Source: Achromobacter insuavis (GTDB taxonomy: Bacteria > Pseudomonadota > Gammaproteobacteria > Burkholderiales > Burkholderiaceae_B). Taken from it: DNA of 45,765 bases. Position numbers and translations under genes: made by a program. The notes beneath the pieces are model-generated. The model was not told where the DNA came from. It saw only the letters and a program-made list of their open reading frames with translations, and made no database searches. Where the stretch lies: positions 1 through 45,765 of the forward strand of contig NZ_CADIJR010000051.1 in assembly GCF_902859645.1 (NCBI RefSeq), in the 5' to 3' direction. Shown here piece by piece: positions 1-45,765 of the stretch; the stretch's first letter is position 1; each line of letters opens with the position of its first letter.

Positions 1-1
1 G

Positions 2-424
2 GGTTCGCCGGGTGCAACAGGCGCAGCGGGTGCTGCGGGCGCGACCGGCACGCCGGGCGCGACGGGTACCGCCGGTGCGCCGGGGGCAGCAGGTGCAAGC
101 GGTGCAGCAGGCGTCCCGGGCGCGGCAGGCGCAGGCGGGGCAGCAGGTGCTTCGGGCGCGGCAGGCGCAAGCGGGGTAGCAGGTGCTTCGGGTGCGGCAG
201 GCGCAACGGGCGCAACGGGCGCAACAGGCGCAACAGGCGCAACAGGCGCTGCGGGCGCTACGGGTGCAGCGGGTGCGACCGGCGCCGCCGGGGCAACTGG
301 CGCCACGGGAACCACAGGGGCCACGGGCGCAACCGGTGCCACGGGCGCGGCAGGCGCCCCGGGAGCGGCGGGCATGCCCGCCGCCTCGGGCGCTCCGGGC
401 GCCAACGGCGCCGCCGGCGCCTCG
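2..424 (+). repeat. 9-bp near-tandem repeats encoding Gly-X-Y triplets
   Basis: Units of the type GGCGCAACG/GGCGCAACA/GGTGCAGCA recur in register every 9 bp. The most uniform run is around 200-246, where GGCGCAAC(G/A) is repeated five times. Gain or loss of whole 9-bp units would keep the reading frame and change only the length of the collagen-like rod. The left boundary is outside the window. Confidence 0.85.
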
Positions 425-751
425 ACGGCCGCCACGCAACAAGACAAGGCCGCCGCGGATGCGGCGGCGAGCAACACCAAGGATAAGGATTTGACTTCTT
501 CCATGCCGGCCTGGCTGGCCGACAATCTACTCGTCATCGTCACCGCCGTCCTGGCGCTGATCGCCTTCGCCATCGCCTGGGTGCTGCGGCGCGCGGGCGC
601 GCGGCGCGGCGACGACGATGAGGAAACCTATGCCTACAACGAGCCGGCGCTGGACACGGCGGCGCTGAATCGCAAGCTCGATTCCATCAGCCTCGACCTG
701 GATGAACCGCCCACGGACGAACCGCGCCCGGTCGGCGGTCCTCGGGTTTGA
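2..751 (+). CDS. FimV-like inner-membrane protein, C-terminal part, with collagen-like repeats (5' end outside window)
   Basis: The frame is open from the left edge to TGA at 749-751. It begins with 42 uninterrupted Gly-X-Y triplets (2-379, mostly Gly-Ala-Thr/Ala/Ser/Pro), one Ala-Ala-Ser interruption, then four more triplets to 424. A charged Ala/Lys/Asp linker follows, then one hydrophobic segment ([20 protein letters not shown], about 529-588), an Arg-rich stop-transfer sequence and an acidic tail containing [16 protein letters not shown]. The topology (repeats outside, acidic tail in the cytoplasm) and the position directly upstream of truA fit the FimV/HubP polar landmark family. The N-terminal LysM part is not visible, so the family call is inference. 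The collagen-like block is seen directly; it is not a usual FimV feature as far as I know. Confidence 0.6.
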
Positions 752-754
752 GCG

Positions 755-1576
755 ATGTCTAGAGTTGCATTGGGGCTGGCCTATGACGGCTCCGCCTGGC
801 AGGGTTGGCAGACCCAGCCGCACCGGCAGACGGTGCAGGACACGCTGGAAGCCGCGCTGGCGCAGTTTTGCGGGGTCGCGGAGGCGGTACCCACCATCTG
901 CGCCGGCCGCACCGATACCGGCGTGCATGGCGCGATGCAGGTGATTCATCTGGACACGCCCCTCGAACGCCGCATGGAATCGTGGGTGCGTGGCGTCAAC
1001 GCGTTCCTGCCGCCGACCATTTCCGTACAATGGGCCAAGGCGGTGTCGGACGATTTTCACGCCCGTTTCTCCGCCCGTGCCCGCACCTACGTCTATCTGC
1101 TGTGGCGCGGGCGCGTGCGGCCCGCGCTGTGGGCCGGCCGCGCCGGCTGGTGCCATCACCCGCTGGATGTCGAGGCGATGCGCGCGGCCGCGGGCGCGCT
1201 GCTGGGCGAGCACGATTTCTCCAGTTTCCGTTCCTCGCAGTGCCAGGCCAAGCATCCGGTGCGTGTCATGCACCGGCTCGATATCGAAGAGCGCGGCCCA
1301 TTCCTGGTATTCACGCTGCGCGCCAACGCGTTCCTGCATCACATGGTGCGCAACATCATGGGGGCGCTGCTGCAGATCGGGCAGGGCCGCGAGTCGGTGG
1401 ACTGGATGGCGCAGTTGTTGTCATGGCGCGACCGCCGACGCGGCGCGCCCACGTTTTCTCCCGATGGCCTGTATCTGTCGGCCATCGACTATCCGGACGA
1501 ATTCGGCCTGGACGAATTGGATGGCGGGGCCGTGCTGCTGGCGCCCTTTACCCAAGCGCCGGGCAGCCCGTCCTAG
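755..1576 (+). CDS. truA: tRNA pseudouridine(38-40) synthase TruA
   Basis: This cytoplasmic enzyme isomerises uridines 38-40 in the anticodon arm of tRNAs. The protein has 273 residues, normal for the family. The catalytic motif GRTDTGVH lies at residues 51-58, with Asp54 as the nucleophile. The conserved start [15 protein letters not shown] and the late [17 protein letters not shown] segment are both present. The ATG at 755 lies 3 nt after the stop of the upstream FimV-like gene, so the two are probably cotranscribed. Confidence 0.96.
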
Positions 1577-1612
1577 CCGGACGCTTGCCGGCGCCCACTG
1601 GAGGCCTGTCTC

Positions 1613-2707
1613 ATGCAACGCCGTGCGTTTTTGAAACGAACCGCCCTGGGGGCCGCGAGCGGCGCCGCGATCGCCGCGCCGGTCTACGCACAGGAAGCGC
1701 CCGCCGTGTCGTGGCGGCTGGCTTCCAGCTTTCCGAATGAGTCGCCGACCCTGTTCGCCGGCGCCGAGGACGTGGCGCGCTACGTCAGCGACGTCACCGA
1801 CGGCAAGTTCCGCATCGAGATCTTCTCGGCCGGCGACCTGGTGGACGCTGGCCAGGTGCTGGACGCGGTCCAGCATCGCATCGTCGATTGCGGGCACACC
1901 GCATCGACGCGGTTCTTCGATACCGATCCAGCGCTGTGTTTCGATGCCGGCGTGCCGTTCGGCCTGAACACCCGGCAGATGAACGCCTGGATGCTCCAGG
2001 GCGAGGGACTGGCGCTGACGCGGGTGTTGTTCGACAAATACGGCATCCTGAATTTTCCCTGCGGGTTCACCGGCGCGCAGATGGGCGGCTGGTTCCGCGG
2101 CGAGGTCAAGACGCTGGACGACCTGCGCGGCCTGAAGATCAAGGCCGGCGGCTTCGCCCGCCAGGTGCTGGCCCGCATGGGCGCCGAGCCCGTCGACCTG
2201 CCTATCGCCGATACCTACGCGGCGCTGGAGCAGGGCGGCGTCGACGCGGTGGCCTGGATTGGCCCGCACGACGATGAGAGCCTGGCGCTCTACAAGGTCG
2301 CGCGCAACTACTACTTTCCCGGCTGGTGGGCGGGCACGCTGCAGCTGTCGCTCTATGTGAACCAGGCCGCGCACGACGAGTTGCCCAAGCCCTACCAGGC
2401 GGCGCTCGGGCTGGCCGCGCGCATGGCCACCGCCAACATGATCGCCAAGTACGACGCCGGCAACCCCGACGCGCTGCGCCGGCTGGTGCAGCGCGGCGCG
2501 CAGCTCAAGGCCTTTCCCCGGCCGATGCTGCAGGCCGCGCACGAGGCCGCGCTCAAGCTCTACCAGGAACTGAGCGCGAAAGACCCCATGTTCAAGAAGC
2601 TGTACGAGAGCATGACCGCCTTTCGCGACAAGGAAATCCCCTGGTTCCGCGTGGCCGAGGGCGGATTCGATTCGCTCATGGCCAACCTGGGGCAGCCGCA
2701 GGCGTGA
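1613..2707 (+). CDS. TRAP transporter substrate-binding protein, TakP-like, Tat-exported, orphan
   Basis: A 364-residue periplasmic binding protein of the DctP/TakP type. The N terminus has a twin-arginine signal (QRRAFLKR) followed by a hydrophobic stretch ending in VYAQ. The mature part follows the 2-oxoacid-binding TakP pattern: WRLASSFPNE near the start, QMGGWFRGEV, GLKIKAGGFARQVL, and YYFPGWWAG, which lines the ligand site in that subfamily. No DctQ/DctM membrane subunits adjoin it, so it must use a permease encoded elsewhere or act as a sensor subunit. Substrate is inferred from family resemblance only: a monocarboxylate or 2-oxoacid. Confidence 0.88.
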   Translation: MQRRAFLKRTALGAASGAAIAAPVYAQEAPAVSWRLASSFPNESPTLFAGAEDVARYVSDVTDGKFRIEIFSAGDLVDAGQVLDAVQHRIVDCGHTASTRFFDTDPALCFDAGVPFGLNTRQMNAWMLQGEGLALTRVLFDKYGILNFPCGFTGAQMGGWFRGEVKTLDDLRGLKIKAGGFARQVLARMGAEPVDLPIADTYAALEQGGVDAVAWIGPHDDESLALYKVARNYYFPGWWAGTLQLSLYVNQAAHDELPKPYQAALGLAARMATANMIAKYDAGNPDALRRLVQRGAQLKAFPRPMLQAAHEAALKLYQELSAKDPMFKKLYESMTAFRDKEIPWFRVAEGGFDSLMANLGQPQA

Positions 2708-2770
2708 AGCCTGGCGCGTCGCCCTCGCCGGCCGCGCGCCGGGGGACGCAAGCGCGGGGCGGGCTCGCCT

Positions 2771-2776
2771 TATACT
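2771..2776 (+). promoter_or_regulatory. Candidate -10 box for trpF
   Basis: TATACT stands alone in GC-rich sequence 33 bp before the chosen trpF start. No good -35 hexamer is visible at the usual distance, so this is a weak call. Confidence 0.35.
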
Positions 2777-2808
2777 GATTGCATCCGTCGCGCTGGGCGA
2801 CGCAAGCG

Positions 2809-3471
2809 ATGAATTCCATGCGCACACGCATCAAGATCTGCGGCCTGACCCGCGAAGAAGACATCGACGCCGCTGTCTCGGCCGGCGTCGATGCGATCGG
2901 CTTCGTCTTCTACCCCAAGAGCAAGCGCTACGTCACGCCGACCCGCGCCGCCCAATTGCGCCGCGCGGTGCCGGCATTCGTCGACGTGGTGGCGTTGTTC
3001 GTGAACCCCGAGCCGGCCGAGGTGCAGGCCGTGCTGGACGAGGTTGGTCCCGAGCTGCTGCAGTTCCACGGCGATGAGACGCCGCAGGCCTGCGCCCGCT
3101 ATGGCCATCGCTACCTGCGCGCATTCCGCGCGGGCGCGCCGGGCCTGGCGACGGCCGAAGAACTGGCCTCGTATTGCCGCGCCTATGGCGAGGCGGCCGG
3201 CTGGCTGTTCGACAGCTACAGCGCGGGCTACGGCGGCAGCGGTCATGGCTTTGACTACAGCCTGCTCGCCGACGTGAAGGCCGATTCCGTGTCGCGCCCG
3301 CTCATCCTGTCGGGCGGCCTGACCCCGGACAATGTTGCCAGCGCGGTGCAATCCGTGCGTCCGTGGGCGGTCGATGTGAGCAGCGGCGTCGAGGTCGAGC
3401 AAGGAATAAAAAGTTCTGATAGAATCTCGTTCTTCGTTGCTGCGGTGCAAGCCGCAGACGCGAAGAGATAG
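2809..3471 (+). CDS. trpF: Phosphoribosylanthranilate isomerase TrpF
   Basis: This (beta/alpha)8 enzyme of tryptophan synthesis converts N-(5'-phosphoribosyl)anthranilate to CdRP. The motif KICGLT is at the N terminus with its catalytic Cys; GFVFYPKSKRYV and the Asp-containing LFDSY are present, and the phosphate-binding end reads ILSGGLTPDNV...DVSSGVE. ATG at 2809 and ATG at 2818 are both possible; 2809 is used, and neither has a strong ribosome site. trpB and trpA do not follow. The last 70 bp are conspicuously AT-rich and contain a promoter-like word and a long hairpin that may belong to the next transcript. Confidence 0.95.
   Translation: MNSMRTRIKICGLTREEDIDAAVSAGVDAIGFVFYPKSKRYVTPTRAAQLRRAVPAFVDVVALFVNPEPAEVQAVLDEVGPELLQFHGDETPQACARYGHRYLRAFRAGAPGLATAEELASYCRAYGEAAGWLFDSYSAGYGGSGHGFDYSLLADVKADSVSRPLILSGGLTPDNVASAVQSVRPWAVDVSSGVEVEQGIKSSDRISFFVAAVQAADAKR
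3416..3469 (+). promoter_or_regulatory. Extended -10 and hairpin inside the 3' end of trpF (candidate tRNA-Val promoter 1)
   Basis: An extended -10 box TGATAGAAT lies at 3416-3424. It is followed by a two-part stem: CTTCG (3432-3436) with CGAAG (3461-3465), and CTGCGG (3440-3445) with CCGCAG (3452-3457). No good -35 is seen, as is allowed for extended -10 promoters. Whether it drives the tRNA transcript is inference. Confidence 0.4.
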
Positions 3472-3604
3472 GGAAGTTTGTGGTGCTTGGCCGGTGTGGG
3501 AAATGCGTTTTCAGCCCCGGTCGTTGCGGCAAAAGAATAATGTGAATGAAAGTTCGCAAAATTCTGGAACGCAACAAAAACAGCAAAAAATCTGAAAAGA
3601 CGAT

Positions 3605-3633
3605 TTGCAGAGTTTAAAAAAGCACTATATAAT
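3605..3633 (+). promoter_or_regulatory. Sigma-70 promoter of tRNA-Val
   Basis: TTGCAG (3605-3610) and the perfect -10 TATAAT (3628-3633) are separated by exactly 17 bp. The predicted start, near 3640, is a few bases before the mature tRNA. Confidence 0.85.
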
Positions 3634-3646
3634 TCTTCTTCTTTGC

Positions 3647-3723
3647 AGGCGGTTAGCTCAGCTGGTTAGAGCGCCACGTTGACATCGTGGAGGTCGTTGG
3701 TTCGATTCCAATACCGCCTACCA
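3647..3723 (+). tRNA. tRNA-Val (anticodon GAC), CCA encoded
   Basis: A full cloverleaf can be folded. The acceptor AGGCGGU pairs with ACCGCCU, the D stem is GCUC/GAGC, the anticodon stem CCACG/CGUGG carries loop UUGACAU, and the T arm is GUUGG-UUCGAUU-CCAAU. Discriminator A (3720) and CCA (3721-3723) are in the DNA. It decodes GUC/GUU valine codons. It directly precedes an AT-richer accessory gene, as at many island insertion sites, but no second copy of its 3' end is visible nearby. Confidence 0.97.
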
Positions 3724-3770
3724 AATTCCTGCAAAGTGAGTGCTTGATCGAGCTAATCAAGCATCACCTG

Positions 3771-3806
3771 AAAAGCCGCGACAGTCTATGACTTTCGCGG
3801 CTTTTT
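3771..3806 (+). terminator. Rho-independent terminator after tRNA-Val
   Basis: The stem AAAGCCGCGA/TCGCGGCTTT encloses a 13-nt loop and ends in TTTTT at 3802-3806. It lies about 50 bp after the tRNA. Confidence 0.85.
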
Positions 3807-3811
3807 GCTTT

Positions 3812-3834
3812 GTGTCACGCGCAATGTGTGACAC
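3812..3834. repeat. Inverted repeat GTGTCAC/GTGACAC
   Basis: The arms at 3812-3818 and 3828-3834 are perfect reverse complements, 9 bp apart, upstream of the acyltransferase gene. Role unknown. Confidence 0.5.
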
Positions 3835-3909
3835 GCTGGAATCTGGCACACCATTCGCCACCAGTCTACGAATCAGCGATTCGTTGCAAGACACGGTTGC
3901 GGCAAGGGA

Positions 3910-3939
3910 GTGTCGTTACTTGACGACACAATGTAGAAT
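3910..3939 (+). promoter_or_regulatory. Inverted repeat overlapping a candidate acyltransferase promoter
   Basis: A perfect inverted repeat, GTGTCGT (3910-3916) and ACGACAC (3923-3929) with a 6-nt spacer, sits immediately before a -10-like TAGAAT (3934-3939). The gene starts about 30 bp downstream. The placement suits a repressor operator; no cognate regulator is visible next to it. Confidence 0.5.
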
Positions 3940-3965
3940 CGCTGCCCTGAGAAGACAACCGTGCG

Positions 3966-5984
3966 GTGATGATGTTTAGCTATAGACGTGAACTTGATGG
4001 CATACGCGCCATTGCGGTACTTGCCGTGCTGCTGTTTCACGCGGGGTTTCATGCTTTTCCGGGCGGTTTTGTCGGTGTCGACATATTTTTCGTATTGTCT
4101 GGCTATCTGATAACGTCCATCCTCTCGGAGGAGGCCCGGTCGGGTGCGTTCTCGTTCAAGGCGTTCTATGAACGCAGGGTTCGACGCTTGTTGCCGCCCC
4201 TGGTGCCCGTATTGCTGCTGAGCACTACGGCGGGCTTTATCCTCCTTGGCAGTAAGCAGTTCGTTGACATGACCGAGAGCCTGCTGGCTTCTCTTGGTCT
4301 GGCTTCCAACTGGTATTTTCTTTCGAGCGTGGGCTACTTCGACGGTCCTGGCGAATTCACGCCGTTGCTCCATATGTGGTCGTTATCCATCGAGGAACAG
4401 TTCTACCTGGTATTTCCCTGCTTGTTGGTGTTAAGCCGTCATTGGAAGAGACAATGGTTGTTGCTCGCGTGCGGGGTGCTGCTGCTGCTTTCCATAGGAC
4501 TATCGGAAATGCTGCTGCGCGTGAATCAAAAAGATGCCGCGTTCTACAACTCTTTCGGTCGATTCTGGGAGCTGCTGCTGGGTGCCTTTGTGGCATTGGC
4601 AAAGTGGTCCGAGCCACGGCGCCTTCTGGCCAACTTGCTGGAACTGATTGGCATCAGCATGATTTTCGCCGGAGTGCTGTTGTATGCACCGACCACGCCT
4701 TTTCCTGGTATTTTTGCTCTGTTACCCACTGTGGGTACGGTGCTGCTCATTGTTGCCGCGGGTCGGGGGCATATCGTCTCGCCACTGCTCAAATCGAACG
4801 CCGCAGTGGCCGTCGGATTGATTTCCTACGCATTGTATCTTTGGCATTGGCCGATTATTGTTTTCCTTAGGATTGTGAATCCCGTGGCGGGACCGAAAGC
4901 GATGGCTATCGCACTCGGCGCGACCTTCCTCTTGGCCACGGCTTCCTATTTCCTGATTGAAACGCCAATTCGTCGCAAGCGCGTTTTCACGAGTCGACGA
5001 GTGGTCTATGCCTCGGCGGCGACTGCGATCGCCATGATGGCGATTGTGGCAGTCGTCGCCAGCAGCGAAATGCTCAATCCGGTACGAGCTGTGGTGGCGG
5101 AGAAAGCACTTGGGGCCATGTATGACACGAGGCGATCGGCCGCCATTTCGACTCTCAAAGCAGCAGAAGAGTTCTACCAGAAGAATCTCAATCTGAATTA
5201 CACGGGGCGTTCGGGACCCTACGACGCCAAAGCATTTGCCGGACGCCATACTTGCAGTTATGACGAGGGCAATACAATCTCACGCCTCTATGACTGCCTG
5301 GTCGGGCAAGCCCAAACGCATAATGTACTGGTGCTTGGGGACAGCATCGGGCGTGATACGTTGTGGGCCTTGCGGAGGGCCTATCCAGAACAGAGTTTCC
5401 TGATGCTGCACCAGTCCGGATGTCCGCCGAGTGATTGGCATCGAGCAGGCGATGCCATTGGCTGTTTTACGGGCGCGGCTGACTTGTTGGCCCGTGTCCG
5501 TGACAAGGTTCAGATTGATGGTGTGATCGTAGCATTCAGATATCGACCCTCTGACTGGGCCGAGGTGGAGGCTGGCTTGGATATGGCAAAAACGATCAGC
5601 CCGAACGTCATCCTGCTGGGGGTGTCGGCTGTTTTTACACAACCTGTAGCCAGTTTCCTCAAGTCTCTTCCGAAGGGAACGCCCGTCCCGCGGGCGATCA
5701 GCAAAAGCGATGCGAGTATGGTGGAGTGGGACTACAGCGCTATCGCCGAACAAGCAAAGCTAATGGCGGATCGGCATAGTGTTGCATTTGCAAACACTTC
5801 GTCTTTCTACTGCAAGGTGCAAGAGTGCGCGCTTTGGAAGGAAAACTCGTACAAGATGCCGATATATTGGGACAACCAGCATCTCACGGATTTCGGTATA
5901 GACGCCTTTGCCCAGTTTCTGGGCACACAGGCAGATATGGCGCATTTTTCTGCGCGGGTAGACATGACCAGAAGGGCTAACTAG
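3966..5984 (+). CDS. Acyltransferase-3 / SGNH fusion (OafA/YrhL-type O-acetyltransferase)
   Basis: A 672-residue membrane protein likely to O-acetylate a surface glycan. The N-terminal acyltransferase-3 domain starts with YRRELDGIRAIAVLAVLLFH and contains GGFVGVDIFFVLSGYLIT and FYERRVRRLLPP, with about ten membrane spans to residue ~370. The C-terminal SGNH part has the nucleophile motif LVLGDSIGRD and a late DNQHLTDFG, close to the family's DxxH dyad. GTG at 3966 and ATG at 3969 or 3972 are all in frame without a clear ribosome site; the exact start is open. Base composition is clearly more AT-rich than all neighbours, and it follows a tRNA gene, so horizontal acquisition is likely. The modified polymer (O antigen, capsule) is not shown. 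Confidence 0.9.
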   Translation: MMMFSYRRELDGIRAIAVLAVLLFHAGFHAFPGGFVGVDIFFVLSGYLITSILSEEARSGAFSFKAFYERRVRRLLPPLVPVLLLSTTAGFILLGSKQFVDMTESLLASLGLASNWYFLSSVGYFDGPGEFTPLLHMWSLSIEEQFYLVFPCLLVLSRHWKRQWLLLACGVLLLLSIGLSEMLLRVNQKDAAFYNSFGRFWELLLGAFVALAKWSEPRRLLANLLELIGISMIFAGVLLYAPTTPFPGIFALLPTVGTVLLIVAAGRGHIVSPLLKSNAAVAVGLISYALYLWHWPIIVFLRIVNPVAGPKAMAIALGATFLLATASYFLIETPIRRKRVFTSRRVVYASAATAIAMMAIVAVVASSEMLNPVRAVVAEKALGAMYDTRRSAAISTLKAAEEFYQKNLNLNYTGRSGPYDAKAFAGRHTCSYDEGNTISRLYDCLVGQAQTHNVLVLGDSIGRDTLWALRRAYPEQSFLMLHQSGCPPSDWHRAGDAIGCFTGAADLLARVRDKVQIDGVIVAFRYRPSDWAEVEAGLDMAKTISPNVILLGVSAVFTQPVASFLKSLPKGTPVPRAISKSDASMVEWDYSAIAEQAKLMADRHSVAFANTSSFYCKVQECALWKENSYKMPIYWDNQHLTDFGIDAFAQFLGTQADMAHFSARVDMTRRAN

Positions 5985-6068
5985 CCTAGAAGGCCGCCGT
6001 CGTGCGTGGCTTTTTCCTTGCCTGTCCTCTTGATGGCGACGTGGGCGTTGAGCGGGGAGTCGGCGGGC

Positions 6069-6602
6069 TCAATCCGCCCGCAGGCAGCGCCCCGCCATTT
6101 CCATATAGTGTCCCAACCCTGGCGTCGACAAACCGACCACCTTGGCCAGGTCGTCATAGCGGCGCAGCCGCACCGCCGCCAGCGCGTGCAACTGGGTGGC
6201 GAAGGCGTCGGCCTGCGCCGGCGTGAAGACGCCGCCTTGCAGTTCCAGGCTTTGCACCGAGGCGGGCGACAAGGTGTCCAGATAGGCGGGTTCGATCGCG
6301 CCCAGGTAGCGCTTGGCGGCGACGTGCAGGCGCACCGGGGTGGTGACATCGTCGCCGAACAGGTGGGCCAGGGCGTCGGCGGCGACTTCCTGGTGACGCA
6401 TGTCGGTGGTGATGCTTTCGGCGAGCATGAGGTGGCCGATGTCGTGCAGCAGCGCGGCGACGATCACGGCTTCCGGCTCGCCGGCCTGTTCGGCCAGCTG
6501 CGCGCATTGCAGCGCGTGCTCGGTCTGGCTGATGGCTTCGCCGCCGTAGTAGGCGGCGCCATGGTGGGCGAACAGGTTCTCGATGGTGGGCAGGGTGAGC
6601 AT
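6069..6602 (-). CDS. PhnZ-like HD-domain diiron oxygenase (phosphonate C-P cleavage), orphan
   Basis: PhnZ enzymes use a mixed-valent diiron HD site and O2 to split 2-amino-1-hydroxyalkyl phosphonates into an amino acid and phosphate. The 177-residue protein keeps the expected pattern: YYGGEAISQTEHALQ (Tyr/Glu/Gln substrate residues, His29), LLHDIGH (His53-Asp54), His70, HVAAKRY (His93, Lys97), LQGG and Asp150. ATG at 6602 is chosen because GAAGG lies 7-8 nt upstream; longer versions start in non-conserved sequence. No PhnY hydroxylase, phosphonate transporter or transaminase adjoins it, which is unusual for a gene normally found in phosphonate operons. The substrate is therefore open. Confidence 0.82.
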   Translation of the reverse strand: MLTLPTIENLFAHHGAAYYGGEAISQTEHALQCAQLAEQAGEPEAVIVAALLHDIGHLMLAESITTDMRHQEVAADALAHLFGDDVTTPVRLHVAAKRYLGAIEPAYLDTLSPASVQSLELQGGVFTPAQADAFATQLHALAAVRLRRYDDLAKVVGLSTPGLGHYMEMAGRCLRAD

Positions 6603-6735
6603 GGGATGCCTTCGTGGACAGGGACCGTCAGCGACGATATCGCCCCATGGTGACATCTAGATGACTAGAGCATATTCAGCGCGATCCGTGCGTGCCGGTT
6701 TCGGTGATAGTCTTGGGCCTCACCTGGGAGAATCG

Positions 6736-7449
6736 ATGCGCGTCCTACCGTTCAAGCTTGCCGTCGTCAGCGCCTGCCTGTCGCTGGCGGGATGTCTGGC
6801 CACCGCGCCGGTCGAGCAGCGGCCGCGCGCGGACGAGATTCCAATGTATGGCGGCGCGGACCGTTCCGTGCCGGCCGTGCAGGCGGCGGACGACAAGCTG
6901 ATCGCGGAGGCGACGAGCGCCTTCGGTTCGCGCGCCAATGCGGCGCAGGCGTGGGTGGAGCAGGGCTTCCGGTTCTACCAGGCCGACCAGCTGGGCATGG
7001 CCACGCGGCGGTTCAACCAGGCGTGGCTGCTGAACCCGGACAACCCAAGCGTCTATACGGGCTTCGCGGCGGTGCTGCACGACCAGGACAAATTCTGCGA
7101 TGCGATGAAGATGATGGAGAAGGCGCTGAGCCTGAAGCCGCCGTCGTTCCAGGGCATCTATGCCGATGCCGGGCGCATCGCCGCGCGTTGCGCGGCGCAG
7201 GACACGACGCTGACCGGCCCCGAGCGCGCGGCCATGATCGCGCGTTCGGACGCGCTCTATCGCAATGGCGAGCGGGTGGAGCCGGACAAGGCCTATCTCT
7301 ACAACTCGTGGGCCACGGCGTATTACTGGAACGGCCAGTATGCGGATGCCTGGACCATGATCGGCAAGGCGCGTCAGGCCGGCGGGCGCGGCAGTCCGCA
7401 ATTCCTGGAGATGCTGCGGGCGAAGATGCCGGAGCCCGCGCAGCATTGA
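6736..7449 (+). CDS. Outer-membrane lipoprotein with TPR-like repeats
   Basis: The 237-residue protein begins MRVLPFKLAVVSACLSLAGC, a type-II signal peptide with lipobox LAGC at residues 17-20. After an unstructured stretch come TPR-like helices, for example WVEQGFRFYQADQLGMATRR, FNQAWLLNPDNPSVYTGFAA and YLYNSWATAYYWNGQYADAW. ATG at 6736 is preceded by GGGAG at a good distance. Such lipoproteins often act as assembly or scaffolding partners, but no specific role can be read here. It stands alone, divergent from the PhnZ-like gene. Confidence 0.8.
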   Translation: MRVLPFKLAVVSACLSLAGCLATAPVEQRPRADEIPMYGGADRSVPAVQAADDKLIAEATSAFGSRANAAQAWVEQGFRFYQADQLGMATRRFNQAWLLNPDNPSVYTGFAAVLHDQDKFCDAMKMMEKALSLKPPSFQGIYADAGRIAARCAAQDTTLTGPERAAMIARSDALYRNGERVEPDKAYLYNSWATAYYWNGQYADAWTMIGKARQAGGRGSPQFLEMLRAKMPEPAQH

Positions 7450-7567
7450 CGGCGTCGCGTTGTGGCGCTTTGCGTCGTGGCGTGTCGCGTTGCGTCGCGT
7501 CGCGGCCAGCCGAACTGAACTGAGGTGAGGTGAGTTGGTCCCGCTCCATCCCGCCAAGGAAAGGCCG

Positions 7568-7774
7568 TTAGCTGCAGGTCAGGATATTGATCCAGGCGAT
7601 GGCGCTGGCCAGCAGGCCCGCGGCCTGGATGCGTTCCGGCGTCTGGCGGCCGGCCTGCAATTGGGCCAGGGCTTTTTTCATGTGGGTCAGCGGCGTCATT
7701 TCCGGGGCGGCGGGCGTGGCGACGAGCGCGGTGCCGGGCCGCGGCGGCTTGGCGTGGGGCGTTTCTTGGGTCAA
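7568..7774 (-). CDS. Small hypothetical protein, TTG start
   Basis: The 68-residue protein runs from TTG at 7774, preceded by a good ribosome site (CAGGAGA, spacing about 6), to TAA. It has a Pro/Ala-rich N-terminal third, a basic helix with MKKALAQLQAGRQTPERIQ, and a short hydrophobic end AAGLLASAIAWINILTCS. I do not recognise it. The strong Shine-Dalgarno and protein-like C-terminal helix argue for translation; length and the TTG start argue caution. It is convergent with the lipoprotein gene and divergent from the YbaN-like gene. Confidence 0.45.
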   Translation of the reverse strand: MTQETPHAKPPRPGTALVATPAAPEMTPLTHMKKALAQLQAGRQTPERIQAAGLLASAIAWINILTCS

Positions 7775-7929
7775 GGGTGTCTCCTGGGGCAATGCCGGTC
7801 GTGGCGCGAGGGGATCTGACCGAAGGCGGCGGCAAATGTTCCGGGTGCCTTGGTATCCGGAAGGCGGCCTGGGCCACGCGTCGGCGGGATCCACGGTACG
7901 CGCGCGCAACTGCTATCCTGCACCCCATC

Positions 7930-8349
7930 ATGATGAGAGCACTGTGGCTGATCCTGGGTTGCGCGATGCTGGCGCTGGGCGTGATCGGCGCCTTCCTGCC
8001 GGTGATGCCGACGACGATTTTCCTGATCCTGGCGGTGGGCTGCTTTTCGCGTTCGTCGCCGCGGCTGGAGCGCTGGCTGCTGGACAGTCCGACCTACGGG
8101 CCGTCGCTGCGCGCCTGGCGCGAGCAGGGCGCGGTGTCGCGCAAGGGCAAGTGCTATGCGTCGCTTGGCATGGCGGTGGGCTATGGCCTGTTCTGGTGGG
8201 GCGCGAAGCCGTCGCTTTTGCTTGCATCTGGGGTGGGGCTGTTTTTCCTTGCAAGCGCGGCTTATGTGCTGACGCGTCCCAGTCCGCAACCGCTTGATTC
8301 CGAAACGAAAACCCGGGCGGAGCGGGACGATCCGGCGGCAGGCGCCTGA
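7930..8349 (+). CDS. YbaN-family (DUF454) inner-membrane protein
   Basis: The 139-residue protein has the family hallmark near its start: LGVIGAFLPVMPTTIFLILA, followed by CFSRSSPRLERWLL and a cytoplasmic turn SPTYGPSLRAWREQGAV. Two or three more membrane segments and a charged tail complete it. ATG codons at 7930 and 7933 are equivalent candidates. The biochemical function of the family is not established. Confidence 0.85.
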   Translation: MMRALWLILGCAMLALGVIGAFLPVMPTTIFLILAVGCFSRSSPRLERWLLDSPTYGPSLRAWREQGAVSRKGKCYASLGMAVGYGLFWWGAKPSLLLASGVGLFFLASAAYVLTRPSPQPLDSETKTRAERDDPAAGA

Positions 8350-8507
8350 AGCCTGATCGAAAGGCCGCGACGCGCGTAACGCGTCGAAACCAACGTGACT
8401 CTGCCGCTTGCCTTGGCGGGCCTCTTTCTCTGCTTAAATGGCCTGCAGCGCGGCTGGGCCGGCGGGTGTATCGCCCGCGCGGCGCTGTGGGCCCGCGAGG
8501 AACAACC

Positions 8508-9455
8508 ATGCATATCAAACGACGAGAACTCCTGTTCGCCGGCCTCTCGAGCGCCGCGCTGGGCATGATGACCGAGCCGGCGATGGCCATCGCCGCGCCC
8601 AGCGGCCAGCAGAGCATCGACCTGTGGCCGGACAATCGCGCGCCCGGCGGCCCCGGTCCGCAAGAGGCCGAGAAGGTCAGCGCCAAGGGCTCGGTCACGC
8701 GGGTGTCGCGGCCGCGGCTGGTGGTGTACCGGCCGGAGCGTCCCAACGGCAGCGCGATGCTGGTGATCGCCGGCGGCGGTTATGCCCATATCGAGCGCGG
8801 CACCGAGAGTACGCCCGCCAGCCTGTGGCTGCAGTCGCAGGGCGTGACCGCGTTCGAACTGGTGTATCGCCTGCCGGGCGAGCACTGGCCCGCGGTGGCG
8901 CCGCTGCAGGACGGCCAGCGCGCCATGCGCGTGATCCGCGCGTCGGCGCAGGCGTTCGGCCTGGACACCGGGCATATCGGCGTGCTGGGGTTTTCCGCGG
9001 GCGGGCATCTGGCGGGCATGACCGCCACCACCCCGGGCGTGGCGCGCTACCAGCCGGTCGATGAAGCCGACAAGCTGTCGTCGCGGCCCGACTTCGCCGG
9101 GCTGATCTATCCGGTGCTGACGTTCATGCCGCCGTTCGATCACACCCATGCCCGCCGTTCGATCGTCGGCGAGCACCCCTCCGCCGAGGAGAGCGCGGCG
9201 TTCTCGGTCGACCATCTGGCGACGGCGCAGATGCCGCCCACCTTCCTGGCGCAGGCCCAGGACGATCCGATCGCGCCGGTGGACAACAGCCTGCTGATGT
9301 TCGGCGCGCTGCGGCGCCTGGGCGTGCCGGCCGAGATGCATATCTTCGCGGCCGGCAAGCATGGCTGGGGCATGGGCAAGCCGGACTCGCTGGTGCATGC
9401 GTGGCCCGGCCTGTTCACACAGTGGGCCGCCTTCAATCAGTTTTTCAAGGCCTGA
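8508..9455 (+). CDS. Exported alpha/beta hydrolase (acetyl-esterase / BD-FAE type)
   Basis: The 315-residue protein starts MHIKRRELLFAGLSSAALG, a Tat-like signal with paired Arg. The hydrolase fold shows the oxyanion segment VIAGGGYAHIERG, nucleophile elbow GFSAGG, acid in AQDDPIAP and catalytic His in GKHGWGMG. This order is typical of carbohydrate acetyl esterases of the COG0657 type acting in the periplasm. GAGG sits a few bases before ATG 8508. It ends 10 bp from the convergent dehydratase gene; any link to sugar-acid catabolism is speculation. Confidence 0.85.
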   Translation: MHIKRRELLFAGLSSAALGMMTEPAMAIAAPSGQQSIDLWPDNRAPGGPGPQEAEKVSAKGSVTRVSRPRLVVYRPERPNGSAMLVIAGGGYAHIERGTESTPASLWLQSQGVTAFELVYRLPGEHWPAVAPLQDGQRAMRVIRASAQAFGLDTGHIGVLGFSAGGHLAGMTATTPGVARYQPVDEADKLSSRPDFAGLIYPVLTFMPPFDHTHARRSIVGEHPSAEESAAFSVDHLATAQMPPTFLAQAQDDPIAPVDNSLLMFGALRRLGVPAEMHIFAAGKHGWGMGKPDSLVHAWPGLFTQWAAFNQFFKA

Positions 9456-9465
9456 CCCCTCGCGG

Positions 9466-11247
9466 TCAGTGCGAATGGCGCGGGTCGCCGCGGGTCTCGA
9501 CCACCTTCAGGTACAGCGTCGCGGGCTCCAGGCAGCCGCCGGTGGACAGCTGTCCGACCAGTTGCCGGTAGAGCTCCTGCCACGGGGTCTGCGCCGGTGG
9601 CGGCTGGTAGGGCGGGTCCAGGCGGCGTCGCGCCAATTCGGCCTCGTCCACCAGCGCGACCACGCTGCGCTGGTTCAGGTCGACGCGGATGCGGTCGCCG
9701 GTGCGCAGCAGCGCCAGGCCGCCGCCCACCGCGGCCTCGGGCGACATGTTCAGGATCGACGGGCTGGCCGAGGTGCCGCTCTGGCGGCCGTCGCCCAGGC
9801 AGGGCAGCGAGTCGATGCCGCGCTTGATCAGGTGCGACGGCGGCGCCATGTTGACGACCTCGGCGCTACCCGGATAACCGACGGTGCCGGCGCCGCGGAT
9901 CACCAGGATGCAGTGTTCGTCGATGTTGAGCGCGGGATCCTCGATGCGCGCATGGTAGTCCTCCGGGCCCTCGAACACGATGGCGCGCGCCTCGAACGCG
10001 TTCTCGTCGCCGGGCGCCGACAGATAGGCGCGGCGGAACGCCTCGCCCACCACCGACATCTTGATGACCGCGCTGTCGAAGAAGTTGCCCGACAGCACGA
10101 TGAAGCCGGCGCGGTGCTTGAGCGGCGCGTCGCAGCCGCGGATGACATCCGCGTCGCGGGTCTTGGCGGTGGCCGCGATCTCGCCGATGGTCTTGCCGGA
10201 CACGGTGGCGCAGCCGGCGTGCAGCCGGCCGGCGACGAGCAGTTCGTGCATCACGGCCGGGACGCCGCCAGCGCGGTGGAAGCCTTCGCCCAGGTGTTCG
10301 CCGGCGGGCACGCAGTTCACCAGCAGCGGCACGTCCTCGCCCAGCCGCTGCCAGTCGTCCAGGCTGAGATCGATGCCGGCGTGGCGCGCCATGGCGATCA
10401 GGTGCGGCGGACAGTTGCTGGAGGCCCCCAGCGCCGAGGCGACGACGATGGCGTTTTCGAACGCCTCGCGCGTCAGGATGCGTGACGGTCGCAGGTCCTC
10501 GCGCACCATGTCGCAGATGCGCATGCCGGTGGCGTAGGCCATCTGTCCGCGCTCGCGGTAGGGCGCGGGGATGCTGGCGCAGGTGGGCAGCGACATGCCG
10601 AGCGCCTCGGCCAGCGAATTCATGGACAGCGCCGTGCCCATGGTGTTGCAGTGGCCCACCGAGGGCGAGGAGGCCGTGGCCAGCGTCATGAAGCCTTCGT
10701 AGTCCAGCTTGCCCGCGGCCATGAGGTTGCGGGCATGCCAGATGACGGTGCCCGACCCGACCCGCTGGCCGTCGTGCCAGCCGTCCAGCATCGGCCCGCC
10801 CGACAGCACGATGGCGGGGATGTCGACGGTGGCGGCCGCCATCAGGCAGGCGGGCGTGGTCTTGTCACAGCCGGTGGTCAGCACCACGCCGTCCAGCGGA
10901 TAGCCGTGCAGGATCTCGACCAGGCCCAGATAGGCCAGGTTGCGGTCCAGCGCGGCGGTGGGGCGCCGGCCCTGCTCGGCCAGCGGATGCACCGGGAACT
11001 CCATCGGGATGCCGCCGGCGTCGCGGATGCCGGCCTTGATGCGCTCGGCCAGCGTCAGGTGGTGGCGGTTGCACGGCGCCAGGTCGCTGCCGGTCTGGGC
11101 GATGCCGATGATGGGGCGGCCCGATTGCAGTTCCTGCCGCGTCAGGCCGTAGTTGAGATAGCGCTCGACGTAGATCGCCGTCATGTCGGCGTGGGCGGGA
11201 TCGTCGAACCATTTCTGGCTGCGCAGCTTGCGGGGAGTGTCGCTCAT
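9466..11247 (-). CDS. IlvD/Edd-family sugar-acid dehydratase
   Basis: The 593-residue dehydratase carries the three Cys motifs of the Fe-S cluster: DLAPCNRHH, TTGCDKTTP and VGHCNTMGT. The C-terminal GCDAPLKHRAGFIVLSGNFFDS and GDGRQSGTSASPSILNMSPE are typical of aldonate-specific members (arabinonate, xylonate, gluconate) rather than of the branched-chain enzyme. It dehydrates an aldonic acid to a 2-keto-3-deoxy acid. It is the last gene of a dctQ-dctM-dctP-dehydratase operon whose divergent LacI-type regulator resembles GntR, so uptake and first catabolic step are coupled. The exact sugar acid cannot be read. Confidence 0.88.
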   Translation of the reverse strand: MSDTPRKLRSQKWFDDPAHADMTAIYVERYLNYGLTRQELQSGRPIIGIAQTGSDLAPCNRHHLTLAERIKAGIRDAGGIPMEFPVHPLAEQGRRPTAALDRNLAYLGLVEILHGYPLDGVVLTTGCDKTTPACLMAAATVDIPAIVLSGGPMLDGWHDGQRVGSGTVIWHARNLMAAGKLDYEGFMTLATASSPSVGHCNTMGTALSMNSLAEALGMSLPTCASIPAPYRERGQMAYATGMRICDMVREDLRPSRILTREAFENAIVVASALGASSNCPPHLIAMARHAGIDLSLDDWQRLGEDVPLLVNCVPAGEHLGEGFHRAGGVPAVMHELLVAGRLHAGCATVSGKTIGEIAATAKTRDADVIRGCDAPLKHRAGFIVLSGNFFDSAVIKMSVVGEAFRRAYLSAPGDENAFEARAIVFEGPEDYHARIEDPALNIDEHCILVIRGAGTVGYPGSAEVVNMAPPSHLIKRGIDSLPCLGDGRQSGTSASPSILNMSPEAAVGGGLALLRTGDRIRVDLNQRSVVALVDEAELARRRLDPPYQPPPAQTPWQELYRQLVGQLSTGGCLEPATLYLKVVETRGDPRHSH

Positions 11248-11287
11248 GGGTGCCTCTCGTGCTTCCTGTGCTCTCGGTGCTTCGGCC

Positions 11288-11307
11288 GCCGGCGGCGCGC
11301 CGCCGGC
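11288..11307. promoter_or_regulatory. GC-rich palindrome between dctP and the dehydratase gene
   Basis: GCCGGCGGCGCGCCGCCGGC is a perfect 20-bp palindrome 12 bp after the dctP stop (minus strand), with no T-run. It could be a 3' stabiliser or partial terminator that raises binding-protein expression over the downstream enzyme. Confidence 0.55.
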
Positions 11308-11318
11308 CTTGGCCGGGC

Positions 11319-12335
11319 CTAATTGCGTGCCTTGCCGATCTCGGCGTTCAGTTGCTGGATGAGTTCCGGGCCCAGCTCCTGGGTGTACTTGTCGACCACG
11401 GGCTGCACTTTTTCGCGCATGCGGGCGACCTCTTCGGGCGAGACGGTGTTGATCTTCATGCCGGCCTGCTCCAGTGTGCCCATGGCCTTGAGCGAATCCG
11501 CGCGGCTGTCCTTGCGTTCGAAGTCGCGCGAGGCCTCGGCGGCCTGGCGCACCAGTTTCTGCTCGTCGGGCGAGAGCTTGTCCCACCACTTCTTGGAGGC
11601 CAGCACCACCCAGGGCGTGTAGACGTGGCGGGTGATGGTCAGATAGGGCTGCACTTCATAGAACTTGCTGCTCTGGATCGTGGTGATGGGATTCTCCTGG
11701 CCGTCAACGGTGCGGGTTTCGAGCGCCGTGAACAGTTCCGAGAACGGCATCGGCACGGCATTCGCGCCCAGGGTGTTGAATACGCCCAGCGCGATCTGGT
11801 TCTGCATCACGCGCAGCTTGATGCCCTGCATGTCCTCGGCGCGCACGATGGGGCGCTTGGAGTTGGTCATGTTGCGAAAGCCGTTTTCCCAATACACCAG
11901 GCCGATCAGGCCCCGGGCTTCGAGCTTCTTGAGCAGGTCCTGGCCCAGTTGGCCGTCGAGCACGGCGTCGGCTTCCTTCTCGCTGTTGAACAGGAACGGC
12001 AGGTCGAAGACGCCGAATTCCTTGACCATGCCGGCCAGCGGCGCGGTGGACCCGACCATCATTTCCTGCACGCCGCCGACCAGCGCGCTCTGCATCTGCT
12101 CGTCGGAGCCGAGGTTGGCCGAGCCGAAGGTCTTCATCTTGAGCTTGCCGCCGCTGAGCTTCTCCAGCTCCTGCGCCAGGTGGCGCGCGGCGCGGCCCTG
12201 CACGCTGTCGTCGTTCAGGCCGTAGCCGAAGCGGATCAGCCGCGGCTTGACGTCGGCGGCCGCGGCCACGCCGGCGAAGGCGCAGGACAGGGCCGCGGCC
12301 AGCAGGATGAGGCGGGTCTTGAAAGGCTTGTTCAT
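11319..12335 (-). CDS. TRAP transporter periplasmic binding protein (DctP family)
   Basis: The 338-residue protein has a Sec signal (MNKPFKTRLILLAAALSCAF... ending AAAA). The DctP fold is marked by IRFGYGLNDDSVQG, FGSANLGSDEQMQSAL, the carboxylate-binding Arg region in MQGIKLRVMQNQ, and PFSELFTALETRTVDGQENP. GGAGG stands before the ATG. It delivers the substrate to the adjacent DctQM pair; with the aldonate-type dehydratase downstream, a sugar acid is the likely ligand. Confidence 0.93.
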   Translation of the reverse strand: MNKPFKTRLILLAAALSCAFAGVAAAADVKPRLIRFGYGLNDDSVQGRAARHLAQELEKLSGGKLKMKTFGSANLGSDEQMQSALVGGVQEMMVGSTAPLAGMVKEFGVFDLPFLFNSEKEADAVLDGQLGQDLLKKLEARGLIGLVYWENGFRNMTNSKRPIVRAEDMQGIKLRVMQNQIALGVFNTLGANAVPMPFSELFTALETRTVDGQENPITTIQSSKFYEVQPYLTITRHVYTPWVVLASKKWWDKLSPDEQKLVRQAAEASRDFERKDSRADSLKAMGTLEQAGMKINTVSPEEVARMREKVQPVVDKYTQELGPELIQQLNAEIGKARN

Positions 12336-12393
12336 GGTGTTCCTCCTTGGCTTCTTCTGTGTGGCGTCGTGCCGACGCCGCTGTTGGCGGGCC

Positions 12394-13674
12394 TCAGTGC
12401 ATCCAGCTCGCGGGGACGGTGATCAGTTCCGGGAAGATCACCAGCAGTACCAGCAGCAGCGTGTAGGCCACGACATAGCGCCAGACGCCCTTGCAGATGG
12501 TTTCCATGTTGATGCGGGCGACGCCGCAGACCACGTTGAGCACCGTGCCGACCGGCGGCGTCAGCAGCCCGACGCAGCCCACCATGACGAACATGACGCC
12601 GAAATAGACGGGGTCGATGCCGGCCTGCGTGACCACCGGCATCAGCACCGGCGCCAGGATCAGGATGGTGGGCGTCAGGTCCATGACGGTGCCGACCAGC
12701 GTCAGCAGCACCAGCAGCGCGAACATCAGCAGCTTGGGCTGGTCCAGCACCGGCTCCAGCAGCGCGATCAGGTCCTGCGGCATGTCGGCCAGCGTGATCA
12801 TGTAGGACGACACCATGGCGGCGGCCACCAGGAACATGACCACGGCGGTGGTGCGGGCGGCGTTGATGAACAGCGGCAGCAGGTGGCGCAGGCCGATCTC
12901 GCGGTAGACGAACAGGCTGACGATGAGCGCGTAGACGGCGGCGACCACCGCCGCCTCGGTCGGCGTGAAGATGCCGCCGCGCAGGCCGCCGATGATGATG
13001 ACCGGCAGCATCAGCGCCCAGGCCGATTCGCGCAGCGCCCGCAGCCGGGCGCGCCAGGGCTGGCGCGGCATCGGCTTGATGGCGCCGTGCTTGCGCGCCA
13101 CCCAGGTCCAGACCGCCACCAGCGTCAGGCCCATCATCAGGCCGGGCGCGATGCCGGCGAAGAACAGCTTGGTGATCGAGACGTTGGTGGCGACGCCGAA
13201 GATGATGAACGAGATCGACGGCGGGATGATCGGAGCGATGATGCCGCCGGCGGCGATCAGGCCCGAGGCCTGGCCGGCGTCGTAGCCTTTTTCGCGCAGC
13301 ATCGGGATCAGCAGCGAGCCGAGCGCGGCCGCGTCGGCCACGGCCGAGCCGGACAGCGCCGCCAGCAGCACGCTGGCGAAGATGGCGACGTAGCCCAGTC
13401 CGCCCTGGATGTGGCCGACGAACATGCTGGCCAGGTTGACGATGCGGCGCGAAATGCCGCCCGCGTTCATCAGTTCGCCGGCCAGCATGAACAGCGGCAC
13501 CGCCATCAGCGTGAAGCTGTTGGCGCCGGACAGCATGTTCTGCGCCAGGATCTGGGTATCGAAGAAATCGAGTTGGAACATCATGGCGATCGCGCTCAAC
13601 AGCAGCGCGAACGCGATCGGCATGCCCAGGGCGATGAAGCCCAGCAGCACCAGCAGGAAGACGGTCAGGATCAT
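12394..13674 (-). CDS. TRAP transporter large permease subunit (DctM)
   Basis: A 426-residue, roughly twelve-span membrane subunit that couples Na+ entry to substrate uptake. Family motifs include VPLFMLAGELMNAGGISRRI, LSGSAVADAAALGS, AAGGIIAPIIPPSISFIIFG and, near the end, GLLTPPVGTVLNVVCGVA. It lies 30 bp after dctQ and 58 bp before dctP in the same operon. Confidence 0.95.
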   Translation of the reverse strand: MILTVFLLVLLGFIALGMPIAFALLLSAIAMMFQLDFFDTQILAQNMLSGANSFTLMAVPLFMLAGELMNAGGISRRIVNLASMFVGHIQGGLGYVAIFASVLLAALSGSAVADAAALGSLLIPMLREKGYDAGQASGLIAAGGIIAPIIPPSISFIIFGVATNVSITKLFFAGIAPGLMMGLTLVAVWTWVARKHGAIKPMPRQPWRARLRALRESAWALMLPVIIIGGLRGGIFTPTEAAVVAAVYALIVSLFVYREIGLRHLLPLFINAARTTAVVMFLVAAAMVSSYMITLADMPQDLIALLEPVLDQPKLLMFALLVLLTLVGTVMDLTPTILILAPVLMPVVTQAGIDPVYFGVMFVMVGCVGLLTPPVGTVLNVVCGVARINMETICKGVWRYVVAYTLLLVLLVIFPELITVPASWMH

Positions 13675-13704
13675 GGGGCGGGTCCGAGCAGAGGGGCGGG
13701 CGGG

Positions 13705-14247
13705 TCAGACCAGCGGGTCTTCGGGACTGGATTCGGCGGGCAGGGGGCCGCCCGCCAGCACGCGGATCAGGTCGAACAGGGTCAGCAGGCCCATGGCGAC
13801 GGCGGCATAGAGCGCGGCGGCGTTGAAGACGGCCAGCGGCATCGAGGTCACCGGCAGGCGCGTGTCGAGCCCGATCAGGGTCTGCGTCCAGCTGCCGTCG
13901 GCCATCAGCCACAGCACCCACAACACCAGCAGCTGGCAGAAGATGTGCGAGACGCGGCGCGCGGCGGGGCCGAAGCGTTCCACCAGCATCGTCACGCCGA
14001 TGTGCTGGTGATCGCGCAACGCCAGCACCGAGCCCAGGAAGATCAGCCAGACGAAGGCAAGGCGCGAGACCTCGTCGGAGGCGTTGATGCCGGAGTTGAA
14101 CAGGTAGCGCATGGCGACGTTGCCGAACAGCAGCACCACCATGACCACCAGACAGGCCACCATCAGCCAGGTCTGCAACCGGGCGCACCAGTCGGCCGCG
14201 CGCGCCAGCGCGCCGCCGCCAGGCCGCCCCTTGGGGGATCCTTGCAT
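13705..14247 (-). CDS. TRAP transporter small permease subunit (DctQ)
   Basis: The 180-residue protein has four predicted membrane segments and the DctQ pattern: a first span ending VVMVVLLFGNVAMRYLF, DEVSRLAFVWLIFLGSVLALRDHQHIGV, then SHIFCQLLVLWVLWLM and a last span. AGGAGA is well placed before ATG 14247. It is the first gene of the transport operon, just downstream of the palindromic operator. Confidence 0.93.
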   Translation of the reverse strand: MQGSPKGRPGGGALARAADWCARLQTWLMVACLVVMVVLLFGNVAMRYLFNSGINASDEVSRLAFVWLIFLGSVLALRDHQHIGVTMLVERFGPAARRVSHIFCQLLVLWVLWLMADGSWTQTLIGLDTRLPVTSMPLAVFNAAALYAAVAMGLLTLFDLIRVLAGGPLPAESSPEDPLV

Positions 14248-14298
14248 GCTTGTCTCCTCTTTTCCGTTTTCCGGAATTCTTATGGATATCGCGAGGGC

Positions 14299-14316
14299 AA
14301 TGTTAGCGCTAACATT
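14299..14316. promoter_or_regulatory. LacI-family operator, perfect 18-bp palindrome
   Basis: AATGTTAGCGCTAACATT is a perfect palindrome between the divergent dctQ and lacI-type genes. The pattern ATGTTA-N4-TAACAT matches the operator class known for E. coli GntR/IdnR. One site can control both directions. Confidence 0.88.
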
Positions 14317-14380
14317 TTTGGTTTGGCAAGCCCTGATCTTTAGGTCAGACTACGTGCTCGCCAACCGCCCAGTCAGCTCG

Positions 14381-15406
14381 ATGTCCATCCGCAAGCCCCG
14401 CAGCACCCGCGCCGGACGGGTGACCATGCAAGAGGTCGCCGACCGCGCCGGGGTCAGCGCGATCACGGTGTCGCGCGCCCTGCGCACGCCCGACAAGGTG
14501 GCCGAGGCGGTGCGCCTGCGCATCGCCGAGGTCTGCCGCGAACTGGGCTACGTGCCCAACCACGCCGCCAGCGCGCTGGCGTCGGCGCGGTCGCAGACCA
14601 TCGTGGTGCTGATCCCGTCGCTGAGCAACGTGGTGTTCGTGGACATCATCACCGGCATCAAGGACGTGCTGGACGAGCAGGGCTATCACCTGCTGATCGG
14701 CGTCACGGGGTATTCGCCCGATGCCGAGGAGGCGCTGCTGCGCAAGTACCTGCAGCACCTGCCCGATGGCCTGATCCTGACCGGCATCGACCACAATCCC
14801 GGCGTCTGGGCGCTGTTGCGGGCGCAGGCCATGCCCACGGTCCACACCATCGAGACGCTGCCGGACAGCGAGGGCATGAGCGTCGGCTTCTCGCAGTTCG
14901 ATTCTGGCTACGCCGCCGGCCGCCACCTGGTGGAGCGGGGCTATCGGCGCATCGGCATCGTCGGCGCCCAGCTCGACCCGCGCTCGCTGCGCCGTTGCGA
15001 AGGGTGCCGGCAGGCGTTGCGCGACGCCGGCCTGCATGATCCCGCGCTGGAGATCATGACGCCCGAGAAATCCTCGATCGCATTGGGGGCGACGTTGCTG
15101 GAAACGCTGCTGGCGCAGCATCCCGATTGCGACGCGGTGTTCTTCTGCAATGACGACCTGGCGCAAGGCGCGGTGTTCCAGTGCGGGCGGCTGGGCGTCA
15201 GCGTGCCCGGCCGGATGGCGCTGGTGGGCTTTCATGACTTCGCGGGAACGGCCTGGACCACGCCGCCGCTGTCGACCATCTCTACGCCGCGCTACGAGAT
15301 TGGCCGGGAAGCGGCGCAACTGCTGATGCGGCACCTGGCCGGGCAGCCCATCGCGCAGCGCCACGTGGACCTGGGTTTCACGCTGGTGCAGCGCGAAACC
15401 TCCTGA
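14381..15406 (+). CDS. LacI-family repressor, GntR/IdnR-like (gluconate/sugar-acid type)
   Basis: The 341-residue regulator has the N-terminal helix-turn-helix VTMQEVADRAGVSAITVSRA and hinge YVPNHAASALASARSQ. The ligand domain closely follows E. coli GntR: VLIPSLSNVVFVDIITGIKD, GLILTGIDH, GVSVPGRMALVGFHDF, and CNDDLAQGAVFQCGRLG. ATG 14381 is preferred since the DNA-binding domain starts about 17 residues later; no good ribosome site is seen. The operator 65 bp upstream has the GntR-type palindrome, supporting autoregulation and control of the TRAP-dehydratase operon. Confidence 0.92.
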   Translation: MSIRKPRSTRAGRVTMQEVADRAGVSAITVSRALRTPDKVAEAVRLRIAEVCRELGYVPNHAASALASARSQTIVVLIPSLSNVVFVDIITGIKDVLDEQGYHLLIGVTGYSPDAEEALLRKYLQHLPDGLILTGIDHNPGVWALLRAQAMPTVHTIETLPDSEGMSVGFSQFDSGYAAGRHLVERGYRRIGIVGAQLDPRSLRRCEGCRQALRDAGLHDPALEIMTPEKSSIALGATLLETLLAQHPDCDAVFFCNDDLAQGAVFQCGRLGVSVPGRMALVGFHDFAGTAWTTPPLSTISTPRYEIGREAAQLLMRHLAGQPIAQRHVDLGFTLVQRETS

Positions 15407-15414
15407 GGCCGCTC

Positions 15415-16311
15415 CTAGCCGGCGCGGCGCAGCGCCAGGAACACGCCGGATGCCATGATCATGGCGATGCCGGTCAGCGCCAGCCCGTCGGGCGGACGCT
15501 GGAACCAGAAGGTGCTGAAAGCCACGGCCAGCAGCAGCTGGAAGTAGTTCAGCGGCGCCAGCGTGGCCGCCGCGACGCGCTGGAAGGCGGCGATCAGCAG
15601 GATCTGCGCCAGCCCGCTGCAGGCGCCCAGGCCCACGATCAAGGCCATGTCCGTCAGGTCCGGCCAGGGATCCGGCAGGAAGAACGGCGCGGGCAGCGCG
15701 GTGACGATCAGGCAGATGAAGGCGGTGTAGGCGTATTGCACCGGGCCGGCCACCTTGCCCGACAGCTTGCGGGTCAGCACCTGGAAGATGGCGTAGCTGA
15801 CCGCCGAGACCGCCATCAGCAGGGTGCCCAGCGCCGGCAGGTCGGCGCCGGGCCGCACGATCAGCAGCATGCCGGCAAAGCCGGCCGCCACCGCCGTCCA
15901 TTGCACCGGCCGCACCCGTTCGCCGAGCAGCCAGGGCGACAGCGCCACCATGATGAGCGGCGAGGTGAAGTAGATGGCCGTGGCTTCGGACAGCGGCATC
16001 CAGATCAGCGCCGTCATGAAGCAGGTCCCAACGGTGGCCAGCATCAGGCCGCGCAGGATCAGCAGGGGCTTTTGCGGCGCGCCGCGCAGGTCCGGCCAGC
16101 CGTGGCGCCACAGCAGTCCCAGCGCCAGCGTCGCCACCGCGATGTAGCGCATGATGTTCAGGAACGGCGCCGGATAGCGCATCAGCATCTGCTTGGAACC
16201 GGCGTCGAAGGTGGCGAAGGCCACCAGCGCCGCGAAGAACAGCAGGATGCCGGCCTGGCGCGAGCCGGCGGCCGGGATGGCGCCGGGCGCCGTGGCGGAG
16301 GAGGTGGCCAT
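15415..16311 (-). CDS. DMT-superfamily (EamA) permease
   Basis: The 298-residue protein consists of two EamA repeats, about ten spans. The first has SKQMLMRYPAPFLNIMRY and ends in PLSEATAIYFTSPLIMVALS; the second has LAPLNYFQLLLAVAFSTFWF. It is the last gene of the long catabolic operon, starting 8 bp after the deacetylase-like gene, and ends 8 bp from the convergent lacI-type gene. It probably moves an amine or amino-acid intermediate or product; direction and substrate are unknown. Confidence 0.9.
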   Translation of the reverse strand: MATSSATAPGAIPAAGSRQAGILLFFAALVAFATFDAGSKQMLMRYPAPFLNIMRYIAVATLALGLLWRHGWPDLRGAPQKPLLILRGLMLATVGTCFMTALIWMPLSEATAIYFTSPLIMVALSPWLLGERVRPVQWTAVAAGFAGMLLIVRPGADLPALGTLLMAVSAVSYAIFQVLTRKLSGKVAGPVQYAYTAFICLIVTALPAPFFLPDPWPDLTDMALIVGLGACSGLAQILLIAAFQRVAAATLAPLNYFQLLLAVAFSTFWFQRPPDGLALTGIAMIMASGVFLALRRAG

Positions 16312-16319
16312 GGCGTGGC

Positions 16320-17378
16320 TCAGGCGCGGGCCAGGCCCTGCAGGAACGCGTCCAGCGCCGGGCCGATGGCCTGCACCATGTAGCCGCCTTCCTGCACCAC
16401 CACCGTGGGCAGGCCCAGGCTGGCCACGCGCGCGCCGATGTCGCGGTAGGCGTCGATGTCCAGTTTCAGCACGCTGATGGGATCGTCCTTGTAGGTGTCG
16501 AAGCCCAGCGCCAGCACCAGCGCTTGCGGCCCGTAGCCGGCCAGCGCCGCCAGCGCGCTGTCCAGCGCCCGCAGGAATGGGTCGTTGCCGGCGCCATGCG
16601 GCAGCGGCAGGTTGAGATTGCGGCCCTCGCCGGCGCCGTGGCCGCGCTCGTGCGCGTAGCCGGTGTAGAACGGGTAGTAGCCGGTGGGGTCGGCGTGCAG
16701 CGATACCGTCATCACGTCGGCGCGCTGGTAGAAGATGTTCTGGGTGCCGTCGCCGTGATGCGCGTCCACGTCCAGCACCGCCACCTTGGTCCAGGTCTGC
16801 AGCAGCCGGGCGGCGGCGGCCGCGCTGCTGTTCAGATAGCAGAAGCCGCCGGCGCGGTCGCGGTGGGCGTGGTGGCCCGAGGGCCGGCACAGCGCATAGG
16901 CCGCGCCGCCGGTGGCGGCCACGTGTTCGGCCGCGGCCACCGCGCTGTGGGTCGAGCGCAGCGCCGAGCGCCAGGTATGCGGGCCGATGGGGCAGGACAG
17001 GTCGCTCAGGTAGTAGCCGGTCTGCGCCACGATCGACGGCGACGGGCAGGGGCCGCGCCCGGCCGCTTCGACGCGGCCGCTGTAGTAGGGCGACAGGTTC
17101 GGCAGCACTTCGGGGCCGGGATCCACGCCCGGCGCCTTGAGCGCCTGCCAGCGGGCGAATGCGGTTTCCAGGTAGTCCAGGTAGTCCGCGCTGTGGATGG
17201 CCTCCAGCGGCTGGCGGCCGTAGTCGGGCGGCGCCTCGACCGCGATGCCGCGGGCGGCCAGCGCCCCTTGCAGGCTGTGGGCGCGAGAGGGCAGGTCGGT
17301 GGGGGCGCTGATGCGGCCCAGCCGCATGAACTGCTGGGGGGTGTGCAGCAGTTGTTCTTCCGAGAAAAACGCCTTCAT
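16320..17378 (-). CDS. Histone-deacetylase-fold acetylpolyamine amidohydrolase
   Basis: The 352-residue arginase/deacetylase-fold enzyme carries CRPSGHHAHRDRAGGFCYLN (tandem His169-170), the metal motif DVDAHHGDGT (Asp205, His207), and the late ALGFDTYKDDP and VQEGGYMVQ. The extended loop with PYYSGRVEAAGRG and the overall length are like AphA-type acetylpolyamine amidohydrolases rather than eukaryotic histone deacetylases. The expected reaction releases acetate from N-acetylputrescine, N-acetylcadaverine or acetylspermidine. It starts 16 bp after the cupin gene in the catabolic operon. Substrate is inference. Confidence 0.88.
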   Translation of the reverse strand: MKAFFSEEQLLHTPQQFMRLGRISAPTDLPSRAHSLQGALAARGIAVEAPPDYGRQPLEAIHSADYLDYLETAFARWQALKAPGVDPGPEVLPNLSPYYSGRVEAAGRGPCPSPSIVAQTGYYLSDLSCPIGPHTWRSALRSTHSAVAAAEHVAATGGAAYALCRPSGHHAHRDRAGGFCYLNSSAAAAARLLQTWTKVAVLDVDAHHGDGTQNIFYQRADVMTVSLHADPTGYYPFYTGYAHERGHGAGEGRNLNLPLPHGAGNDPFLRALDSALAALAGYGPQALVLALGFDTYKDDPISVLKLDIDAYRDIGARVASLGLPTVVVQEGGYMVQAIGPALDAFLQGLARA

Positions 17379-17394
17379 GGTGTTCCTTTGCGCG

Positions 17395-17715
17395 TCAGTG
17401 CGAGCAGCCGGCGGCCGGGGCCTGCCCCGGTTGCTTGATCTCGATCTCGACGAACACGAATTCGGTGTCGCCCGGGTTGATGACGTTGTGCTCCACGCCC
17501 ACCGGCCGGTAGTAGGACACGCCGGTGGTGAGCTGGCTGGTGACCTGGCCGTTGGGCGTGTCCAGCAGCAGCGGGCCGGTGGTCTGCGGCACCACCACGT
17601 AGTTCATGCCGTGGCGGTGCCAGCCGGTTTCCCCGCCGGGCGGAAAGCGCCATTCGGTGACGGTGACCTGGTCGTTGTCGATCTGGACGGTGGGCACGGC
17701 GGGGGGGCGTTGCAT
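17395..17715 (-). CDS. Small cupin-domain protein
   Basis: The 106-residue single-domain cupin has metal-binding motif 1, PGGETGWHRHGMNYVVVP, and motif 2, YYRPVGVEHNVINPG, then a strand with VFVEIEIK. Such proteins serve as small dioxygenases, isomerases or binding proteins. Cupins of this kind often accompany amine and amino-acid catabolic operons, but no reaction can be assigned. It lies between the ABC ATPase (27 bp) and the deacetylase-like gene. Confidence 0.85.
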   Translation of the reverse strand: MQRPPAVPTVQIDNDQVTVTEWRFPPGGETGWHRHGMNYVVVPQTTGPLLLDTPNGQVTSQLTTGVSYYRPVGVEHNVINPGDTEFVFVEIEIKQPGQAPAAGCSH

Positions 17716-17742
17716 GCAAGTCTCCTGGTTGTGATGGCCGCT

Positions 17743-19377
<1,635 letters not shown>

Positions 19378-19386
19378 GCCGGTCTC

Positions 19387-20226
19387 CTATTCGCCGCGCT
19401 TGCGCAGTTGCGGGTTGAGGGCGTCGTTCAGGCCTTCGCCGATCAGATTGATGGCCAGCACGGTCAGCAGGATCGCCACGCCCGGCCACACGCTCATCCA
19501 CCAGGCTTCGCGGATCATGGTGCGCGCGGCGCCGATCATGAAGCCCCAGCTCATCTCGTTGCGGTCGCCCAGCCCCAGAAAGGACAGCGACGATTCGGTC
19601 AGGATGGCGGTGGCCACCATGAACGAGGCCGAGACGATGATGGGCGACATGGCGTTCGGCAGGATCTGCGTGCCGACGATGCGCGCCGGCGTCTGGCCGA
19701 TGACGATGGCCGCCTGCACGAACTCGCGCTGCTTGAGCGTCATGAATTCAGAGCGCACCAGGCGCGCCGCGGGCGGCCAGGACACCACTGCGATCGCGCC
19801 CATGATGGAATACATCGAGGGGCTCAGGATGGCCACCAGCACCACCGCCATCGCCAGTTGCGGAATGGTCTGGAAGAACTCGGTGAAGCGCATCAGCAGG
19901 TCATCGACGCGGCCGCCGCAGTAGCCGGCGACGGCGCCGACGACGATGCCGAACACCAGCGCCACCGCGGTCGACAGCAGGCCCACCATCAGCGAGACGC
20001 GCGCGCCCCACACCAGGCCGGCGGTGATGTCGCGGCCCAGCATGTCGGTGCCGAAGGGGTAGGCGGCGTCGGTGAAGGGCGGGATCAGCGGATCGGCCAC
20101 CATCATCCAGGGCGAATCCTGGTACAGCAGCGGCGCGGCCAGCGCCACGATGACCACGGCCAGCACGATGGCCAGTCCGGCCACCGCGCCGTAGTTGCGC
20201 ATATAGCGTCGGGCGAATTGCTTCAT
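19387..20226 (-). CDS. ABC importer permease (DppC type)
   Basis: The 279-residue protein has the usual N-terminal span, the PFGTDMLGRDI motif of DppC/OppC subunits, and the cytoplasmic EAA loop KQREFVQAAIVIGQTPARIV before the last spans. Its start codon overlaps the stop of the DppB-type gene by 4 bp (ATGA), showing translational coupling. Confidence 0.96.
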   Translation of the reverse strand: MKQFARRYMRNYGAVAGLAIVLAVVIVALAAPLLYQDSPWMMVADPLIPPFTDAAYPFGTDMLGRDITAGLVWGARVSLMVGLLSTAVALVFGIVVGAVAGYCGGRVDDLLMRFTEFFQTIPQLAMAVVLVAILSPSMYSIMGAIAVVSWPPAARLVRSEFMTLKQREFVQAAIVIGQTPARIVGTQILPNAMSPIIVSASFMVATAILTESSLSFLGLGDRNEMSWGFMIGAARTMIREAWWMSVWPGVAILLTVLAINLIGEGLNDALNPQLRKRGE

Positions 20227-21230
20227 GCCGCGGCTCCTTGCTGCGCGCCCGCGCCGATGCGCGGATCGATCAGGCGGTACAGCACGTCGGTCAACAGATT
20301 GAACACCACCACCATGATCGAGGTCACCAGGAAAATGCCCAGCAGCAGCTGGTAGTCGCGCTGCAGCAGCGCATCGAACATCAGCCGGCCGATGCCCGGC
20401 CAGGCGAACACGGTTTCGGTCAGCACCGCGCCGCCGGCCATCTGGCCCAGCTGGATGCCGGCGAAGGTGATCACCGGCAGCAGCGCGTTGCGCAGCACGT
20501 GGGCGCGGATCACGCGGCTGGGGCTGACGCCCTTGGCGCGCGCGGTCTTGACGAAGTCCATGCCGATCACTTCCAGCATCGAGGCGCGCGTCAGGCGCAC
20601 GTACACCGCCATGAAGAAGCAGCCCAGCGTCACCGTCGGCAGGATCAGGTGCTGCGCGATGTCGGCGGCGCGCGCCCAGCCCGTCAGGCCGGCGCCCACG
20701 GTTTCCATGCCGAACGCCGGCAGCCAGCCCAGCACCACCGAGAACAGCAGGATGCCCATCAACGACAGCCAGAACAGCGGCGTGGCGTACAGCAACAGGG
20801 CGCCGGTCATGACCGAGCTGTCGATCCAGCGGCGCTTGTTGCGGTAGCGCGCCTTGGCCGCGACCACGCCCAGCAGCACGCCCAGCACGATCGAGAAGAC
20901 GAAGGCGCAGGACATCAGCAGGAAGGTGGCGGGCAGGCGTTCGACGATCAGGTCCAGCACCGGCACGTGGTTGCGGTAGGAAAAGCCCAGGTCCAGCTGG
21001 ACCACGCCCTTCAGGTACAGGAACAGCTGCGTCAGCACCGGCTTGTCCAGCCCGAACGCGACGCGCAGTTGCTCGACGTAGGCGGCATCGCCCGCGCCGG
21101 CCTGCCCCGCCAGCACGGCGGCGGGGTCGCCGGGCGCCAGGCGGATCAGGAAGAAATTGATGATGACCACGCCCAGCACGACCACCAGGGCCTTGCCGAT
21201 GCGCGAAACCAGGAAAGACAGGAATTTCAT
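20223..21230 (-). CDS. ABC importer permease (DppB type)
   Basis: The 335-residue protein is a DppB/OppB-type permease: N-terminal INFFLIRLAPGDPAAVLAGQ, LDLGFSYRNHVPV, and EAA loop DFVKTARAKGVSPSRVIRAH. An extra hydrophilic stretch, AKARYRNKRRWID, lies in the middle. It follows the binding-protein gene after a 90-bp gap with a GC hairpin. Confidence 0.96.
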   Translation of the reverse strand: MKFLSFLVSRIGKALVVVLGVVIINFFLIRLAPGDPAAVLAGQAGAGDAAYVEQLRVAFGLDKPVLTQLFLYLKGVVQLDLGFSYRNHVPVLDLIVERLPATFLLMSCAFVFSIVLGVLLGVVAAKARYRNKRRWIDSSVMTGALLLYATPLFWLSLMGILLFSVVLGWLPAFGMETVGAGLTGWARAADIAQHLILPTVTLGCFFMAVYVRLTRASMLEVIGMDFVKTARAKGVSPSRVIRAHVLRNALLPVITFAGIQLGQMAGGAVLTETVFAWPGIGRLMFDALLQRDYQLLLGIFLVTSIMVVVFNLLTDVLYRLIDPRIGAGAQQGAAA

Positions 21231-21279
21231 GCTCTGGGTCCTCCGTGGACGGGCGCGGACGTCCGTCGCGCGGCCGGGC

Positions 21280-21311
21280 GCCGCGGGCGGGCCGGATGGC
21301 GCGCCCGCGGC
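21280..21311 (-). promoter_or_regulatory. GC-rich hairpin after the ABC binding-protein gene
   Basis: GCCGCGGGC (21280-21288) and GCCCGCGGC (21303-21311) form a perfect 9-bp stem that begins 9 bp after the stop of the binding-protein gene on the minus strand. No T-run follows. It probably protects or trims the mRNA to favour the binding protein. Confidence 0.55.
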
Positions 21312-21320
21312 TTGCGGCGT

Positions 21321-22895
21321 TTACTTCTCGATGTAGACGTCGTCGAACGACTCGTTCAGGCCGATGGCCGTCTTGACGAGGTTCTTGACGTTGGCGCGAT
21401 ACAGCGTGGGGAACTCCATGTCCACCAGGAAGCCGTTGGCGACTTCATTGACCAGCGTGGTCTGCAGCTGCGTGTAGAGCGCCTGGCGCTTGGCCGGGTC
21501 GACCTCGGACGCGGCGGCTTCCCACTGCTTGTCGGTCTCGGGGTTGCTGTAGCCCTGCACGTTGGCGAACGGCGACCCCTTGACGATGTTCGACGAGATG
21601 TACAGGCGCTGCACGCCCAGCGCCGGATCGCCGTACTGGTAGGTGAAGTTGGTGGTCAGGTCGAAGTCCCAGTTGCCGGTGCGGCTGGCCCAGCCGCCGG
21701 CGTCGGTCGATTCCAGGTTGACCTTGAAGCCCAGCTGTTCGAGCGCCTGCTTGGTGTATTCGCCCAGGCGGTCCCAGGTCGAGCCGTAGGGGAAGCTCAA
21801 CTGGCGGATGGTGTAGTCGCCGGGCTTGATGCCCGATTCCTTGATCAGCTCGCGCGCCTTCTTCATGTCGAATGGCATCGGCGGCATGTTCTTGTCATAG
21901 AACATCTCGGTCGTGACGAAGGGGCTGGTCGAGACCTTGCCCAGGCCGAAGAAGATGTTGTTGACCACCATGTTGCGGTTGATCGCGGCCATCACCGCCT
22001 GGCGCACCTTCAGGTTGTCGAAGGGCGGCTTGCGCATGTTGAAGATCAGGTAGGCCTGGGGCGAGAACATCTCCCAGCCGGCGGTGGTGTATTCCACCTT
22101 GGGCAGGGCGCGCAGGCGCTTGATGTCGACGTTGTCGACGTCGCCGCCGCGCAGCACGTCGACGCTGCCGCGCTCGAACGCCACCGCGCGCGAGGCCGCG
22201 TCCGGAATCACGTTGAACACCAGCTCGTCCAGGTAGGGCTTGCCCGGTTTCCAGTAGTCGGGGTTGCGCACCAGCTTGATGTACTCGCCGCGCTTCCATT
22301 CCTTGAACATGAACGGGCCGGTGCCGATCGGCTTCTGGTTGGCCGGGTTGGCCATGTAGTCGGTGCCGGCATAGATGTGCTTGGGCATGATCGGCGCGAA
22401 GCCCGGCTCGAACATCAGCATGAAGGCCGGGAACGGCGACTTCAGCTTGATGACCACGGTCTTCGGATCCGGCGCCTGCACCGAGTCGACGAACTTGTTC
22501 AGGATCACGCGGGCCCGCGCATGGGTCTTGGGCAGCATGTCCGCCAGCGTGAAGACCACGTCGTCGGCGGTGAACGGCTTGCCGTCGTGCCACTTGACGT
22601 TGTCCTGCAGGTGGAAGGTGTAGGTCAGGCCGTCGGCCGCCGCTTCCCACGACTTGGCCAGGCCGGGCTGCGGCTTGAGGTCGGTGGTGTAGGTCAGCAG
22701 GCTTTCATAGATCTTGCCGGCGACGAATTGCGTCGGCCCCTGCTGGTTGATGGCCGTGACGATCACGGGCGGCTCGGGCTGGACGATCATGTTGAGCGTG
22801 CCGCCCTTGGTCTGGGCCAGGGCCTGCGTGGCGGGCAAGGCGGCCGCCAGGACCAGGGCGCCGATGCTGAGGGAGAACCAAGTCTTCGATTTCAC
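21321..22895 (-). CDS. ABC importer substrate-binding protein (peptide/opine family 5)
   Basis: The 524-residue protein has a Sec signal peptide (MKSKTWFSLSIGALVLAAAL... AQA-type end) and the SBP_bac_5 pattern: GGTLNMIVQPEPP, LTYTFHLQDNVKWHDGKPFT, GTGPFMFKEWKRGEYI, and NMRKPPFDNLKVRQAV. Family members bind peptides, opines, glutathione or other amides. With N-carbamoyl hydrolase, amide deacetylase and aldehyde dehydrogenase in the same gene run, an N-acylated amine or amino acid is a reasonable ligand. Confidence 0.94.
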   Translation of the reverse strand: MKSKTWFSLSIGALVLAAALPATQALAQTKGGTLNMIVQPEPPVIVTAINQQGPTQFVAGKIYESLLTYTTDLKPQPGLAKSWEAAADGLTYTFHLQDNVKWHDGKPFTADDVVFTLADMLPKTHARARVILNKFVDSVQAPDPKTVVIKLKSPFPAFMLMFEPGFAPIMPKHIYAGTDYMANPANQKPIGTGPFMFKEWKRGEYIKLVRNPDYWKPGKPYLDELVFNVIPDAASRAVAFERGSVDVLRGGDVDNVDIKRLRALPKVEYTTAGWEMFSPQAYLIFNMRKPPFDNLKVRQAVMAAINRNMVVNNIFFGLGKVSTSPFVTTEMFYDKNMPPMPFDMKKARELIKESGIKPGDYTIRQLSFPYGSTWDRLGEYTKQALEQLGFKVNLESTDAGGWASRTGNWDFDLTTNFTYQYGDPALGVQRLYISSNIVKGSPFANVQGYSNPETDKQWEAAASEVDPAKRQALYTQLQTTLVNEVANGFLVDMEFPTLYRANVKNLVKTAIGLNESFDDVYIEK

Positions 22896-23089
22896 TGCGA
22901 GCCTCCGGGCTGGAAGAGGGTTGTCAGGTGGCCGCGCGTCACGCGGCGTGTGCCGGCTATGACAAGCAAACCTCGTGCCACCTGTTTCTCGGGGAACTGC
23001 GGGGTGGAGCTGCTACAACAATGCTTCGTATGGGTGCAGGCCGCGCGCCGCGCACCAATGCGGCGATAGGTGAGGTGCACGGCGCGGCC

Positions 23090-24589
23090 CTACAGGGTGA
23101 TGTCGATCCAGGTGGTTTTCAGGTCGCTGTACTTGTCCAGCGCGTGCAGCGACTTGTCGCGGCCGAAGCCCGATTGCTTGACGCCGCCGAACGGCACGGT
23201 GATGTCGCCGTCGGCATAGCAATTGACCCAGACCAGGCCGGCGCGCAGGCGGCGCGACAGGCGGTGCGCGCGGCCCAGGTTGGCGGTCCACAGGCCGGCG
23301 CCCAGGCCGTACGAGGAATCGTTGGCCAATGCGATGGCTTCGTCTTCCGTATGGAAGCGCTGCGCCGCCAGCACCGGGCCGAAGATCTCTTCGCGGATCA
23401 GCGCGCTGGACGCATCGGCGCAATCGAAGATGGTGGGCTCGATGTAGAAGCCGCCGCTGTCGGTGCGCACCTGCCGTCCGCCGATGCGCAGCGTCGCGCC
23501 CTCGGCCTGGCCGGCCGCGATGCGCGCCATGACCGAGCGCGTCTGGCGCTCGTCGACCATGGCGCCCAGCGCCGTGGCCGGATCCAGCGGATTGCCCGGC
23601 CGCATCTCGGCGGCATGGCGGGCCACTTTTTCCAGAAAGGTGTCGTAGATGGCGTCGTGCACGTACAGGCGCGAGCCGGCGATGCAGACCTCGCCCTGGT
23701 TCGAGAAGATCGCCAGCGCGGCGATCAGCGCGGCGCGGTCCAGGTCGGGGCAGTCCTCGAACACGATGTGCGGCGACTTGCCGCCGCATTCCAGCCACAC
23801 GCGCTTGAGGTTCGATTCGCCCGAATAGCTCATGAAGCGCTTGCCGGTGGCGGTGGAGCCGGTGAAGGCGACGCAGTCCACGTCCGGATGCAGGCCCAGC
23901 GCGCTGCCCGCGATGGGGCCGGTGCCGGGCACCACGTTGAAGACGCCCGCCGGGATGCCGGCCTGCTCGGCCAGCGCCGCCAGCCGCAATGCGCTCAACG
24001 ACGACTGTTCGGCCGGCTTGAGGATCACGCTGTTGCCGGCGGCCAGCGCCGGCGCGACTTTCCACGCCGCCATCAGCAGCGGGTAGTTCCACGGCACCAC
24101 GGCGGCCACCACGCCGAGCGGCTCGCGCGTGACCGTGGCCAGGGCATTGCCTCCCGTCGGCGCGATCTCGTCGTAGCGCTTGTCGATGGCCTCGCCGTAC
24201 CAGGCATAGCAGTGCGCGGTCTCGGGCAGGTCGAAGGCCAGCGCGTCGCGGATCGGCTTGCCCATGTCCAGGGTCTCGATCAGCGCCAGCTCCTCGCTGT
24301 GCTCGGTGATGAGCTGCGCCAGCCGCACCAGGCGCGCCTTGCGTTCGCGCGGCGCCAGGCCGGACCAGACGCCGGCCTCGAAGGCGCGGCGGGCGGCCGC
24401 CACGGCGCGATCGACGTCGGCCTGGCCGCAGGCGGCCACATCGGCCAGCTTGCGGCCGTCGATCGGGCTGGTGGCCGCGAAGGTGGCGCCGTCGGCGGCG
24501 TCGGCGTAGGCGCCGTCGATATAGGCCTGGCCGCGCAACGTCAGCATTTCGGCGCGGGCTTGCCAGTAGTCGAGAGTATGCAGGGTCAT
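23090..24589 (-). CDS. Aldehyde dehydrogenase, PuuC-like
   Basis: The 499-residue NAD(P)-dependent dehydrogenase follows E. coli PuuC through its length: N-terminal LDYWQARAEMLTL, VVPWNYPLLMAAWKVAPALA, FTGSTATGKRFM, LECGGKSPHIVFEDCPD, catalytic Cys in NQGEVCIAGSRL and C-terminal PFGGVKQSGFGRDKSLHALD. PuuC oxidises aminobutyraldehyde-type aldehydes in putrescine breakdown. Here it sits 15 bp after the M20 hydrolase and in one run with an acetylpolyamine amidohydrolase, which strengthens the amine theme. A 194-bp gap with no recognisable gene separates it from the ABC genes. Confidence 0.93.
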   Translation of the reverse strand: MTLHTLDYWQARAEMLTLRGQAYIDGAYADAADGATFAATSPIDGRKLADVAACGQADVDRAVAAARRAFEAGVWSGLAPRERKARLVRLAQLITEHSEELALIETLDMGKPIRDALAFDLPETAHCYAWYGEAIDKRYDEIAPTGGNALATVTREPLGVVAAVVPWNYPLLMAAWKVAPALAAGNSVILKPAEQSSLSALRLAALAEQAGIPAGVFNVVPGTGPIAGSALGLHPDVDCVAFTGSTATGKRFMSYSGESNLKRVWLECGGKSPHIVFEDCPDLDRAALIAALAIFSNQGEVCIAGSRLYVHDAIYDTFLEKVARHAAEMRPGNPLDPATALGAMVDERQTRSVMARIAAGQAEGATLRIGGRQVRTDSGGFYIEPTIFDCADASSALIREEIFGPVLAAQRFHTEDEAIALANDSSYGLGAGLWTANLGRAHRLSRRLRAGLVWVNCYADGDITVPFGGVKQSGFGRDKSLHALDKYSDLKTTWIDITL

Positions 24590-24604
24590 GACGATGTCCT
24601 CGGT

Positions 24605-25846
24605 TCAGCGCGCGGCGTTGGCGCGGGCCACCATGGCGTCCAGCAGCACGTTGCAGCCGGCTTCCAGGTGCGCGGGCTGCGCGTCCTCGATTTCGTTGTG
24701 GCTGATGCCGTCCTTGCACGGCACGAAGATCATGGCGGTGGGCGCCACCGCGGCCATGTAGACGGCGTCGTGGCCGGCGCCGGTGACGATGTCCATCGCC
24801 GGCAGGCCGCGGCGCGCGGCGCCCTGGCGCACCTTTTCGATCAGGTCCGGATCGAACGGGGTGGGGCGGAAGTACTGCACGTCCTTCACTTCCACCTGCA
24901 CGCCGTGCTTCTCGGCGATCTCGCGGCAGGCGTCGCGCCACAGCTGGTCCATGCGCGTGAGCGTGGCCTCGTCCTCATGGCGCAGGTCGGTGGTGAAGCG
25001 CACCTGGCCCGGGATCACGTTGCGCGAGCCGGGATGCGCGTGGATCTCGCCCACGGTGCCGCGCCCGTGCGGCTGGTGGGCGTTGGCGATGTTGACCACC
25101 GCCTGCAGCAGGTAGCTGGCGGCGAACAGCGCGTCGCGGCGGATGCCCATGGGCGTGGGGCCGGCGTGCATTTCCATGCCGGTCACGGTGACGTCGTACC
25201 AGCGCAGGCCGAGCGAGCCGGTCACCGCGCCGATCACTTTCTCTTCGTGTTCCAGGATCGGGCCCTGTTCGATGTGGGCCTCGAAATAGGCATCCACCGG
25301 GCGGCCGCCGACGGGCTCGGCGCCGGCGTAGCCGATGGCCTGCAGCTCGTCGCGCACCGCCAGGCCCTTGGCGTCGCGCGCGCTCAGCGCCGTCTCCAGC
25401 GAGAACTTGCCGGCGAACACGCCCGAGCCCATCATCACCGGCACGAAGCGCGAGCCTTCCTCGTTGGTCCAGATGGCCAGTTCCAGTGGCGCCTCGGTCT
25501 GCACGCCGGCGTCGTTCAGGGTGCGCATCACTTCGAGGCCGGCCAGCACGCCGAAGCAGCCGTCGAACTTGCCGCCAGTGGGCTGCGTGTCGATGTGGCT
25601 GCCGGTCATCACCGGCGCCAGCGCGTCGTTGCGGCCGGCGCGGCGGGCGAAGATATTGCCCACCTGGTCCACGCGGATCGTCAGGCCGGCGTCGCGCATC
25701 CAGCCGGTGACGAGGTCGCGGCCCTGGCCGTCGAGCGCGGTCAGGGCCAGGCGGCAGTTGCCGCCCTTGGGCGTGGCGCCGATCTCGGCCAGATCCATCA
25801 GGGATTGCCAGAGCCGGTTGCCGTTGACGGACAGGGATGAAGTCAT
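24605..25846 (-). CDS. M20-family Zn amidohydrolase (N-carbamoyl-amino-acid / ureidopropionase / allantoate type)
   Basis: The 413-residue enzyme has the family order: MTGSHIDTQPTGGKFDGCFG (metal His/Asp), WTNEEGSRFVPVMMGS (catalytic Glu), FEAHIEQGPILEHE, the dimer-interface MEMHAGPTPMGIRRDA, and TGAGHDAVYMA with FVPCKDGISHNEIE near the end. Members split ureido groups from N-carbamoyl amino acids or allantoate. It lies between the ThDP enzyme (18 bp) and PuuC-like dehydrogenase (15 bp). The exact ureide is not readable. Confidence 0.92.
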   Translation of the reverse strand: MTSSLSVNGNRLWQSLMDLAEIGATPKGGNCRLALTALDGQGRDLVTGWMRDAGLTIRVDQVGNIFARRAGRNDALAPVMTGSHIDTQPTGGKFDGCFGVLAGLEVMRTLNDAGVQTEAPLELAIWTNEEGSRFVPVMMGSGVFAGKFSLETALSARDAKGLAVRDELQAIGYAGAEPVGGRPVDAYFEAHIEQGPILEHEEKVIGAVTGSLGLRWYDVTVTGMEMHAGPTPMGIRRDALFAASYLLQAVVNIANAHQPHGRGTVGEIHAHPGSRNVIPGQVRFTTDLRHEDEATLTRMDQLWRDACREIAEKHGVQVEVKDVQYFRPTPFDPDLIEKVRQGAARRGLPAMDIVTGAGHDAVYMAAVAPTAMIFVPCKDGISHNEIEDAQPAHLEAGCNVLLDAMVARANAAR

Positions 25847-25864
25847 GGTGGTCCTCGTTCGGTG

Positions 25865-27580
25865 TCAGTGGGTGGAGGCGGCGGCCTGGCGCGCCAGCGC
25901 CGCGTCGCGAATGGCGGTAAGGGTCTGGCCGGGGGCGATGCCGTCGGCGTCGTAGCGGATTTCCAGCAGCGCGGGGCGTTGTTCGCGCTCGGCGTAGGCC
26001 AGCGCGCGGTCGAACGCCGCGGCGAAATCCTCGGTGCGTTCGACGGCTTCGCCGTAGCCGCCGTAGCCGCGCACGATCTGGGTGAAATCGGGATTCTCGA
26101 AGTCCAGCGCGATCGGGCGGCCGGGGAACTCGCGTTCCTGGTGCGCGCGGATCGTGCCCCACATGCCATTGTTGAACACCAGCACCACGATGCCCAGCCG
26201 ATACTGCTGGGCCACGCCCAGTTCCTGCAGATTCATCTGGAAGCAGCCGTCGCCGGCGTAGCAGACCACGGTCTTGCCGGGATGTTCGAGCTTGGCCGAC
26301 ACGGCCGCCGGCAGGCCGTAGCCCATCGACCCGACCGTCGGCGCCAGGCTGGTGCCCAGGCCGGTGAACTGGCGGTAGCGGTGCGGATACAGCGCGTAGT
26401 TGCCCGCGCCCACCGTGATGCAGGCGTCCGGCGCCAGGCGCTGGTTGACCAGCGCGGCCACGGCGTCCAGGCCCAGCGGGCCGGGCGAGGGCAGCGGCTT
26501 GAGCGAATCCAGGTATTCGGCGTGGGCCGCGCGCACCGCGGCGCCGCGCGGCGTGGCGTGGGCCGGTTGCAGCAGGGCAACCGCCTGCGCGAAGCCTGCG
26601 ACGCTGGCGGCGATCGCCTGGGTCGGGGCATAGACGCGGCCCGGTTCCTGCGGATCGGGATGGACATGGATCAGCGCCTGTCGCGGCAAGGGGCTTTCGA
26701 TAAGTTGGTAGCCCTCGGTGGTGGCTTCGCCCAGGCGCGTGCCCACCGCCAGGATCAGGTCGGCTGCCTGGATGCGGGCGCGCAGCGCCTCGGTCATGCC
26801 CCAGCCCATCTGGCCGGCGGCGTTGGGGTGGCGCTGGTCGAAGCATTCGAGTCGGCGCCAGGCGGTGGCCACCGGCAGTTCGAAGCGTTCGGCGAAGGCG
26901 GCGATCTGCTGGATCGCGTCGGCATTCCAGCCGCTGCCGCCCAACACCATCACGGGCCGTTCGGCCTGGTCGAGCAACTGGCGCAGGCGGTCCAGGTCGG
27001 GCTGGCCCGGGCTGGCGGCCACGCGCTGGTAGCGCGGCATGTCGGCCACCGTCGCCGTGCCCCACAGCGTGTCTTCCGGCAGCGCCAGCACCACCGGGCC
27101 GGGGCGACCGCTGGTGGCGGTGGCGTAGGCGCGCGCCACGAATTCCGGGATGCGGTCGGTGCGGTCGATCTGCGCCACCCACTTGGCCATCTGGCCGAAC
27201 ATGCGGCGGTAGTCGATCTCCTGGAAGGCTTCGCGTTCGTAGAAGTCGTTGCCGACCTGGCCGACGAACAGGATCATCGGCGTCGAATCCTGGAACGCGG
27301 TGTGCACGCCGATGCTGGCGTTGGTGGCGCCCGGGCCGCGGGTGACGAAGCAGACGCCGGGCTCGCCCGTCAGCTTGCCATGGGCCTCGGCCATGTAGGC
27401 GGCGCCGCTTTCCTGGCGGCACACCACCGGCTCGATGGCGCCGCGATGCTCGTTCAGCGCGTCGATGCAGGGCAGATAGCTCTCGCCCGGAATCATGAAG
27501 ATGCGGCGCGTGCCGTGGATGCGCAGCTGCTGCATCAGGATCTGGCCGCCGTTGCGCGGCAGGGGGGATACAACCGTCAT
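25865..27580 (-). CDS. ThDP-dependent enzyme, acetolactate-synthase-like
   Basis: The 571-residue three-domain protein has the activating Glu in CRQESGAAYMAEAHGKLTG, a central domain with GGSGWNADAI, and the diphosphate motif GDGCFQMNLQELGVAQQYRL ending in VFNNGMWG. This is the POX/AHAS superfamily; no regulatory small subunit is nearby, so a catabolic 2-oxoacid decarboxylase, lyase or ligase is likelier than branched-chain synthesis. It is the first enzyme gene of the run, 96 bp after the FadR-type regulator. Confidence 0.88.
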   Translation of the reverse strand: MTVVSPLPRNGGQILMQQLRIHGTRRIFMIPGESYLPCIDALNEHRGAIEPVVCRQESGAAYMAEAHGKLTGEPGVCFVTRGPGATNASIGVHTAFQDSTPMILFVGQVGNDFYEREAFQEIDYRRMFGQMAKWVAQIDRTDRIPEFVARAYATATSGRPGPVVLALPEDTLWGTATVADMPRYQRVAASPGQPDLDRLRQLLDQAERPVMVLGGSGWNADAIQQIAAFAERFELPVATAWRRLECFDQRHPNAAGQMGWGMTEALRARIQAADLILAVGTRLGEATTEGYQLIESPLPRQALIHVHPDPQEPGRVYAPTQAIAASVAGFAQAVALLQPAHATPRGAAVRAAHAEYLDSLKPLPSPGPLGLDAVAALVNQRLAPDACITVGAGNYALYPHRYRQFTGLGTSLAPTVGSMGYGLPAAVSAKLEHPGKTVVCYAGDGCFQMNLQELGVAQQYRLGIVVLVFNNGMWGTIRAHQEREFPGRPIALDFENPDFTQIVRGYGGYGEAVERTEDFAAAFDRALAYAEREQRPALLEIRYDADGIAPGQTLTAIRDAALARQAAASTH

Positions 27581-27676
27581 GCAAACACTCCCGGGATGGG
27601 CTGTCCGCGCCGGGCGCGGGCTTGGGGTTCATGGCAAGGGGGCGGTCGGCGCCGCCGGCGGGTTGGCGAGCGGGGC

Positions 27677-28411
27677 CTAGATGTCGGGGCGGATGCTCCC
27701 GTCGTCGTCGCCGAAGTCTTCCCGCAGGCGGGCCAGGATGCCGATCAGGTGCGCATGCATGGCATGGCGCGCGCGGATCGGATCGCGCGCCAGGATGGCG
27801 GTCAGGATGCGCTGGTGCTCGGCGTGGGCGACCGCCCACACCTTGGTGTTGACGAAGTAATCCTGCATGCGGCTGAACACCGGGCTGGCCAGGCTCAGGT
27901 TCCACAGGTGGGCCACCGAGGCCGCCAGCGCCGCGTTGCCGCAGGCGGCGGCGATGGCGCTGTGGAATTCCCGGTCGTGCCAGCCCGGCGCGTCGGTCAG
28001 CGACATCGCCTCGTGGGCCGCGCGGATGGCGGCGATCTGTGCCGGCGAGCCTTGTTGCGCGGCCAGCGCGGCGCATTCGGGTTCGATCAGCATGCGCGCC
28101 TCGAGCAGGTCGAAGGGGCCGATCTCGTCCTGCGGGGCCGCCGGCGCGGCGGCCGTGGCGGCGGGCGCGGCCTCGCGGGTGGCGGTGACGAACACGCCGG
28201 TGCCCACGCGCACTTCGACATAGCCTTCGATCTCCAGCGCAATCAGGGCTTCCCGGATCGAGGCCCGGCTGACCTGCAATTGCTCGGCCAGCTCGCGCTC
28301 GGACGGCAGGCGACCGCCGCGCGGAAAATCGCCCGCGCGGATCCGTCCGGCGATCTGGTCGGCGATCATGCGATAGAGGCGGGTGACGGCAACGGCTTGG
28401 AAGGTGTTCAT
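27677..28411 (-). CDS. GntR/FadR-family (FCD) transcriptional regulator
   Basis: The 244-residue protein begins with a winged helix (LYRMIADQIAGRIRAGDFPR, LPSERELAEQLQVSRASIRE, VEVRVGTGVFV), joined by an Ala-rich linker to an FCD ligand domain with RMLIEPECAALAA, DREFHSAIAAACGN and AEHQRILTAILARDPIRA. FCD regulators usually repress catabolic operons and respond to organic acids. Two copies of one operator-like word lie upstream, the nearer one at the expected transcription start. Confidence 0.93.
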   Translation of the reverse strand: MNTFQAVAVTRLYRMIADQIAGRIRAGDFPRGGRLPSERELAEQLQVSRASIREALIALEIEGYVEVRVGTGVFVTATREAAPAATAAAPAAPQDEIGPFDLLEARMLIEPECAALAAQQGSPAQIAAIRAAHEAMSLTDAPGWHDREFHSAIAAACGNAALAASVAHLWNLSLASPVFSRMQDYFVNTKVWAVAHAEHQRILTAILARDPIRARHAMHAHLIGILARLREDFGDDDGSIRPDI

Positions 28412-28435
28412 CGTGGACTTGCGGTACGTATGGTC

Positions 28436-28452
28436 TGGTGGTCAGGCCACCA
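28436..28452. promoter_or_regulatory. Operator-like palindrome next to the GntR/FCD gene
   Basis: TGGTGGTCAGGCCACCA is palindromic except for one base pair. On the minus strand it follows a TATATT -10-like box directly, covering the probable start point of the regulator gene 25 bp upstream of its ATG. Its core TGGTCAGGCCA recurs at 28539. Confidence 0.7.
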
Positions 28453-28538
28453 ATATAGGCAGCGTCTCCTTGAAATAAAAGTAAAAATCGCTTTATCAAG
28501 GGAAAACGATCAGAGGGATTCCCCCTCTTCCTATCCAG

Positions 28539-28549
28539 TGGTCAGGCCA
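28539..28549. promoter_or_regulatory. Second copy of the operator core TGGTCAGGCCA
   Basis: The core is identical to 28439-28449, exactly 100 bp away and in the same orientation. Both lie between the regulator gene and the divergent glycosyltransferase gene. Paired sites suit looping or two-promoter control. Confidence 0.6.
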
Positions 28550-28709
28550 GCTAGGCGACCCTTTTCCAAGCGCCGCGCTTTACAGTTTTCGAACAATTGC
28601 CGGACAAATTCATCGACGTCGTGACATGTTCCGGACCCGATAATCCCTGCGTCCCGGAAACCGGGAGGAGAGGGCGGGGCTTTGCGTACGCCATGACAGG
28701 GAGTGTGGC

Positions 28710-30221
28710 GTGCGACGGAATGGCAACGAGGCCTGGAAACCGGATCCATGGCGGGTCGGGATCGGCATGCTGGCGTTCGCGGCCGCCTGGCTCTGGCTGC
28801 TGGACCGGGCCGTGCTGGCCCCGCCGACCGACAACATCGAGCAACTCATCTGGGTACGCAGCCTGGAGTGGGGCTACTACAAGCATCCGCCGCTGCCGAC
28901 CTGGCTGCTGTGGCCGGTGGCGCAACTGATGGGCGGGACCGCCTGGGCCACCTATGTCATGGGCGCGGCCTGTGCGCTGGGGGCGTTCGCGCTGATGTGG
29001 CGACTGCTGCGCGACATGCGCGGCGAGGCCCATGCCGCGACCGCCGCGCTGGCGGGCCTGTGCGTCACCTTCTATAACGGCCGGCTGTATTTCTACAACC
29101 ACGAGATCGTCCTGATCCCGCTGGTGGCCGGCTGCGCGCTGGCTTGCTGGAAGGCCTACACGACCCGCAAGATCGGTTGGTGGATCGTGCTGGGCGGGTG
29201 CCTGGGGCTGGGCGCGCTGGCCAAATACCAGATCGCGGTCGCCGGGTTGGCGGTGCTGGTGTTCTGGTGCATCCGCAAGGCCTGGCGCGATCCCATGCAC
29301 GTATTCGGCCTGCAGGTGGCGGGCCTGACCGCGCTGGCGGTGTTCGCGCCGCACCTGGTCTGGCTGATCCAGCACGATTTCGAGCCGTTGAACTACGCCA
29401 TGTCATCGTCGCTGGCGGCCGGCCTGCCGTGGCTCGCGCGGGGGCATGAGGTCGCCCGCTGGTGGGCCGACCAATTGCTGAACCGGGCCCTGCCGGCCTG
29501 GCTGTTCCTGGCGGTGCTGTGGTTGCTGGGCCACCGCGAACGGCGGCGCCTTGCCGTCTCACTCAACGCGACTTCGACCGCGACCTCTACCGCCTGCCCC
29601 ACCAGCGGCGACGCAGGGCGCACCCTGCTGCTGTCGTTCGGCCTGACGCCGCTGGTGTTCGTCAGCGTCTTGGCGCTGATCTCGGGATCGCACATCCAGC
29701 TGCATTGGGGCACGCCGTTCCTGCTGTTCATCGTGCCGGCCGCGATGGAATGGGCGCGCGCGGCCTGGAGCGAACCGTTCCGGCCGCGCCGGGCGATGCT
29801 GGTGTTCATCGTCATCCAGCTGATGTTGATGCTGCGGGTGGAGCTGACGGCGCCCAATGGCCTGGCGCTGCTGCGGCGTCCGACCGACTGGCGCTACTTC
29901 GATGCGCAGGCGCTGGCCGACGCGCTGCATGGCCGCGCCGTTGCCGCGCTGGGCGGGCCGGTCCGGGTCATTTCCGGTCCCTGGGAAGAATCGGGCGCGT
30001 TGTCGTTGCGGCTGCCCGAAAGGCCGCTGGTGCTGATCCACGGGCAACTGCGATTCAGTCCGTGGGTCGACGCCACCCTGGTGGCCGATTGCGGCGCGCT
30101 GGAGTTGAGCAAGGCGCGGGTGTCGCCCGAGGGGTTCGAGCCGGTGGGAGCGGGATTTCCCAATCTGCACTGGCGCGTCAGGCCGCCTGTCGCGGCTTGC
30201 GGCGCCGGCCCCGCGCGCTAG
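28710..30221 (+). CDS. ArnT/PMT_2-family membrane glycosyltransferase
   Basis: The 503-residue protein starts at GTG 28710, with AGGGAG 7-8 nt upstream. It has about ten spans and the GT-C layout: an early acidic motif APPTDNIEQLIWVRSLEWG, YYKHPPLPTWLLWPVAQLMG, the luminal YNHEIVLIPLVAG, and LGALAKYQIAVAGL. Such enzymes move a sugar from a polyprenyl-phosphate donor to lipid A, glycan or protein on the periplasmic side. The acceptor is unknown and no arn genes adjoin it. A candidate regulatory site lies 160 bp upstream. Confidence 0.85.
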   Translation: MRRNGNEAWKPDPWRVGIGMLAFAAAWLWLLDRAVLAPPTDNIEQLIWVRSLEWGYYKHPPLPTWLLWPVAQLMGGTAWATYVMGAACALGAFALMWRLLRDMRGEAHAATAALAGLCVTFYNGRLYFYNHEIVLIPLVAGCALACWKAYTTRKIGWWIVLGGCLGLGALAKYQIAVAGLAVLVFWCIRKAWRDPMHVFGLQVAGLTALAVFAPHLVWLIQHDFEPLNYAMSSSLAAGLPWLARGHEVARWWADQLLNRALPAWLFLAVLWLLGHRERRRLAVSLNATSTATSTACPTSGDAGRTLLLSFGLTPLVFVSVLALISGSHIQLHWGTPFLLFIVPAAMEWARAAWSEPFRPRRAMLVFIVIQLMLMLRVELTAPNGLALLRRPTDWRYFDAQALADALHGRAVAALGGPVRVISGPWEESGALSLRLPERPLVLIHGQLRFSPWVDATLVADCGALELSKARVSPEGFEPVGAGFPNLHWRVRPPVAACGAGPAR

Positions 30222-30264
30222 CGGGGGCCGGAAGCGGCGCGGCAACGGCCACGCCGGCTGGGCC

Positions 30265-30564
30265 CTATGCGCCGTCGCTGTCCGGTTCGGGCGTCTGGGT
30301 GAAGGCCCGCACCAGGCGCGCGATGCCCTCCAGTTCGTCGTGCGCGCCGAGCGCCCATTCGGGTTTTTCGAAGGGGCTGTCCGACGGCGTGTTGTCCAGG
30401 TTGGCCTTCAGGTCGTCCAGCAGTTCCAGCGCCATGTCGGTGGCCTGGGGGCTGCCGCGGGTGGACAGGGCGATGGCGATCGCCATCGCCTGGCGCAGGG
30501 CGAGCAGGCGGCCGTCGAGTTCGGTTTCCACGAGGATGTCCTTGTAATGGAGGAATCCCGCCAT
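30265..30564 (-). CDS. Small conserved-looking hypothetical protein
   Basis: The 99-residue soluble acidic protein begins MAGFLHYKDILVETELDGRL and is helical to its end (ALELLDDLKANLDN, GIARLVRAFTQTPEPDSDG). I do not recognise a family. It is separated by 51 bp, containing a GC hairpin (30570-30577 with 30588-30595), from the upstream MerR-type gene. The ribosome site is poor. Confidence 0.6.
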   Translation of the reverse strand: MAGFLHYKDILVETELDGRLLALRQAMAIAIALSTRGSPQATDMALELLDDLKANLDNTPSDSPFEKPEWALGAHDELEGIARLVRAFTQTPEPDSDGA

Positions 30565-30615
30565 TTTACGGGGCGCCGGCAGGCGCTGGCGCCCCGCGGA
30601 TTCAGGCGCGATGCC

Positions 30616-31632
30616 TCAATGGGACGTCATCGCCTGGCGCAGGAACGCCAGGATGTCCGGCGTGACCCAGGTGCCCGCCAGCAGCTCGGGTTCCCGGGCC
30701 ATGGCGTGGCGGAATTTCTCGTGCGTGGCGGGGTTGTCGCCCGCGTACGAACGGAACAGTTCCAGCCAGCGCCGCGCCAAGGCCCGCGACGCGGGCGCCT
30801 CGGGCGCCTCGCCGTTGGCGATGGCGCGATGCACCTGCGCCACCAGCGGCATCCATTCCTTCACGCGCTTGCCGTAGTGGGCGCGCAGATGGGCGATTTC
30901 ATCGGCGTCCAGGTACTTTTCGTACAGGCGCATCTTGGTCTCGGCGAACGCCGCGACGATGAAGTCGATCATGGCCGGCGTGACGCCCTGGCCCTGCTGC
31001 AGCGCCGGTTCGCTACTGAACATATGGTCCAGCCGCGCCGCCAGTTCCGGGTTCGACGCCGTGTCGTGCTCGAGCTGCAGCATCCAGCGGCGCGCCAGGT
31101 CCTGGGCCCGTTCGTCGGCGGGCGCCATGCCCGCGGCAAGCGCGGCGGCGGCTTCGCGCGCCAGCGCGGCCCAGCGTTCCTGGACCCCGCTATCGGGAGC
31201 GAAGTAGGGCAGGGTGCGCAGTTCGTGGTCGGTAAAGTACTTGTCGTACATGGTCATCAGCTCCAAAGTTTGCAACCAGTCGGCAAGGTCGGGCGTGGCG
31301 CCGCTCGCGTGCTGCGTCCGCAGGCGCAGCAGCCGGTCGCGCAACCTCGCGGTTTGCGCCAGCTGGTGTTCCAGCATGTGGATCTGCTGGTCGATCACGC
31401 CAGCCAGCGACACGTCCGGCCTTGCCAGGAGATCTCCGATGTCCGCCAGCGGCAGGCCCAGGCGACGCAGCGCCTGGATCTGGTGCAGCCGCGCGATGTC
31501 GTCGCGGTTGTACAAGCGGTAGCCGGCATCGGAGCGTACCGACGCGACCAGCAGCCCGATGCTGTCGTAGTGGTGCAGCGTGCGCACCGTGAGGCCGGCG
31601 CGCCTGGCCAATTCACCCACTTTCAACAACAT
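30616..31632 (-). CDS. MerR-family regulator with TipAS-like ligand domain
   Basis: The 338-residue protein has the MerR winged helix at the N terminus (LKVGELARRAGLTVRTLHHY, GYRLYNRDDIARLHQIQAL), a long dimerisation helix, then TipAS-like helical repeats with FTDHELRTLPYFAPDSG and QERWAALAREAAAAL. TipAS domains bind thiopeptides and other hydrophobic compounds. ATG 31632 puts the helix-turn-helix directly at the start. It is divergent from hemN, with a MerR-type 19-bp-spacer promoter just upstream. Confidence 0.9.
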   Translation of the reverse strand: MLLKVGELARRAGLTVRTLHHYDSIGLLVASVRSDAGYRLYNRDDIARLHQIQALRRLGLPLADIGDLLARPDVSLAGVIDQQIHMLEHQLAQTARLRDRLLRLRTQHASGATPDLADWLQTLELMTMYDKYFTDHELRTLPYFAPDSGVQERWAALAREAAAALAAGMAPADERAQDLARRWMLQLEHDTASNPELAARLDHMFSSEPALQQGQGVTPAMIDFIVAAFAETKMRLYEKYLDADEIAHLRAHYGKRVKEWMPLVAQVHRAIANGEAPEAPASRALARRWLELFRSYAGDNPATHEKFRHAMAREPELLAGTWVTPDILAFLRQAMTSH

Positions 31633-31664
31633 GCAAAGCTCCTGTTCGAATCGTGACGGGGCTG

Positions 31665-31695
31665 ATGGTGGAACCTGACGCGACGTGAGGGTCAA
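31665..31695 (-). promoter_or_regulatory. MerR-type promoter with 19-bp spacer and dyad
   Basis: Read on the minus strand, a -35 TTGACC (31690-31695) and a weak -10 CACCAT (31665-31670) are 19 bp apart. Within the spacer lies a dyad with half-sites CCTGACG (31674-31680) and CGTGAGG (31684-31690). A long spacer with a dyad is the hallmark of MerR-regulated promoters, so autoregulation is likely. Confidence 0.7.
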
Positions 31696-31753
31696 GCGCC
31701 TTGCGCGCAAGCTTATCGCGGGTTGCGTCCCCGCTTGGAATGGGGCGGCGCGT

Positions 31754-31767
31754 TTGCGCAAGATCAA
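31754..31767 (+). promoter_or_regulatory. FNR/Anr-type box upstream of hemN
   Basis: TTGCGCAAGATCAA compares with the consensus TTGAT-N4-ATCAA: the right half is perfect, the left half matches three of five. A -10-like AATAAT lies at 31790-31795. Centre-to-start spacing for a class II site places transcription initiation near 31802, right at the hemN ATG. Confidence 0.65.
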
Positions 31768-31802
31768 GGCGGGTGGGGCGGCACAGGCGAATAATTCGAG
31801 GT

Positions 31803-33230
31803 ATGCAAGCCGCCCTACGCCCAGCCTCCGCCGACCCCGCGGCTTCCGCCGCCGAACCCTTCTTTCCGCCGCAGTTGCTGGCGCGCCTGGACAAGAACGG
31901 GCCACGCTATACCTCCTATCCCACGGCCGACCGCTATCACGGCGATTTTGGCGTCGAGCAATACCGCCAGGCCCTGCGCCAGCGCCGCGATTCCTGTACC
32001 ACCGAGCCGCTGTCGCTCTACGTGCACATCCCGTTCTGCGATTCGGTCTGCTACTACTGCGCCTGTAACAAGGTCGTGACCCGCCATCACGACCGCGCCG
32101 CCCGCTACCTGGACGCGCTGGCGCGGGAAATCGCGCTGCACGTGGCCGAGCTGGGCCCGGGCGTGCCGGTCTCGCAGCTGCATTTCGGCGGCGGCACGCC
32201 GACCTTCCTGTCCGACGAGGAACTCGACCGCCTGATGGCGGACCTGCGCGGCGCCTTCCGCTTCGAGCCCGACGCCGAAATCTCCATCGAGGTGGATCCC
32301 CGCACCGCCACGCCGCAGCGGCTGGAACGGCTGCGCAAGCTGGGCTTCAACCGGCTCAGTTTCGGGGTGCAGGATTTCGACGCCAAGGTGCAGGTGGCGG
32401 TCCATCGCGTGCAGTCTTTCGAGGACGTGCGCGACCTGATGCAAAGCGCCCGCGCGCTGGGCTACGCCTCGATCAACGTCGACCTGATCTACGGCCTGCC
32501 GCTGCAGACCACCGAATCCTTCGCCCGCACCATCGCGCAGGTCAGCGCGCTGCGGCCCGACCGCATCGCGCTCTACGCCTACGCGCACCTGCCGGAACGC
32601 TTCAAGCCGCAGCGCCGCATCAATCCGCTGGACCTGCCCGACCGCGCCACGCGCGTCGGCCTCTTGAGCGCCGCCATCGAGGGCTTCCTCAAGCAGGGCT
32701 ACACCTACATCGGCATGGACCATTTCGCGCTCAATACCGACGCCCTGGCCATCGCCAAGCAGCGCGGCGAGCTGCACCGCAATTTCCAGGGCTACAGCAC
32801 CCAGCCCGATCGCGACCTGGTGGCGCTGGGCATATCGGCCATCGGCCGCATCGGCAATACCTACAGCCAGAACGCCAAGGACCTGGACGGCTACTACGCC
32901 GCCATCGAATCCGACCGCTTTGCCACCGAGAAGGGCCTGGCGCTCAGCGCCGACGACTTGGCGCGGCGGGAGGTCATCATGGACATCATGTGCCAGGGGC
33001 GGGTGGATTTCGCCCGGGTCGAGGCGCGCCATGGCCTGCGTTTCGGCGACTACTTCGGGCCGGAGCTGTCGCAGGTGGCCAACCTGGCCGAACTCGGCCT
33101 GGTCAACCTGCGGGCCGGCGAACTGCGCGTGACCGGCCTGGGCTGGTATTTCGTCAGGGCCGTGGCCATGGCGTTCGACGGCTATCTGCGCACGGTCAGC
33201 ACCGGCGCCAGCTATTCGCGCATCATCTGA
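31803..33230 (+). CDS. hemN: Oxygen-independent coproporphyrinogen III oxidase HemN
   Basis: This radical-SAM enzyme decarboxylates coproporphyrinogen III to protoporphyrinogen IX without O2 for haem synthesis. The 475-residue protein has GPRYTSYPTADRY, YVHIPFC with the CxxxCxxC cluster (Cys79, Cys83, Cys86), HFGGGTPTFL, LSFGVQDFD and VDLIYGLPLQT, all as in true HemN rather than HemW. ATG 31803 is supported by homology; the only ribosome-site-like GAGGT abuts the ATG. The upstream Anr-type box fits anaerobic induction. Confidence 0.96.
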   Translation: MQAALRPASADPAASAAEPFFPPQLLARLDKNGPRYTSYPTADRYHGDFGVEQYRQALRQRRDSCTTEPLSLYVHIPFCDSVCYYCACNKVVTRHHDRAARYLDALAREIALHVAELGPGVPVSQLHFGGGTPTFLSDEELDRLMADLRGAFRFEPDAEISIEVDPRTATPQRLERLRKLGFNRLSFGVQDFDAKVQVAVHRVQSFEDVRDLMQSARALGYASINVDLIYGLPLQTTESFARTIAQVSALRPDRIALYAYAHLPERFKPQRRINPLDLPDRATRVGLLSAAIEGFLKQGYTYIGMDHFALNTDALAIAKQRGELHRNFQGYSTQPDRDLVALGISAIGRIGNTYSQNAKDLDGYYAAIESDRFATEKGLALSADDLARREVIMDIMCQGRVDFARVEARHGLRFGDYFGPELSQVANLAELGLVNLRAGELRVTGLGWYFVRAVAMAFDGYLRTVSTGASYSRII

Positions 33231-33253
33231 GGCGCGCGCCGCCTCGCCGTGAA

Positions 33254-33280
33254 GATGTGGCCGACCGCGTCGGCCACATC
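33254..33280. terminator. Long hairpin between convergent hemN and response-regulator genes
   Basis: GATGTGGCCGAC and GTCGGCCACATC form a perfect 12-bp stem with loop CGC. It has no strong T-run on either side but occupies the 55-bp space between two convergent genes, so it may act as a bidirectional stop. Confidence 0.6.
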
Positions 33281-33285
33281 GTTGT

Positions 33286-34020
33286 CTATTCGGCGAACTT
33301 TTCCCGCAGATACAAGGCCAGCGACAGGTCATCCGACAGCTGCAGCTTGCGCATGGCGCGGCGCTTGTGGGTGCTGACGGTCTTCTTGCTGCGCTTGAGG
33401 CGCGTGGCGATCTGCGTGACCGACATGCCCTGGCTGATGTGGCGCAGGACCTCGACCTCGGACGTCGTCAGCAGGGCGTGCGGCGGCCGTGGCGACAGCG
33501 GCCGGATCTTGCCATCCTGCACCGACAGAAACGGGTTCTTCTTGCTGAGGACGCCGTGGATCATCTCGGGCAGCAGCAGCATGCCCCATTGTTTGGCCAG
33601 GTAGCCGTTGGCGCCGGCGCGGAAGGCGGCGTACTGGGTCTCCTGGCGGTTGCCGGCCGAGAACGTGATGATCGCAAGATTGGGGTGATAGCGCCGCAGC
33701 CGGCGCAGGTAGTTGACGCCGTCCCAGGGTTCCTGGGGCAGGTAGAAGTCGACCAGGGCGATGTCGCACGGCGTGGTCGCGAGCTTGTCGAGCAGCCGGC
33801 GCGCGGAGGTCTCCTGGTGGATGACGCGAAAGCCGGGGCGGGCGTCGAGGTAGGCGCCCAGGCCCAGCGCCACCACCGGGTGATCGTCCAGGATGGCCAC
33901 CCGGATGACGGGGGGCGGGCGTGACAGCAGCAGGTGCTTGCGGGAATTGGGGCGGTCACCTGCATCGGGGGATCGCGGCTCGGACGAGACGACGGTGTCC
34001 GGCGCTGAGGGAGTATTCAT
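33286..34020 (-). CDS. Orphan NarL/RcsB-type response regulator
   Basis: The 244-residue protein has an unusual Pro/Ser-rich N-terminal tail of about 36 residues. The receiver follows (VAILDDHPVVALGLGAYL, with acidic Asp45-Asp46 and phospho-acceptor Asp91 in LVDFYLP, then FSAGNRQET and Lys in GYLAKQ), and a LuxR-type helix-turn-helix: LTTSEVEVLRHISQGMSVTQ, RSKKTVSTHKRRAMRKL. The C terminus resembles RcsB. No histidine kinase gene adjoins it, so the partner is unknown. Confidence 0.9.
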   Translation of the reverse strand: MNTPSAPDTVVSSEPRSPDAGDRPNSRKHLLLSRPPPVIRVAILDDHPVVALGLGAYLDARPGFRVIHQETSARRLLDKLATTPCDIALVDFYLPQEPWDGVNYLRRLRRYHPNLAIITFSAGNRQETQYAAFRAGANGYLAKQWGMLLLPEMIHGVLSKKNPFLSVQDGKIRPLSPRPPHALLTTSEVEVLRHISQGMSVTQIATRLKRSKKTVSTHKRRAMRKLQLSDDLSLALYLREKFAE

Positions 34021-34261
34021 CTAGGCTCCACAGAATGGAAAGGCACACATCGGTGCGGAGAGGTGGGCGCCCGAGGGCGGGGCCGCGCACACGCCGTAAC
34101 CAGTCCGAAATTCGAGTGCGAAGCTTATGGTCTTACGGCGCCATACAGACGAAAACTAAGCGAGAATCAGACAAAGCGACGCCCCGGGTGGCGTCGCGCG
34201 ACGTTAAATCGCGGCGCGCGATCGTTGTCCGCAAGGCATAAAATCGCAGGATTTCCGGGCC

Positions 34262-34276
34262 GGCCGTTGAACGGCC
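34262..34276. repeat. 15-bp palindrome upstream of rmlD
   Basis: GGCCGTTGAACGGCC is symmetric about its central G, with 7-bp arms. It lies 34 bp before the chosen rmlD start, in the 5' leader or promoter. The rest of 34021-34310 shows no gene. Confidence 0.5.
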
Positions 34277-34310
34277 CATGGCGCAGGACTGGCAAGGCGG
34301 CGGACGACGG

Positions 34311-35225
34311 ATGTCCAAGAAAATTCTGGTGATCGGCAGGGACGGGCAGCTCGGCTTCGAGCTGCGGCGCAGCCTCGCGCCGCTGGGCGTGGTGACGGCG
34401 GTCGGGCGGACCGACTGCGACCTGACCTATCCCCTGCAGATCGCGCGGCTGGTGCGGCGCGAAAAGCCCGACGTCATCGTCAACGCCGCCGCCTACACCG
34501 CGGTCGAGCGAGCGGAAGAGGACGGGGTGCGCGCCATGCGCATCAATGCCGAGGCCGCGGGCGAACTGGCCGCGCTGGCGGCCGACCGTGGCGCGCTCAT
34601 CGTCCACTATTCCTCCGACTACGTGTTCGACGGCGCCAAGGCGGGCAGCTACGACGAGCAGGACGCGCCCGCGCCGCTGAATGTCTATGGTCGCAGCAAA
34701 CTGGCCGGCGAGCAGGCGGTGCGGGCGCTGAACCCGGCCCACCTGGTATTTCGCACGTCGTGGGTCTACGGCGTGTTCGGCAACAGCTTCCTGAAGACCA
34801 TGCTGATGGCGCTGCGCCAGCCGGAAGCGCTGCGCGTGGTGAGCGACCAGCGCGGCGCGCCCACCGGCGCCGCGTATATCGCCGATGCCACCGCGCAGGT
34901 CCTGGCGCGCTATCTGGCGCGGCCGGCCGAGGCGGCGTTTCCCTTCGGCCTGTATCACCTGGCGGCCACCGGCGACGCCAGCTGGCACGAATACGCCTGC
35001 TTCATCGCGCAGCAGGCCCGGCGCGCGGGCCTGGCGGTGACGCTGACGCCGGGCGACATCCGGGCCGTGGCGTCCGACCAATACCCCACCTCGGCGCGCC
35101 GGCCCCTGAATTCACGCTTGGACAGCCGGCTGCTGGAGCGCACCTTCGGGCTGCGCGCGCCGCACTGGGAAGAGGGTGTGATGCACGCCCTGGCCGCGAT
35201 CGCCGACAGTCGCAACCTGGCCTGA
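34311..35225 (+). CDS. rmlD: dTDP-4-dehydrorhamnose reductase RmlD
   Basis: This enzyme is the last step in dTDP-L-rhamnose synthesis, for surface polysaccharide. The 304-residue short-chain reductase has the nucleotide-binding start ILVIGRDGQLGFEL, VNAAAYTAVERAEED, SSDYVFDG and the catalytic YGRSK (Tyr/Lys), then RTSWVYGVFGNSFLKTM. ATG 34311 is chosen over an in-frame ATG at 34278 since the fold starts there. rmlA, rmlB and rmlC are not in the window, so it is an orphan here. Confidence 0.93.
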   Translation: MSKKILVIGRDGQLGFELRRSLAPLGVVTAVGRTDCDLTYPLQIARLVRREKPDVIVNAAAYTAVERAEEDGVRAMRINAEAAGELAALAADRGALIVHYSSDYVFDGAKAGSYDEQDAPAPLNVYGRSKLAGEQAVRALNPAHLVFRTSWVYGVFGNSFLKTMLMALRQPEALRVVSDQRGAPTGAAYIADATAQVLARYLARPAEAAFPFGLYHLAATGDASWHEYACFIAQQARRAGLAVTLTPGDIRAVASDQYPTSARRPLNSRLDSRLLERTFGLRAPHWEEGVMHALAAIADSRNLA

Positions 35226-35325
35226 CGGGCGCCACCGTCCCGTCATTCGCCGCCCGCGGGCCGGGTTCGCTCCGTCATCCGCCCCTTTTGTAGCGTAAAT
35301 GTCACGAAATGGGCCCAAAGGGTGC

Positions 35326-35331
35326 TACAAT
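35326..35331 (+). promoter_or_regulatory. Candidate -10 of the thrS leader transcript
   Basis: TACAAT stands 75 bp before the leader-peptide ATG. No close match to a -35 hexamer is visible at 16-18 bp, so the start (near 35338) is only predicted. Confidence 0.45.
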
Positions 35332-35400
35332 CGGCAACGATAAGCACGCCATTTGTCCCGGCGCTGCGCACCGCAAGTCAATCCCGAAGGCCCGAGCACC

Positions 35401-35457
35401 ATGTTTTTCCCGCTGGCACGAACTACGACCCGGAACTTTCGCCCTATGTCGCGTTAG
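35401..35457 (+). CDS. Putative thrS leader peptide with three consecutive Thr codons
   Basis: ATG at 35401 opens an 18-codon frame, MFFPLARTTTRNFRPMSR, ending in TAG at 35455-35457. Codons 8-10 are ACT ACG ACC (35422-35430), three threonines in a row directly upstream of the threonyl-tRNA synthetase gene. A GAAGG and a closer GAG precede the ATG. Together with the following hairpins this looks like an attenuator leader peptide whose translation senses charged tRNA-Thr. The inference rests on codon content and RNA pairing, not on a known homologue. Confidence 0.72.
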   Translation: MFFPLARTTTRNFRPMSR

Positions 35458-35565
35458 TTTTTCGTGCGTCGGGTTTCACCGTGTCAGGTCAGCGGTAAGA
35501 CTCAGCAAGACAACCAAATGAACGCGGCTACCAGCCGCGTTTGTCGTTTCTGAATTTCGTTTTTT
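35448..35565 (+). promoter_or_regulatory. Transcription attenuator of thrS: antiterminator and terminator hairpins
   Basis: The terminator-like hairpin is AACGCGGCT (35521-35529), loop ACC and AGCCGCGTT (35533-35541), a perfect 9-bp stem followed by a U-rich stretch and T6 at 35560-35565. GTCGCGTT (35448-35455), the last codons of the leader peptide, can pair over 8 bp (one G-U) with AACGCGGC (35521-35528) and so destroy the terminator. A ribosome halted at the Thr codons leaves 35448-35455 free; one finishing at TAG covers it. Confidence 0.65.
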
Positions 35566-35593
35566 CTCCCAAGAACCCCAGGAAGCACTCCCG

Positions 35594-37546
35594 ATGGTAC
35601 AGATCACATTGCCCGATGGTTCGCAGCGCCAATACCCGGGGCCGGTCACGGTCGCCGAAGTGGCGCAATCGATCGGCGCGGGATTGGCCAAAGCCGCCTT
35701 GGGCGGCCGCGTGACCTTTGACGGCGCCGACTCCACGCTGGTCGACACCAGCTACCGCATCGAGGGCGACGCCCGCCTGGCCATCGTGACTGCCAAGGAC
35801 GCCGACGGCCTGGACATGATCCGCCATTCGACGGCCCACCTGCTGGCCTACGCCGTCAAGGAGCTGTTCCCGGATGCCCAGGTCACCATCGGCCCGGTGA
35901 TCGACAACGGCTTCTACTACGACTTCTCGTACAAGCGCCCGTTCACGCCCGAAGACCTGACGGCCATCGAGAAGAAGATGGCCGAGCTGGCCAAGAAGGA
36001 CGAAATCGTGACGCGCGAAGTCTGGTCGCGCGACGACGCCGTCGAGTTCTTCAAGGGCATCGGTGAAAAGTACAAGGCCGAGATCATCGCCTCGATTCCG
36101 TCGAACGAGCCGCTCAGCCTGTATCGCGAAGGCGAGTTCATCGACCTGTGCCGCGGCCCGCACGTGCCGTCCACGGGCAAGCTCAAGGTCTTCAAGCTGA
36201 TGAAGGTGGCCGGCGCCTACTGGCGCGGCGACAGCAAGAACGAGATGCTTCAGCGCATCTACGGCACGGCCTGGGCCACCAAGGAAGAACAGGAAGCCTA
36301 CCTGCACATGCTGGAAGAGGCCGAGCGCCGCGACCACCGCAAGATCGGCCGCGAACTCGACCTGTTCCACTTCCAGGACGAAGCGCCGGGCCTGATCTTC
36401 TGGCACCCCAAGGGCTGGGCCCTGTGGCAGCAGGTGGAGCAGTACATGCGCTCCGTCTACCGCGACAACGGCTACCAGGAAGTGAAGGCGCCGCAGATCC
36501 TCGACATCTCGCTCTGGAAGAAGACGGGCCACTGGGACAACTACCGTGAAAACATGTTCACGACGGAGTCCGAGAACCGCGTCTATGGCCTCAAGCCGAT
36601 GAACTGCCCGGGCCACGTGCAGATCTTCAACGCCGGCCTGCACTCGTACCGCGAGCTGCCGCTGCGCTACGGCGAATTCGGCCAGTGTCATCGCAACGAA
36701 CCGTCCGGCTCGCTGCACGGCATGATGCGCGTGCGCGGCTTCACGCAGGACGACGGCCACATCTTCTGTACCGAAGAACAGCTCCAGGACGAGTGCGCCG
36801 ACTTCACGGCCCTGCTGCAGAAGGTCTACCGCGACTTCGGCTTCACCGAAGTGCTGTACAAGGTCGCCACGCGCCCTGAAAAGCGCATCGGCTCGGACGA
36901 GGTCTGGGACACGGCCGAACAGGCCCTGATGGAAAGCCTGCGCCGCACCGGCTGCGAATTCGAGATCTCCCCGGGAGAGGGCGCGTTCTACGGCCCCAAG
37001 GTCGAATACACGCTGAAGGACGCCATCGGCCGCCACTGGCAGTGCGGCACGATCCAGGTCGACTTCTCCATGCCCGTGCGCCTGGGCGCCGAGTACGTGG
37101 ACCAGAACGACCAGCGCCGTCCGCCCGTGATGCTGCACCGCGCCATCCTGGGTTCGCTCGAGCGTTTCATCGGCATGTTGATCGAAAACCACGCCGGCGC
37201 GATGCCGCCCTGGCTGGCTCCGGTGCAGGCCGTGGTGTGCTGCATTTCCGAACCTTCGGCCGATTATGCGGCTGAAATCACGCAAAGCCTGAAAAAACAA
37301 GGCTTTAGAGTAGAGTCCGATTTGCGCGGTGAAAAAATCACTCGTAAAATTCGGGAGCACAGCCTGCAGAAGGTGCCGTACATCCTCGTCGTCGGCGACA
37401 AGGAGAAGCAAAACGGTACCGTCGCCGTACGCGGTCTGGGTGGTCTGGACCTCGGCGCCATCGCGTTCGACGACTTCGTCGCCCGCCTGTCCGAAGACGT
37501 ATCCACCCGCCGCGACGTCAATCAACCCGATGGCAGCGCTGCTTAA
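35594..37546 (+). CDS. thrS: Threonyl-tRNA synthetase
   Basis: The 650-residue class II synthetase has the N-terminal TGS domain ([20 protein letters not shown]), the second editing domain with [16 protein letters not shown], and the catalytic core. The Zn ligands are in [10 protein letters not shown] and [23 protein letters not shown]-binding [10 protein letters not shown] and [11 protein letters not shown] follow, and the C-terminal anticodon domain ends near [15 protein letters not shown] precedes ATG 35594. It charges tRNA-Thr; its leader suggests control by Thr-tRNA level. infC follows in 20 bp. Confidence 0.98.
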
Positions 37547-37566
37547 CATTTGTAGGAGCTTTCAAC

Positions 37567-38118
37567 ATCGCCACTGAAAAAGCCAATCGCATCAACGGTG
37601 AAATCCGCGTCCCCGAGGTGCGCCTGATAGGTCTGGACGGAGAACAGCTGGGCATCGTCAAGATTGCCGACGCGTTCCGTCTTTCCGAGCAAAACGACGT
37701 GGATCTGGTGGAAATCGCGCCGAACGCCGAACCGCCGGTCTGCCGTTTGATGGACTACGGTAAGTTCAAGTACCAAGAGCAGAAGCGCCAAGCCGAAGCT
37801 CGTTCGAAGCAGAAGGTCATCCAGGTCAAGGAAGTCAAATTCCGTCCGGCCACCGACGAGGGCGACTACCAGGTCAAGCTGCGCAACCTGCGCCGCTTCC
37901 TCGAGGAAGGCGACAAGGCCAAGGTGACGCTGCGGTTCCGTGGCCGTGAAATGGCCCACCAGGAACTGGGCATGCGGGTACTTGAGCGTGTGCGCGACGA
38001 TCTGCTGGAATTGGCCCAGGTCGAAGCCATGCCGAAGCTCGAAGGCCGTCAGATGGTCATGGTGCTGGCGCCCAAGAAGAAGGCTGCCCCCGCGGGCAAG
38101 CCGGAATCGGCGGCTTAA
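37567..38118 (+). CDS. infC: Translation initiation factor IF-3 with non-canonical ATC start
   Basis: IF-3 binds the 30S subunit and rejects poor start codons. The 183-residue protein has both domains: [19 protein letters not shown], the linker [15 protein letters not shown] and the C-terminal [20 protein letters not shown]. The family N terminus lies upstream of any ATG, GTG or TTG; the in-frame codon at the right place is ATC at 37567, with TAGGAGCT 7-8 nt before it. The next usual codon, GTG 37618, would remove 17 conserved residues. E. coli infC starts with AUU for self-control, so AUC here is a matching case. rpmI and rplT do not follow. Confidence 0.95.
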
Positions 38119-38128
38119 AGCTCCTGCC

Positions 38129-38150
38129 GGCCTTCCTGCCCGGGAAGGCC
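38129..38150 (+). promoter_or_regulatory. Hairpin after infC
   Basis: GGCCTTCC (38129-38136) and GGAAGGCC (38143-38150) form a perfect stem 11 bp after the infC stop. No T-run follows, so termination may be weak or Rho-assisted. Confidence 0.5.
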
Positions 38151-38236
38151 TGGCCGCTCTTCCCCGCGACCCGCCGTCCAGCCTATGTTCGGCGGGTTCG
38201 CTTATTGGGCGGCTCTGCGCTACGATGTCATAGATA

Positions 38237-38262
38237 GCCGCCTTCCCGAAAGGGAAGGCGGC
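38237..38262 (+). promoter_or_regulatory. 11-bp hairpin with GAAA tetraloop in the gshB 5' leader
   Basis: GCCGCCTTCCC and GGGAAGGCGGC flank a GAAA loop, ending 19 bp before the gshB ATG. A -10-like TACGAT at 38221-38226 would start the mRNA only a few bases before it. No T-run follows; an mRNA 5' stabiliser or a regulatory stem is likely. Confidence 0.6.
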
Positions 38263-38281
38263 GTACGTTCGGGGTGTCGCG

Positions 38282-39250
38282 ATGCATGTTTTGTTCGTTT
38301 TGGATCCCTTGCCGCTCTTGAAAGCGTACAAGGACAGTTCTGTCGCCATGATGCGCGCCCTGGTGGCGCGCGGCCATACGCTCAGCGTGGCCATGCAGGG
38401 CGATCTGTACATCGAGACCGGCACGGTCAAGGCCGTCACCACGCCCATCGAGCTGGTGGAAGGCGCGGACCTGCACGGCCATGACTGGTGGCGCGAATCG
38501 GCGTCCCGGGACCTGCCGCTGGCCGATTTCGGCGCGGTGGTGATGCGCAAAGACCCGCCTTTCGACATGGAATACGTGTATTCCACCCACCTGCTCGAGT
38601 ACGCCCAGGCGCAGGGCGCCAAGGTGTTCAACAGCGGCGCGGCGATCCGCAACCATCCCGAAAAGCTGGCCATCACCGAGATCAGCGAGTTCACCGCGCC
38701 GACGCTGGTGACGCGCAACATGGCGCGCCTGAAGGCGTTCCACGACACGCACCACGACGTCATCGTCAAGCCGCTGGACGGCATGGGCGGCACCGGCGTG
38801 TTCCGCCTGCAGCCCAAGGACCCGAACCTCAACGCCATCCTGGAAACGCTCACCGACAACGGCGCGCGCACCATCATGGCGCAGCGTTACATTCCCGAGA
38901 TCGTCAAGGGCGACAAGCGCATCCTGCTGATCGGCGGTGAACCCGTGCCGTATTCGCTGGCGCGCATCCCGCTGGCCGGCGAAACCCGTGGCAACCTGGC
39001 CGCCGGCGGCCGGGGCGTGGCGCAGCCGCTGTCGCCGCGCGACCGCGAGATCGCCGAGGCCGTGGCCCCCAAGCTGGCCGCGCGCGGCCTGCTGCTGGTC
39101 GGCCTGGACGTCATCGGCGACTACGTCACCGAAGTCAATGTCACCAGCCCCACCTGTTTCGTGGAAATCGCCGAACAGACCGGCTTCGACGTGGCCGGCA
39201 TGTTCGTGCAGGCGCTCGAGAAAGCGGTTGCCGCCGGCGCCGCGGCCTGA
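38282..39250 (+). CDS. gshB: Glutathione synthetase
   Basis: This ATP-grasp enzyme joins gamma-glutamylcysteine and glycine. The 322-residue protein has MHVLFVLDPLPLLKAYKDSS, VVMRKDPPFDMEYVYSTHLL, the ATP-binding IVKPLDGMGGTGVFRLQ and the metal/substrate segment DVIGDYVTEVNVTSPTCFVE. It is followed in 18 bp by the PTS EIIA gene. gshA, often next to gshB in related genomes, is not in the window. Confidence 0.97.
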   Translation: MHVLFVLDPLPLLKAYKDSSVAMMRALVARGHTLSVAMQGDLYIETGTVKAVTTPIELVEGADLHGHDWWRESASRDLPLADFGAVVMRKDPPFDMEYVYSTHLLEYAQAQGAKVFNSGAAIRNHPEKLAITEISEFTAPTLVTRNMARLKAFHDTHHDVIVKPLDGMGGTGVFRLQPKDPNLNAILETLTDNGARTIMAQRYIPEIVKGDKRILLIGGEPVPYSLARIPLAGETRGNLAAGGRGVAQPLSPRDREIAEAVAPKLAARGLLLVGLDVIGDYVTEVNVTSPTCFVEIAEQTGFDVAGMFVQALEKAVAAGAAA

Positions 39251-39268
39251 CCTTCCTGGGACTTTGTC

Positions 39269-39670
39269 ATGACCACGGGTATCGTCATCGTCGTGCATGC
39301 GCCCCTGGGCGCCGCCATGCGCGAATGCGCCAGCCACGTCATGGGCAACCTCGACGGCATGCTGGCGATCCACGACATCCAGCCCGAGGACCGGCCGGAC
39401 GATCTGGCGCCGGCGGTGCTCAAGGACATCCTCGAGCAGGACCACGGCGGCGGCGTGCTGGTGCTGACCGATCTGATCGGCGCCACGCCCGCCAATATCT
39501 CCAAGCGGGCCGTGGCCGACGCCCAGGCGCAGGGCATCCAGTGCTGCGTGCTGGCGGGCCTGAACACGCCGATGCTGTTGCGCGCGCTGACCTACCGTAA
39601 CCTTTCGCTGGCCGAGACCCGTGAAAAGGCGCTGGCGGGCGGGGTGCAAGGGGTATTGCGGGTAGACTGA
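39269..39670 (+). CDS. PTS EIIA component, mannose family
   Basis: The 133-residue cytoplasmic phosphocarrier has active-site His10 in IVIVVHAPLG and the fold segments GVLVLTDLIGATPANISKRA and AGLNTPMLLRALTYR. No EIIB, EIIC or EIID genes follow, so it probably has a regulatory role in an incomplete PTS, receiving phosphate from the HPr encoded next. Confidence 0.93.
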   Translation: MTTGIVIVVHAPLGAAMRECASHVMGNLDGMLAIHDIQPEDRPDDLAPAVLKDILEQDHGGGVLVLTDLIGATPANISKRAVADAQAQGIQCCVLAGLNTPMLLRALTYRNLSLAETREKALAGGVQGVLRVD

Positions 39671-39780
39671 CGGACAGGAACTCGTCCGGTTATTTCGGCT
39701 AATATTTCAAGCCGACGAGCGGTTCGACAATTTGCTGCAATCACCAACTGCGGTGTGATGCCGTGGTCATAATATTCACT

Positions 39781-40050
39781 ATGCCTAATACAGACATTGT
39801 CATCAGCAATAAACTGGGTTTGCATGCGCGGGCGGCCGCCAAACTGACGCAACTGGCGAGCAAGTTCTCGAGCGAGATCTTCATCTCGCGCGGCGCGCAG
39901 CGCGTGAACGCCAAGAGCATCATGGGGGTCATGATGCTGGCCGCCGGCCTGGGCGTGACGGTCAAGCTGGAGGCCTCGGGCAGCGATGCCGAGCAGGCGC
40001 TCTCCGAAATTGAAACTCTGTTCGATAGCAAATTCGGTGAACAGGAATAG
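39781..40050 (+). CDS. ptsH: Phosphocarrier protein HPr
   Basis: The 89-residue HPr has His15 in NKLGLHARAAAKLT, phosphorylated by EI, and Ser46 in NAKSIMGVMML, the site used by HPr kinase where present. It passes phosphate from EI to EIIA. It is 110 bp after the EIIA gene and overlaps or closely adjoins ptsI. Confidence 0.96.
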   Translation: MPNTDIVISNKLGLHARAAAKLTQLASKFSSEIFISRGAQRVNAKSIMGVMMLAAGLGVTVKLEASGSDAEQALSEIETLFDSKFGEQE

Positions 40051-40093
40051 CAGCGTTTCCGAATCCGCCGGCCCTGACGATGTCGGGGCCGGC

Positions 40094-41869
40094 ATGTCCG
40101 CGGCCGGTGCCGCGGTTCAGGCGCATGACGGGGCTGGCTCTGCCAGCCCCGTTATTTGTTTGTACGGCAAGGGCGTGGCGCGCGGCTACGCCATCGGCCG
40201 CGCGGTGGTCATGGGCGCGGCGGCGCTGGAAGTCGCGCACTACCGCATTTCGCCCGAGGACGTGCCGGCCGAAAGCCGCCGCCTGACCGAGGCGCTGGCC
40301 TCGGCGCAGCAGGAACTGCGGCTGCTGGCCGATACCCTGCCGGCCGACGCGCCGCGCGAGCTGGGCGCCATGCTGAACGTGCACAGCCTGCTGCTGGGCG
40401 ACCCGCTGCTGGCCGAGCAGACGCTGGCGCTGATCGCCGAGCGGCACTACAACGCCGAATGGGCGCTGACCACGCAGGGCCAGATCCTGGGCCAGCAGTT
40501 CGACGCCATGGAAGACGAGTACCTGCGCGAGCGCGGCGCCGATGTGCGCCAGGTGATCGAGCGGGTGCTGCACGTGCTGTCGGGCACCTCGGCCACTTTG
40601 CCGGACATGTCGCACATGGGCGGCGACGACGCGCTGGTGGTGGTGGCGCACGATATTTCGCCCGCCGACATGCTGCGCCTGCGCGGCGGCCGTTTCGCCG
40701 CCTTCGTCACCGACCTGGGCGGCCCGACCTCGCATACCGCCATCGTGGCGCGCAGCATGGGCGTGCCGGCGGTGGTGGCCATGGGCAATGTGCGCGAGCT
40801 GGTGCGCGACGGCGACATGCTGATCATCGACGGCGCCGCCGGCGCGGTGGTGGTCAACCCGTCGGACCGCATCCTGCAGGAATACCGCCGCCGCCAGGCC
40901 GTCTACGCCGACGAGCGCGCCGAGCTGAGCCTGCTGCGCGACGAGCCGTCGGTCACCCTGGACGGCATCGACATCGTCCTGCACGCCAACATCGAGCTGC
41001 CGGAAGAGGCGGCGCTGGCGCTGGCCTCCGGCGCGCACGGCATCGGCCTGTTCCGCAGCGAATTCCTGTTCATGGGGCGTCCGGACCTGCCGGGCGAGGA
41101 AGAACAATACGAGGCCTACGCGTCGGTCGTGAAGGTGATGGCGGGCCGTCCGGTCACCATCCGCACGCTCGACATCGGCTCGGACAAGACGCTGGACGGC
41201 GAGGCCACCGTGGCCACCAATCCGGCGCTGGGGCAGCGCGCCATCCGCTACTGTCTGGCGCGTCCGGAGATGTTCGCGACGCAGCTGCGCGCCATCCTGC
41301 GGGCCTCGGCCCATGGGCCGGTGCGCCTGCTGATCCCGATGATCGCCCACATGCACGAAGTGATGGCGACGCGGGCGGCCATCGAGTCCGCCCGGCGCGA
41401 ACTGGATGCGCGCGGGCAGGCCTATGCGCCGCACATGGAAGTCGGCGCCATGGTCGAGGTGCCCGCCATCGCGATCGCCATCGAACCGTTCGCGCAGGCG
41501 CTGGACTTCCTGTCGATCGGCACCAATGACCTGATCCAGTACACCCTGGCCATCGACCGCGGCGACCACGACGTGGCGGCGCTGTACGATCCGCTGCATC
41601 CCGCGGTGCTGCGGCTGGTAGCCCACACCATCAACGCGGGCGAGCGGGCTGGCAAGCCGGTCGCGGTCTGCGGTGAAATGGCCGGCGATTCGCGCATGAC
41701 GCGATTGCTGCTGGGGCTGGGCCTGACCGAGTTTTCCATGCATCCGCAGCAACTGCTGGACGTGAAGCGGGAAGTGCGGCGGGCCCACACCAATGCGCTG
41801 CGCGTGAAGGTGGCCAGCGCCCTGAACCGGGCCTTGCCCGTGGACCTGGACACGCTCGATCTGGCCTGA
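40094..41869 (+). CDS. ptsI: PEP-protein phosphotransferase (PTS enzyme I)
   Basis: Enzyme I takes phosphate from PEP and passes it to HPr. The protein of about 591 residues has the phospho-His motif GGPTSHTAIVARSMGVPAV, the PEP-domain GIGLFRSEFLFMGR, SIGTNDLIQYTLAIDRGDHDV and catalytic Cys in AVCGEMAGD. The start is uncertain: ATG 40094 with GGGGCC upstream is used, but GTG 40037, overlapping ptsH by 14 bp, is in frame. The conserved part begins around CLYGKGVARGYAIG, so the enzyme has an unusual N-terminal tail. Strong terminators follow. Confidence 0.95.
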   Translation: MSAAGAAVQAHDGAGSASPVICLYGKGVARGYAIGRAVVMGAAALEVAHYRISPEDVPAESRRLTEALASAQQELRLLADTLPADAPRELGAMLNVHSLLLGDPLLAEQTLALIAERHYNAEWALTTQGQILGQQFDAMEDEYLRERGADVRQVIERVLHVLSGTSATLPDMSHMGGDDALVVVAHDISPADMLRLRGGRFAAFVTDLGGPTSHTAIVARSMGVPAVVAMGNVRELVRDGDMLIIDGAAGAVVVNPSDRILQEYRRRQAVYADERAELSLLRDEPSVTLDGIDIVLHANIELPEEAALALASGAHGIGLFRSEFLFMGRPDLPGEEEQYEAYASVVKVMAGRPVTIRTLDIGSDKTLDGEATVATNPALGQRAIRYCLARPEMFATQLRAILRASAHGPVRLLIPMIAHMHEVMATRAAIESARRELDARGQAYAPHMEVGAMVEVPAIAIAIEPFAQALDFLSIGTNDLIQYTLAIDRGDHDVAALYDPLHPAVLRLVAHTINAGERAGKPVAVCGEMAGDSRMTRLLLGLGLTEFSMHPQQLLDVKREVRRAHTNALRVKVASALNRALPVDLDTLDLA

Positions 41870-41899
41870 TCGACGCCGGAGCCTGCCTCCGGCAAACGG

Positions 41900-41931
41900 A
41901 AAAGCCCGTCGCATGCGACGGGCTTTTTTTT
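41900..41931 (+). terminator. Terminator of ptsI
   Basis: The stem AAAAGCCCGTCGC/GCGACGGGCTTTT is perfectly palindromic and runs into eight Ts. It is the strongest intrinsic terminator in the window. Confidence 0.95.
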
Positions 41932-41942
41932 GGGCCTGGTCG

Positions 41943-41971
41943 AAAAAAAGCCCCCTCTCCGAGGGGGCTTT
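41943..41971 (-). terminator. Terminator of amtB (minus strand)
   Basis: AAAGCCCCCTC-TCC-GAGGGGGCTTT is a perfect stem-loop with seven As at 41943-41949, which is a U-run for minus-strand transcription. It stops amtB and may back up the ptsI terminator. A third GC hairpin, CCCGCCCG/CGGGCGGG, lies at 41979-41998. Confidence 0.85.
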
Positions 41972-42009
41972 CCGCATTCCCGCCCGGTGCCGGGCGGGAG
42001 GGCGACGGA

Positions 42010-43248
42010 TCAGCTGTGGTAGGCCGATTCGCCGTGGCTGGTGACGTCCAGCCCTTCGCGTTCCTGGTCTTCCGGCACGCGCAGGCCGCACAGGGCGTTG
42101 GCGATCTTGTAGGCGATCCAGGCGACCACGCCGGACCAGACGATGGTCAGCAGCACGCCTTCGAGCTGCACCCACAGCTGGCCCAGGATCATGCCGGGTT
42201 CCGCCAGGCCCGGGCCGCCAAGGACCTGGGCGTTGAAGATGCCGGTCAGCAGGGCGCCGACAATGCCGCCCACGCCGTGCACGCCGAATACGTCCAGCGC
42301 GTCATCGGCGCGCAGCAGGCGCTTCAGGCCATTGACGCCCCACACGCAGACCACGCCGGCAATCACGCCGATGATCAGCGCGCCCACCGGGCCGACCAGG
42401 CCGGCCGCCGGGGTGATGCCCACCAGGCCGGCGATGGCGCCGGAGGCGGCGCCCAGCATCGAGGGCTTGCCCTTGATGGCCCATTCCGTGAACAGCCAGG
42501 CCAGCACGGCGCCAGCGGTGGCGATCATGGTGTTGAAGAAGGCCAGGGTGGCGTTCTCGTTGGCGGCCAGGGCGGAGCCGGCGTTGAAGCCGAACCAGCC
42601 CACCCACAGCAGGGCGGCGCCGACGAAGGTCATCGGCAGGTTGTGCGGCTGCATGGCTTCACGGCCATAACCGACACGCTTGCCGACCACATAGGCGCCC
42701 ACCAGGCCAGCCACGCCGGCGTTGATGTGCACCACCGTGCCGCCGGCAAAGTCCAGCGCGCCCTTGGCGTTGAGCAGGCCCGGCGCGGTTTCCGAGGCGA
42801 ACCAGACCATGTGCGCGATGGGGATGTAGGCGAAGGTGAACCAGATCACCGTGAACACCAGCACCGCCGAGAAGCGGGCGCGTTCGGCGAAGCTGCCGAC
42901 GATCAGCGCGCAGGTGATGCCTGCGAACGTGGCCTGGAACGAGGCGAACAGCAGCTCGGTCAGCGAGTTCGACATGGCGTACTTGCCGTCGGCCGGATTG
43001 AACATGCCGGAGAAGAAGGCGCGCGAGAGGCCGCCGAAGAACGCGTTGCCTTCGGTGAAGGCGAGCGAATAACCGTAGATGAACCAGAGGACCAGGCCCA
43101 GCACGAACGTGCACAACACTTGCAGCAGCACCGACAGCACGTTCTTGCTGCGTACCAGGCCGCCATAGAACATCGCCAGACCGGGTACGGCCATCATCAA
43201 TACGAGGAGGGTAGAGACGAGCAACCAGGAGATATCTGCTTTATCCAT
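42010..43248 (-). CDS. amtB: Ammonium transporter AmtB
   Basis: The 412-residue, eleven-span membrane protein conducts ammonium. ATG 43248 has GGAG upstream and opens with DKADISWLLVSTLLVLMMAV, without a cleavable signal. Signature parts are PGLAMFYGGLVRSKN, the twin His (VVHINAGVAGLVGAYVVG and FGVHGVGGIVGALLTG) and GWFGFNAGSALAANENA. It follows glnK in the classical glnK-amtB operon, so GlnK can block it when nitrogen is ample. Confidence 0.97.
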   Translation of the reverse strand: MDKADISWLLVSTLLVLMMAVPGLAMFYGGLVRSKNVLSVLLQVLCTFVLGLVLWFIYGYSLAFTEGNAFFGGLSRAFFSGMFNPADGKYAMSNSLTELLFASFQATFAGITCALIVGSFAERARFSAVLVFTVIWFTFAYIPIAHMVWFASETAPGLLNAKGALDFAGGTVVHINAGVAGLVGAYVVGKRVGYGREAMQPHNLPMTFVGAALLWVGWFGFNAGSALAANENATLAFFNTMIATAGAVLAWLFTEWAIKGKPSMLGAASGAIAGLVGITPAAGLVGPVGALIIGVIAGVVCVWGVNGLKRLLRADDALDVFGVHGVGGIVGALLTGIFNAQVLGGPGLAEPGMILGQLWVQLEGVLLTIVWSGVVAWIAYKIANALCGLRVPEDQEREGLDVTSHGESAYHS

Positions 43249-43279
43249 TTTCAGGCTCCAATGAGTCTTTCTTATTTGT

Positions 43280-43651
<372 letters not shown>

Positions 43652-43657
43652 TCAATC

Positions 43658-43674
43658 AAGCAAATTCCATGCCA
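43658..43674 (-). promoter_or_regulatory. Sigma-54 promoter of glnK-amtB
   Basis: On the minus strand TGGCATGGAATTTGCTT shows the -24 GG (43672-43673) and -12 GC (43660-43661) with exactly 10 nt between them, as sigma-54 requires. It places the start about 30 bp before the glnK ATG. Confidence 0.85.
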
Positions 43675-43727
43675 TGCAGGCCGGTGCCCGGAAAGCGGAA
43701 ACGCAGGCGCGTTTGTTGTGCCTGGCT

Positions 43728-43742
43728 GCACCAATATAGTGC
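43728..43742. promoter_or_regulatory. NtrC-binding site upstream of glnK
   Basis: GCACCAATATAGTGC, on the other strand GCACTATATTGGTGC, matches the NtrC consensus GCAC-N5-TGGTGC perfectly. It lies about 80-95 bp upstream of the sigma-54 start, the usual enhancer distance. Additional half-sites GCACC (43748-43752) and GGTGC (43771-43775) follow. The rest of 43776-44164 shows no gene; it should hold the promoter of the lipoprotein gene, but no convincing one is seen. Confidence 0.85.
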
Positions 43743-44164
43743 GTCATGCACCAAACGTCAGCCTCAAACCGGTGCATGACGGGGCGGAGTGAGGAATGCA
43801 ACGGAATATGTTTCACCGCCGCCATTTGTTGCCAGTTGATGCCGGCGCGGTAGCCCTTTGTCGCGTTTGCCGGATGCATGGAGGCCTTGGACGCTTTCTG
43901 CCCGACAGGCCGCTGAACGTTGCTGGCCGGGCTTCGGGCGATGGCGGACGTGGATGTCAGGCGATTGAAAGCGGTCCGGACAGACCGTCAAAACGGGGGC
44001 GGGGCGTGATACGAGGGTTTACACGCATAAGCTTGTTGCCAAAGGTAGGCTGAAGAAGAATCAAGTCCAGCTCATGGCGGTATCTGGGCCTGACCGGGCC
44101 GCGGCAAAAGACACCGGCGCCGCGGCTCTCTGAACGAAGACAAAAAGCAAGAAAGGAAAGAGGA

Positions 44165-44602
44165 ATGATGACGATCCAACGCAAGACCTTTGCCGTGCTG
44201 GCGCTGACCGCCGCGCTGGCCGCCCTGGCCGGCTGCAACAAGAGCGACGAAAAGGCCGCGCCGCCCGCGGCATCGACCACGCCGGCGCCGTCGACCACCA
44301 CGCCGGGCACGCCGCCCGCGGCCACCACGCCGCCGGCTTCCACGCCCGCGCCGTCCAGCTCGGCTCCGGCCGCCGGCGCCACCGCCGGCCTGCCCGCCGA
44401 ATGCGATGCCTACCTGACCAAGGTCAGTGCATGCATGGACAAGCTCGGCGCATCCAATCCCGCGGCGGCCAGCTTCAAGCAGCAGCTCGACGCGGCCAAG
44501 ACCCAGTGGGCCACGATCAGCGACAAGACGCAGCTGGCGGCCCAGTGCAAGCAATCGGCCGACCTGTTCGCGCAGTCGGCGACGCAGATGGGTTGCCAGT
44601 AA
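44165..44602 (+). CDS. Small lipoprotein with Pro/Thr/Ala-rich linker and Cys-containing helical domain
   Basis: The 145-residue protein has a lipoprotein signal with lipobox ALAGC, then a low-complexity linker of Pro, Thr, Ser and Ala (about residues 32-72), and a helical C-terminal domain with ECDAYLTKVSACMDKLG and a late CKQSADLFAQSATQMGC. The four Cys in that domain could form disulfides in the periplasm. It resembles DUF5339-type small lipoproteins of unknown function. GGAAAGAGGA precedes the ATG pair. Confidence 0.82.
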   Translation: MMTIQRKTFAVLALTAALAALAGCNKSDEKAAPPAASTTPAPSTTTPGTPPAATTPPASTPAPSSSAPAAGATAGLPAECDAYLTKVSACMDKLGASNPAAASFKQQLDAAKTQWATISDKTQLAAQCKQSADLFAQSATQMGCQ

Positions 44603-44657
44603 CGATGTTGGTAGGGGGCTGCCCCCAAGGCGGCCCGGTTTTCTCCTGTGCTTTGAT

Positions 44658-44690
44658 GGGCGGTCACCGCATGCGGCCCGCCCTTTTTTT
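44658..44690 (+). terminator. Terminator of the lipoprotein gene
   Basis: GGGCGG (44658-44663) and CCGCCC (44678-44683) enclose an inner CCGC/GCGG stem and are followed by seven Ts. Confidence 0.85.
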
Positions 44691-44752
44691 GCCCGCAGCC
44701 CGGCCTGTGGAAAGCACTACACTTGAGGCACCAAGAACATCGTGAGGCCGCT

Positions 44753-45004
44753 ATGAACAATCGCACCCAGTGGATGGAAGACATCCAGAAGAACATTTCC
44801 GACCTGATCGCCCGCAGCCCCGCCGCGGACGTCGAGCGCAATGTCCGCGCCATGATGACGCAGGCGTTCTCGAAGCTCGACCTGGTCACGCGCGAGGAAT
44901 TCGATGTGCAGGCCGATCTGCTGGCGCGCACGCGCGCCCGCGTCGACCAACTGGCCGCCACCGTCGAGCAGCTGGAGTCGCGGCTGTCCGCCCTGGATAA
45001 GTAA
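44753..45004 (+). CDS. ubiK: Ubiquinone-biosynthesis accessory factor UbiK (YqiC/BMFP family)
   Basis: The 83-residue protein has an N-terminal amphipathic helix (WMEDIQKNISDLIARSP), the conserved REEFDVQADLLARTRARVDQ and a C-terminal coiled coil LAATVEQLESRLSALD. UbiK assists aerobic ubiquinone synthesis with UbiJ. GAGG precedes ATG 44753. It lies directly before comM, a common arrangement in proteobacteria. Confidence 0.9.
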   Translation: MNNRTQWMEDIQKNISDLIARSPAADVERNVRAMMTQAFSKLDLVTREEFDVQADLLARTRARVDQLAATVEQLESRLSALDK

Positions 45005-45025
45005 TCCGCGCGGGACCTTTTTGCC

Positions 45026-45054
45026 ACGGCCGCCTGCGCGGCCGTTTTTGTTTT
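45026..45054 (+). terminator. Terminator of ubiK
   Basis: ACGGCCGC-CTGC-GCGGCCGT is a perfect 8-bp stem followed by T5-G-T4. Confidence 0.9.
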
Positions 45055-45090
45055 CGCCATACTCGTCTTCGATTGTTATCGGAGACTGCC

Positions 45091-45765
45091 TTGACGCTAG
45101 CCGTAATCGCCAGCCGCACCCTCAGCGGCCTGCATGCCCACGCGGTGCGTGTCGAAACCCACCTGGGGCCGGGCCTGCCCAGCTTCAACGTGGTCGGCCT
45201 GCCCGACACCGAGGTGCGCGAAAGCCGCGAGCGGGTGCGCGCGGCTATCATCAACAGCGGCTTCAATTTCCCCGCGGGCCGCATCACGGTCAACCTGTCT
45301 CCCGCCGATATTCCCAAGGAGTCGGGCCGCTTCGACCTGCCGATTGCCGTGGGCCTGCTGCTGGCGGCGGGGCAGTTGGCGCCGCCGGGCGAGGGCGCGG
45401 CGACAGCGGGCGCCGCCGTCGAGACCGCGCCGGATCCGTTGCTGGCCGGCCTGGTGCTCGCCGGGGAGTTGTCGCTGACCGGCGCGCTGGTGCCGGTCGC
45501 GGCCGCCCTGGTGATCGCGCTGAGCGTGGCGCGCGAGTCGCCCGGCGCCACCCTGATCCTGCCCGCTGGCAGCGCCGGTCAGGCGGCCTGGGTCGAGGGG
45601 CTGCGGGTGCTGTCCGCGCGCAGCCTGGCGGACGTGGCGGCGCACGTGGCGGGCCATTGCCGCCTGCCGGACGCGTTGCCCGACGCCTGGCCCGAGGCGC
45701 CGCCGATGCCCTGCCTGGCGGACGTGCGCGGGCAACCCGGGGCGCGGCGCGCGCTGGAGGTCGCG
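45091..45765 (+). CDS. comM: ComM/YifB-family Mg-chelatase-like ATPase, N-terminal part (runs off the window)
   Basis: ComM is a hexameric helicase that drives branch migration in natural transformation. The frame starts at TTG 45091 with GGAGA upstream and stays open to the right edge (225 codons). The N-terminal LonB-like domain is clear: LPSFNVVGLPDTEVRESRER, VRAAIINSGFNFPAGRITVN, LSPADIPKESGRFDLPIAVG, then LADVRGQPGARRALEVA at the start of the AAA+ part. It carries an Ala/Gly/Pro-rich insertion (PPGEGAATAGAAVETAPDP). The ATPase core is outside the window. Confidence 0.95.
   Translation, partial: MTLAVIASRTLSGLHAHAVRVETHLGPGLPSFNVVGLPDTEVRESRERVRAAIINSGFNFPAGRITVNLSPADIPKESGRFDLPIAVGLLLAAGQLAPPGEGAATAGAAVETAPDPLLAGLVLAGELSLTGALVPVAAALVIALSVARESPGATLILPAGSAGQAAWVEGLRVLSARSLADVAAHVAGHCRLPDALPDAWPEAPPMPCLADVRGQPGARRALEVA

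Follow-up and report, generated by a model that had tools for sequence, protein, structure and literature searches.

A candidate threonine-codon transcription attenuator upstream of thrS in Achromobacter insuavis and other Burkholderiales

The textbook case of thrS regulation comes from Escherichia coli, in which the threonyl-tRNA synthetase (ThrRS) binds its own mRNA and blocks its translation. This translational autoregulation concerns the same gene and the same need as the locus described here, but it is based on protein-mRNA binding and includes neither a leader peptide nor a terminator. Transcription attenuation of a synthetase is known from E. coli pheST, which is preceded by the pheM leader, rich in the cognate codon. 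There the same logic acts on a synthetase, but the amino acid and the sequence differ; the likeness to the present locus is one of arrangement, and no homology is claimed. Thr codons in a leader peptide are found in the gammaproteobacterial thrL, which lies before thrABC and follows the 1-2-3-4 logic. Both features are shared with the present locus, but thrL controls biosynthesis genes and is not among the three weak Rfam matches mentioned below.

Leader peptides with His codons, located before hisS/hisZ in Bacilli, were proposed as attenuators of a synthetase-type gene in the available part of PMC2965389, which also names the E. coli ThrRS autoregulation in passing. The leader-peptide attenuator is common to both cases, and the differences are the Firmicutes host and the His codons. 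In Streptomyces lividans TK24, a thrL leader with Thr codons (MKRVRPFLETTPGFVPAR) upstream of thrS is a proposed attenuator (available part of PMC8079986). According to that text it is leaderless, contains two Thr only and leaves termination unclear, and it belongs to an actinomycete, whereas the type described here combines a run of Thr codons, an intrinsic terminator and an antiterminator and recurs in a proteobacterial order. No betaproteobacterial thrS leader appeared in the titles and abstract starts among the literature matches listed, subscription papers being mostly outside the coverage. The survey of aminoacyl-tRNA operon attenuators by Lopatovskaya, Seliverstov and Lyubetsky (2010, Mol Biol 44:128), cited in the available part of PMC4833913, may already list a Burkholderiales thrS attenuator. 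The kind of attenuator is known, and thrS as its target is little described in Betaproteobacteria.

The locus lies in a stretch of 45,765 nucleotides of A. insuavis DNA (contig NZ_CADIJR010000051.1), hereafter the window. The region 35401-35550 is best read as a classical ribosome-mediated transcription attenuator that senses tRNA-Thr charging and sets the thrS level, a reading to which we assign a probability of about 0.87 from the sequence and its relatives. Such attenuators are recognized by a run of cognate codons, here Thr, an intrinsic terminator, here with an imperfect tail in the window, and an excluding antiterminator, here significant only through the relatives (Table 1). Their order is that of the trp/his-type attenuators, with the stall codons preceding region 2 and the stop codon located at it. 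The leader codons are ATG TTT TTC CCG CTG GCA CGA ACT ACG ACC CGG AAC TTT CGC CCT ATG TCG CGT TAG. The Thr codons are separated from region 2 by 17 nt, the stop codon overlaps region 2, and 136 nt lie between the leader stop and the thrS start.

Table 1. Positions of the proposed attenuator elements and of the controlled gene in the window.
Feature	Position	Strand	Basis
Extended -10-like promoter element TGCTACAAT	35323-35331	+	sequence; genus conservation
AAGG, weak Shine-Dalgarno-like, for the leader frame	35387-35390	+	sequence
Leader peptide frame MFFPLARTTTRNFRPMSR, 18 codons, stop TAG 35455-35457	35401-35457	+	sequence and relatives
Region 1 ACGAACUACGAC, possible partners: region 2 (35448-35454) and 35468-35477, as alternatives	35418-35429	+	pairing across relatives
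Thr codons ACT ACG ACC in a row, where the ribosome is proposed to stall	35422-35430	+	sequence; Thr2 varies mainly at position 3 in relatives
Region 2 GUCGCGUU, antiterminator left arm; last leader codons and first stop base	35448-35455	+	sequence, conservation, fold
Region 2′ GUCGGGUUUC, second possible partner for region 1; 1:2′ would loop region 2 inside	35468-35477	+	pairing across relatives
Region 3 AACGCGGCU, terminator 5′ arm; 35521-35528 also antiterminator right arm	35521-35529	+	sequence, conservation, fold
Region 4 AGCCGCGUU, terminator 3′ arm	35533-35541	+	sequence, conservation, fold
Interrupted U-rich terminator tail UGUCGUUU	35542-35549	+	sequence
AGGAAG, Shine-Dalgarno-like, of thrS; outside the helices	35580-35585	+	sequence
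thrS, threonyl-tRNA synthetase, 650 aa, controlled gene	35594-37546	+	homology

The hairpin AACGCGGCT-ACC-AGCCGCGTT is a perfect stem of 9 bp, and the fold of 35521-35550 reaches -13.8 kcal/mol (z -3.7), which none of 200 shuffles equalled. The tail 3′ of the hairpin is interrupted in the window (TGTCGTTT), whereas many relatives carry TTTTTCGTTT or UUUUUCGUUU instead. By the rule of a consensus promoter/terminator scanner, the + strand hairpin of the window is not called a terminator; despite this, it is retained as one because of the relatives and the fold energy. The alternative helix joins GUCGCGUU with AACGCGGC (35521-35528) in 8 bp, one of them G-U, and is contained exactly in both the minimum free energy (MFE) and the centroid structure of 35440-35530, closing both. 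Taken in the window only, this 2:3 pairing does not exceed chance expectation (duplex p 0.285; fold z -1.14 against shuffles), and it becomes significant only because of the relatives. The first-pass annotation had described the 18-codon frame with three Thr codons in a row, the terminator-like 9-bp hairpin and the 8-bp alternative pairing. The sequence agrees with all three and every coordinate proved correct, with the qualifications on the U-tract and on the source of significance just given. Absent from that annotation was the possible pairing of the Thr codons with the sequence at or after the leader end (region 1:2).

From the frame and the possible helices, with their positions and their conservation, we infer that the leader is translated, that the hairpin terminates transcription and that the system responds to threonine. 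When charged tRNA-Thr is plentiful, the ribosome would reach the stop codon at 35455 and cover region 2, so that the 3:4 hairpin (35521-35541) would terminate transcription before thrS. A shortage of charged tRNA-Thr would instead stall the ribosome at 35422-35430, where it would cover region 1 and leave region 2 free. The footprint of a stalled ribosome extends about 15 nt ahead, and an A site placed on the Thr codons would leave 35448-35455 accessible. The free region 2 would then pair with region 3 (35521-35528), the terminator would be blocked, and thrS would be transcribed. In the absence of a ribosome, region 1 may pair with region 2 or with region 2′, by which region 2 would be taken up or enclosed, and the 3:4 hairpin would again terminate. 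The ribosome-free step is the weakest of the scheme, because the MFE structure of 35400-35482 in the window is a fold other than 1:2 or 1:2′. Control of transcription is favoured over control of translation since the thrS Shine-Dalgarno sequence lies outside the helices.

The surroundings of the leader were followed through the genus. A query of 35290-35640 matches 42 of 43 genus genomes (40 of 40 among those of good quality). The strong match often starts at the leader ATG or at most 12 nt before it, the stretch from the promoter-like block to the ATG diverges, and the block itself is covered by separate matches (query 14-54 and similar). Of 16 genus loci read in the correct orientation, 13 show the element TGCTACAAT, two have TGATACAAT, and one is cut off at this place. 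If TGCTACAAT is a -10 element, transcription would start near 35338; the consensus scanner found no sigma-70 promoter. For thrS itself, 257 of 268 family genomes contain relatives at E <= 1e-100.

Two observations concern the genes downstream. The infC gene (37567-38118) behind thrS has no ATG start, and its frame seems to begin with ATC (37567-37569) after TAGGAG; E. coli infC also has a rare start codon, to which this start is likened. In the part of the window from 37546 to 39250, thrS-infC is followed not by rpmI-rplT but by a gene that we take, from its sequence, to be glutathione-synthetase-like. This is not an assembly break, because the DNA is colinear in another genome (G011, locus L385), with 97.5% identity over 3.3 kb.

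The recurrence of the elements was assessed in 201 thrS upstream regions, composed of 80 family loci, 80 named loci, 40 further loci of the order and the window; the first three of these sets partly overlap, so that the 201 loci are not independent. A locus was credited with a Thr cluster if an ATG frame 6-30 codons long and lying within 230 nt contained four codons with at least three Thr among them, and an intrinsic terminator was defined as a hairpin with our own score of at least 15, under a rule that demands at least 6 T in 10 bases at the hairpin end. Thr-cluster frames are found in 97 of the 201 regions, where shuffling gives 1.4; Val, as the next residue, reaches 13, which is attributed to frames reading through tRNA-Val genes. 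The first-pass annotation had named conservation of the Thr run in relatives as a check of its reading, and the run is found in 62 of the 80 family loci, in 30 of the 80 named ones and in the window, but only in 4 of 40 further order loci; by the rule used, it is absent from 104 of the 201. Intrinsic terminators occur in 170 of the 201 regions, against 0.8 in shuffles.

Within three genera (g1, g7, g8), 49 loci were tried, one of which (L096) has no leader by the rule used, and the 48 usable sequences gave an alignment of 45 distinct ones. The invariant columns concentrate in the Arg-Thr codons and in regions 2, 3 and 4, with some in between, and R-T-T-T is retained in 43 of the 45 leaders. 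The other leader codons drift, both before the run (FFPLA, FCASA, LRLT, IPRPT) and after it (RNF, TTY, GNF). Much of the remaining family has shorter leaders, such as MNTTRTTTWHF, MTTTRTTTRHF and MITTRTTTSTQ. In many loci of other families the leader ATG is preceded by a conserved aaaggc..ggtt, and behind it the leader starts with M-T-P-R-T in many other Burkholderiales loci (MTPRTTTTLVFERR, MTPRTTTSTSKV). Some of these M-T-P-R-T leaders have an eroded Thr run (MTPRTTSEMLTGL, MTPRTFGSVHPA), and some leaders keep only one or two Thr after the Arg. Extra leader residues are whole codons, often Thr (RTTTT, TTTTTTSTST).

Among six loci (L182, L185, L191, L204, L234 and L236, including Oxalobacteraceae, Herbaspirillum and Massilia), several leaders end in ..ERR or ..KRR; the terminators begin 66-98 nt before thrS, and their arm pairs weakly or through other bases. 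The antiterminator in these loci may differ.

The substitution pattern points to coding of the Thr run. The codons were counted in sets A, B and C of 45, 40 and 40 sequences, the last of which, used for codon counts only, was drawn from 69 tried loci, 29 being without both leader and terminator. For Thr2, deviations at codon positions 1/2/3 sum to 13/8/37 (1/0/2, 4/4/15 and 8/4/20 in sets A, B and C), and for Thr3 they amount to 1/0/5, 4/7/22 and 21/12/20, with the position-3 signal gone in the worn-down set C; the choice of frame also somewhat favours both of these columns. The Arg and Thr1 columns are not taken as evidence, because the frame choice favoured R-T. Across the 45 sequences neither the Arg nor the Thr1 codon varies, position 3 included, and a constraint on the RNA should therefore act besides coding. 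Such near-fixed codons are expected if they also pair.

The exclusive stems are conserved as well. For the wider alignment, 53 further sequences of the family were tried, 13 were without both leader and terminator, and 31 of the 40 usable ones were aligned, nine divergent rows (L102-L106, L250-L253) being left out. The 2:3 helix is paired in 98.6% of cells among the 45 sequences of the three genera, compared with 34-52% when slid by 1-3 columns, and in 97.7% among the 31 other family sequences, compared with 17-61%. The 3:4 helix is paired in 100% of the 31-sequence set. Pairing of 1:2 amounts to 98.1% (45 sequences) and 86.1% (31 sequences), and that of 1:2′ to 92.3% (45 sequences); both lie far above their slid versions, without clear covariation, the counts of double changes being not clearly above shuffle controls. 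Because the arms are almost invariant, 2:3 shows no double-sided change within the aligned clades, and 3:4 shows none among the 31 sequences. The support within clades is thus one of conservation and not of compensation. Of the two expectations that the first-pass annotation had for the stems, the conservation of both exclusive helices is observed, and covariation within clades is not. Its reading as an attenuator is nevertheless supported, as Thr runs and exclusive stems recur together in relatives.

Covariation-like support comes only from the comparison between groups, where the terminator arm falls into the classes ACGCGG, GCGCGG and GTGCGG. Scored in 125 of 126 loci, the fit of spacers to their own arm exceeds that to arms of the remaining classes (18.5 versus 17.2; p 1.5e-12 by Wilcoxon test); the own arm is better in 73 of 80, 25 of 37 and 4 of 8 loci of the three classes, respectively, so that in the GTGCGG class it hardly beats swapped arms. 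The fit is to the arm class, because same-class arms of other loci fit about equally. Duplex scoring of spacers against terminator arms covered 80 of 121 loci. A test for exact hexamers is positive for ACGCGG (34 of 89 versus 4.7 shuffled) and weak for GCGCGG (8 of 45 versus 3.4) and GTGCGG (2 of 22 versus 0.5). When spacers were shuffled, in 146 of 170 loci left after the removal of similar spacers, pairing with the own arm exceeded the shuffles in the 107 loci that have an R-T leader, at a mean z of 1.49 and a Stouffer value of 15.4, and did not in the 39 that lack one (mean z -0.11); here, as with the p value above, the figures overstate independence, given the kinship of the sequences and the overlap between sets. 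Region 2 starts within about 5 nt after the leader stop in many loci of other groups; in Achromobacter and its neighbours it mostly lies within the last codons.

The invariance of CGAACU at the nucleotide level in the 45-sequence set also suits an operator that mimics tRNA-Thr and is bound by ThrRS, as in E. coli thrS, with the short frame being incidental. The E. coli precedent speaks for it, but the fixed nucleotides can be explained by 1:2 pairing, relatives preserve the Thr run at the codon level, through changes at position 3 and insertions of entire codons, the terminator is widespread upstream of thrS, and the thrS Shine-Dalgarno sequence stays outside the helices. We therefore consider such an operator very improbable. 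The poor U-tract of the window species allows a further explanation, translational or mixed control, in which the leader frame would work through re-initiation, mRNA stability or Rho and the hairpin would not serve as a terminator. Re-initiation at leader genes has been proposed for bacteria generally (available part of PMC4833913), but the distance from the leader stop to the thrS start is long for it, the hairpin and the thrS Shine-Dalgarno sequence do not overlap, and the T-rich hairpin end recurs in the 170 loci selected by our own search rule, which together make this explanation very improbable. That the hairpin is only the terminator of an upstream transcript and the Thr frame a product of chance, a view favoured by seven loci with a terminator-like hairpin 8-20 nt behind a tRNA-Val gene and no leader, can practically be dismissed given the 97 Thr-cluster frames against 1.4 expected and the co-occurrence of the antiterminator signal with the leader.

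Known RNA families were also compared with the region 33000-40000. Neither the Rfam threonine operon leader nor the T-box gave a covariance-model match up to E 1, and the three weak hits of the scan, all below gathering scores, are treated as chance. Plasmid records gave no match.

The tRNA-Val genes bear on the possible origin of the attenuator. Among the 201 loci, 51 such genes lie on the thrS strand within 500 nt upstream. They are also found upstream of thrS in 8 of 39 further Pseudomonadota loci outside the order, so the tRNA-Val neighbourhood may predate the leader. In the 35 loci that combine tRNA-Val with a terminator, the gap between them is 8-62 nt in 12, 76-184 nt in 20 and longer in three. 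None of the 12 short-gap loci has a credible leader (the Thr-cluster flag of L306 is a frame reading through the tRNA gene), and their hairpins are not all one sequence; 16 of the 20 loci with the 76-184 nt gap have an R-T frame upstream of thrS by a loose pattern. This gap pattern suggests that a tRNA terminator was taken over as an attenuator, with the direction unproven. In loci of the order such as L289, L308, L310, L314 and L317, a terminator-like hairpin stands 8-9 nt behind tRNA-Val and directly before thrS, with no leader, an arrangement from which the attenuator may have descended.

The 39 loci outside the order contain two Thr clusters and three terminators. Both clusters belong to one family (f55), in which DNA of the leader region matches, often partially, in 98 of 119 family genomes. 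The leader there has 8 codons, MSTT(T/I)A(H/Q)(R/C), and was read in 23 of 30 fetched loci (L386-L415), seven having no frame by the pattern; as far as the printed flanks show, it is followed by a GGCGC-type hairpin and a T run. Its placement before thrS was seen for L347-L349 only, about 170 nt before thrS in L348. It looks like a second, independent thrS leader, unrelated to that of Burkholderiales. A tentative scenario, less likely than its contrary, is that the betaproteobacterial thrS attenuator arose from a captured tRNA-Val terminator and that, counting f55, leader control was invented at least twice in Pseudomonadota, replacing the ThrRS operator known from E. coli.

If the attenuator reading is true, thrS would be under ribosome-based control in many Burkholderiales, and the sensing logic of an essential gene would have been exchanged within Proteobacteria. 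It would also explain the long 5′ leader of thrS in Burkholderiales, and the leader could serve as a reporter of threonyl-tRNA charging.
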